From positions 207,419 to 247,324 of the forward strand of contig NZ_HG005167.1 of NCBI RefSeq assembly GCF_000455245.1: a stretch of DNA of 39,906 nt. The letters run 5' to 3'. The DNA is from Nesterenkonia massiliensis. GTDB lineage: Bacteria; Actinomycetota; Actinomycetes; Actinomycetales; Micrococcaceae. The first letter of the stretch is position 1, and the number at the start of each line of letters is the position of its first letter. This document shows positions 1 to 39,906 of this stretch, piece by piece. Made by a program: the position numbers and the translations under genes. The notes beneath the pieces are model-generated. The model ran no database searches. It was given only the letters and a program-made list of their open reading frames with translations, and was not told the origin of the DNA.

Positions 1-1
1 G

Positions 2-1210
2 ATCGCGACGACGGCGGGGCCAGTGGACATGCCCGCCCTGATCGCTGGGAAGCAGGCGCTGGTCGAGTCGCTGCGGGGCGAGAAGTACGCCGACGTCGCC
101 GACTCCTACGGTTGGGCCGTCCGCCGCGGCGACGCCGCGTTCGCCGGCACCCCCGACGCACCGGTCCTCCAGGTCGCCGGGGACGACGGGAGCACCGAGA
201 CGATCGAGGCCGGGCACTACCTGGTCGCGACCGGCTCTCGGCCGTGGGCCCCGCCGATCGACGGCCTGGACCAGACCGGGTACCTGACCTCGACCACGGC
301 GATGGAGCTGACCGAACTCCCTGAGTCCCTGCTCGTGCTCGGCGGCGGCTACGTCGCCCTGGAGCAGGCGCAGCTGTTCGCCCGGCTCGGCTCCCAGGTC
401 ACCGTGCTGGTCCGGTCCCGGCTCGCGTCGAAGGAGGAGCCGGAGGTGTCCAGGACGCTGCAGGAGGTGTTCGCCGACGAGGGCATCCGGGTGGTCCGCC
501 GCGCGCTGCCGACGCGGGTGTCCCGCGACGCCGCGACCGGGCAGGCCGTCGTCACCGCGGACGTCGCCGGCGGCCGGGAGGAGTTCCGCGCCGACCAGGT
601 GCTCGTCGCCCTCGGACGACGACCGGCCACCGATGGGCTCGGCCTCGACAGGGTCGGGGTCAAGACCGGGGACCTCGGCGAGGTGGTCGTCTCCGACCGG
701 ATGCAGTCCTCCCACCCGCGGATCTGGGCCGCGGGCGACGTGACCGGCCACCCCGAGTTCGTCTACGTCGCCGCCCACCACGGCACCCTCGTCGCCGAGA
801 ACGCGTTCGCCGACGCCGATCGGGCCGTGGACTACGCCCGACTGCCGAGGGTGACGTTCACCGGCCCGGCGATCGGCGCGGTCGGGATGACCGAGAAGGA
901 CGTCGTCGCCGCCGGGATCCGCTGCGACTGCCGCGTCCTGCCCCTGCACCACGTGCCCCGCGCACTGGTCAACCGCGACACCCGCGGCTTCGTCAAGATC
1001 GTCGTGGACGCCGACACCGGGAAGATCCTCGGCATCACCGCCGTCGCCAAGGACGCCGGCGAGCTCGCCGCCGCCGGGGTCCACGTGCTCGGCAAGACGG
1101 TCGCCGAGGTCGCCGACGCCTGGGCCCCCTACCTGACCATGGCCGAGGGCATCCGGATCGCCGCCAAGGCCTTCACCACCGACCCGTCGCTCCTGTCGTG
1201 CTGCGCGTGA
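2..1210 (+). CDS. merA: Mercuric reductase, 3' part (5' end outside window)
   Basis: MerA reduces Hg(II) to volatile Hg(0) in the cytoplasm with NADPH and FAD. The frame is open from base 2, so only the last 402 or so residues are seen; the N-terminal FAD-binding part and the redox-active CVNVGC site must lie upstream. Visible marks are the NADPH-binding Rossmann motif (LGGGYVALEQ, positions 346-375), the ALGRRP and AAGDVTG segments typical of the FAD disulfide oxidoreductases, the C-terminal dimerisation domain, and the terminal LLSCCA. That last cysteine pair separates MerA from lipoamide dehydrogenase: it passes Hg(II) to the active site. merB follows 20 bases later in the same direction, so the two are probably co-transcribed. 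No merR is visible; the regulator is presumably upstream. Confidence 0.95.
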   Translation: MATTAGPVDMPALIAGKQALVESLRGEKYADVADSYGWAVRRGDAAFAGTPDAPVLQVAGDDGSTETIEAGHYLVATGSRPWAPPIDGLDQTGYLTSTTAMELTELPESLLVLGGGYVALEQAQLFARLGSQVTVLVRSRLASKEEPEVSRTLQEVFADEGIRVVRRALPTRVSRDAATGQAVVTADVAGGREEFRADQVLVALGRRPATDGLGLDRVGVKTGDLGEVVVSDRMQSSHPRIWAAGDVTGHPEFVYVAAHHGTLVAENAFADADRAVDYARLPRVTFTGPAIGAVGMTEKDVVAAGIRCDCRVLPLHHVPRALVNRDTRGFVKIVVDADTGKILGITAVAKDAGELAAAGVHVLGKTVAEVADAWAPYLTMAEGIRIAAKAFTTDPSLLSCCA

Positions 1211-1230
1211 ACGAACTGGAGGAACCCACG

Positions 1231-1881
1231 ATGTCTGACCTCAGCATGCAACTGCCCGAGCGGCTCAGCCGACTGGGAGAGACCGGCCTGCTCATCCCGC
1301 TGCTGCGGCTGCTCGCCGACGGTGACCCCGTCACCGTCCAACAGCTGTCCGTGGCTGCGGGCCGCACGATCGACGAGGTACGGCTCGGACTGGCCGCGAT
1401 GCAGGACACCGAGTACGACGACCAGGGCCGAATCGTCGGCCAGGGCCTCACGCTGCGCCCTACACCGCACCGGTTCACCGTCGACGGTGAGGAGCTCTAC
1501 ACCTGGTGCGCCCTGGACACCCTCATCTTCCCGGCCCTCCTCGATCGCCCAGCGCGCGTGGAGTCCGTCTCCCCGGCCAGCGGAGAGACGATCCGCGTCA
1601 CCATCGATCCGGTTGCCGGTGTCACCGGCGTCACACCCCCGAGCGCCGTGGTGTCGCTGGTGAACCTGGAGCAGATCACCTCGATCCGCTCGGCCTTCTG
1701 CAACCAGGTGCACTATTTCGCCTCCGTCGACGACGCCACCGGGTGGCTCTCTGAGCATCCCGGTGCCGAGGTGGTGTCGGTGGCCGAGGCCTACCGGATC
1801 GGCAACGAGCTCACAACGAGCCTGCTCGACCTGCTTCAGGACGACACCCCGGTGGCCGACGACTGTCCCCGCTGCTGTTGA
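1231..1881 (+). CDS. merB: Organomercurial lyase
   Basis: MerB breaks the carbon-mercury bond of organomercurials and hands the released Hg(II) to MerA, giving broad-spectrum resistance. The 216-residue protein carries the family's catalytic set: Cys93 and Asp96 in WCALD, and Cys157 in AFCNQVHYF, matching Cys96/Asp99/Cys159 of the plasmid R831b enzyme. The ATG at 1231 is chosen because GGAGG lies about 6 bases upstream; a GTG at 1198 in the same frame would overlap merA and has no ribosome site. The protein ends in DDCPRCC, a cysteine-rich tail that I do not recognise from the classical enzyme and that may help transfer mercury. An N-terminal winged-helix-like part precedes the catalytic domain, as is normal for MerB. 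Confidence 0.94.
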   Translation: MSDLSMQLPERLSRLGETGLLIPLLRLLADGDPVTVQQLSVAAGRTIDEVRLGLAAMQDTEYDDQGRIVGQGLTLRPTPHRFTVDGEELYTWCALDTLIFPALLDRPARVESVSPASGETIRVTIDPVAGVTGVTPPSAVVSLVNLEQITSIRSAFCNQVHYFASVDDATGWLSEHPGAEVVSVAEAYRIGNELTTSLLDLLQDDTPVADDCPRCC

Positions 1882-1910
1882 CCCGCGACACAGAAGGATT
1901 CGAGAACGCT

Positions 1911-2210
1911 ATGACCTCCAAACACGACGACCGAACGCGAGGCGGTGGCCTACTCCTGGGAGCCGGTGCCGTGCTCCTCATGACGATCTGCTGCGCGCTG
2001 CCCGTGCTCATCGCCGGCGGAATGCTTACTGGCATCGGCGGGCTCCTTCTCGGCAACCCGTGGGTGATCGGCGTGGGCATTGCGCTCCTCGCGATCGTGC
2101 TGCTCGTCGTCGTCCGCCGCCGAACCCGCCGCGGCCGTGTCGAACCTGACTGCTGCCCGCCCACCGAATCCGCTCACCGCACCGACCCGAAGGGCGAACA
2201 GAACCAATGA
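1911..2210 (+). CDS. Small two-helix membrane protein, MerF/MerT-like mercury transporter
   Basis: The protein has 99 residues and two predicted membrane helices, about residues 12-37 and 43-69. The first helix holds a vicinal cysteine pair (Cys27-Cys28 in TICCALPVLI), and the cytoplasmic tail holds a second (Cys81-Cys82 in EPDCCPP). Paired cysteines in helix 1 plus a cytosolic pair is the layout of the small mercury importers MerF and MerT, so uptake of Hg(II) for reduction by MerA is the likely role. This is inference from topology and context; overall similarity to named families is weak by eye. The ATG at 1911 is preferred to an in-frame TTG at 1878 that overlaps merB. The stop overlaps the next gene's start (ATGA), which implies translational coupling. 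Confidence 0.75.
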   Translation: MTSKHDDRTRGGGLLLGAGAVLLMTICCALPVLIAGGMLTGIGGLLLGNPWVIGVGIALLAIVLLVVVRRRTRRGRVEPDCCPPTESAHRTDPKGEQNQ

Positions 2211-2725
2211 TCAGCTCCCGCGCCCGTCGTTCGCTCGCCACCCTCCTGCTCGCAGGCTCGCTCATCCTGACCGCCTGCGGCACCGTTGATAAGGATCCCG
2301 TCTCTGCCGAGACTGCCACCGCCGCGACGGTGACCAGCATCGACGCTCAGCGGATCAGCCTGCCCGCCGCCGGGAAGCCCACCGCGGTGTTCTTCTTCTC
2401 CGTCGGCTGCGGCGAATGCGTCGGCGGAGTCCGATCCCTCGGTCAGGCGGCAGCCGCGGCCGAGGAGGCCGGCATCGATGCCCAGTTCCTCGCCGTCGAC
2501 ATGGATCCGCGCGAACCTACCGAGACCATTCAGAGGTTCATGGAGTACGTCGACGCCGTGCATGTCCCCGCCGCCATCGACGAGGGCGCGGCGCTGTCCC
2601 AGCGCTTCGGGGTAGCCGCGCTGTCTACACTGATCATCGTCGACAGTGACGGACAGGTGACCTTCCGCGCCACCGACCCCGACGCCGATACGATCGTCTC
2701 CGCGCTCCACAAGGCCGGGGCCTGA
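2207..2725 (+). CDS. Thioredoxin-fold (TlpA-like) lipoprotein of the mercury operon
   Basis: This 172-residue protein has a lipoprotein signal peptide: basic start, hydrophobic core and lipobox LTAC with Cys24. It should therefore be anchored on the outer face of the membrane. The mature part looks like a TlpA/ResA thioredoxin fold, with FFFSVGCGEC holding a CxxC redox site (Cys68, Cys71), a central LAVDMDP strand, and the region before the cis-Pro loop near GVAALSTLIIVD. It starts inside the stop codon of the MerF-like gene and is followed 3 bases later by a CcdA-like gene, its natural electron donor. I infer that it binds or reduces mercury-thiol species outside the membrane, in the position that MerP fills in Gram-negative operons. 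The substrate is not shown by sequence. Confidence 0.8.
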   Translation: MISSRARRSLATLLLAGSLILTACGTVDKDPVSAETATAATVTSIDAQRISLPAAGKPTAVFFFSVGCGECVGGVRSLGQAAAAAEEAGIDAQFLAVDMDPREPTETIQRFMEYVDAVHVPAAIDEGAALSQRFGVAALSTLIIVDSDGQVTFRATDPDADTIVSALHKAGA

Positions 2726-2728
2726 GCG

Positions 2729-3649
2729 ATGGGCGGACTCCTCGCCCTTGCCTTCGCCGCCGGGATGATCGCCCCCGTCAATCCCTGCGGCTTCGCGCTG
2801 CTCCCGGCCTGGATCACCCATGCGCTGGGCGACGCCGCCTCTTCCTCAGCCCCGGTGCGCCTGCTGCGCGCCCTACGGGCTGGCCTCGCGCTGACGATCG
2901 GGTTTGCGGGCACGCTCGCCTTGGCTGGCGTCGCGGTAAGCGCCGGCGCACGGGGCCTGATCCAGGTCGCCCCAGCCCTCGGCCTCGCCGTCGGGATCCT
3001 GTTGGTGCTGCTCGGCGGGGCGATGCTAGCCGGACGCTCTATGTCCCTCCGGCTTCCCGGCATACCCGGCCGCGCAATCGAACGGCTGCCCAGCGCCGTG
3101 CGCATGGTCGTCTTCGGCGTCGGCTACGCCGCGGCCTCGCTGTCGTGCACCTTCGGCGTACTCCTCGCGGTCATCGCCCAGGCCCAGGCGACAGCCAGTT
3201 TCGTCGGGCTGCTCCTCGTCTTCGCCATCTATGCCGCCGGCTCCGCCACCGTCCTGCTGCTTGTCGCCGTGGTCGCCGCCGTAGCCGGTTCTGTGCTGTC
3301 CAGGCGGATCGCCGCACTGACACGATTCGTTCCCAAGGTCACCGCCGCCGTCCTGATCCTCACCGGCGTCTACCTGGCTTGGTACTGGTTTCCAGTTGTC
3401 GTCGGCGATGCCCCTTCCGCAGGGCGCACCGACGTCGCCGCTGTCTCGGCGACGATATCGAACTGGCTCCAAAGCAACACCGGCGTCATCGCCGGCCTGT
3501 CTACCACCGTGGTGCTCATCGTGCTACTAAGCGGATTCCTTCATCAACGCCGTCGGAACTCCGGACGGAGGACCGAGGAGGACTGCTGCGACCCTCAGTC
3601 GACGCACTCTCCCGGGGACCGGCCGAGCGTGCCGACCGAGCGGCATTGA
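2729..3649 (+). CDS. CcdA/DsbD-like thiol-disulfide transmembrane transporter with cysteine tail
   Basis: This 306-residue multi-spanning protein belongs to the CcdA/DsbD-beta family, which carries electrons from cytoplasmic thioredoxin to extracytoplasmic thiol proteins. The two family cysteines are present: Cys20 in NPCGFALLPA and Cys140 in SLSCTFGV, one in each half of the pseudo-symmetric core. After the usual six helices there is an extra predicted helix (about residues 252-271) and a basic cytoplasmic tail with a vicinal pair, Cys286-Cys287 (EEDCCDP), which is not part of ordinary CcdA. It lies 3 bases after the thioredoxin-like lipoprotein, so the two probably work as a pair. It is the last gene of the mercury operon. 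The tail may bind Hg(II) or receive it from the outer components; this is inference. Confidence 0.8.
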   Translation: MGGLLALAFAAGMIAPVNPCGFALLPAWITHALGDAASSSAPVRLLRALRAGLALTIGFAGTLALAGVAVSAGARGLIQVAPALGLAVGILLVLLGGAMLAGRSMSLRLPGIPGRAIERLPSAVRMVVFGVGYAAASLSCTFGVLLAVIAQAQATASFVGLLLVFAIYAAGSATVLLLVAVVAAVAGSVLSRRIAALTRFVPKVTAAVLILTGVYLAWYWFPVVVGDAPSAGRTDVAAVSATISNWLQSNTGVIAGLSTTVVLIVLLSGFLHQRRRNSGRRTEEDCCDPQSTHSPGDRPSVPTERH

Positions 3650-3815
3650 GCGGCTCCTGCACGTCAAGGTCATACGACGTGGTTGACCGGAACGACGAAC
3701 TCGGACACCAGACGCCCTCCCACCCGACGCCGATCATCGGACACGGCGTGGGTGTTGTTCGTGGCCTATGTCGAAGGAGAGCGCGGCCACGATCAGGACG
3801 AGTTGACCGCCGAGC

Positions 3816-3837
3816 AGAATCGGTGCCGCCCGATTCT
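3816..3837. terminator. Inverted repeat between the converging mer and recombinase operons
   Basis: Perfect 8-base arms AGAATCGG (3816-3823) and CCGATTCT (3830-3837) enclose a 6-base loop. The hairpin sits in the 225-base gap (3650-3874) where the rightward mer operon and the leftward recombinase operon converge, so a shared terminator is plausible. No clear U-run follows on either side. The rest of this gap shows no convincing gene. Confidence 0.4.
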
Positions 3838-3874
3838 CACGACGTGACATCCCTGGAAACGTCATCGTCAGATT

Positions 3875-6463
3875 TCAGTGCAGGACGACTGGGAGGGGCA
3901 TGCCGACGCGCTCGACGACCGCGGCGGCGTAGGCGGTGCTGTTCGCGCCGATCGCGTTGGACCAGGCGATCGCGGAGGAGATGTCCAGGCCAGTCAGCCG
4001 GCTGAGAACGACGGGTGGGAGTTCCTGCGCGAGCGCTATCAGCGCGCCGGTGCGGGCAAGTCGCGGCGGGATGCCGGCAGCGCGGAGCCGGGTATTCAGC
4101 GTGTCGGGGGCCATGTGATGCCCGGCCCGGGTTCCGGGATAGACCCACTCCTGTTCGATGCTCTCCACGAACATGCGAGGCGCGGTGCGGTTGCTGGCGG
4201 CTCCCGCGGCCGCCGGCGCGAGCTCGGCGGGGAGCACGAGAGGTTCCTGGCCGAGGCGGACGACCACGGCCTGGTCCGTGACGGTGACGTCTTCCGCGCG
4301 CAACTGGACGATCTTCGCCGCCCGGACGCCGAACATGAGCATCAGCCCCGCGGCGAGCTTCGTGTGCGGGTTGATGGACGGGTCGGAGGTGACATCGGCG
4401 AGCAGCCGGCAGCGTTCCTCGTCGCTCATGGCTTGCGGGCTCAAGGCTCCTGATGGCGGGCGTGGAGCGGTGAGCGGTCGGGATGCGCCGGCCCGTGCGG
4501 TCCAGGTCAGGAAGTGGTGCAGGAACGGGCGTCGGCCGCCGGTGAGCCATTCATCGACATCCGCCTGGGTGAGGGACACGAGAGAACCTCCGCGGGTATG
4601 GATCCATTCCAGCAGTTCGATGATCCCCGCGATCTCGAGCCGCCGCCAGGACAGCTGGCCTGATCGGGACGGCATCGTGTTGCGGCGCAGTGCGCGCAGG
4701 TGTCGCCATCGCGCGTATTGGGTGACGGTGCGCTGTTCACCCGGGTCGGGGATCTCGGCAAGTGCGCTGTCGAGCCAGAGCTCGAACCGGGCGAGCAGCT
4801 CGTCCCGCGGTGGGAGCAGCCCGTGGTCGATGAGCACGGACCGAACCGCTCGGGTCTGATACTCCGAGCCGGCCTGGTCGAGGTAGGCGTGAGTGCGCAG
4901 GGATGGGGCGGTGAGCACTCGGGTGATCAGCGTGCAGGCGACGGTGCCGCGTTCGAAGGCGTAGACGATCTTCGACGGAGCACCCTGGAACCACCGCTCT
5001 CGCAGATGCGCGATGCGTGCATCGGAGGCGGCGAGCTCGTCGGGCACCATCTCCCGGATCATCTGATCGGCTCGGCAACGGGGGCAGAGCTTCGCGATCA
5101 GCCGTGTGATGGTCCCGCAGCTGGTGCAGGGGCGGAACGACTCCGGTTGGCGGGGATAGCAGAGCGGGCAGAACGGCCGGCCCTCGATCCGGCCGTTCAC
5201 TATCCGAGCGTCTCCGCAGCTTGTGCAGGTCTCGATGATCGGCGGAACGCAGGCCCAGCAGAGATAGCCGGAGCCGTCTTCGGTGCGCTTGTGGCGCAGC
5301 CGGACCTCCCCGCAGCTCACGCAGGGCTGGCGAGGGTTGGAGCACTGCTCGCAGGCGGCGCGCGCGGTTCCCGGCCAGCGGCATTGCCGCTCGGTCCCGC
5401 AGATCGTGCAGGTGTCGACGCTGGCCTTGTCGGAGCAGGGTTTGCAGATCGCTTTCTCGCTGCCGTGGAACAAACAGGGCGCAAGCTCCCCGCAGTCCGT
5501 GCAGGTGTCCAGCCGGGAGGAGCTCCGACACGTTGAACACAGCGGGCCCTCCGGGCTGCGGTAGGCGATCAGTCGATGGTTGCCGCAGCTCACGCAGACG
5601 GCGTTCTCGTCGGGGAGCTTGTTCGTGCAGCGTTGGCAGAGTCGCCGCCCGTCGGAGAGCACCCGCTCCAGGTTGGTGACGTCGTCGCAGCCATCGCAGG
5701 GGGCATGGTGCGCGATCCGGTAGCAGCGTCGGCAGCTCACTCGTCCCTCGACGCGTTCGGTGAGCGTGCGCGTGGTGCCGCAGCCTCCGCAGCGTCGTTC
5801 GGGCAGACGCGCGCCGTCCGCGTGGAGAATGTCGTAGAACGTGCCGAACAGCACAGAGCCCGCGGCCGGGTCGGAGAACCACTCCGCGCCGTGGGCCTGC
5901 AGCTCGAGCATCAGCCGCACTCGGCGGTCCCTCCCGTCCGCCGCCATCTGCTCCACCGCTCGAAGGATGGTCGCGGTCGCGACACGGCGATGGCGGCGGA
6001 CTTGCTCGACGATGCGCTCGGCCGCTTCGGGTTTCATGTCGACCCAGCATCGTTTGCAGTACGCGCTCTCACCGGGCCCTGTCTGCACGCGGCGGGTGTG
6101 CCCGCAACGATCACAGAGTCCGCTCCTGGAAGCGAGACGGCGACCGCATGGAGCGCAGATCCGCCCGGTCGGCGTGCGCTGCAGCAGCTTCCGCAGCCCG
6201 CCGCAGTGTGCGCAACGCGGCGGTCGGACAGTCCGCGCTCCAGCCTCGTGGAGGCGAAGCAACAGACTTGCCAGAGCCGGCGTGGTCTGCGGATCCGCCG
6301 CGGTGAGCAGCCCGGGTGCCTGCGTGACCAGGTCGAGCGTCCGGCGGGCAACCGGCAGCTGCCGGAACGAGCCGTTCACGATCTCGGCGATCCGCTCACG
6401 CGGAAGAGCCTGCTCGACGGCGGCGATCTGCGTGGTCAGCGCGGCGAAGACCGGGTCAAGCAT
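3875..6463 (-). CDS. Ten-zinc-ribbon protein with degenerate tyrosine-recombinase C-terminus
   Basis: The protein has 862 residues. Residues 84-463 hold 20 CxxC motifs spaced as ten zinc ribbons (for example CAHC 84-87, CGGC 225-228, CTSC 446-449, CPRC 460-463). Residues about 570-660 look like a SAM-like core-binding domain and 680-850 like a tyrosine-recombinase catalytic fold. The segment FGVRAAKIVQLRAEDV keeps the box I arginine (Arg713), and WVYPGTRAGH with the following helix matches the integrase core. The box II HxLRH is replaced by LARTGALIA, and the GH motif and tyrosine are not in place (LTGLDISS, then STAY). I infer a non-catalytic DNA-binding partner of the adjacent integrase. 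Its start overlaps the XRE gene by 8 bases. I know no named family with this architecture. Confidence 0.8.
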   Translation of the reverse strand: MLDPVFAALTTQIAAVEQALPRERIAEIVNGSFRQLPVARRTLDLVTQAPGLLTAADPQTTPALASLLLRLHEAGARTVRPPRCAHCGGLRKLLQRTPTGRICAPCGRRLASRSGLCDRCGHTRRVQTGPGESAYCKRCWVDMKPEAAERIVEQVRRHRRVATATILRAVEQMAADGRDRRVRLMLELQAHGAEWFSDPAAGSVLFGTFYDILHADGARLPERRCGGCGTTRTLTERVEGRVSCRRCYRIAHHAPCDGCDDVTNLERVLSDGRRLCQRCTNKLPDENAVCVSCGNHRLIAYRSPEGPLCSTCRSSSRLDTCTDCGELAPCLFHGSEKAICKPCSDKASVDTCTICGTERQCRWPGTARAACEQCSNPRQPCVSCGEVRLRHKRTEDGSGYLCWACVPPIIETCTSCGDARIVNGRIEGRPFCPLCYPRQPESFRPCTSCGTITRLIAKLCPRCRADQMIREMVPDELAASDARIAHLRERWFQGAPSKIVYAFERGTVACTLITRVLTAPSLRTHAYLDQAGSEYQTRAVRSVLIDHGLLPPRDELLARFELWLDSALAEIPDPGEQRTVTQYARWRHLRALRRNTMPSRSGQLSWRRLEIAGIIELLEWIHTRGGSLVSLTQADVDEWLTGGRRPFLHHFLTWTARAGASRPLTAPRPPSGALSPQAMSDEERCRLLADVTSDPSINPHTKLAAGLMLMFGVRAAKIVQLRAEDVTVTDQAVVVRLGQEPLVLPAELAPAAAGAASNRTAPRMFVESIEQEWVYPGTRAGHHMAPDTLNTRLRAAGIPPRLARTGALIALAQELPPVVLSRLTGLDISSAIAWSNAIGANSTAYAAAVVERVGMPLPVVLH

Positions 6464-6812
6464 CCGGCGGGAGAATCTGCGCCCTACGCGGCTTCAGGCC
6501 CGACTCCCGGAGTCGGTTCGTCGCCGAATCGCCCCGCTCCGGCCCAGGATCGGTCGTCCCGGTCGCTGCGACCGCGCTGCCGAGGACCACCCGCGGCGCG
6601 AGCTCCTCGAACGTGCAATCGAAGATGTCCAGCAGCGCGACCAGCGCCTGCATGTTCATCCGCTCCGGCTTCTCCGCGGCGAGCCGATATACCTGGCTCG
6701 TCGACAAGTAGACGCCCCGCTCTTCCAGCAGCGGGACCAGCTTCGTCGTGGAGAACATTCCCGCCGCCGCCATCACCTCCCGAAGCCGCCACTCAAACCC
6801 GATCAGTCTCAT
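6456..6812 (-). CDS. Small XRE/Cro-like helix-turn-helix regulator
   Basis: The protein has 118 residues, with a Cro/C1-type helix-turn-helix in residues about 8-68. The pattern REVMAAAGM...TKLVPLLEERGVYLSTSQVYRL gives the two helices that contact DNA, and MNMQALVALLDIFDCTFEEL is the closing helix pair usual in plasmid and phage XRE proteins. The C-terminal 50 residues are Arg/Pro-rich and probably disordered. The gene lies between the integrase (ATGA overlap at 6809-6812) and the zinc-ribbon gene (8-base overlap), so all three are translated from one message. It may repress the operon or act as an excision factor; the inverted repeats upstream of the integrase are candidate operators. Confidence 0.8.
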   Translation of the reverse strand: MRLIGFEWRLREVMAAAGMFSTTKLVPLLEERGVYLSTSQVYRLAAEKPERMNMQALVALLDIFDCTFEELAPRVVLGSAVAATGTTDPGPERGDSATNRLRESGLKPRRAQILPPDA

Positions 6813-7927
6813 CGCCCGCTCTCTTCCTCATCGCGCGGCCTGTGCCGCGTCTTCTCGATCGCCTGACTCATCATCGTGTTCATGTAGTCCGCGCTCACGC
6901 CCGTATAGATCGCCGTCGTCGACTGGTGCAGGTGCCCGACCTGACGTTGCACGAACGCGGGATCGACCCCGGACTCGATCAGGTGGGTCACGTAGGAATG
7001 ACGCAGCGCGTGCGGCGTCAATACCTCATCCAGCCCCAGCGCCGTCCGGTAGACGGCGAACCTCGACGCCAGCTCCCGCGTGCGCAGCCTCGTCCCGCGT
7101 TCCGAGACCCAGAGCGCCGGCGACCCGTCCCGGACCATCAACGGACGCACCTGCTCGACATACTCCTGAAGAGCCTCAACCGCCCAGCCGAACTACGACA
7201 CGACCGCCCGCCGTTTCGGCGGCCCGCCCCGCGACGACTTCCCGTGCCGGATCTGCATCACACCGAACTCCCCGAACTGTGGAGCCTTCGAATTCCTGTA
7301 GAAGTCGGTCACATCAAGCCCAACCGCCTCGCTCGCCCGCATCCCCCATGCGTAGACGACCTTGAACAGCGTCGCGTCCCGGAACGCAGGCAGAGCACCC
7401 TTGCGGCGCTCGTCCAGCAACCGCGTCACCTCGGCGTCAGCATGATCCAGCAAGCGCTGCAGCTCCGACCGCGTCAACGGGCGTCGCCCCGGCTTGCCCT
7501 CGTAATCCTGCAGGTGCGCGAGCGTGTTCCATTCATGGCAGACCTGAACCGGGTGCGTCCCGAAACGCTCCATGCACTCGTCAACCCAGCCGTAGTGCGG
7601 CGAGCAGATGTAATCGCAGAACGCGCGCACCGCCCCCTGGTACGACCGGATCGTCGACGCTTCGACCTTCCGTTGCGACACCAGCAGCGCCATCCACTCG
7701 TCAAAGTCGCCCGCGGACCACTCCCACGGCTTCTTGCCCGCGTACGACTCGAACCTCCGGACCACGCCCAAAGCGCGCGACACCGAATCCTCCTTGAGAT
7801 GTCGGCCACCGATCTGCTGCATCCGCCAGCCCTCGATCATCGCCTCAAACACGGCCTCATGAGCGTTGAGGAACGACACCCCGCCCGCAAGATACAGTGA
7901 CGACGCACCGTGTGGAACTCGTCCCAT
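6809..7927 (-). pseudogene. Tyrosine recombinase (integrase) interrupted by one in-frame TAG
   Basis: Read through, this is a 372-residue tyrosine recombinase. The N-terminal SAM-like domain is at about residues 25-140 and the catalytic domain follows, with Arg in YAWGMRASEAVGL, HALRHSYVTHL (HxxR), VGH, and Tyr in TTAIYTGV. A TAG at 7193-7195 falls between the first catalytic Arg and box II. The two halves are in the same frame with no other lesion, and the sequence after the stop (FGWAVEALQEYVEQ) reads as integrase. It is either a recent nonsense mutation, an amber codon that is read through, or a sequencing error. The ATG at 7927 is preferred to the TTG just before it. As the first gene of the recombinase operon, it is the likely enzyme for insertion into umuC. 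Confidence 0.85.
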
Positions 7928-8076
7928 CAACCACCCAATCCATCCACATAACGCGCTAATCGTGCATTAGATGCGAATCTATCAGCCCGTCAGACCTCGT
8001 CGCGCGGAAAATCGCGGGGCTATCGAAACGACCGATAGCCTTTCTGACGCAGACGCCCGTTCGGATCTCGCATCTG
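7928..8076. promoter_or_regulatory. Element right-end region with nested inverted repeats and integrase promoter
   Basis: This non-coding stretch separates the integrase from the truncated umuC. Three nested inverted repeats share nearly one centre: 13-base arms 7964-7976 and 8068-8080 (12 of 13 match), 7-base CGTCAGA 7988-7994 with TCTGACG 8043-8049, and perfect 8-base GGCTATCG 8018-8025 with CGATAGCC 8033-8040. The outer right arm contains GCATC-T-GATGC, itself a palindrome. On the minus strand a TAGATT sits directly beside the outer left arm and could be the integrase -10 box, making that arm an operator. Together they look like an attachment site with recombinase and regulator binding sites. 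These roles are inferred. Confidence 0.6.
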
Positions 8077-8080
8077 ATGC
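7964..8080. repeat. Outer inverted repeat of the element end (GCATYAGATGCGA)
   Basis: GCATTAGATGCGA at 7964-7976 and the reverse complement of GCATCAGATGCGA at 8068-8080 differ at one base. The right arm lies within about 10-20 bases of where umuC homology begins (about 8089). It is a candidate core or arm-type integrase site. Confidence 0.65.
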
Positions 8081-9183
8081 AATACCGCGGGGAACTGGGA
8101 TTAGTGGCGCGCTCATCTAACTATGAGCTCTATGGGGATATGAGCCACCGATTCTTACAGGTGATCGCCGAGCACAGCAGTCAGGTGGAGAAGTACAGCA
8201 TCGACGAGGCGTTCGCGCTCTTCGAGGGCCAGCCGCAGGCTGCCCGGAGCTTCGCTGCCGCTGTGAAGACCGATATTGCCCGGAGGCTCGACCTTCCAGT
8301 CGGCGTGGGGCTCGGCGCCACCAAGACCCTGGCCAAGCTGGCAAATCTGGCCGCCAAGAGCATCGGCTGGATGCAGGGAATCTGCGTCTGGGAGGCGCTG
8401 CCGAGTGATTATCGTGTGTCCCTGTTGAAGAGCCTTCCGGTCCAGCAGCTCTGGGGTGTGGGCCGACGCAGCGCTGCCAAACTCGAAGCACTGGGGATCA
8501 CCACTGCAGCTGACCTCAAAGCGGCGGATCCGCAGCTCATTCGACGCCGCCATGGGCTCCCGCTGATGCGCACGGTGATGGAGTTGAACTCCCAGCCGTG
8601 TATCGAGCTGGAAGAAGAGAGAGAGTTCCGGGACTCGCTGGTCTTCAGCCGGTCCTTCTCGGCACCGGTGACCACGCGCGAGGTGATGGATCAGGTGCTT
8701 TCCAGCTATGCCCAGCGGGCCTGTTCGCGCCTGAACAAGCGCAGTACCGAAGCGCGTACGGTAACGGCCTGGGCCATGACTTCATGGCACAGTACGGGAC
8801 CAGAAGTCGAAAGTGCTTTCCATTCGCCGTCGGCGACCGCCTCCCTGCCCTCACCGACCAGCGACCCGGTGACGTTGATCCGGGCGGCGAAGCGACTTCT
8901 GCCCTTAATCGAGGAAGGCCGGCGCTACACCAAAGCCGGAATCACGCTGACCGGTCTTTCGCCGGCTGGTCAGCAGGCAGCCTTCGATCTGTTTACCCCA
9001 GACCAGGACAGCCGCGCCCTGGGGCCGTTGATGGAAGAAGTCCGCGCTCGGGCGGGAGCCGAAGCCATCGGGTTAGGACGCGGAGGACTGCGCACCGCAG
9101 CCGACTGGGAGATGAGACGCGAAATGATGAGCCCGAGATACACCACCCGATGGGATGAAGTCCTCGAAGTCAGGGCCTGTTGA
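8077..9183 (+). pseudogene. umuC: UmuC-like Y-family DNA polymerase, 5' truncated
   Basis: UmuC is the catalytic subunit of translesion polymerase V. The frame keeps ARSSNYELYGDMS, the catalytic SIDEAF, the VGVGLGATKTLAKLAN region, the helix-hairpin-helix near LWGVGRRSAAKLEALGI, the little-finger domain and the family's C-terminal module ending MRREMMSPRYTTRWDE. The first 55-60 residues are missing, including the palm strand with the first metal-binding Asp (LVDxNxFY). Family homology starts near 8089, and the ATG at 8077 has no ribosome site and comes from the junction sequence. The polymerase should therefore be inactive. I infer that the element on the left inserted into umuC; the missing 5' part should lie beyond the other end of the element. 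Confidence 0.88.
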
Positions 9184-9198
9184 GGCTTAGGCTCAGCA

Positions 9199-9212
9199 GG
9201 GCTGCACAGCCC
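9199..9212. terminator. Small hairpin between umuC remnant and M3 peptidase
   Basis: GGGCTG (9199-9204) and CAGCCC (9207-9212) form a 6-base stem with a 2-base loop in the 32-base gap between two converging genes. A terminator is possible, but the loop is too tight to be sure. Confidence 0.25.
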
Positions 9213-9215
9213 AGG

Positions 9216-11249
9216 TCACGCCAGTCCTAGGCTGCGCAGCAGAGGCTCCACCTGGGGATCACGCCCCACTGCTTGGCGGTAGGACTCCAGCGGATCCCGG
9301 GTATTGCCCCGGGAGAGAAGTTGAGTCCGGAAATGCGCGCCGCGGCGGGCCAATGCCGCCTCGTCGTTGAGCACCTCACGGAACCACTCGCTGGCATCTG
9401 CGGCCAGCACCTCAGCCCACAAGTAGGAGTAATAGCCGGCTGCGTAGCCCGAGCTGGCGAAGATGTGCTTAAAGAAGCCGCTGGAGTACCGCGGCGGCAC
9501 AAGGTCGAGGTCTAAGCCCCACTCAGCCAGTGCTCGCTGTTCGAATCCGCGGGGATCCTGCAGGGCTTCTTCGGCCTGGTCGGGTGTGAGGCTATGCCAG
9601 GCAATATCAATGACCACAGCGGCTACATGCTCAACCGTGCTCAGCCCCTTGCCCCAGAGCTCCCGCTCAGAAGGTACTGCGCCTGGGCGTGTGGGGGTGG
9701 GGGAGTAGAGATCCTGAAAGACCTCATTGACCTGCGAAGGGAACTCCACATTGTCCCGGGGGACCGCAGTGCCCGATAGCTCCTCGAACTCTGCAGCAGC
9801 AAGAAGCCCGTGCAACGCATGACCGAACTCATGGAAGAGCGTCTTGTGCTCCCCGGCCGAGAGCATAGTGGGCTGACCCGGCGCTGGAGGAGAAACATTC
9901 AAGCAGTTGATGACCACTGGACGGGTTCCCGTGAGTTCAGAAGCGACGGCGAAGGAGTTCATCCAGGCACCGCCGGACTTGGTGGGACGGGAGTGGATAT
10001 CCAACAGGAACAAGCCGATGCCGGTGCCTGCGTCACCGGGTGCGCCGTCGAAGACCTCAAAGCTGCGGGCCCCTGGGACGAATCCCGGGAGGTCCTCCCG
10101 TTCCACCACGTGAATCCCGTAGGTCCGCTGTGCGGCGTCGAAGACTCGAGTCAAGGCCTGATCAAGAGTGATCGGAAATGCCGGGGTAGCTGATTCCGCC
10201 TCAGCAGAAGCTGGAACCGGCTTTAAGCGATGAATCCAGTAGGACATATCCCAGGCGGCCAGGTCATCGCCGAGACCACTGGTCTCGGCGATAGTCGAGG
10301 CTTCCCGCTGGAGTCGCTGAACCGCCCCGGCTGCGATCTTCTCCAGCATCTCCTTCACCGCTTCGGTGCTCGGGGCGGTGCGTAGCGGGAGGACGGACTC
10401 GAAGTAGTTGCTGAAGCCCAGCAGCTGTGCCTTCTGCGCGCGAAGGGAGGCGATGCTGGCGCCGATGTCATAGGTGGTGCGGCCATCATCTCCGGCCAGG
10501 CTTCCGCGGCCCACGGACGCCTCATGCAGGCGACGGCGGGTCTGGCGATTCTGCAACTGGGCCAGGGCCTGCTGTTGGACGGGCATCGTCAGACTCAGCA
10601 GGTAACCATCACGGTGACCGGCAGTCTTGGCAGCCGCAGCAGCGGCATCAATCTGGCCGGAATCGAGGCCTTCGAGCTCCTCGCGGCGCTGCACGAAGAG
10701 CGCCCGCTCCACAACTTCGCGGGACTGCAGCTGCTGATAAGCGGTCTCTTCAGCAGCTAAACGCTGATTCAGCTCAAGAAGTCGGGCGCGGTCGGACTCA
10801 TTTAGGGCCGCACCGGCAGCCTCTGCCTGGACCAGCTGCTGCTGGAGCATCCAGCGCTGTTCAGCTGATGCCTCCACCTCTCCGGCACTCAGCCGGTCGT
10901 GGAGCTGACGGAATCGAGCATTGAGCTGAGGGTGCAGTGCGATCCAGTCCTCATGCGCTGCGCGCTGAGGGGCGAGCTCGGCATAGACCTGCTGTCGGGC
11001 CTCAGTAGCGTGGGCAGAATAGACACATGAGAAAGCGCGCATGGCTGAGTTCAGCAAAGCCCCGGAGCGACCGAAGGCATGAAGCGTGTTAGCTACAGTT
11101 GCTGGCTCTCCCGCAGCGGCAATGGTCTCAATCTCTTCCTTGTGACGGGCAAAACCGGCAGCAAAGACGCTCAGCCAGGCCGCGTCGTCGAAGGCGGTCA
11201 GATCTGGGTAGCCATAGTCCAGAGACCGGGGAGGGAATGTCTGTGCCAC
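9216..11249 (-). CDS. dcp: M3 family zinc peptidase (peptidyl-dipeptidase Dcp-like)
   Basis: This is a cytoplasmic oligopeptidase of family M3 that removes dipeptides or trims short peptides in protein turnover. Counting from the upstream in-frame GTG at 11258, the zinc site HEFGH is at residues 476-480 and the third ligand Glu is near 505 in VEFPSQVNE, the FPSQ segment being typical of M3. The full length of about 680 fits Dcp/PrlC. I place the start at the GTG at 11249 because AAAGG lies about 8 bases before it, while the 11258 GTG overlaps that site. A good promoter lies just upstream (see 11283-11310). The gene runs leftward and diverges from yebC. Confidence 0.92.
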   Translation of the reverse strand: MAQTFPPRSLDYGYPDLTAFDDAAWLSVFAAGFARHKEEIETIAAAGEPATVANTLHAFGRSGALLNSAMRAFSCVYSAHATEARQQVYAELAPQRAAHEDWIALHPQLNARFRQLHDRLSAGEVEASAEQRWMLQQQLVQAEAAGAALNESDRARLLELNQRLAAEETAYQQLQSREVVERALFVQRREELEGLDSGQIDAAAAAAKTAGHRDGYLLSLTMPVQQQALAQLQNRQTRRRLHEASVGRGSLAGDDGRTTYDIGASIASLRAQKAQLLGFSNYFESVLPLRTAPSTEAVKEMLEKIAAGAVQRLQREASTIAETSGLGDDLAAWDMSYWIHRLKPVPASAEAESATPAFPITLDQALTRVFDAAQRTYGIHVVEREDLPGFVPGARSFEVFDGAPGDAGTGIGLFLLDIHSRPTKSGGAWMNSFAVASELTGTRPVVINCLNVSPPAPGQPTMLSAGEHKTLFHEFGHALHGLLAAAEFEELSGTAVPRDNVEFPSQVNEVFQDLYSPTPTRPGAVPSERELWGKGLSTVEHVAAVVIDIAWHSLTPDQAEEALQDPRGFEQRALAEWGLDLDLVPPRYSSGFFKHIFASSGYAAGYYSYLWAEVLAADASEWFREVLNDEAALARRGAHFRTQLLSRGNTRDPLESYRQAVGRDPQVEPLLRSLGLA

Positions 11250-11282
11250 GGTAGTCACCTTTCAGCCGATATTCTGGTGAAC

Positions 11283-11310
11283 AGCCTACAGACACCGTTG
11301 CAGTATGCAA
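11283..11310 (-). promoter_or_regulatory. Promoter of the M3 peptidase gene
   Basis: On the minus strand TTGCAT (11305-11310) and TAGGCT (11283-11288) are separated by 16 bases, a good sigmaA-type promoter for actinobacteria. Transcription should start near 11276, giving a leader of about 27 bases. A perfect inverted repeat GTTGCA-GTA-TGCAAC (11297-11311) overlaps the -35 box. Confidence 0.6.
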
Positions 11311-11350
11311 CTAAATGCATCGCTGCACACCGCAACCCTTGAGGAGAACT

Positions 11351-12112
11351 ATGGCCGGCCATTCCAAATGGGCCAATACCAAGCACCGCAAGGCAGCGGT
11401 GGACGCCAAGCGAGCCAAGATCAACGCCCGCTACATCAAGCAGATCGAAGTCGCGGCACGCAACGGCGGCGCCGATATTGAAGGCAACCCTGCATTGGCT
11501 CTGGCAGTGACCAAAGCCAAGAAGGAATCGGTGCCCAATGACAACATCGACCGCGCGATCAAGCGCGGTGCCGGCCTGACCGGCGACGCCGTCGATTATG
11601 AGGAGATCACCTACGAGGTGCGCGGCCCGCAGGGCTCGGCACTGCTGGTGGAGTGTCTGACTGATAACCGCAACCGTGCCGCTGCTGAGGTGCGCACCGC
11701 GGTGACACGCTCCGGTGGCACCGTGGCAGACCCCGGTTCTGTGGCCTACATGTTCCAGCGCAAGGGCGTTGTCACCGTGCCCAAGACCGCGGACCTCACC
11801 GAAGACGATGTCCTCGCGGCGGTTCTGGATGCAGGCGTCGAAGAGGTCATTGAGAACGCCGAGAACTTCGAAGTCCAGTCCGAGGCCAGTGACCTCCAGG
11901 CAGTGGTGCAGGGACTCGAGGAGGCAGGTATTGCTTATGATTCCGACGAGGTGGCCTTTGTCTCGGATGTGAAGGTGGACCTAGAGCTGGAATCTGCCAA
12001 GAAGTTCCTGAAGCTCCATGACGCCCTGGATGACCTCGACGACGTCCAGAACATCCACACCAATGCCGACCTCAGCGCTGACACCCTGGCCGCGCTCGAC
12101 GCCGAGAGCTGA
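11351..12112 (+). CDS. yebC: YebC/PmpR family protein (DUF28)
   Basis: This is a 253-residue member of the conserved YebC family, with the invariant start [21 protein letters not shown], the family's DNKNRAxAEVR-type segment (seen as [16 protein letters not shown]) and the acidic C-terminal part. Family members have been described as transcription regulators and, more recently, as factors that relieve ribosome stalling; the sequence does not decide between these. The ATG at 11351 follows GAGGAGA, and the frame upstream of it is not coding. It leads the cluster yebC-ruvC-ruvA-ruvB, the usual actinobacterial order, and diverges from the M3 peptidase. Confidence 0.95.
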
Positions 12113-12124
12113 GCCGTCACCCCT

Positions 12125-12796
12125 ATGGCACTGCCGCAGCGGATCGGCACCACAGCAGGGAACTCCCGGACCGCCCAGCGGATCCTTGGTGTGGACCCTG
12201 GGCTGACCCGCTGCGGCTTTGCTGTGGTGGAGATGAACCCTAATCGCACAGGACATTCTGTCCATGTTGAGGTCAAAGGCACGCGCAGTGACGAGGATCT
12301 GGCACACCGAATCCTGGCGATTCAACGCGCGGCCGAAAACCTGCTGGACAGCTACGCCCCAGATGTTCTGGCAATAGAGAGAGTCTTCGCCTCCAATAAT
12401 GCGCCCACCGCGATTGCCACCGCCCAGGCCTCTGGAGTGGTGATCGCCGCAGCGGCAGCTCGCGGAATCCCTGTTGCCTGGCATACCCCCAGCGAGGTCA
12501 AGGCAGCAGTGACCGACGACGGCAACGCCAGTAAGGATGCGGTGGCTCGCATGGTCCAGCGCATTCTCAAGCTGCCCGGGCTCCCGAAACCGGTGGACGC
12601 CACCGATGCATACGCTGTGGCCATCTGCCATGCCTGGCGCTCCGGAGTCGGGGCGCGCTTCAGCATGACGGCCAATACCTCCACGCACCAGGGTGCCAGT
12701 ACCGCCATGCAACGTGCGGCAGCAGCACAGAAGGGTGCGCTCACACCCGCGCAGCGCGCCTGGCAGGCAGCCGAGAAGCGCGCACTGGGCCGCTGA
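12125..12796 (+). CDS. ruvC: Holliday junction resolvase RuvC
   Basis: RuvC cleaves Holliday junctions, with RuvAB, at the end of homologous recombination. The 223-residue protein has the four acidic active-site residues in the expected places: Asp24 in LGVDPGLTRCG, Glu85 in AIERVF, and Asp158 and Asp161 in VDATDAYA. The family normally begins at about RILGVDPG, so this copy carries an N-terminal extension of about 18 residues, and it also has a basic Ala-rich tail after residue 180. Neither end shows a known motif. The ATG at 12125 has no clear ribosome site, being 12 bases after yebC, so it may depend on translation of yebC. Confidence 0.95.
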   Translation: MALPQRIGTTAGNSRTAQRILGVDPGLTRCGFAVVEMNPNRTGHSVHVEVKGTRSDEDLAHRILAIQRAAENLLDSYAPDVLAIERVFASNNAPTAIATAQASGVVIAAAAARGIPVAWHTPSEVKAAVTDDGNASKDAVARMVQRILKLPGLPKPVDATDAYAVAICHAWRSGVGARFSMTANTSTHQGASTAMQRAAAAQKGALTPAQRAWQAAEKRALGR

Positions 12797-12826
12797 GCAC
12801 TGTGAGGCATTGGAGTACTTGAAGAC

Positions 12827-12895
12827 GCGTGTCTGACTTCTGATAGGGCGCTTAGTCCGCGCCGAGCTTGTGACGGCGCGGCGAAGCAGACACGC
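12827..12895. other. Nested hairpin between ruvC and ruvA
   Basis: Outer arms GCGTGTCTG (12827-12835) and CAGACACGC (12887-12895) are perfect complements. Inside them CCGCGCCG (12857-12864) pairs with CGGCGCGG (12874-12881). The outer stem can extend through CTTC/GAAG with one bulge. The structure could be a terminator/attenuator after ruvC, an RNA element or a mobile repeat; the sequence does not decide. It is the main content of the 200-base ruvC-ruvA gap. Confidence 0.6.
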
Positions 12896-12930
12896 ATTCG
12901 CGGTTTTCGGGCTGCGGGCTCACACTCGGC

Positions 12931-12936
12931 TAGGCT
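12931..12936 (+). promoter_or_regulatory. Possible -10 box for ruvAB
   Basis: TAGGCT lies 61 bases before the ruvA start and equals the -10 box of the M3 peptidase promoter. No convincing -35 box is present at 16-18 bases. Confidence 0.3.
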
Positions 12937-12996
12937 GATCGAAGACATTTTCTAATGCGGCCTGCCCAGGGCAGCCGGGAACCCAGAAGGAGCCCC

Positions 12997-13632
12997 ATGA
13001 TCTCCAGCATCCGCGGTGAGGTGCTCAAAGTAGCCCTGGACCACGCCGTCGTCGAGGTCTCTGGGTTTGGTCTGCACGTCAATGCCACAGCGCAGACCCT
13101 GGGCCAGCTGCGAACCGGCCAGAGTGTTCGCCTGCAGACCAGCTATGTGCCTCGCCAGGATGAGGCGCCGCTGTTATTTGGTTTCGCCGATGAGAGCGAG
13201 CGCGAGATCTTCTCCACCCTGCTGTCGATTTCTGGTGTGGGGCCGCGGTTAGCGCTGGCTGTGCTCAGCGTTCACACACCGGATGAAGTGCGTGCCGCCA
13301 TTCGGGACTCCGATACTGTGGCTTTCACCAAAGTGCCCGGAATCGGGAAGAAAACCGCCCAGCGCATCCTGCTTGAACTGGCTGGCAAGTTGGTCATTGA
13401 TGAGCCAGCGACGACTACTGCGACAAAGACGGCAGCTGCGCCCACCGCTGCGGAGACCACGCTAACGGAAGTGCGCTCGGCGCTGACCTCGTTGGGGTGG
13501 ACAGAGAAGGATGCTGAAGCAGCAGTGCAGGCGACCCTTTCGGCCGAACCGGAGCTTGCCGATGCTGACACGGCAGTGCTGCTGCGCAGCACGCTGCGCG
13601 GGCTGGGCTCCAGGACAGGAGCACGGGCATGA
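12997..13632 (+). CDS. ruvA: Holliday junction DNA helicase subunit RuvA
   Basis: RuvA binds the four-way junction as a tetramer and loads the RuvB motor. In its 211 residues, domain I (about 1-63) starts [10 protein letters not shown]. Two helix-hairpin-helix motifs follow, at about residues 75-91 ([16 protein letters not shown]) and 112-126 ([13 protein letters not shown]). A Thr/Ala-rich linker (about 137-155) leads to domain III ([15 protein letters not shown]), which contacts RuvB. The ATG at 12997 follows AGAAGGAG; upstream in-frame codons do not look like RuvA. ruvB starts inside the ruvA stop (ATGA), so the two are coupled. Confidence 0.96.
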
Positions 13633-14699
13633 CACTTCAGCCGGAAGGCGATCCTCGGGAAATCGTCGGCACCGCGCAGGCTGCTGAGGAGAAGGCCCTG
13701 GAGGCGGCGCTACGCCCCAAGGCACTGGATGACTTTGTCGGGCAGGCTACCGTTCGCGCCCAGCTCTCCTTGCTGCTGCAGTCGTCGAAGATTCGCGGCA
13801 CTGCGGCAGACCACGTCCTGCTCTCCGGGCCACCGGGACTGGGTAAGACCACCCTGTCCATGATCATCGCCGCTGAGATGGGTGCCCCCTTGCGCATCAC
13901 CTCCGGTCCAGCCATACAGCATGCCGGTGACCTGGCAGCAATCCTCTCATCGCTCACCGAAGGCGAAGTTCTCTTCATTGACGAGATCCACAGAATGTCT
14001 CGCCCGGCAGAAGAGATGCTCTATATGGCCATGGAGGATTTCCGGGTCGACATCATCGTGGGCAAAGGGGCCGGCGCCACTTCCATTCCACTGGAACTGC
14101 CTCCCTTCACTTTGGTGGGTGCTACCACACGGGCGGGTTTACTTCCCGGGCCGCTGCGAGACCGCTTTGGATTTACCGGTCACCTGGAGTACTACTCGGC
14201 GGGGGAACTGGAGAAAGTCCTACGGCGCTCAGCAGGGATGCTGGACATAGACGTCACCTCCGAAGGCTTCACCGAAATCGCCTCGCGATCGCGCGGGACA
14301 CCCCGAATTGCCAACCGGCTGCTGCGCCGGGTGCGTGACTGGGCTCTGGTCCACCAGATCCCCACCGTTGACCAGCACGCCGCCTCTGACGCACTGAACA
14401 CCTACGAAGTGGATACCCGAGGATTGGACCGCCTGGACCGGGCGGTACTAGAAGCTCTGTGCACCACCTTCCGCGGCGGACCCGTGGGGCTCTCCACCTT
14501 GGCCATTCTGGTGGGGGAAGAGTCGGAAACCGTGGAGACCGTGGCTGAACCGTATCTGGTGCGCGAAGGGCTGTTGGCCCGGACTCCACGCGGAAGAATC
14601 GCCACCGATGCCGCCTGGCGGCACTTGGGGCTTACACCCCCAGCAGAAATCCCCGGGGCTACGCTGGAGGCTGAAGATCCCCAGGATCCAGCGTCATAG
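13629..14699 (+). CDS. ruvB: Holliday junction branch-migration ATPase RuvB
   Basis: RuvB is the hexameric AAA+ motor that drives branch migration with RuvA. The 356-residue protein shows Walker [11 protein letters not shown] (residues 66-75), Walker B LFIDEIHR (115-122), sensor 1 GATTRAG and the arginine finger near GPLRDRFG. The C-terminal winged helix follows, containing [11 protein letters not shown] and TPRGR. Length and domain order are normal. It overlaps ruvA by 4 bases. yajC starts 37 bases after its stop, linking the recombination and secretion genes as is usual in actinobacteria. Confidence 0.97.
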
Positions 14700-14736
14700 T
14701 CCCGCCTATGAGATGAAGCTGATATCGTAGGCGGCT

Positions 14737-15099
14737 GTGATTGAGACGCCTTTTCTCCAGCTAGTTGCCCAGCAGGGTGCCGCCAATCCTATGGCGGATC
14801 CGCTGCTGCTGATCATGCTCGGCATCCTGGTGCTGTTCATGGTCCTGACCTTCCGTCGCGGTAGGAAAATGCGCGAGCAGCAGAAGCAGGCCCATTCGGC
14901 TGCTGTCGTCGGAGCCGAGGTGGTGACTGCTGGTGGTTTGGTCGGCACCGTGGTGCAGCGCGACGAGGCCCGTCAGCGCATCACCCTAGAATTCTCCGGC
15001 GGTGGCCGCGCAGATTTCCTCATTGGCGCCGTCCAGCAGGTGACTGAGCCCGCACCGGGTCAGCAGACCCCGGGCCAGGCCACCACCGAGACAGACTGA
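14737..15099 (+). CDS. yajC: Preprotein translocase subunit YajC
   Basis: YajC is a small membrane protein that associates with SecDF and the SecYEG translocon. The 120-residue frame has one hydrophobic helix (DPLLLIMLGILVLFMVLTF) followed by the basic RRGRKMREQQKQ stop-transfer segment. The cytoplasmic YajC fold comes next (GAEVVTAGGLVGTVV, then ITLEFSGGGRADFLIGAVQQV). The GTG at 14737 gives an 18-residue leader before the helix. An ATG at 14791 (MADPLLLIML) matches the usual actinobacterial start and cannot be excluded. secD follows 11 bases downstream. Confidence 0.92.
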   Translation: MIETPFLQLVAQQGAANPMADPLLLIMLGILVLFMVLTFRRGRKMREQQKQAHSAAVVGAEVVTAGGLVGTVVQRDEARQRITLEFSGGGRADFLIGAVQQVTEPAPGQQTPGQATTETD

Positions 15100-15110
15100 C
15101 TTTTACTCCT

Positions 15111-16991
15111 ATGGCCACTCCCACTCCGGTGCGCAAAGCGCGCGCCGCACTCCTCGGGCTGCTCATTCTTCTCTTGGGTATGGGCGGCCTGCTTGCCTAT
15201 GGCGTCGCTGATGGCCGTGCTCAATGGGCACCGCTACTGGCTCTGGACCTCGAAGGCGGCACCCAGATGGTGCTTGCCCCGCAGGTCGAAGCTGGTGAGC
15301 AGATCGACAGCGAGCAGCTGCAGCAAGCAGTGGAGATCATCCGCCAGCGCGTAGACGGAAGCGGAGTCGCCGAAGCCGAGATCACGACGCAGGGCGCAGA
15401 GAACGTTGTGGTCTCTCTGCCGGGCGTTCCAGATCAGCGCACCCGAGAGCTCATCCAGGCCAGTGCGGACATGGAGTTCCGCCCGGTGCTTCAGACCGGC
15501 GTAGACATTGACTACGTGGAGAATGTGCTCCTGGCTGAGGACAACGAAGAGCTCACGGACGAAGAAGCCGAGGCCATTGAAGCCGAAGTTGATGACGCCC
15601 GGGAGGAGCAGGATGAAGAAGCTGCCCGCCCGGAGGATTTCCCTGAGCCTGAGGGTGAGCCACAACACAACTCTGACCTGAACTGGATCACTCCTGAGCT
15701 GGCCGCAGACTTCGAGAACTACAGCTGCTCGCGCGATGCCAGTGTTGAAGAGCGCAGCTCGGCCGAAGCCGATGAGCCCATGATCACCTGTGATCCGAAC
15801 TCTGGTGCCACCTATCTGCTGGGACCGGTAGACGTGCCCGGAACATTGATATCCGACGCCAGCTTCGGCTCGGACCAGGATCGTCCAGGCTGGGTGGTCC
15901 ACCTATCCTTCGATTCTGAAGGTACTGAGCGCTTCCGCGAGGCTTCCACCCGACTCTATGGATTTCCCCAGGGCGATCCGCGAAACCAGTTCGCGATCGT
16001 CCTCGACGGACATGTCATCTCCGCACCGGGAATGATCAACCCCATCCTTGATGGAAACGCCCAGATCAGCGGCGATTTCACCGAGGAAGACGCACGTAAC
16101 CTCGCAGAACAGCTGCGCTACGGTTCGCTGCCCATTAGCTTCAGCATTGAATCCGAGCAGCAGATTTCGGCCACCCTAGGCCAGGATCAGCTCCGTATGG
16201 GCCTGCTCGCTGGCATCATCGGCCTGCTGCTGACCGCCGGTTACGCCATCTTCCAATACCGTGCACTTGCCCTGGCGGTGACGATCCCGTCGCTGATCGT
16301 GGTCGGTGTCATCACCTGGTGGGCTATCTCGCTGCTGGGCTGGACTGACGGCTACCGTCTCTCGCTGGCGGGTATTGCGGGTCTGATCCTCTCTATCGGC
16401 CTGACTGCGGACTCTTTTGTGGTGTACTTCGAGCGCATCAAGGATGAGCTGCGCGAGGGGCGCTCCCTACCGGGAGCAGTAGAGGCCGGTTGGTCCAGGG
16501 CGCGTCGTACTATTCTCGCCTCCAAAGCAGTCAACGTACTCGCCGCCGTCGTGCTCTACCTGGTGGCAGTGGGCAACGTGCGCGGATTCGCCTTCACCCT
16601 GGGGCTGACCGCATTGATCGATGTGATCCTGGTGTTCCTGTTTACCCATCCGCTGATGCAGGTGCTGGCGCGACGGAAGTTCTTCGCCTCGGGGAAGCGA
16701 TTCTCCGGCCTCAGCGCTGACGAGCTCGGTGTAGATGTGCTTTATCGCGGTGCCGGAAGGTTTGCTCGCAGCCACGTGGTGCACTCAGGAGCGGTCGAGG
16801 GCGAAACAGCCGCCGAGAGTGTCACCGGCGATTCCGATAACCCTGCGCGTGCGGCACGCCAGGACGAAGTACCGGATATCCCTGAGGATGAGTGGGCCCA
16901 GATGACCATCGCCGAACGACGCCGAGCCCGCGAGGAGCGTTCTCGTGCCAGCGGAGCAATGGCCGATCAGGCACAGGAAGAGGCACGCTGA
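15111..16991 (+). CDS. secD: Protein translocase subunit SecD
   Basis: SecD, with SecF, uses the proton gradient to pull exported proteins across the membrane. The 626-residue protein has one N-terminal helix, a large extracytoplasmic part and five C-terminal helices. Family motifs are LDLEGGTQMVL near residue 45, VPGTLISDASF and LDGHVISAPGMINPI in the P1 head, and SIGLTADSFVVYFERIKDEL in the membrane core. An acidic insertion (about residues 144-185, rich in Glu/Asp) lies in the periplasmic domain, and the C-terminus has a charged cytoplasmic tail of about 80 residues. The stop shares one base with the secF start (TGATG), so translation is coupled. Confidence 0.96.
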   Translation: MATPTPVRKARAALLGLLILLLGMGGLLAYGVADGRAQWAPLLALDLEGGTQMVLAPQVEAGEQIDSEQLQQAVEIIRQRVDGSGVAEAEITTQGAENVVVSLPGVPDQRTRELIQASADMEFRPVLQTGVDIDYVENVLLAEDNEELTDEEAEAIEAEVDDAREEQDEEAARPEDFPEPEGEPQHNSDLNWITPELAADFENYSCSRDASVEERSSAEADEPMITCDPNSGATYLLGPVDVPGTLISDASFGSDQDRPGWVVHLSFDSEGTERFREASTRLYGFPQGDPRNQFAIVLDGHVISAPGMINPILDGNAQISGDFTEEDARNLAEQLRYGSLPISFSIESEQQISATLGQDQLRMGLLAGIIGLLLTAGYAIFQYRALALAVTIPSLIVVGVITWWAISLLGWTDGYRLSLAGIAGLILSIGLTADSFVVYFERIKDELREGRSLPGAVEAGWSRARRTILASKAVNVLAAVVLYLVAVGNVRGFAFTLGLTALIDVILVFLFTHPLMQVLARRKFFASGKRFSGLSADELGVDVLYRGAGRFARSHVVHSGAVEGETAAESVTGDSDNPARAARQDEVPDIPEDEWAQMTIAERRRAREERSRASGAMADQAQEEAR

Positions 16992-18139
16992 TGGCAGCAG
17001 GATTCTCCAAGGCCGGAAATCAGCTCTACACCGGCGAACGCAGCTTCCCCTTCATCCAGCGTTCCAATCTGTGGTTCATGGTTGCCGCGCTGCTGATGGT
17101 TGCCGCTGTGGCCGTGCCTTTCTTCCGCGGAGGCTTCAACCTAGGAATTGAGTTCACCGGCGGTAGCGAGTTCACCATCTCGCAGACTCAGGACACCGAT
17201 ATCAGCATCGGTGAGGACGTTGTCTCCGAGATCTCGGGCCAGACTGCAACGGTGACCAATATCGCTCCCGGCACTGTGCGCGTTCAAACTGAGGAGCTCG
17301 ACGACGAGCAGACGTTAGAAGTAGCACAGGCGCTGCAGGACGCATACGGCGTCTCAGCAGAGCAGGTGTCTTCCAGCTTTATCGGTCCGGTGTGGGGTGA
17401 GCACGTCTCGCAGCAGATGCTGATCGGGCTAGTGATCTTCCTAGTGCTGGTCACGTTATATATGACGTTCTACTTCCGGACCTGGAAGATGTCCCTGGCC
17501 GCGATCGCCGGCCTCGGCTTCGTCGTGGTCACGACCGTGGGCATCTATTCGCTCTCCGGCTTTGAAGTCACACCGAGTGCGATCATCGGCTTCCTGACGA
17601 TCCTCTCCTATGCGCTCTACGACACAATGGTTGTCTTCGACAAGATCCGTGAGAACTTGGAGTCCCTGCACCAGCAGAAGGATCAGACCTTTACCGAACG
17701 GGTGAACCTCGCGATCAACCAGACTCTGGTGCGGTCCATCAATACTTCGGTGGTCGGTATCCTGCCGGTCGGGTCGATCTTGTTCATCGGCTCCTGGCTG
17801 CTGGGCGCCGGTACGCTCCGCGATATCGCGCTGGCCCTGTTCATCGGCATCATTGTGGGCACAATCGCGACTATCTTCGTGCAGGCACCGCTCTACGCCC
17901 GGATGCGTCGACATGATGCAGATATCAAAGCTCATACTGAGGAGGTGCTGGCGCTGCGACAGGAGCGCGGCATCGGTAGCGTCACGGCCTCGGGCACCCC
18001 TCTGGATGACAGCGGCAGGCCGGTGCCCTTCCCCCCACTGCCAGAACCCGAGCCGGAAGAGCTCGAGGACGAGGATCTCGGCTTCGAGATTGTCATCAGC
18101 GCTGAGAGCCCGGATCATTCGGGTCACGAATCTCGATAG
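16991..18139 (+). CDS. secF: Protein translocase subunit SecF
   Basis: SecF is the partner of SecD. The 382-residue protein has six predicted helices, the FNLGIEFTGGSEF motif near residue 50 and the LSYALYDTMVVFDKIREN motif of the membrane core, which matches the SecD equivalent. An acidic tail rich in Glu and Pro (about residues 345-382) follows the last helix. The ATG at 16991 overlaps the secD stop by one base; the open frame before it lies inside secD. The secF stop overlaps the likely relA -10 box. Confidence 0.96.
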   Translation: MAAGFSKAGNQLYTGERSFPFIQRSNLWFMVAALLMVAAVAVPFFRGGFNLGIEFTGGSEFTISQTQDTDISIGEDVVSEISGQTATVTNIAPGTVRVQTEELDDEQTLEVAQALQDAYGVSAEQVSSSFIGPVWGEHVSQQMLIGLVIFLVLVTLYMTFYFRTWKMSLAAIAGLGFVVVTTVGIYSLSGFEVTPSAIIGFLTILSYALYDTMVVFDKIRENLESLHQQKDQTFTERVNLAINQTLVRSINTSVVGILPVGSILFIGSWLLGAGTLRDIALALFIGIIVGTIATIFVQAPLYARMRRHDADIKAHTEEVLALRQERGIGSVTASGTPLDDSGRPVPFPPLPEPEPEELEDEDLGFEIVISAESPDHSGHESR

Positions 18140-18142
18140 AAT
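18137..18142 (+). promoter_or_regulatory. Possible relA -10 box (GATAGAAT)
   Basis: TAGAAT at 18137-18142, within GATAGAAT, lies 67 bases before the relA start. The same 8-mer occurs before rpsD. A weak -35 region only. A perfect 8-base hairpin, CTGCCCAG (18161-18168) with CTGGGCAG (18173-18180), lies in the leader between this box and the relA start. Confidence 0.4.
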
Positions 18143-18208
18143 AGCCTCTATGGCGTTTTCCTGCCCAGGGTTCTGGGCAGAGCGCCCGACCCGGGAAGGC
18201 AGGCGTCA

Positions 18209-20650
18209 GTGACTCAGGACAGTGCATCAGCACGCGAGGCCTCAGCCGATTCTGCCCCCGAAGCAGCCAGCAGCAAAGGCCTGACCACCTCGGACAGCTC
18301 TGCTGCCTCCGAAGGAACCTCGACCCCTGAGTCTTCAACAGGAGCCGTTCGCCCCGTGGTGCCGCGTCGATCCCGAAGCGTAGGCGTCGTCGCCGGTTCC
18401 AGCGACTCGCCTCTGCTGGAGCCGCTGCTTCGCGCCATGAGGTCCAACGGTGCCGACCAGGACCTTCCGCTGATTCGCCGGGCATTCGACGTCGCCCATC
18501 ACCAGCACCGTGATCAGAAGCGCAAGAGCGGCGATCCCTACATCACCCACCCCGTTGCCGTGGCGACCATTCTCGCCGAACTCGGCCTCAACGGTTCCAC
18601 GCTTGCGGCCGCCCTGCTGCATGACACCGTCGAGGACACCGAGTACAGCCTCGAACAGCTGACCGATGAATTCGGCGAAGAGATCGCACAGCTGGTCGAC
18701 GGCGTGACTAAGCTCGATAAGCTCAAATTCGGCGACGCCGCCCAGGCTGAGACAGTACGAAAAATGGTCCTGGCCATGGCCAAGGATATTCGGGTGCTGA
18801 TGATCAAGCTCGCCGACCGTCTGCACAATGCCCGTACCTGGAGATATGTCCCAGCTGAGTCCAGCGCCCGCAAAGCCAAAGAGACCCTGGAGATCTTCTC
18901 CCCACTGGCACATCGTCTGGGCATGAACACCATCAAATGGGAGCTGGAGGATCTGTCCTTCGCAGCGCTGTACCCGAAGGTCTACGAGGAGATTGTCCGG
19001 CTGGTAGGGGACAGGACCCCGCAGCGAGAGAAGTTCCTCTCCGAGGTACGGCAACAGATCGCCGATGATCTTAACGGCGCAAATATCGCAGCAACAATCA
19101 CCGGCCGCCCCAAGCACTATTACTCGATCTATCAGAAGATGATCGTGCGCGGAAAAGAGTTCGACGATATCCATGATCTGATGGGTGTCCGTGTCCTAGT
19201 CGACTCTGTGCGTGACTGCTACGCGGCACTGGGCACTCTGCATGCCCGCTGGAACCCGCTGCCCGGGCGGTTCAAGGACTACATCGCGATGCCGAAGTTC
19301 AACATGTACCAGTCACTGCACACCACGGTGTTGGGGCCTTCAGGGAAACCGGTAGAGGTGCAGATCCGTACCTATGAAATGCACCGGCGTGCTGAATACG
19401 GTGTGGCCGCTCACTGGAAGTACAAGCAGCAGGGAAGCTCCCAGACCGAGGAGTCTGCGGTCTCTACCGCACCGGCCTCCGTAGCCCCCGGCGCCAGGCA
19501 GCAGTCACAAGCCACCGCTGATATCGGCTGGTTGCGATCCTTGGTGGACTGGCAGTCTGAAACGAAAGACCCGGATGAGTTCCTCGAGTCTTTGCGCTAT
19601 GAGATCAACGCCAAAGAGGTCTTCGTTTACACGCCGAAGGGCGAGGTCATCTCCCTGCCGGCAGGGGCTACTCCAGTAGATTTCGCGTACACCATTCACA
19701 CCGATGTAGGGCATAAGACCATCGGTGCCCGGGTCAACGGCAAACTTGTGCCGCTGAGTTCAGAGCTGCAGCACGGCGACTGGGTGGAGATCTTCACCTC
19801 CAAGGCTGAAGGCGCTGGTCCCAGCAATGACTGGCTGATGTTCGTCAAGTCCGCTCGGGCGCGCAATAAGATCCGTCAGTGGTTCTCCAAGGAACGCCGC
19901 GAAGAGTCTATTGAACGCGGCAAGGAAATGCTGACAAAGGCTGTGCGGAAGTCCAGTCTGCCGCTGCAGAAGGTCATGAATCCGGATGTGCTGCAGACCA
20001 TCGCCCAGGAGCTCCACTATGCGGATATCTCGGGCTTGTACGCCGGAGTCGGCGAGGAGCATGTCTCCACGCAGAACGTCATCGAACATCTGACGGCTCT
20101 CTTCGATACCGAGGATGAGGACTCCGAAGAGCACGACACGACCCCGATCACCTCGCCGAGTATGCGCCCGTCTGAATATTCAGACGCCGGCGTGGTGGTC
20201 AAAGGTGCAGGCAATGTGCTCGCCAAGCTCGCCCGCTGCTGCACACCCGTGCCGCCGGATGAGATCGAGGGTTTTGTCACCCGAGGTCAGGGAGTGTCTG
20301 TTCACCGGGCAGACTGCCGCAACGTCCGGCAGCTGCGGGAACAACCTGGACGGCTCGTCGAGGTCGAATGGGCTCCCACCAAGTCTTCTGTGTTCCTGGT
20401 GGAGATTCAGGTCGAAGCTCTGGACCGGAAGTCACTGCTCTCGGATGTGACACGAGTACTCGCCGAGTCCCAGGTCAATATCCTCTCCGCGACAGTCCAT
20501 ACCTCCCGCGACCGAGTCGCGATCTCACGGTTCAGCTTTGAGATGGGGGATCCGCGGTATCTCAACCATGTGCTGAATTCAGTGCGTCGTATCGACGGGG
20601 TCTACGACGTCTACCGCACCGTGGGTAAGCGACGCGAACTGCACGACTAG
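18209..20650 (+). CDS. relA: Bifunctional (p)ppGpp synthetase/hydrolase (Rel)
   Basis: This long RSH protein makes and degrades (p)ppGpp, the stringent-response alarmone. Its 813 residues run in order. First comes a Ser/Ala/Thr-rich leader (1-65). The HD hydrolase domain has an intact HDTVED (138-143). The synthetase domain has [29 protein letters not shown] and [15 protein letters not shown]. The TGS domain is at [11 protein letters not shown] onward. A zinc-finger-like region has [10 protein letters not shown], and a C-terminal ACT domain begins near [10 protein letters not shown]. An intact HD site plus synthetase means both activities are expected. The GTG at 18209 follows GGAAGG. The stop shares CTAG with the converging gene. 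Confidence 0.97.
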
Positions 20651-21351
20651 AGCGCTGTCTCCAGCAGGTCCTGCACGGTCTTGGGGCTCATACTGACGCG
20701 TGCCGTATAGGACAGCCTTCTGCAGACGGTCTCAGCCAGCTCAGGCGCGGAGCAATTCGTTGCCGCTACCAATGCGGCTACTAGCTCGAGTCTGCGGCGC
20801 AGTTCATGCTCGGCAGGCAGACTGGGTCCACTGATGGGACTTGCATCAGCAGCGTGGGTGAGCAGCTCATCAAGCCGACGGCGGTCTCCGGGGATACCGA
20901 CGCCGACTAGTAGATCCACTGCAGTGCGCACAGGTACGGTCACCGGCATCAGCCCACCTTGGTGCTGGGCACATTCATCCCGAGACAGTGGAACCTGATG
21001 CACCTGCCAGCGCCGCAGCGGCCCGGTGGAACGGCGGAACGTGCCCGCCGAGATGACCGTGACAACATGCGGACCCTGGCCACCCAGGTGAATCCATGCA
21101 GCTGTTTCACCGCAGAGGACTGTTGCGTCTTGCAGCGCGGAACTGAGCACACAAGCGGCGGCTCCGGTGCGCAGGATCCTGTCCGCTGGCAGTTCTGCCG
21201 CGGCGTAGACGTCTGCAAAGACATGCTGCAGCACGCCGTCGAGACAGAGCGAGTGCAGCTCAGCCGGGCTGAAGGGCCGCCCGGGCCGAAGATAGTTCCC
21301 CTGCTGCGGTGGAGATCCGGCGCCGTCGTGAGCCGTGGAATCCGATGCCAT
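20647..21351 (-). CDS. AbiEi antitoxin-like protein, function unknown
   Basis: The protein has 234 residues, and I recognise only a loose resemblance to actinobacterial proteins annotated as type IV toxin-antitoxin AbiEi family. The N-terminal winged-helix-like start is [36 protein letters not shown], followed by the segment [24 protein letters not shown] and [15 protein letters not shown]. No partner AbiEii nucleotidyltransferase gene is adjacent, so a working toxin-antitoxin pair is unlikely. It lies downstream of ruvX where mltG and aroE are common in relatives. The ATG at 21349-21351 has GAGG about 8 bases upstream. Its stop overlaps that of relA. Confidence 0.6.
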
Positions 21352-21440
21352 GAACCAAGCCTCGCTGGTTGGAAGCGACGTCTCAAGAGTGCTGCCAAGC
21401 TGTGGAAAAGTCCCGGAGCGGGTGGCGAGGGTGAGCGGGA

Positions 21441-21932
21441 TTAGGTCTCCGGGTCGATCTCCACCAGGGTTCCAGCTTCCTGACCCAGGGCCGAACGCAT
21501 GTCCAGCGCGTGGGTCAGGATCTCCACTGCTGCGGCCTGGTCAATGGCCGAGCGCTGATTCTTCGCCTCCACGCCAGCGGCTCGCATCTTTTCGGCTGCG
21601 GAGACAGTGGAGAGCCTCTCATCGATCAGCCGCACCTCGGTGGGGCTGGACTGCGCCGCCAATTGCGCCGCCAGAGCCACAGCGTAGTCGCGGGCCTTCT
21701 GGGTGGAGGGTGTCTCTGTCCCAGACAGCGAGAGCGGCAAACCCACGTAGACAACGACTGCGGCACGGTCGGCGATGATCTTCAGCAGCATCCGCAGATC
21801 AGAGCCGCGGTTGGCGTCCCTGCGTAGGGTCATGACCGGCGTTGCCAATAAGGCGTCAGGATCCGAAGCCGCCAGGCCAACTCGAACATCTCCGACGTCG
21901 ACGGCGAGTCGAACTCCGGCACGCGCGCTCAT
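21441..21932 (-). CDS. ruvX: RuvX/YqgF family putative pre-16S rRNA nuclease
   Basis: This RNase H-fold protein is implicated in 16S rRNA 5'-end maturation and related to Holliday-junction resolvases. The 163-residue protein has the family motifs AVDVGDVRVGLAASD (first catalytic Asp), VVYVGLPLSLSGTET, LIDERLSTVSAAEKM (catalytic Glu) and the last Asp in SAIDQAAAVEIL. The start is the ATG at 21932 (MSARAGVRLAVD); the open frame before it lies inside alaS. It begins 7 bases after the alaS stop, the usual pairing of these two genes, and is probably translated from the alaS message. Confidence 0.93.
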   Translation of the reverse strand: MSARAGVRLAVDVGDVRVGLAASDPDALLATPVMTLRRDANRGSDLRMLLKIIADRAAVVVYVGLPLSLSGTETPSTQKARDYAVALAAQLAAQSSPTEVRLIDERLSTVSAAEKMRAAGVEAKNQRSAIDQAAAVEILTHALDMRSALGQEAGTLVEIDPET

Positions 21933-21939
21933 CGGCTGT

Positions 21940-24633
21940 TCAGCGTCCGCGCACCGCAGCGACGACGGCGCTGAGAGCGTCGTCGATCTTGGCTGCGTCC
22001 TGCCCGCCGCCCTGGGCCAGATCCGGCTTGCCGCCGCCTCCGCCGCCGAGCACACCGCAAGCGGTCTTCACCAGTTCGCCGGCGGCTAGCCCAGCGGCAC
22101 GTGCCGCCTCCGTGGTGCCGATGACAATCACCGGGCGCCCCTTGGATTCTGCTGCCACAGCGACGACGGCGGCCTGGGAGCCGAATCGACCGCGCAGATC
22201 CATCACCAGCTGGCGCAGATCGTCCCCGCCGGCGGAACCGGCGTGGTGGGTCAAGACGGAGACCCCGTCGGCGTCCACTGCCTGCTGCAGCAGGTTTCCG
22301 GCCTGAGCCTTCAGCTGCTCTGACCGCAGCCGCTCCAGTTCGCGTTCAGTCTGCTTCAACTTGGCAAGGGTGGCAGAAATACGATCGGGGACCTGGTCTG
22401 CGGGAACTTTCAACATATCCGTCAGCTGGTTCACCAGAGTGCGCTCAGCAGCGAAGTGCTTAAAAGCGTCAAGGCCGACCAGGGCTTCTACTCGGCGGTT
22501 TCCCGAGCCGACTGAAGCTTCGGAGAGCAGGGCCAGGGTTCCGATCTCAGAGGTGCTAGTGACGTGGGTGCCGCCGCAGAGTTCACGCGACCACGGACCA
22601 TTCATCTCCACGACGCGGACCTGGTCTCCGTATTTCTCACCGAAGAGCATCATCGCGCCCAGTGCCTTGGCCTCATCGAGGGCCATGACCTTGGTGGCCA
22701 CTTCGTAGTTGTCACGGATCGCCAGATTAGAGATCTCTTCCAGTTCCTGGCGGGCAGCGGGGGAGAGGGCGTCGTCATGAGTGAAGTCGAAACGCAGGTA
22801 TCCCTCCTTATTGAAGGACCCTGCCTGCACCGCCTCCGGACCCAGGACATCATGGAGAGCCGCGTGGAGGATATGGGTTGCTGAATGGGCCTTCTGAGTG
22901 TCGAGACGTCGGCGGACATCAATGCTGCCCAGCACTTCAGCACCGGCGGGCACTTCGCCGGAGACCACACGGGCGCGGTGCACGGACAGTCCCTTGATAG
23001 GCGACTGGACATCGGTGACTTCAAGCTCGAAGCCGTCACCGGTGATACGTCCAGTATCGGGAGCCTGGCCGCCGGCCTCGGCATAGAAGGGAGTGGCATC
23101 CAGAACTACTTCGATCTCGTCGCCCGCAGCGGCCCGATCACGTGTCTCACCGGCGACAACTAGGCCCCGGATGCGCGACTCGGTGGTGTGTTCGGTATAT
23201 CCGGTGAAGTGGGTCGGCCTGTCTGCCAGCAGCTTCTGGTACACCTCAGTATTGGCATGTCCGGACTTCTTGCCTTTGGCATCGGCGCGGGCGCGCTCGC
23301 GCTGCTCGCACATCAGCGCCCGGAAAGTCTCCTGGTCTACGCTGACTCCGGCCTCTTCCGCCATCTCCAGGGTCAGGTCAATGGGGAAGCCGTAGGTGTC
23401 ATGAAGGGCGAAGGCGTCATCGCCAGAGAGCGGACGACCTGACTTCTTTGCGTCACTGACTGCACTCTCAAGGCGCTCAGTGCCTGCAGAGATGGTGCGC
23501 AGGAAGGCTTGCTCTTCTTTCACCGCCACCTGGTGGATGGTCTCGAAGCGCTCGGCCACTTCTGGATAGACACCCTTCATGGCGTCACGCGAGACGCTGA
23601 GCAGATCGCCGAAGACTGGCTTCTCCACCCCGAGCAGGCGCATACCGAGAATGACGCGACGAATCAGCCGACGAAGGATGAAACCTCCGGCCTCGTTGGA
23701 GGGGCGAACGCCGTCGGTGATGAGCATCAGAGCGCTGCGGACGTGATCGGCGATCATCCGCAGCCGCACATCTGTGGTGTGATGCGGGTCCTGCGGATCC
23801 TCAGTGGAGGTATAGGTCACCCCGGCGAGCTCGGCGGCACGATCCAGGACGGGCCGGACCTGGTCGGTCTCATACATGTTCTCGACACCCTGAAGAATCA
23901 TTGCCAGGCGCTCCAGGCCCAGTCCGGTGTCGATGTTCTTGTTCTGCAGTGGGCCGGAGACTTCGAACTCGGTCTTGGAATGTACTGCCGAGAGCAGGTC
24001 CTGCATGAAGACCAGGTTCCAGATCTCCACATAGCGGGTGTCATCTGCGGCAGGGCCGCCTTCAATACCGTAGGCCGGGCCACGGTCGTAGTAGATCTCG
24101 GAGCAGGGCCCGCCTGGGCCGGGCTGACCGGTGTTCCAGTAGTTGTCTTCAGCGTCGAATCGCTGAATACGCTCCTGAGGCACTCCGACTGTGTCGCGCC
24201 AAATGGCCAGTGCTTCGTCGTCGTCCTCGTAGACGGTGACCCAGAGCCGCTCCGGATCCAAGCCGAAGCCGCGAAGACCAGTTTCGGGATCACCCTCCAC
24301 CGGGGTGGTCAGCAGTTCCCAGGCCATCGGGATGGCGGTCTCTTTGAAATAGTCCCCGAAGGAGAAGTTGCCGCACATCTGGAAGAAGGTGCCGTGACGT
24401 GCAGTCTTGCCCACCTCTTCGATGTCTGCGGTGCGGATGCACTTCTGCACGCTGGCAGCACGGCGGTACGGCGGCGTCTCCAGACCCATGAAGTAGGGGA
24501 TGAAGGGCACCATGCCGGCAATAGTGAAAAGCAGAGAAGGCTCAGGGGAGACCAGTGACGCCGAAGGTACCCGCTCGTGGCCTTTGGCGGCGAAGTAGTC
24601 GTACCAGGTGCTGGCGATGTCCTGAGACTTCAT
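21940..24633 (-). CDS. alaS: Alanyl-tRNA synthetase
   Basis: AlaS charges tRNA-Ala and edits mischarged Ser and Gly. The 897-residue protein is full length. The N-terminal class II core has FFQMCGNFSFGDYFK (motif 2 region) and RLIRRVILG. The editing domain has HSATHILHAAL and CGGTHV, whose His and Cys residues bind zinc. A C-Ala domain follows, with coiled coil (KLKQTERELERLRSEQLKA) and a Gly-rich GGGGGGKPD segment near the end. The start is the ATG at 24633 (MKSQDIASTWYDYF), the standard start of the family; the 36 codons before it are not AlaS-like. Confidence 0.97.
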   Translation of the reverse strand: MKSQDIASTWYDYFAAKGHERVPSASLVSPEPSLLFTIAGMVPFIPYFMGLETPPYRRAASVQKCIRTADIEEVGKTARHGTFFQMCGNFSFGDYFKETAIPMAWELLTTPVEGDPETGLRGFGLDPERLWVTVYEDDDEALAIWRDTVGVPQERIQRFDAEDNYWNTGQPGPGGPCSEIYYDRGPAYGIEGGPAADDTRYVEIWNLVFMQDLLSAVHSKTEFEVSGPLQNKNIDTGLGLERLAMILQGVENMYETDQVRPVLDRAAELAGVTYTSTEDPQDPHHTTDVRLRMIADHVRSALMLITDGVRPSNEAGGFILRRLIRRVILGMRLLGVEKPVFGDLLSVSRDAMKGVYPEVAERFETIHQVAVKEEQAFLRTISAGTERLESAVSDAKKSGRPLSGDDAFALHDTYGFPIDLTLEMAEEAGVSVDQETFRALMCEQRERARADAKGKKSGHANTEVYQKLLADRPTHFTGYTEHTTESRIRGLVVAGETRDRAAAGDEIEVVLDATPFYAEAGGQAPDTGRITGDGFELEVTDVQSPIKGLSVHRARVVSGEVPAGAEVLGSIDVRRRLDTQKAHSATHILHAALHDVLGPEAVQAGSFNKEGYLRFDFTHDDALSPAARQELEEISNLAIRDNYEVATKVMALDEAKALGAMMLFGEKYGDQVRVVEMNGPWSRELCGGTHVTSTSEIGTLALLSEASVGSGNRRVEALVGLDAFKHFAAERTLVNQLTDMLKVPADQVPDRISATLAKLKQTERELERLRSEQLKAQAGNLLQQAVDADGVSVLTHHAGSAGGDDLRQLVMDLRGRFGSQAAVVAVAAESKGRPVIVIGTTEAARAAGLAAGELVKTACGVLGGGGGGKPDLAQGGGQDAAKIDDALSAVVAAVRGR

Positions 24634-24724
24634 CGGAAGAAGCGTCCTTCTGCTGTGGGGCGTTGACTGGTCAATCTTAGTGGAACAGCGAGGCCAGTGC
24701 CTGCTGTGGTGTCGTGGTGAAACG

Positions 24725-24773
24725 GCTGGAGCCCGCCGCAACCCCTTACAGCGGGGTGGCGACGGGCTCCAGC
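24725..24773 (-). terminator. rpsD terminator hairpin
   Basis: Perfect 11-base arms GCTGGAGCCCG (24725-24735) and CGGGCTCCAGC (24763-24773) enclose a second stem, ACCCC (24741-24745) with GGGGT (24753-24757). It lies 26 bases beyond the rpsD stop, in the direction of transcription and before alaS, so it should end the rpsD message. The U-run is poor. Confidence 0.75.
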
Positions 24774-24798
24774 GCGAAGATACTGAAGATCCAGCAGA

Positions 24799-25431
24799 TC
24801 AGCGAGCGTAGTACTCGACCACGAGCTGCTCTTCGCAGGTCACGGGGACCTCAGCGCGCTTGGGCTTGCGGACCAGGGTGGCCTGCAGCTTCTCGATTTC
24901 CACGTTGAGGTAACCGGGAACAGCCGGGAGCACTTCCTGGTGAGCGCCGGCAGCAGCGATCTGGAAGGGCTCGAACTTCTCGGAGCGCTCGTGCACGTGG
25001 ATCATCTGGCCGGGCTTGACGCGGAAGGACGGACGGTCCACGCGCTTGCCGTTGACCAGGATGTGGCGGTGCACCACGAACTGGCGAGCCTGGGCAATGG
25101 TGCGGGCGAAGCCAGCACGCAGGACCAGGGCGTCCAGGCGGGATTCCAGCAGCTCGATGAGGTTCTCACCGGTCAGGCCCTCAGACTGGCGCTTGGCCTC
25201 CTCGTAGTAACGAGTCATCTGAGCTTCGCGGATGCCGTACTGGGCGCGAAGACGCTGCTTCTCGCGCAGACGCACTGCGTAGTCGGAGTCGGTCTTGCGG
25301 CGAGTACGGCCGTGCTGGCCGGGGCCGTAGGGACGACGGTCCAGGTACTTCTGGGCCTTCGGCGTCAGGGCAATGCCAAGAGCGCGCGAAGCCTTCACGG
25401 TCCGACGACCGCGCAGGGGAGTGGTGGGCAT
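24799..25431 (-). CDS. rpsD: 30S ribosomal protein S4
   Basis: S4 is a primary 16S rRNA-binding protein needed for early small-subunit assembly. The 210-residue protein has the family N-terminus (RTVKASRALGIALTPKAQKYL), the DYAVRLREKQRLRAQYGI segment and the S4 RNA-binding domain (RLDALVLRAGFARTIAQARQFVVHRHILVNG). The start is the ATG at 25431 with GAAAGG 8 bases upstream; an ATG six codons earlier would lie over this ribosome site. It is transcribed alone from a long leader, with its own terminator, which suggests separate, possibly autogenous, control. Confidence 0.97.
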   Translation of the reverse strand: MPTTPLRGRRTVKASRALGIALTPKAQKYLDRRPYGPGQHGRTRRKTDSDYAVRLREKQRLRAQYGIREAQMTRYYEEAKRQSEGLTGENLIELLESRLDALVLRAGFARTIAQARQFVVHRHILVNGKRVDRPSFRVKPGQMIHVHERSEKFEPFQIAAAGAHQEVLPAVPGYLNVEIEKLQATLVRKPKRAEVPVTCEEQLVVEYYAR

Positions 25432-25619
25432 ACTTGTGCCTTTCTTCAATCAGTCGGCTTGGTGATTTATTGCCGCCTGCGGCACGAATGAGCAGACGGC
25501 ACCTGGCCTCCGCGATCCCTACGGAGAGCCCACGCTGCCGAGTAGCGTGGTCACTGTGACACGGGAGAAAAAGTGGATCTTCATAAAGAACTTCGCCCGT
25601 GCCTGCCAGACAGCAGACC
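25432..25619 (-). promoter_or_regulatory. Long structured leader of rpsD, candidate S4 autoregulatory element
   Basis: The gap between DUF4191 and rpsD (25432-25741, 310 bases) holds no gene. The part next to rpsD contains three perfect hairpins: TGCCGC/GCGGCA (25471-25484), CTCCG/CGGAG (25508-25526) and CCACGCT/AGCGTGG (25530-25550). A palindrome GTCAC-T-GTGAC (25550-25560) follows. With transcription from the -10 box at 25620-25625 the leader would be about 180 bases. Ribosomal protein S4 is known to repress its own synthesis through mRNA leaders in several bacteria; that this leader does so is inference. Confidence 0.45.
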
Positions 25620-25625
25620 ATTCTA
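25620..25625 (-). promoter_or_regulatory. Likely rpsD -10 box (TAGAAT)
   Basis: On the minus strand TAGAAT occurs within GATAGAAT, the same 8-mer as before relA. It lies about 190 bases before rpsD and directly after the DUF4191 terminator hairpin. No good -35 box is seen. Confidence 0.45.
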
Positions 25626-25636
25626 TCAGTGATCGC

Positions 25637-25674
25637 AGAGAAACCCCATCCTGAGAACAGGACGGGGTTTCTCT
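25637..25674. terminator. Terminator after DUF4191 gene
   Basis: Perfect 11-base arms AGAGAAACCCC (25637-25647) and GGGGTTTCTCT (25664-25674) enclose an inner TCCTG/CAGGA stem. It follows the DUF4191 stop by about 70 bases in the direction of transcription. The hairpin is nearly symmetric and could work on both strands. Confidence 0.75.
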
Positions 25675-25741
25675 TGAGGTTGCCTGAGCTGCACAGTGCT
25701 TGTTGAGCCGTGCAGTGCCCGCGCAGCGGTGCAGGTCCTGG

Positions 25742-26542
25742 TTAGCCGCGCAGGGCCTTGCGGTCGGGTCGTGCACGGTAGGGGTCGACGCCCTTGGGGA
25801 TCGGCGGACGGCTGATTGGAAGGGCCGACAGGCGGCGTTCTACTTCATGGACCTCGTGCTTATTGAGCTTCTTGTCCAGCTTTTTGATGTGCTTGGTGAG
25901 CTTGGGCAGTGGCACCTGGCCCTCACCGCGGCCGGTTTCCACCACATGCACCGGGACTCCGGAGTCACGAAGAATGGGGCTGAAACGCTTACGGGTGCGC
26001 TGAACAAGCTTGGAGTTTGCCGAGACGCCTTCAGTCACCAAGATCAAGCCTGGCTTGCCCACGACCCGGAAGATCGCGTTCTGGGTCTTGGGGTCCATGG
26101 CTACAGGCTCATCAGATACCACCCATCCGCGGCGCAATGTGCCCAAGGCGGCCGCTGCAGCGCCGGGGCGGCCTTCGATCCTGGCAAAAGCTGCGCGTTC
26201 GGCGCGGCGATTCATGATGATCATCGCAGCAAGCAGGGCGAACGGCAGAGCCACCAGCAGCGCCGTGATCCAGTTCAGCCACCAGGTGACCAGAACAAAG
26301 ATAATGGTGAAGGTCAGCAAGGCCGCCAGCGCCATCCACCAGCCGATATTGGGATCGTGCGAGCGGGTCATGTTGAAGACCTGCTTGATCCTGGAGAAGA
26401 AGCCTTCGCCGTTGGCCCGGTTCGCCTTGCGGCGGGCCTTGCGCTCCTGCTTCTCCACCTTCTGCTGCTGGCGCAGCTTCTTCAGCTCGGCCTTGGCCTG
26501 CGCTTTGGAGGTGACCTGGGGGGTGGTGGAGTTCGCTGCCAT
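25742..26542 (-). CDS. DUF4191 family membrane protein
   Basis: This 266-residue protein belongs to the actinobacterial DUF4191 family, commonly found beside lipA. It has a Lys/Arg-rich charged N-terminus (AQAKAELKKLRQQQKVEKQERKAR, in part), two membrane helices (about residues 78-97 and 100-118), and a soluble C-terminal half with GKPGLILVTEG and RFSPILRDSGVPVHVVETG. No catalytic motif is visible and the function is unknown. The ATG at 26542 lies only 9 bases after a TAGAAT box, so it may be translated from an almost leaderless message. It is downstream of lipA in the same direction. Confidence 0.88.
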   Translation of the reverse strand: MAANSTTPQVTSKAQAKAELKKLRQQQKVEKQERKARRKANRANGEGFFSRIKQVFNMTRSHDPNIGWWMALAALLTFTIIFVLVTWWLNWITALLVALPFALLAAMIIMNRRAERAAFARIEGRPGAAAAALGTLRRGWVVSDEPVAMDPKTQNAIFRVVGKPGLILVTEGVSANSKLVQRTRKRFSPILRDSGVPVHVVETGRGEGQVPLPKLTKHIKKLDKKLNKHEVHEVERRLSALPISRPPIPKGVDPYRARPDRKALRG

Positions 26543-26551
26543 AATGGCCCC

Positions 26552-26557
26552 ATTCTA
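26552..26557 (-). promoter_or_regulatory. Possible -10 box of the DUF4191 gene
   Basis: TAGAAT on the minus strand ends 9 bases before the ATG. Transcription would start within 2-3 bases of the start codon. No clear -35 box. Confidence 0.35.
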
Positions 26558-26588
26558 CCCGAGCCCCGGACGGGCTGCCCCCGCCCGG

Positions 26589-26677
26589 GGGACTAGCTTT
26601 AGGTGTGAAGGCGAGCGTGAGCTCGGCGAGAGCGTGGCGGGGTTTCCCCGCCCGCGGGACTAGCTTCGGGACTAGCT
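26589..26677 (+). repeat. Three copies of GGGACTAGCT around an intergenic repeat
   Basis: GGGACTAGCT occurs at 26589-26598, 26656-26665 and 26668-26677 within the DUF4191-lipA gap. The second copy is the end of repeat copy A (26627-26660). CTAG is a rare tetramer in high-GC genomes, so the clustering stands out. Confidence 0.7.
26627..26660 (+). repeat. Dispersed intergenic palindromic repeat, copy A
   Basis: This is a 34-base unit containing the hairpin GGCGGGG-TTT-CCCCGCC (26636-26652), followed by CGCGGGAC. It matches, in reverse orientation, copies B and C after sigA with only a few differences. It may also serve as a terminator after lipA. Confidence 0.75.
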
Positions 26678-26686
26678 CTGCCTGGC

Positions 26687-27751
26687 TCAGAACCCAGCAG
26701 CTACTAGGGTGGCTGCTTCCTGCTTGGTCTGGCCGGAAGGCTCGATGTGGCGAAGCTGCTCGGGGATCTCCCAGCCTTTCTTCTGCATGGCCTTGGCCCA
26801 CAGCGAACCAGCGCGGTAGGAAGAGCGCACCAGCGGACCGGACATCACACCGAGGAAGCCGATCTCCTCAGCCTCCTGCGAGATCTCCATGAACTCCTGA
26901 GGCTTGACCCAGCGGTCCACGGGAAGGTGCCTTGGAGTGGGACGCAGGTACTGGGTGATGGTGATGAGGTCGCAACCGGCGTCGTGGAGGTCTTGGAGGG
27001 CTTCAGTGACTTCTTCGCGGGTCTCACCCATCCCCAGGATCAGGTTGGACTTGGTGATCATGCCGTGCTTGCGCCCCTGGGTGAGCACATCCAGTGAGCG
27101 CTCGTAGCGGAACGCGGGGCGGATGCGACGGAAGATACGCGGGACGGTCTCCACATTGTGGGCGAAGACTTCGGGTTTGGCTTCGCAGATGCCGGCAATG
27201 TTCTCTTCCTTGCCGGAGAAGTCCGGGATCAGAATCTCCACACCGGTGCCGGGGTTCAGCTCGTGGATCTTACGGATGGTCTCGGCGTAGAGCCAGACTC
27301 CCTCATCGGGAAGATCGTCGCGAGCCACGCCGGTGACGGTGGCATAACGCAGGTTCATCTCGCGCACTGATTCCGCCACCTGCAGCGGTTCTGATTCATC
27401 CAGTGCACCGGGGCGGCCGGTGTCGATCTCGCAGAAATCACAGCGCCGGGTGCAGGCGGATCCTCCGATGAGGAAAGTGGCCTCGCGGTCTTCCCAACAT
27501 TCAAAGATGTTCGGGCAGCCGGCCTCTTCGCAGACAGTGTGCAGACCTTTGGAGCCCACGCGTTTCTTCATCGCGGCGAACTCGGGTCCCATTTTGACCT
27601 TGGTGCGCATCCACTCGGGCTTGCGCTCCACCGGCACCGCCGCGTTTTTCGCCTCGACCCGCAGCATGCGGCGGCCCTCAGGGGCAATACTGCTGCTGCG
27701 GTTTCCGCCGGTGCCACATGCTCCTGCGGTCCGTACTGCCTGTTCCGTCAC
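26687..27751 (-). CDS. lipA: Lipoyl synthase
   Basis: LipA is a radical-SAM enzyme that inserts two sulfurs into protein-bound octanoyl groups to make lipoyl cofactors. The 354-residue protein has both iron-sulfur cluster motifs: the auxiliary CX4CX5C (Cys74, 79, 85 in [12 protein letters not shown]) and the radical-SAM CX3CX2C (Cys100, 104, 107 in CTRRCDFC). The C-terminal [11 protein letters not shown] holds the usual RSSY serine. The GTG at 27751 overlaps the lipB stop by 4 bases (GTGA) and has AAGG upstream. Its products, lipoylated E2 subunits, are encoded nearby (29503-31308). Confidence 0.97.
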
Positions 27752-28479
27752 TTAAGGACACCTTCTTTCGGCTGCGAGATCGAGCAGGCGGTCAGCATGA
27801 GTTCGTCGTCGGAGGGCGACGGCGGCTGCTCACCTGAATAAATGTAACTGGGCAGAGCAGCGACTAATTCCGCTTCGATGCGGTCCACCACGTCTGCTGG
27901 AGTCACGGTGCGTCCAAGCTCGGCTGTGATGCTTGTGGTCCCTGCGTCTCGGATACCGCAGGCAATGATGTTCTCGAATGGATCAAGGTCATTGGAGCAG
28001 TTCAATGCGAATCCGTGCATGGTCACGGATTTGTGGATCCGGATTCCTACTGCGGCGATCTTCTTATCCTGGGCACCTCCGGTGATCCAGACGCCTGAGC
28101 GACCTTCAACGCGTGAACTGGTGATGCCGTACTCCTCAGAGAGGACCTTCATAATCACCGCTTCGAGGGTGCATACATAGTCCTTGACCAGTGCTCGATC
28201 GCGCAGGTGAAGGATGGGGTAGCCCACCAGCTGACCGCGGCCATGCCAGGTGATCTTTCCCCCGCGGTCGACGTCGACCACCGGGGTTCCGTCTTTGGGC
28301 CGGTCTTCTGCTTCAGTGCGTTTGCCGGCGGTATAAACATCAGCATGCTCCAGGAGCAGCAGTGTGGAGGGCTTCCGCCCAGCGAGCACCTCTTCGTGCA
28401 GCTGCTTCTGGAGGTCCCAGGCCTTGGTGTAGTCCACCAGCGAAGGATCGAAGCCCAGACGTCGCGTTTCCAGAGTCAT
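27748..28479 (-). CDS. lipB: Octanoyl transferase
   Basis: LipB moves octanoate from acyl carrier protein to the lysine of lipoyl domains, the step before LipA. The 243-residue protein shows [18 protein letters not shown] (residues 72-89), KIAAVGIRI with the active-site region Lys140, and Cys174 in [12 protein letters not shown]. After the catalytic domain there is a 30-residue tail not needed for the fold. On the minus strand TAGGGT (28487-28492) lies 7 bases before the ATG, which suggests a leaderless message. lipA is translationally coupled downstream. Confidence 0.96.
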
Positions 28480-28486
28480 GCTCTCT

Positions 28487-28492
28487 ACCCTA
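28487..28492 (-). promoter_or_regulatory. Possible leaderless promoter of lipBA
   Basis: TAGGGT on the minus strand is separated from the lipB ATG by exactly 7 bases, the distance from a -10 box to the transcript start. No clear -35 box. Confidence 0.35.
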
Positions 28493-28561
28493 AACCCGCC
28501 GGGGCAGGAGGCGCTGTGGAAAACGCCTGCAGCGAGACGAAATCCGCGGCATTCTGGGGCT

Positions 28562-29560
28562 ATGAAAAGTTATGACGATGACCACAGTCTTAATGTGTCG
28601 TCACCGCCGGGGGTGGCGCGTATGGCGGTGGAGCGCCTGTTGGGTGTGGGTGGACGCTGTGCAGTGTGGTCAGTTTCTAGAACTGGACCTCCGGCGCAGT
28701 CGCATGTGTGGGCCGACTCTACGCGTCAGCCACCGGTCCGGATGGCGCTGAAAGTCCCACTCCGCAGACCCAGAGGGGTGCCCTCGCAGCGCGGTCTGGA
28801 GCAGGAATTCGAAGCCATGCTTCCGCTGATGCATCCCCACCTTATCCGCCCCTGGGGTATTGCACAGACCACGGCGGGACCAGGGCTGCTCTTGGACTTG
28901 TACCAGGGTGGCTCCGTGGCGGCGTTGCTGCGCAGTGCTGGTCGACTCAGCCCGGGGGAGACAGTCACCGCCCTGACGCCGGTAGCCGAAGCCTGTGCAC
29001 ATCTGCACCAGTTAGGGGCAGCCCATGGCGACGTCACCGCCGCAAATATCCTGCTGACCCCAGAGGGGCTGCCCGCCCTGGCAGATCTCGGGGACGCCCA
29101 ACTGCTGGGCATGCGGGTCAGAGATGCCTCACCGGCTGCAGATGTGGCTGCATTGGCTGCGACCGCATGGCTTTGTTTGACAGGGGAGCTGCCTGAAGCT
29201 CGTCAGGTGCGGTTGCCGCTGGGGTCACTGCGGCCGGATCTGGCGACGCCGCTGATCTCTCTGCTCGAGGAGTCCTTGGAGCCCTCAGACGGGATAACTG
29301 CTGACGAGTTCGCACGTGAGCTCTATGCCCAGGCTGCGCCGCAGCCGCTGAATCTGATGCGAGCAGCAGATGAGCAGGTCCTTGCCGAACTGCCCACGGT
29401 CCTGCCGACGCCAGCGGCCTCACGGGCACTGCCGGGGTGGCTCAGACGGCTGTGGGGACCAGCCCGAAAGGCTGGTCCCCACAGATCACGCCGTGATGAG
29501 GCTCAGAGCCCCAACTGGGCCTCGAAGTTGCCCTCTTCCAGACGTGCCTTCAGGGTCTGA
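28562..29560 (+). CDS. Serine/threonine protein kinase-like protein, soluble
   Basis: This protein of about 332 residues has a eukaryotic-type kinase fold: Gly-rich loop [11 protein letters not shown], the VAIK-type lysine in ALKVP, catalytic loop [12 protein letters not shown] (HGD in place of HRD, keeping Asp and Asn) and the metal site ADLGD (DLG in place of DFG). The key Lys, Asp, Asn and Asp are kept, so activity is possible. There is no membrane helix or sensor domain. The ATG at 28562 (MKSYDDDH) is chosen because the frame before it runs over the lipB promoter region. The last 58 bases overlap the converging sucB, and a terminator hairpin lies inside the 3' end, so the true C-terminus is doubtful. 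Confidence 0.7.
29450..29484. terminator. Strong hairpin at the kinase/sucB convergence
   Basis: Perfect 15-base arms (29450-29464 and 29470-29484) enclose the loop CGAAA; the arms begin CTGTGGGG and end CCCCACAG. It lies 18 bases beyond the sucB stop, the right place for the sucB terminator, but also 74 bases before the kinase stop codon. A second small palindrome, ATCACG-C-CGTGAT (29485-29497), follows directly. Confidence 0.8.
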
Positions 29561-31308
29561 AGGAAGCGGCCGGCGTCGGCGCCGTCAACGATGCGGTGAT
29601 CGTAGGTCAGCGAGAGGTACATCAGGTGGCGGATACCGATGGTGTCATTGCCATCAGCATCGGTGACCACCTTCGGGCGCTTCTCGATCGCGCCTGTGCC
29701 AAGGATGGCAACCTGTGGCTGGTTGATGATCGGGGTATCGAAGAGAGCACCCACTGAACCGATGTTGGTGATGGTGAAGGTTCCGCCCGAGAGCTCCTCC
29801 GGTCCAATCTTGTTGGTACGGGTGCGCTCGGCAACGTCGGCGATCTTCTTGGAGAGACCGGCGATGGAGAGATCCCCTGCATCGGAGATCACCGGGACCA
29901 GCAGGCCCTTTTCAGTGTCCACCGCGAATGCCAGATGCTCGGCGTCGTGGTAGATGATCTCTTGGCTGTCCTCGTGGTACTCCGCGTTGAGCTTGGGGTG
30001 CTGCTTCAGTGCTTCGGTCACGGCAGTGGCGATAAACGGCAGGTAGGTGAGGTTGACCCCGTTCTGCTGCTTGAAGCCCTGCTTGGCCTTTGCGCGCAGG
30101 TTGACAATACGAGTCATGTCAACCTCCTGCACCTGGGTCAGCTGAGCAGAGACCTCCAGGGACTCCTTCATGCGGCGGGCGATGACCTGGCGGATTCGTG
30201 GTGCCTTCTCGGTGGATCCGCGCTTAGTGGTGTCCACCTTGACCTCCGGGGCGGCCTTGGGGGCAGCCGAGGTCTCCGCAGACTCTGCTGGTGCTGAGCT
30301 CTTCTTCGCCTCGATGGCGTCAAGGACGTCCTGCTTGCGGATACGGCCGCCAACGCCGGTGCCCTTGACCGAAGACAGGTCAACGCCTTCCTTCTTCGCC
30401 AGACGCCGGACCAGAGGAGTGACGTAGCCCTCAGCGGAAGAATCCTCCTGGGAATCCTCTGCCGCGGTGTCCTTCTCGCTGGACTTGGTTTCGGTGCGCT
30501 GCTCGGGCTCCGGTTCGGAGGCGGGCTCTTCGCTGGGTGCCTCTTCAGGCTCCTCATCCTTGGCCGGCTGCTCGGCGGGAGCAGATTCAGCTTCGGGGGT
30601 GGGCTCCTTGGACTGTGCCGCCGGGGCACCTGAGCCGATAAGGGCCAGTACGGCCCCGACCTCTACGGTCTCATCCTCGGAGACCTTCAGCTCCTGGACG
30701 GTGCCGGCGATCGGGGAGGGAACCTCGGTGTCGACCTTGTCGGTGGAGACCTCCAACAGTGGCTGGTCGACCTCCACCTCGTCGCCGACCTCGACGAGCC
30801 AGCGGGTGACAGTGCCTTCAGTGACGGACTCACCCAGTGCAGGCAGGGTCACCTCTTCGGCGTCACCGCCTGCTGCTCCGGTGTCCTCTGCCGGGCTCTG
30901 TTCCTCAGGAGTGGCTTCAGCTCCGCCGGATTCACCAGCGGCCGGGGCGGGCGCCTCTTCGGCGGCTTCAGCAGTTGCCTCAGGCGTTTCAGCCTCAGTG
31001 GCGGCGTCCTCTGCGGCCTCGGCGGTGCTCTCCGACTCATCGGAGTCATCAGAGCCCGAGCCTCCGCCGGAGCCATCGCCAATGCGCACCAGGGGCGCAC
31101 CGACCTCTACAGTCTCATCTTCAGCGACGAGTTGTTCCTCGATGACGCCGGCAATGGGGGAGGGAACTTCGGTGTCGACCTTGTCCGTGGAAACCTCCAC
31201 GATCGGCTGGTCGACCTCCACCTCATCTCCGACCTCGACGAGCCAGCGGGTGACAGTGCCCTCGGTGACAGATTCACCGAGTGCGGGAAGGTTGACGGTC
31301 TCAGACAT
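29503..31308 (-). CDS. sucB: 2-oxoacid dehydrogenase E2 (succinyl/acetyltransferase) with two lipoyl domains
   Basis: This is the E2 core of the 2-oxoglutarate and/or pyruvate dehydrogenase complex; in actinobacteria one E2 of this type is thought to serve both. Its 601 residues hold two nearly identical lipoyl domains with the lipoylated lysines at Lys43 and Lys191 ([12 protein letters not shown]), joined by Ala/Glu-rich flexible linkers. The E1/E3-binding domain (about 294-330, [16 protein letters not shown]) and the catalytic acyltransferase domain follow, with His571 and Asp575 in HRIVDGAD. lpdA (E3) lies upstream in the same direction and lipAB, which make its cofactor, are close by. Succinyl versus acetyl specificity cannot be read from the sequence; aceF is an equal name. 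Confidence 0.93.
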
Positions 31309-31358
31309 GATGTCCGGCTCCTACTCGTTTTCTCAGGTCTAGGTCAGCTCGCAGAGGT

Positions 31359-32723
31359 TCAGCCGTGCAGAGGATGACCGAACAGGGCCATCGCGGCTTC
31401 GCCCAGTGCTTCGTTCTGGGTGGGGTGGGCATGGACAAGGGCGGCGACGTCTTCGGGGTAGGCCTCCCAGTTGACGATGAGCTGGGCTTCACCGATCTGC
31501 TCACCGATTCGGGTGCCGATGCCGTGGACGCCCACGATCGGGCCTCCCTTGACGCCAACCATCTTGATGATGCCCCCGGTGCCCAGGATGGAGGACTTGC
31601 CGTTGCCAGCGAGGTTGTACTCGGTGACCTCGATGTTCTCCTTGCCGAACTTCTCTTCAGCCTTTGGCTGGGTGTAGCCGACCGACATGATCTCAGGCTC
31701 GCAGTAGGTGACCTTCGGGATATTGATGTCCTCGACGATTACCGGGTTGTTCCCAGCGATCTCCTCGGCGACGAAGATGCCCTGCTGGTAGCCGCGGTGG
31801 GCCAGCTGCAGTCCGGGCACGATGTCCCCGATGGCGTAGATATTGCCAACGCCGGTGTGGAGGCGCTCGTTGGTGATGACAAAGCCCCGGTCCAGGGTGA
31901 TGCCCTGTTCCTCGAAGCCGAAGCCCTCGGTCACCGGGCCGCGGCCCACTGCGACCAGGCAGATCTCGGCTTCAAAGACCTTGCCGTCCTCAAGGGTGAC
32001 TTTCACGCCGTCGGCGGTCTCTTCGACCTCCTTGAAGAAGGTGCCGGTGTTGAACTTGATGCCACGCTTCTTGAAGGAGCGCTCCAGGTTCTTAATGATC
32101 GAGGGGTCCTCGTTCGGAACCAGGTTCGGCAGGCCCTCGATGATGGTGACATCGGTGCCGTAGGAGGTCCATGCCGAGGCGAACTCACAACCAATGACAC
32201 CGCCGCCGAGGACGATGGCGGACTTCGGAGTCCGGTCCATCTCCAGCGCTTCAGTGGAGGTGATGATCTTCTCGCTGATCGGCAGGCCGAAGGTCTTGGA
32301 GGTCGAACCCGTGGCCAGGACGATGTTTTTGCCCTTGTACCGGGTGCCGTCCACCTCGATCTCATTCTGGGAGACCAGCTTGCCTTCGCCTTCAATGACC
32401 TGGACCTTGCGCATCTTCAGCAGACCGGTCAGGCCCTTGTGCTTGCCGGCGACGATGCCGTCCTTGTACTCCTTGACCTTCGCAAGGTTCACGCCCTTGA
32501 AATCGACGTCGACGCCGTACTTCTCGGACTCCTTGGCATCATCAGCCAGCTCCGCCGCGTGCAGGTAGGCCTTGGTGGGGATACAGCCGGTGTGCAGACA
32601 GGTGCCGCCGAGCTTGGCCTTCTCGATCAGACCAACGGTGAAGCCATGCTGGACGGAACGCAGTGCTGCGGCATAGCCAGCGCTGCCTCCGCCGAGGACC
32701 AGGACGTCAAATTCTTCGGCCAC
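31359..32723 (-). CDS. lpdA: Dihydrolipoyl dehydrogenase (E3)
   Basis: LpdA reoxidises dihydrolipoyl groups of E2 and passes electrons to NAD+. The 454-residue flavoprotein has the FAD-binding LVLGGGSAGYAAALR at the N-terminus, the redox disulfide in GGTCLHTGCIPTKA, the NAD-binding LGGGVIGCEFASAW, AIGDIVPG, and the C-terminal HAHPTQNE with the catalytic His-Glu. It lacks the terminal cysteine pair of MerA, so it is not a second mercuric reductase. The GTG at 32723 (MAEEFDVLVLGGG) is chosen because GGAG lies 9 bases before it; the TTG at 32729 is too close to that site. sucB follows 50 bases downstream. Confidence 0.96.
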   Translation of the reverse strand: MAEEFDVLVLGGGSAGYAAALRSVQHGFTVGLIEKAKLGGTCLHTGCIPTKAYLHAAELADDAKESEKYGVDVDFKGVNLAKVKEYKDGIVAGKHKGLTGLLKMRKVQVIEGEGKLVSQNEIEVDGTRYKGKNIVLATGSTSKTFGLPISEKIITSTEALEMDRTPKSAIVLGGGVIGCEFASAWTSYGTDVTIIEGLPNLVPNEDPSIIKNLERSFKKRGIKFNTGTFFKEVEETADGVKVTLEDGKVFEAEICLVAVGRGPVTEGFGFEEQGITLDRGFVITNERLHTGVGNIYAIGDIVPGLQLAHRGYQQGIFVAEEIAGNNPVIVEDINIPKVTYCEPEIMSVGYTQPKAEEKFGKENIEVTEYNLAGNGKSSILGTGGIIKMVGVKGGPIVGVHGIGTRIGEQIGEAQLIVNWEAYPEDVAALVHAHPTQNEALGEAAMALFGHPLHG

Positions 32724-32797
32724 GATCAATTGCTCCTTGGGGTGAGACGTTTTCAGTTGTTCTTGCTCATCAGACTATCAGCTGGGCGCTTAGCCAA

Positions 32798-34351
32798 CTA
32801 CGCTCGACGAACGCCTTCGAGGTAGGTCAGCAGGGTGCGCACGCTGACGCCAGTACCGCCCTTGGGGGTGTAGCCGTAGGGAGCCTTTTCGTTGAAGGCA
32901 GGACCGGCCAGGTCGATATGCGCCCAGGGAATCCGCTTAGCATCGGCATCGAGTGCTTTGGGATCAGCGTCAGCACGGTCACCAACGAATTCGCGCAGGA
33001 ATGCTGCCGCGTTGAGCATGCCCCCGAAACGGTCAGCGGTGTTGGTCAGATCCGCCACTTCGGAGTCGAATCCGCTGCGCGCCTCCTCCGGGATGGGCAT
33101 AGCCCAGTGGGACTCGCCGGCATCCTGCGAGGCCTCGACCAGATCGTCGCGGAGATCGTCATTACCCATGACGCCCACGGTGCGCACGCCCAAGGCGATC
33201 ATCTGGGCACCGGTGAGCGTGGCAATATCGATAATCGCGTCGGGGTGTTCCTCAGAGGCAGCCACCAGCCCGTCAGCCATGACCAGTCGGCCCTCGGCGT
33301 CGGTATTGAGCACCTCCACGGTCTTGCCGCCGTAAATGGTGATGACATCCTCGGGACGCTGAGCGGTATCTGAAGGCATGTTCTCGGCCAAGCAGAGCCA
33401 GCTGGTGACCTTCACAGGCAGATTCAGCTCAGCTGCGGCCCGTACCACTGCGTAGGCCGTGGCAGCACCAGCCATATCCAGTTTCATGGTCACCATCGCA
33501 TTGGCGGGCTTCAGGGAGAGTCCGCCGGAGTCGAAGGTGATTCCCTTACCCACCAGTGCGATATGCGCGATGGGCTTAGCCGGGGAGTACTCGACGCGCA
33601 CCAGGCGAGGCTTGCGAGAGGACCCGGAGCCTACGCCGAGCAGGCCTCCGAAACCGTCCTTCTCGAGATCCTTTTCATCCCAGACCTTGACCTTCAGCTT
33701 GGTGGTCTTGCTCTGGGTCTTGACGATCTCAGCGAAGGACTCGGGGTAGAGGTGGCTGGGCGGAGTGTTCACCAGATCGCGTACTGCCCGTACAGCATCG
33801 GCGACCACTGCCGCGCGCCCCAGTGCAGGTTTGGTGTGCTTGTCCTTCAGCTCGGTCAGCACGGCGATGTGTGCCACCGGGGTTTTGCTGCGGGCTTCTT
33901 CGCTGCTCTTAAAGTGCGGGAAGCTGTAGGCGCCCAGGGCGGCACCTTCAGCGACGGCGGTGACCTGGTCCACTGTGGCGGCAGGAAGGGCCAGTGCTAC
34001 CGAATCAGCAGAAGAGAGCTGGCGGACAGCAGCACCTGCAGCGCGGCGCAGGGCCTCCAGCGAGACGCCGCCGTCGGGCTCACCGGTCAGCGGACCGACG
34101 CCGATGAGCACCAGCGTCTCAGACTTGAAGCCATCCACGCCGGGCAGCCGAAGCAGCTGGTCAGCGGCGCCGCTGGCACCGAGGGCCTGCAGGGAATCGG
34201 CCACTCCTCGTGCGGCTTTATCGGCCAGCGGATTGGGCAGCAGGATCGGGCCTTCGGGCCCCTTGGCCACGCCGAGCACCAAGGCATCGGCGTCGACCTT
34301 CTCGACGGCAGAGGACACGGCGGACACTGTGGGCTTAAAGTCGTTGATCAC
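32798..34351 (-). CDS. pepA: Leucyl aminopeptidase (M17)
   Basis: This hexameric two-metal aminopeptidase removes N-terminal residues in peptide turnover. The 517-residue protein has the M17 motifs VGKGITFDSGGLSLKP (metal-binding and active-site Lys region), MKLDMAGAA and the signature NTDAEGRLVMADGL. The N-terminal macro-like domain is complete. The GTG at 34351 starts MINDFKPTVSAV; the frame before it runs into the divergent promoter region. A TAGGAT box on the minus strand (34359-34364) ends 7 bases before this GTG, so the message may be leaderless. lpdA lies 74 bases downstream. Confidence 0.95.
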   Translation of the reverse strand: MINDFKPTVSAVSSAVEKVDADALVLGVAKGPEGPILLPNPLADKAARGVADSLQALGASGAADQLLRLPGVDGFKSETLVLIGVGPLTGEPDGGVSLEALRRAAGAAVRQLSSADSVALALPAATVDQVTAVAEGAALGAYSFPHFKSSEEARSKTPVAHIAVLTELKDKHTKPALGRAAVVADAVRAVRDLVNTPPSHLYPESFAEIVKTQSKTTKLKVKVWDEKDLEKDGFGGLLGVGSGSSRKPRLVRVEYSPAKPIAHIALVGKGITFDSGGLSLKPANAMVTMKLDMAGAATAYAVVRAAAELNLPVKVTSWLCLAENMPSDTAQRPEDVITIYGGKTVEVLNTDAEGRLVMADGLVAASEEHPDAIIDIATLTGAQMIALGVRTVGVMGNDDLRDDLVEASQDAGESHWAMPIPEEARSGFDSEVADLTNTADRFGGMLNAAAFLREFVGDRADADPKALDADAKRIPWAHIDLAGPAFNEKAPYGYTPKGGTGVSVRTLLTYLEGVRRA

Positions 34352-34358
34352 AGAACCG

Positions 34359-34364
34359 ATCCTA
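34359..34364 (-). promoter_or_regulatory. Possible leaderless promoter of pepA
   Basis: TAGGAT on the minus strand is exactly 7 bases from the pepA GTG. This sets transcription start at or within a base of the start codon. No clear -35 box. Confidence 0.35.
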
Positions 34365-34378
34365 TCCACATTCGGAGC

Positions 34379-34406
34379 GGGAATGGGGATAGATGGAATG
34401 CTGTTG
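34379..34406 (+). promoter_or_regulatory. SigmaR/SigmaH-type promoter before the PAC2 gene
   Basis: GGGAAT (34379-34384), an 18-base spacer, then GTTG (34403-34406) exactly matches the known actinobacterial sigmaR/sigmaH consensus (GGGAAT-N18-GTT). It lies 50 bases before the PAC2-family start and is on its strand. It implies induction by thiol-oxidative stress. Confidence 0.65.
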
Positions 34407-34455
34407 AGTTCAGATATGCCACCCCATCCATTTCCTTCGAGAGGAGACACCCCCG

Positions 34456-35553
34456 GTGACCGATGCTTTTGACCTGCTTCACGTGCATGCTGATGAGGAT
34501 GTCCGCACCCGCAGCTCTGCACATGGTGAGGAGCACGACGCCGCTGCTGTTGACCACGGCACCGCCCTGGTGCCGCTTGCCGCAGAGGGCGATGGTGAGC
34601 ATCTGACACTGCTGGTCTCCTGGGCCGGTCATACCGACGCCGGGACGCTGAGCGAACAGCTTTCCGATGCGCTGCTGGGTTCGCTGCCGCATAAGCGCAT
34701 CGCCAGCTTCGACGTCGACGAGCTTTTTGATTACCGGTCCCGCCGCCCGCAGGTGACCTTCAGCGATAACCGCTTCTCCGACTACCAGGGCCCGCAGCTT
34801 GATCTCTATGAGGTGGAGGATGCCCTGGGGCGGCCGTTCCTGCTGCTTACTGGTGATGAACCCGACTACCAATGGGAACGTGTTGCCAATACGGTGCTGG
34901 AGCTCATCGAGCATCTCGGAGTGCAGCTGGTCGTGGTGGTGGATGCCCTCGGTCTGCCTACTCCGCATACCCGTCCAATCGGTGTCACCGCGCATGGAAA
35001 CCGTCAGGATCTCATCGAAGGGATCTCCACCTGGTCACCTGCAGCCCAGATCGAAGCCGGATTGGCACAGATGCTGGAGATGCGTGTGGATGCCGCAGGA
35101 CGCGACGTCGTGGGCTACACCCTCCACGTTCCGCACTATTTGGCCAGTGGCAAGTACCCGCAGGTGGCGGTGGCTGCCCTGGAATATGCCGGTGCCGCGG
35201 GTGAGCTGATGCTGCCTACTGACGAGCTGCGCGAAGCAGCTCGGATGGTGGACGCGGATATCACCCGTCAGGTGGGACAGAATCCGCAGATTGCAGCTCT
35301 GGTGCGGCAGTTGGAGGCGAACTTCGATGAGTACTCGACCCCTCAGCAGCGCTCGCTGTTGGTGAAGGAAGACGACGTCGTCCCTGATGCAGAAGAACTT
35401 GGTGCCGCGGTGGAGGCTTATTTGCGCACCCAGCCAGGTGATGTGATCTTCGGCACCCGTGCCCCCGATCAGGCAGATCCTGGGGTTGATGACGAGGACA
35501 CAACAGCCGATGGCGATGGCCCCGCGGAGGGCTCAGGGCACGACGAAGACTAA
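34456..35553 (+). CDS. PAC2 family protein (proteasome-assembly-chaperone-like)
   Basis: This 365-residue protein resembles the actinobacterial PAC2 family. Landmarks are LVSWAGHTDAGTLSEQL near residue 55, the DFSDYRxxRP-type segment (seen as FDYRSRRPQVTF), the DEPDYQWERVANTVLELIEHLG helix region, and GVQLVVVVDALGLPTPHTRP with the switch to GVTAHGN. The family takes its name from eukaryotic proteasome assembly chaperones, but its bacterial role is not settled. The C-terminal 30 residues are acidic. The GTG at 34456 follows GAGGAG. It diverges from pepA and has an exact sigmaR-type promoter, which suggests a part in protein quality control under thiol stress; this is inference. Confidence 0.82.
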   Translation: MTDAFDLLHVHADEDVRTRSSAHGEEHDAAAVDHGTALVPLAAEGDGEHLTLLVSWAGHTDAGTLSEQLSDALLGSLPHKRIASFDVDELFDYRSRRPQVTFSDNRFSDYQGPQLDLYEVEDALGRPFLLLTGDEPDYQWERVANTVLELIEHLGVQLVVVVDALGLPTPHTRPIGVTAHGNRQDLIEGISTWSPAAQIEAGLAQMLEMRVDAAGRDVVGYTLHVPHYLASGKYPQVAVAALEYAGAAGELMLPTDELREAARMVDADITRQVGQNPQIAALVRQLEANFDEYSTPQQRSLLVKEDDVVPDAEELGAAVEAYLRTQPGDVIFGTRAPDQADPGVDDEDTTADGDGPAEGSGHDED

Positions 35554-35675
35554 TGCGGCTGGCCCCGGGATGCGGTTTTCCCCAGGTGGGCCACGTGGGC
35601 GCGTCCACGCCGGCATCCTCACAGTAGGCTCAGCGCCTGCTGCTGTCTGCTGTCCAGTCAGCGCAGGCTGGGGGC

Positions 35676-36977
35676 ATGGATACCTCATCGGAGCTCACAC
35701 CTCATGGCTCCTCACCGAATGACCTGTTCAATCTCGGCATTGCCGGAGACGCGCTCGCGCTGGTGCACAGTTGCTTTGGTGAGCTGCCTGAAGATTCATT
35801 AGTCCTGATCGGCATCATGGATGGCCGGACCGGAGGGCACCTGCGTGTTGACCTGAGCGGCACAATGCGTGCGGCTCAGTCCAGGGCTGCCCAGTACGCC
35901 GACTGGCTCGCAGGACCTCAGGCCGAACCGACGCCCGATGCGGTGATGGCGCTGCTCTTCTGTCCCGAGCAGCCATCGCCTGAAACCGAGAACGCCTACG
36001 CCGAGCTGCTGTTTGCCTTGGCCACGGCCTTCTGGGAAGACCACGCGACGGTGCTCAGTCGGGTCTGGCATATCGGGGGACCCCCGGGGCCTCAGCGCCG
36101 AATTCGAGCCCTGGGTTGCCAGAACCTCAATTGCTGTCCCTTCCCCGGCATGCCTGCAGAAGAGCAGCTGGCGGCGGCATTACAAGCGCATCCGGAACTG
36201 CAGCGTGCGCGGGTGTCTGCCCCACAGCCCCGCCAGGCGCTGGCGGAGTATCTGCGACCAGCGCATCCGCCCTCTGAAGCGGATAGGCGCCTGGTGCAGG
36301 AGCTAGCCGACTGCAGCGAGGTCTCACTGGCTGCAGAACCACTTGCAGCCCTGTGGGATGAGACATTGCGCAAAGTCCAGCAGACCCAGGACGTCCGATG
36401 GTTGCATCAGGACACCGAGCACATCGGTGCACTGCTGGCCACCTTGCGCCGCAAACGGGGTCGCGACGCATTGATCCCGCTCTCCGCGCTGGGCTTCCAT
36501 CCGGCCCTGGCAGGTATGAGATTCGAGGATCTAATGCTGGGGAACACCACCATTGGTCGGGAGGACTTCGACGAGCTGGGCGACCACGAGCAGCTAACGC
36601 TGGTGAGTCAGAGTCTGCCGGGCGAATCCGCCCCGGAGCTGGCCGAGCAGATGCTCAATGACTATGCCGCCTGCTGGGCGGGGGCGACCGACTATGCCCC
36701 CAACTGGGACCGTATTGATGCACTGGACCGGATACTGCGTGAGCTTCTGGCATACGCACGAGGAATGGAGCGCGAATCTGCGCTGAACGTCAAAGCCTGG
36801 ATTGAATGGGCCCGGGGACGAGGTTCCGTCTCGGCAGAGTTCATACAGGCGGTGCTGGCTGAGTTTCCCGACAGCACTCTGGCGGGGCTGCTGGCCAGAT
36901 TTTCGGAGGCTTTTGGAGTGTGTCCCTGGGCACGGGTGAAGCGCCAGAGCCACAGCTGGCGGTTGAGCACTAGCTGA
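35676..36977 (+). CDS. DUF4192 family protein
   Basis: This 433-residue actinobacterial protein of the DUF4192 family is of unknown function. It opens with the family's pattern LVHSCFGELPEDSLVLIGI and GHLRVDLSG. A DAVMALLFCPE strand and a small-domain segment follow, then a long helical C-terminal half that includes LAGLLARFSEAFGV. No catalytic motif, signal peptide or membrane helix is visible. The ATG at 35676 has GGGGGC just before it. It sits 122 bases after the PAC2 gene, a gap with no convincing gene or terminator, and 194 bases before sigA. Confidence 0.8.
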   Translation: MDTSSELTPHGSSPNDLFNLGIAGDALALVHSCFGELPEDSLVLIGIMDGRTGGHLRVDLSGTMRAAQSRAAQYADWLAGPQAEPTPDAVMALLFCPEQPSPETENAYAELLFALATAFWEDHATVLSRVWHIGGPPGPQRRIRALGCQNLNCCPFPGMPAEEQLAAALQAHPELQRARVSAPQPRQALAEYLRPAHPPSEADRRLVQELADCSEVSLAAEPLAALWDETLRKVQQTQDVRWLHQDTEHIGALLATLRRKRGRDALIPLSALGFHPALAGMRFEDLMLGNTTIGREDFDELGDHEQLTLVSQSLPGESAPELAEQMLNDYAACWAGATDYAPNWDRIDALDRILRELLAYARGMERESALNVKAWIEWARGRGSVSAEFIQAVLAEFPDSTLAGLLARFSEAFGVCPWARVKRQSHSWRLSTS

Positions 36978-37004
36978 GGCGCGCCGAAAAAACCTCTGCA
37001 TTTC

Positions 37005-37031
37005 GGGAATGGGCACAAGATCAGTAGTGTT
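37005..37031 (+). promoter_or_regulatory. SigmaR/SigmaH-type promoter before sigA
   Basis: GGGAAT (37005-37010), an 18-base spacer and GTT (37029-37031) match the sigmaR/sigmaH consensus exactly. It lies about 140 bases before the sigA start codon. SigmaR-dependent transcription of primary-type sigma genes is known in Streptomyces, and sigmaH controls sigB in mycobacteria. Confidence 0.65.
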
Positions 37032-37171
37032 ATCACACGCATCAGACCCTGCAGCCCTGCCGGAGAACTCTCTCCCGCTGGGACTTGACAGGGTCATAGG
37101 CGTGTTGGCCTCCTGTCTGCACGCCGCCTCCTGGAGAGGGAGGTGCCCAAGTATCGAATCGGAAGGTCATC

Positions 37172-38515
37172 GTGCCCACTACTGCGTCGAAGTCCACAGA
37201 AGAGACTTCCGCCGCTGAGGCGGAGAAGAAGTCAGCTGCTAAGAAGACCACTACTCGGTCCCGGGCGGCCTCGACAAAGAAGAGCACGACATCTGCGTCT
37301 ACTGCCAAAAAGTCGAGCACCGCCAAGAAGGCCCCTGCTAAGACCGCAGCGAAGAAGACCGGTGGCCGCAAGAAGGCTACCGATGCGGTTGATGAGATTC
37401 TTGCTGAAGCCGATGCCGAGGAGCTGCCCACTGAGGCTCTCGAGAACGCCGTCGCTAAGGCAGAGAATGAGGGCGAGGACGCCGAAGAGCTCATGAAGCC
37501 CAAGTCGGGCGAGAATGAGGAGGACGAGTCCAGCTCCGGCCGTGGCTTTGTGATCTCCAACGCCGACGACGATGACGCCCCGGCCGTCCAGGTCGTCTCC
37601 GCTGGTGCAACTGCCGACCCCGTCAAGGACTACCTGAAGCAGATCGGCAAGGTTGCCCTGCTCAACGCTGAACAGGAAGTCGATCTGGCCCTGCGGATCG
37701 AAGCAGGCCTGTTCGCCGAACATAAACTCGCCACTGAGGAGATCACCGACCGGCGCCTCAAGCGCGATCTCGAGCTTATTGTCGCCGACGGAAAGAAAGC
37801 CAAGAATCACCTGCTGGAGGCCAACCTCCGCCTGGTGGTCTCCCTGGCCAAGCGCTATACCGGCCGCGGCATGCTGTTCCTGGACCTGATCCAGGAAGGA
37901 AACCTCGGGCTCATCCGCGCGGTGGAGAAGTTTGATTACACCAAGGGCTTCAAGTTCTCCACTTATGCCACCTGGTGGATCCGTCAGGCCATTACCCGCG
38001 CCATGGCTGACCAGGCCCGCACCATCCGCATTCCGGTGCACATGGTCGAAGTCATCAATAAGCTCGCCCGCGTGCAGCGCCAGATGCTGCAGGATCTTGG
38101 TCGCGAACCCACTCCGGAAGAGCTGGCCCAGGAGCTGGACATGACCCCGGAGAAGGTCGTGGAAGTCCAGAAGTACGGCCGTGAGCCCATCTCGCTGCAC
38201 ACCCCACTGGGCGAAGACGGCGATAGCGAATTCGGCGACCTGATCGAGGACTCCGAAGCCGTAGTTCCGTCTGACGCGGTGAGCTTCACTCTGCTCCAGG
38301 AGCAGCTGCACTCAGTCCTGGACACCCTCGCAGAGCGCGAAGCGGGGGTAGTGGCCATGCGCTTCGGCCTTACCGATGGTCAGCCGAAGACGCTGGACGA
38401 GATCGGGAAGGTCTACGGAGTCACTCGCGAACGAATCCGTCAGATAGAGTCCAAGACCATGTCCAAACTGCGTCACCCCAGCCGGTCCCAGGTGCTGCGC
38501 GACTACCTCGACTGA
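37172..38515 (+). CDS. sigA: Primary RNA polymerase sigma factor SigA
   Basis: This is the housekeeping sigma-70 factor of 447 residues. An N-terminal extension of about 145 residues begins with a Lys/Ala/Ser/Thr-rich, histone-H1-like stretch (residues 15-70) followed by an acidic part. Region 1.2 begins at [16 protein letters not shown]. Region 2 holds [17 protein letters not shown] and [15 protein letters not shown] (-10 recognition), region 3 [11 protein letters not shown], and region 4.2 the helix-turn-helix [16 protein letters not shown] (-35 recognition). The GTG at 37172 follows GGAAGG. A strong terminator lies beyond it. The order sigA-DUF7455-parE parallels hrdB and parE in Streptomyces. 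Confidence 0.97.
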
Positions 38516-38518
38516 GTT

Positions 38519-38553
38519 GGTCCCGCGGGCAGGGAGACCCCGCCACGCTCTCG
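38519..38553 (-). repeat. Dispersed intergenic palindromic repeat, copy B
   Basis: This 35-base unit starts 4 bases after the sigA stop. Its reverse complement matches copy A (26627-26660) at nearly every position (GAGAGCGTGGCGGGG then CCCGCGGGAC). A perfect 8-base hairpin follows it: CGGTCCGC (38552-38559) with GCGGACCG (38564-38571). Confidence 0.75.
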
Positions 38554-38582
38554 GTCCGCTGAGGCGGACCGTCACGCCTGAA

Positions 38583-38613
38583 GGTCCCGCGGGCGGGGAG
38601 ACCCCGCTACGGG
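38583..38613 (-). repeat. Dispersed intergenic palindromic repeat, copy C
   Basis: This second copy after sigA is in the same orientation as copy B and holds the hairpin GCGGGG-AGA-CCCCGC. It abuts the terminator that begins at 38613. Confidence 0.75.
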
Positions 38614-38659
38614 ATAGACGAAGCCCCCGACCTCGTTGAGGCCGGGGGCTTCGTCTATC
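38613..38659. terminator. Bidirectional terminator between sigA and DUF7455
   Basis: Perfect 17-base arms (38613-38629, starting GATAGACGAAG, and 38643-38659, ending CTTCGTCTATC) enclose an inner CCTC/GAGG stem. The hairpin lies between converging genes and is symmetric, so it can stop transcription from both sides. It is the strongest hairpin in the window. Confidence 0.9.
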
Positions 38660-38677
38660 ACAGACGCTTAGCCGGTA

Positions 38678-38887
38678 TCAGCTGATCCGGGAAGACTCAT
38701 CCACCCACGCGACGGTCTTAGGGCGCAGCGTGGGCTCCACCTCACGGCCGTGGTGGTTGCAGAAGAGCAGTACGCCGCCGGAGGCGAGCTCTGCGCGGAC
38801 ATACGCCTGTGCACCGCAACGGTCACAGCGGTCCAGGGCGGTCAGCGTCGGGGTTTGTGCTTCGAGGGTCCCAGTAGTGCTGGTCAT
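38678..38887 (-). CDS. DUF7455 family small zinc-ribbon-like protein
   Basis: This 69-residue protein has CDRCGAQAYVRAEL followed by LLFCNHHGRE, a Cys2-CysHis2-type knuckle that probably binds zinc. It is a small conserved actinobacterial protein regularly found between sigA and parE/gyrB-like genes; its function is unknown. The ATG at 38887 follows GGAGG at a good distance. An in-frame upstream start at 38989 would add 34 residues that do not look conserved and would bury the ribosome site. It converges on sigA across the 38613-38659 terminator. Confidence 0.88.
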   Translation of the reverse strand: MTSTTGTLEAQTPTLTALDRCDRCGAQAYVRAELASGGVLLFCNHHGREVEPTLRPKTVAWVDESSRIS

Positions 38888-39059
38888 GCTCTTCGCCTCC
38901 TTAATCACGTGAAGTGTGCGTCCAATACAACCACGAACCCCCTGAAAACATTCTGAAATACCCCGGGTGTGCCGTGTGCTTTCGCTCACCGCGTACCGCT
39001 CAGTAGCCCAGCAGCCCAGCCAGGCGGCGCTTCTGCGCTAAACCGGGCCTGCGCCGTCG

Positions 39060-39065
39060 TAGGCT
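39060..39065 (+). promoter_or_regulatory. Possible -10 box for parE
   Basis: TAGGCT lies 47 bases before the parE start, equal to the -10 box of the M3 peptidase promoter. The -35 region is not recognisable. Confidence 0.35.
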
Positions 39066-39112
39066 CATTGTCAGATTCTGTCCATCACCAAACAAACACC
39101 TATGGAGGCTGC

Positions 39113-39906
39113 GTGGCTCAGCGCGATGAGTACAGTGCCCGGCACCTATCAGTGCTCGAAGGTCTGGAAGCTGTTCGCAAAAGACCTGGCATGTACATCG
39201 GCTCCACAGACTCCCGGGGGCTGATGCACTGCCTCTGGGAGATTATCGACAACTCTGTTGATGAAGCACTGGCCGGCTATGCCTCCAGTATTGGGATCAC
39301 ATTGCACCGCGACGGCTCTGTCGAAGTCTCCGACGACGGTCGCGGCATTCCTGTAGATATCGAGCCGCGCACCGGACTCTCTGGCCTGGAGGTGGTCTTC
39401 ACCAAGCTCCATGCCGGCGGAAAGTTCGGTGGTGGCTCATACAACGCCGTCGGCGGCCTGCATGGTGTCGGCGCATCGGTGGTCAACGCGCTCTCTGCAC
39501 GCTTGGACGCCAAAGTCACGCGTGGCGGAAAAGTCCACCAGCTCTCCTTCCGCCGCGGCGAACCCGGAATCTTCGCCGGTACCGGCCCCGAAGACAGCTT
39601 CACCGCCGCTGAGGCCGGATCTCCGCTGCAGATTGCCGGCAAGGCCAAGCGCGGAGTTACCGGTACCACGATTCGATACTGGGCAGACCGCCACATCTTC
39701 ACCACCGACGCTGCCTTCGACGATGAAGAACTTGCCAACCGTGCTCGGCAGACCGCGTTTCTGGTACCCGGGCTGCGCATCACCATCCGAGATGAGCGCG
39801 GGAGTGAACCCACCGAAGAGGTATTCCAGTACGACGGGGGCATCAGCGAGTTCGTTGAGCATCTGACCCCCGACACCGCGGTCACTGATACCTGGCGCAT
39901 CCAGGG
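39113..39906 (+). CDS. parE: Type IIA topoisomerase B subunit (ParE), 5' part
   Basis: This is the ATPase subunit of topoisomerase IV, which unlinks daughter chromosomes; the gene runs off the window after about 264 codons. The GHKL ATP site is complete: WEIIDNSVDEAL (metal-binding Glu/Asn), DDGRGIPV, and GGKFGGGSYNAVGGLHGVGASVVNAL (ATP lid). The transducer domain begins near the window edge. It opens MAQRDEYSARHLSVLEGLEA from the GTG at 39113, with GGAGG 4 bases upstream. GyrB is very similar, but the place beside sigA and the GLMHCLWEIIDNS form match actinobacterial ParE (as near hrdB in Streptomyces), so parE is preferred. Confidence 0.88.
   Translation, partial: MAQRDEYSARHLSVLEGLEAVRKRPGMYIGSTDSRGLMHCLWEIIDNSVDEALAGYASSIGITLHRDGSVEVSDDGRGIPVDIEPRTGLSGLEVVFTKLHAGGKFGGGSYNAVGGLHGVGASVVNALSARLDAKVTRGGKVHQLSFRRGEPGIFAGTGPEDSFTAAEAGSPLQIAGKAKRGVTGTTIRYWADRHIFTTDAAFDDEELANRARQTAFLVPGLRITIRDERGSEPTEEVFQYDGGISEFVEHLTPDTAVTDTWRIQ

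What the first reader, a model, noticed from the sequence alone, without database searches (positions are those of the whole stretch)
3875..7927. Three-gene recombination module: integrase, XRE regulator, ten-zinc-ribbon degenerate recombinase
Three overlapping leftward genes form one translational unit. The third is an 862-residue protein with 20 CxxC motifs, about ten zinc ribbons, joined to a recombinase-like C-terminus that keeps the box I Arg713 but has lost HxLRH and the usual tyrosine context. Trios of recombinases are known (Tn554 TnpABC, RIT elements), but a partner made of a zinc-ribbon array on a dead recombinase fold, with an XRE protein between, is not one I can name. It may be an architectural or targeting subunit for the active integrase. 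The architecture is read from sequence; the role is inference.
Basis: partly seen in the sequence, partly recalled or inferred. Interest (0 to 1): 0.8.

Follow-up and report, generated by a model that had tools for sequence, protein, structure and literature searches.

The report
Three-gene mobility module of actinobacterial transposons
These three genes look like the moving machinery of a mercury-resistance DNA element whose near-identical copies sit in unrelated genes of several bacterial genera; one of the three proteins is an inactive copy of the cutting enzyme carrying ten predicted zinc-binding modules, and its job is still unknown.

Summary
An integrase (Int), an XRE/HTH protein and an 862-aa protein (ten CxxC pairs plus C-terminal domain) overlap leftward. 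Corrections: Int has an in-frame TAG (7193-7195); the box I Arg is residue 714.

The trio recurs in fixed order: in 40 of 43 loci fetched by Int or Int-XRE searches the third gene follows; the other three loci end first. The model of residues 466-862 matches tyrosine recombinases in 50 of 50 rows shown, but the family lacks the catalytic set.

The trio belongs to an ~8.9-kb mercury-resistance element interrupting umuC. Copies 99.4% identical sit in dprA or a DUF7882 gene in other genera, with exact junctions. A short-form relative exists as a free 4,712-bp circle plus tandem copies in one strain; some short forms lie beside dif.

Such trios in umuDC of three Arthrobacter plasmids were called 'XER modules' in 2018 (PMC6305408); pairing active with inactive recombinases is known (SE, GInt); umuC is a known island site. 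New here: the zinc-module array, the single active recombinase, dprA/dif targets, exact ends, breadth. The protein's role is inference.

The parts
1..8094 (.). Element body inside the window; its other end lies 852 bases left of the window (L011:19148). Last element base is 8094.
   Evidence: four copies at 99.4% (L060, L063, L064, L065) with different flanks break at these points; for the left end
23..1210 (+). Cargo: mercuric reductase (merA; 5' part lies left of the window across a 25-N stretch)
1198..1881 (+). Cargo: organomercurial lyase (merB)
   Evidence: Pfam MerB E 5.4e-36
1878..2210 (+). Cargo: small protein, no Pfam match
2207..2725 (+). Cargo: redoxin/thioredoxin-like protein
   Evidence: Redoxin E 1.5e-10
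2729..3649 (+). Cargo: CcdA-like membrane protein (name from annotated homologues)
   Evidence: no Pfam match
3875..6463 (-). ZnR: 862-aa protein, helical N-terminal segments, ten CxxC pairs (84-463), predicted tyrosine-recombinase fold 466-862 without the catalytic set
6456..6812 (-). XRE/Cro-CI-type HTH protein, 118 aa
   Evidence: HTH_26 E 6.8e-11
6809..7927 (-). Int: XerC/D-like tyrosine recombinase gene, interrupted by an in-frame stop
   Evidence: intact relatives
7193..7195 (-). In-frame TAG stop inside Int
7964..7974 (.). GCATTAGATGC (GCATCTAATGC on the minus strand), palindrome-like motif just upstream of Int; candidate XRE operator
8070..8080 (.). GCATCTGATGC, the same kind of motif at the int-proximal end of the element
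8081..8094 (.). int-proximal terminal sequence AATACCGCGGGGAA, identical in six near-identical copies (window, L060, L061, L063, L064, L065)
8095..9183 (+). 3' part of the interrupted umuC (DUF4113 type); 5' part is at L011:18950-19147

Best explanation
The trio is the recombination module of a family of actinobacterial integrative elements (the 'XER modules' of PMC6305408). SHOWN by sequence: the module sits at one end of a cargo-carrying element; the window element interrupts umuC; near-identical copies occupy other genes in other genera with exact junctions and no duplication seen; a short-form relative is on record as a free circle and as tandem integrated copies in one strain. PREDICTED: the third protein has a tyrosine-recombinase fold without the catalytic set. 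INFERRED: Int, the only catalytic recombinase, excises the element as a circle and reinserts it. The inactive ZnR protein fills part of the synaptic complex and, through its recombinase fold and zinc modules, helps hold the element ends and/or choose the target. The XRE protein binds the GCATCNGATGC motifs at the int end and at the Int promoter, linking expression (and perhaps direction) to occupancy of the end. In this window the Int gene is broken, so this copy is probably immobile on its own.
For: Order: of 43 loci fetched by searching for Int (30 of 45 places) or Int-XRE DNA (13), 40 show Int-XRE-ZnR on one strand; L105, L154 and L159 end before the next gene. Fold. Catalytic residues R, K, H, R, H, Y are invariant in 9 of 9 Int; in 49 ZnR the box I Arg is present in 11, and at the position I assign to the nucleophile there is no Tyr (Trp 28, His 19, Val 1, Phe 1). 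Mobility: L060, L063, L064, L065 match the element at 99.4% over about 8.95 kb, with different flanks. Exact restoration: joined umuC flanks of the window give 21 residues from the conserved W to E, as in all 13 intact umuC found among 16 loci; the two pieces of the DUF7882 gene match Pfam positions 1-54 and 56-96. Circle: NZ_CP094493.1 (4,712 bp: trio plus three hypothetical genes) matches two tandem copies on another plasmid of the same strain at 100%. Motif: 28 of 46 distinct Int upstream regions hold CATCNGATG (up to 1 mismatch), against a mean of 8.8 and maximum of 16 in 100 Markov simulations.
Against: No experiment shows movement, and no role of ZnR or XRE was tested. Sequence profiles of ZnR and Int do not align significantly with each other (hhalign E 0.23), Pfam recognises the recombinase domain in only 11 of 49 ZnR members, and Foldseek TM-scores are modest (0.23-0.47 by query), so the relationship rests on predicted fold. 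The window copy has a broken Int. 18 of 46 upstream regions lack the motif. The joined umuC frame of L067 does not run on. The circle record could be an assembly by-product of the tandem copies; it is 2 bp shorter than the tandem repeat unit (4,712 against 4,714). Part of the spread went with larger DNA.
Confidence: 0.7

Rival explanations
1. ZnR is a DNA-binding regulator or silencer that merely travels with Int; Int (with or without XRE) does all the recombination.
For: Zinc modules and dead catalytic domains are common in regulators (general knowledge). The number of CxxC varies from 1 to 20 between members, as if loosely constrained.
Against: Order and strand hold in 40 of 43 loci fetched without using ZnR, the other three being cut short; the recombinase fold keeps near-invariant residues (R804 47 of 49, Y845 49 of 49). 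In GInts all four gin genes, ginC included, are reported essential (PMC10214605, Background part 1 read).
Confidence: 0.2
2. The trio is a plasmid or chromosome dimer-resolution system rather than a transposition module.
For: Int is XerC/D-like; some short forms lie next to dif-like sites; many hits are on plasmids.
Against: Copies at 99.4% with mercury cargo interrupt unrelated genes (dprA, DUF7882, and umuC in the window) in several genera with sharp ends. A resolution system would not do that.
Confidence: 0.05
3. The elements are moved by the host XerC/D at dif (as in IMEX), and Int/XRE/ZnR are accessory.
For: 11 of 60 loci have a dif-like site (up to 3 mismatches) within 450 nt upstream of Int. 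Two YJN-5 copies sit beside two different dif-like sites.
Against: The insertion point is outside the dif core, next to the XerD arm, and both arms and centre remain on one side of the element. No dif-like site was found in the loci with umuC or dprA insertions. Int has a complete catalytic set.
Confidence: 0.05

Closest known systems
'XER modules' of Antarctic Arthrobacter plasmids pA2H2, pA8H1, pA40H2 (PMC6305408)
   Same: Same three genes in the same order, cargo behind them, inserted in umuDC; pA8H1 is locus L006/L013 here. ZnR of the three plasmids is 35.5% identical to P0001.
   Different: In the passages read the paper calls the recombinase-like proteins XerD and XerC and does not report an inactive fold, zinc ribbons, dprA or dif targets, or copies outside these plasmids.
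umuC islands of Gammaproteobacteria (ICEPan, Erwinia plasmids; PMC4458695, passages read)
   Same: Islands interrupt umuC; xerC and xerD genes lie beside the umuC fragment; similar islands in other ICEs carry mercury resistance.
   Different: Inserted after UmuC residue 88 or 37, here after residue 66; no XRE gene or zinc array is described in the passages read.
Strand-biased circularizing integrative elements (SE; IntA, Tfp, IntB, Srap; PMC10214605)
   Same: An operon at one end of the element; a recombinase-fold protein lacking the catalytic set (Tfp) beside active recombinases; a small auxiliary protein; few selected target sites; circular form.
   Different: SE has two active recombinases and a 6-bp donor-derived footprint. 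Here there is one active recombinase, a zinc-module array, an XRE protein, and constant ends with no donor footprint seen. Tfp/Srap blocks are reported from Gammaproteobacteria but not other taxa.
GInt genomic islands (ginABCD; PMC5385486)
   Same: GinC is a recombinase relative lacking part of the catalytic set; ginABCD lie at the 5' end and cargo follows.
   Different: Two active recombinases plus GinD. No zinc array or XRE gene is described in the passages read.
Tn554 (TnpA, TnpB, TnpC) and Tn554-related actinobacterial elements (PMC3414803)
   Same: Three-gene recombinase module, one long recombinase, one small protein, site-specific.
   Different: Both Tn554 recombinases carry the catalytic motif, and a 6-bp footprint is brought in (PMC10214605; 7 bp for Tn552-II, PMC12486829). 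Here the long protein is inactive and carries zinc modules.
RIT elements (RitA, RitB, RitC)
   Same: Three adjacent, overlapping genes.
   Different: All three RIT families show a possible catalytic motif (PMC3414803, passages read).

Membership tests
XER modules (PMC6305408) | Core of tyrosine recombinase, XRE regulator and second recombinase-like gene, in that order | tested here: met
   pA8H1 itself is one of the loci
XER modules (PMC6305408) | Cargo genes behind the core and insertion in umuDC | tested here: met
   window element lies inside umuC with mer cargo (the paper says between umuC and umuD; pA8H1 has one module there and one inside umuC)
SE elements | Four core genes: two active recombinases, Tfp, Srap | tested here: not met
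   No second recombinase seen among the ORFs of the window element; none annotated in pAP13 between the umuC halves
SE elements | 6-bp donor-derived footprint | tested here: not met
   terminal sequences are the same in six near-identical copies at five target contexts; umuC keeps its native length. A footprint of up to 3 nt at the int side is not excluded
SE elements | Sequence homology of Tfp/Srap | not tested
   SE proteins were not fetched
GInt | ginA, ginB, ginC, ginD operon with two active recombinases | tested here: not met
   one active recombinase only
Tn554 / Tn554-related | Two active tyrosine recombinases | tested here: not met
   ZnR lacks the catalytic set
Tn554 / Tn554-related | TnpC homologue | not tested
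   XRE protein was not compared with TnpC
RIT | Three recombinases | tested here: not met
   the second gene is an HTH protein, the third inactive
Gamma-mobile-trio | GmtY / GmtZ curated models | tested here: not met
   Int matches GmtY and GmtZ far below their cut-offs (27.7 of 340; 21.3 of 600 bits); P0001, three ZnR relatives and the XRE protein match no Gmt model
Tyrosine recombinase fold | C-terminal domain folds as core-binding plus catalytic domains | tested here: met
   predicted, not solved
Active tyrosine recombinase | R-K-H-R-H/W-Y set | tested here: not met
   ZnR: box I Arg 11 of 49, HxxR Arg 47 of 49, His of HxxR not conserved, no Tyr at the expected position. Y845, 49 of 49, lies 11 residues further on

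The most novel reading that the evidence does not exclude
The inactive recombinase with its zinc-module array is a diversifying target selector: about three modules in the short form go with insertion beside dif, and expansion to about ten goes with a shift to sites in coding genes (umuC, dprA, DUF7882). It may read DNA some 30 bp beyond the crossover, where TAYGG is found in 9 of 10 sites. Cutting and target choice would then lie in separate proteins, unlike any tyrosine-recombinase element I know of.
Probability: 0.2. Interest if true: 0.85.

Novelty: new variant of a known kind. Interest (0 to 1): 0.62.

Why it matters
Several element families carry an inactive recombinase beside active ones (SE Tfp, GInt GinC), and what it does is open. 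This family has a single active recombinase, an inactive partner that varies from 1 to 20 CxxC motifs, mapped ends, several kinds of target (umuC, dprA, DUF7882, upstream of lsr2, beside dif) and a circle on record, so the question can be tested by trimming or exchanging the inactive partner. It also identifies a frequent, mostly unannotated carrier of metal resistance and other cargo (Int at E 1e-70 in 37 of 396 genomes of the order, 24 of 109 genera) and explains interrupted umuC and dprA genes.

Tried and rejected
Sequence-only proof of the fold: Pfam on P0001 was below the cut-off, profile-profile against Int gave no match, and PDB sequence search reached only Cre at E 0.084. The structure route settled it.

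Whole-site similarity between unrelated targets: of eight right-side pairs one was modestly high (matched by a fraction of 0.0465 of random pairs); of five left-side pairs two were (0.009 and 0.0465); the rest were unremarkable. The TAYGG observation was made after looking and is not a planned test: random windows hold it in 0.9%, 9 of 10 sites hold it, L067 (umuC) does not. T at +8 and G at +13 hold in 9 of 10; the lsr2-upstream site has neither. The ten sites are only four unrelated loci.

A 6-bp SE/Tn554-type footprint was looked for and not found. Ribbon number against dif: 0 of 26 loci with 11 or more CxxC are dif-adjacent against 10 of 32 with 7 or fewer (Fisher P 0.0013). Two of the 60 loci without a ZnR read were dropped (one of them dif-adjacent); CxxC counts of loci cut short are lower bounds; L161 is scored as not adjacent because its second tandem copy stood for both. 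The Int tree puts all 11 dif loci in one 23-row clade, so this is a few evolutionary events, not 58 independent ones.

No match to P0001 in 50,697 phage records. Own genome: no exact dif-like pattern, so nothing could be said of dif there.
Full report
OBSERVATION. Three genes overlap on the minus strand between 3875 and 7927. The first is a XerC/D-like tyrosine recombinase (Int), but its frame holds a TAG at 7193-7195; the two pieces, searched apart, each match Phage_integrase (E 5.3e-4 and 5.4e-18). The second is a 118-aa Cro/CI-type HTH protein (HTH_26, E 6.8e-11). The third (ZnR) has 862 residues and 20 CxxC in ten pairs between residues 84 and 463. The box I Arg is residue 714, not 713.

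FOLD. Foldseek against the PDB gives 89 matches at E 10 and 15 at E 0.001 or better, best XerH 5jk0 at 4.5e-5; all 50 rows shown are tyrosine recombinases. TM-scores are modest (0.23-0.47 by query). The full-length model (pLDDT 82.4, pTM 0.41) shows repeated strand-strand-helix units over the CxxC region, which resemble treble-clef fingers as much as ribbons; zinc itself is inferred.

INACTIVITY. In 49 ZnR proteins the Arg of HxxR (R804) is present in 47, the box I Arg in 11; the His of HxxR is not conserved; and the nucleophile position, by spacing from R804 and the LxG motif (my assignment), is Trp in 28, His in 19, Val and Phe in one each. Y845 is invariant (49 of 49), 11 residues further along; its function is unknown. 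In nine Int relatives R, K, H, R, H and Y are invariant. The family has thus kept an inactive recombinase while varying from 445 to 864 matched residues and from 1 to 20 CxxC (53 distinct sequences with open frames, of 65 before removing duplicates).

RECURRENCE. tblastn of ZnR finds 234 of 72,556 plasmid records, 46 with at least 80% cover; 11 of 58 relatives; 24 of 396 genomes of the order at E 1e-30; 23 of 296 of the phylum by profile at E 0.001, six of them marginal (E 5e-6 or worse); none of 50,697 phage records. Int at E 1e-70 occurs in 37 of 396 genomes of the order (45 places, 30 fetched). Loci fetched through ZnR contain it by design, so the fair count is of loci fetched through Int or Int-XRE DNA: 29 of 30 and 11 of 13 show Int-XRE-ZnR on one strand, and L105, L154 and L159 end before the next gene. 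Over everything, redundant and ZnR-fetched loci included, 101 of 112 XRE hits have Int before and ZnR behind; the 11 others are mostly loci that begin or end nearby, with L004 (one module inside another), L062 (no Int) and L045. Of 60 Int-XRE loci after removing exact duplicates (near-copies remain) 58 continue into ZnR.

ELEMENT. Left of the window (L011, adjacent in the genome) lie umuD and the first 198 bases (66 codons) of umuC, then the element: a MerR-type gene (my reading of the ORF), merA, merB, three further genes, and the trio; window position 8095 resumes umuC. The same element, 99.4% identical over about 8.95 kb, is found in Microbacterium nanhaiense, Microbacterium sp. VKM Ac-2870, Kocuria soli and Enemella evansiae; in Nesterenkonia alkaliphila it is 99.84% identical over 5,586 bp around the trio and 94.7% over 10.6 kb with flanks. 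The ends are the same in all these: TTCCCCGCGGTATTGCATCAG at the Int side and CGCGCACTACCAATA at the other. Sizes between the ends are 8,907-8,908 bp, and 8,946 in the window genome, where a 25-N stretch in merA explains most of the excess.

TARGETS. umuC: window, N. alkaliphila, Brevibacterium pAP13, Microbacterium CH12i (L067), second copy of pA8H1; only the 5' part was seen in L062 and L070. dprA: L060, L064, L065, L066/L068, L071; only the 3' part in L004. A DUF7882 gene in L063, its two pieces matching Pfam positions 1-54 and 56-96, and a site just upstream of lsr2 in L092. Removing the element restores umuC to the 21-residue spacing seen in all 13 intact umuC recognised among 16 loci; in dprA of L060, L064 and L065 and in umuC of N. 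alkaliphila and pAP13 the joined frame also runs through. In L067 it does not, and for L063, L066 and L068 the script's longest frame was not the target's. No direct repeat or duplication is visible at the junctions read. L064 and L065 share 99.88% of 8,366 bp on one flank but only 79% on the other, and L066 and L068 share both flanks at about 99%, so part of the spread went with larger DNA.

CIRCLE AND dif. Paenarthrobacter ureafaciens AT has a 4,712-bp circular record with a short-form trio, three hypothetical genes and no annotated replication gene. Its plasmid pA holds two tandem copies, 100% identical to it, with 2 more bases at the tandem joint. Paenarthrobacter YJN-5 has 94.4% copies on two plasmids with different flanks. 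These copies lie directly beside GCCGATAAN6TTATGTMAA, which I recognise from memory as the actinobacterial dif (XerCD) site. In YJN-5 both copies carry the same seven bases (CCAATAG) between the dif arm and the element, while the far flanks differ, so this spacer appears to travel with the Int-side end. The long forms agree: their Int-side end is constant and the far side is native target. Of the 60 loci, 11 are dif-adjacent; the 10 of these in which ZnR was read have six CxxC or fewer. In an Int tree of 81 rows all 11 dif rows fall in one supported clade of 23, the rest short forms, and 21 of the 30 long forms with one short one form a clade of 22; nine long forms lie elsewhere, so length changed more than once.

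XRE MOTIF. GCATCNGATGC-like palindromes occur at the Int-side end and again just before Int. CATCNGATG with up to one mismatch is present in 28 of 46 distinct upstream regions, against a mean of 8.8 and maximum of 16 in 100 simulations. That XRE binds it is inference.

MECHANISM. Most likely Int is the cutter. It forms a circle from the element ends and inserts it at a preferred site. ZnR, unable to cut, is likely a structural and targeting partner; XRE is a regulator and possibly a directionality factor. Ends, circle record and targets are shown by sequence; the division of labour is not.

KNOWN WORK. PMC6305408 (passages) described such modules in three Arthrobacter plasmids as possible novel integrative elements. 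PMC4458695 (passages) describes islands with xerC and xerD in umuC of gammaproteobacterial ICEs and plasmids, so umuC as an island site is not new. PMC10214605 (abstract, Background part 1, Discussion and passages) and PMC5385486 (passages) describe SE and GInt with Tfp and GinC, recombinase-fold proteins lacking all or part of the catalytic set. PMC3414803 (passages) describes Tn554-related and RIT elements; PMC12486829 (passages) the att brought in by Tn552-II. The passages of PMC8138268 do not mention this family. Ten library searches brought no other paper whose listing pointed to this trio; papers not named here were seen as listings only, and the library lacks most subscription papers.

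VERDICT. A real and widespread family, so far (in what I could search) described only in passing: a new variant of the multi-protein tyrosine-recombinase elements.

Noticed in passing
L011 19975-19999 / window 1: 25 N at the left edge of the window inside merA with a short repeated stretch on either side; looks like a scaffold gap and would explain most of the 38-base excess of this copy.
   Followed up: partly
L145 (G000:C4:284000-298821), 7926-9789: A second, diverged trio in the same genome: Int and XRE open, ZnR cut short at 131 residues.
   Followed up: partly
L146 and L161: Paenarthrobacter ureafaciens AT: a 4,712-bp circle and two tandem integrated copies of the same trio element.
   Followed up: yes
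L064 and L065: Kocuria soli and Enemella evansiae share 99.88% of 8,366 bp on one side of the element but only 79% on the other, so a larger piece may have moved with one flank.
   Followed up: no
L004 449-8544: One trio appears to be inserted in the Int gene of another trio, near the end of its catalytic region (Pseudonocardia plasmid).
   Followed up: no
L165-L168: A 50-kb circular plasmid of strain AT (atrazine and mercury genes) shares a 60-bp end-like stretch (88%) with the trio element; in strain AT5 genes of that plasmid adjoin the same dif-like site that carries the tandem copies in strain AT.
   Followed up: partly
window 3929-3931 (ZnR residue 845): Tyrosine invariant in 49 of 49 family members, 11 residues beyond the expected nucleophile position; could be structural or an unusual nucleophile.
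   Followed up: no
L092: Trio element of genome G428 sits just upstream of an lsr2 gene.
   Followed up: partly
L147 (NZ_CP050438.1): 13.7-kb circular Streptomyces record with a long-form trio and no annotated replication gene; may be another circular form or a plasmid.
   Followed up: no
L013 1371-9565: pA8H1 carries two modules in its umuDC: one between umuD and umuC, one inside umuC.
   Followed up: partly
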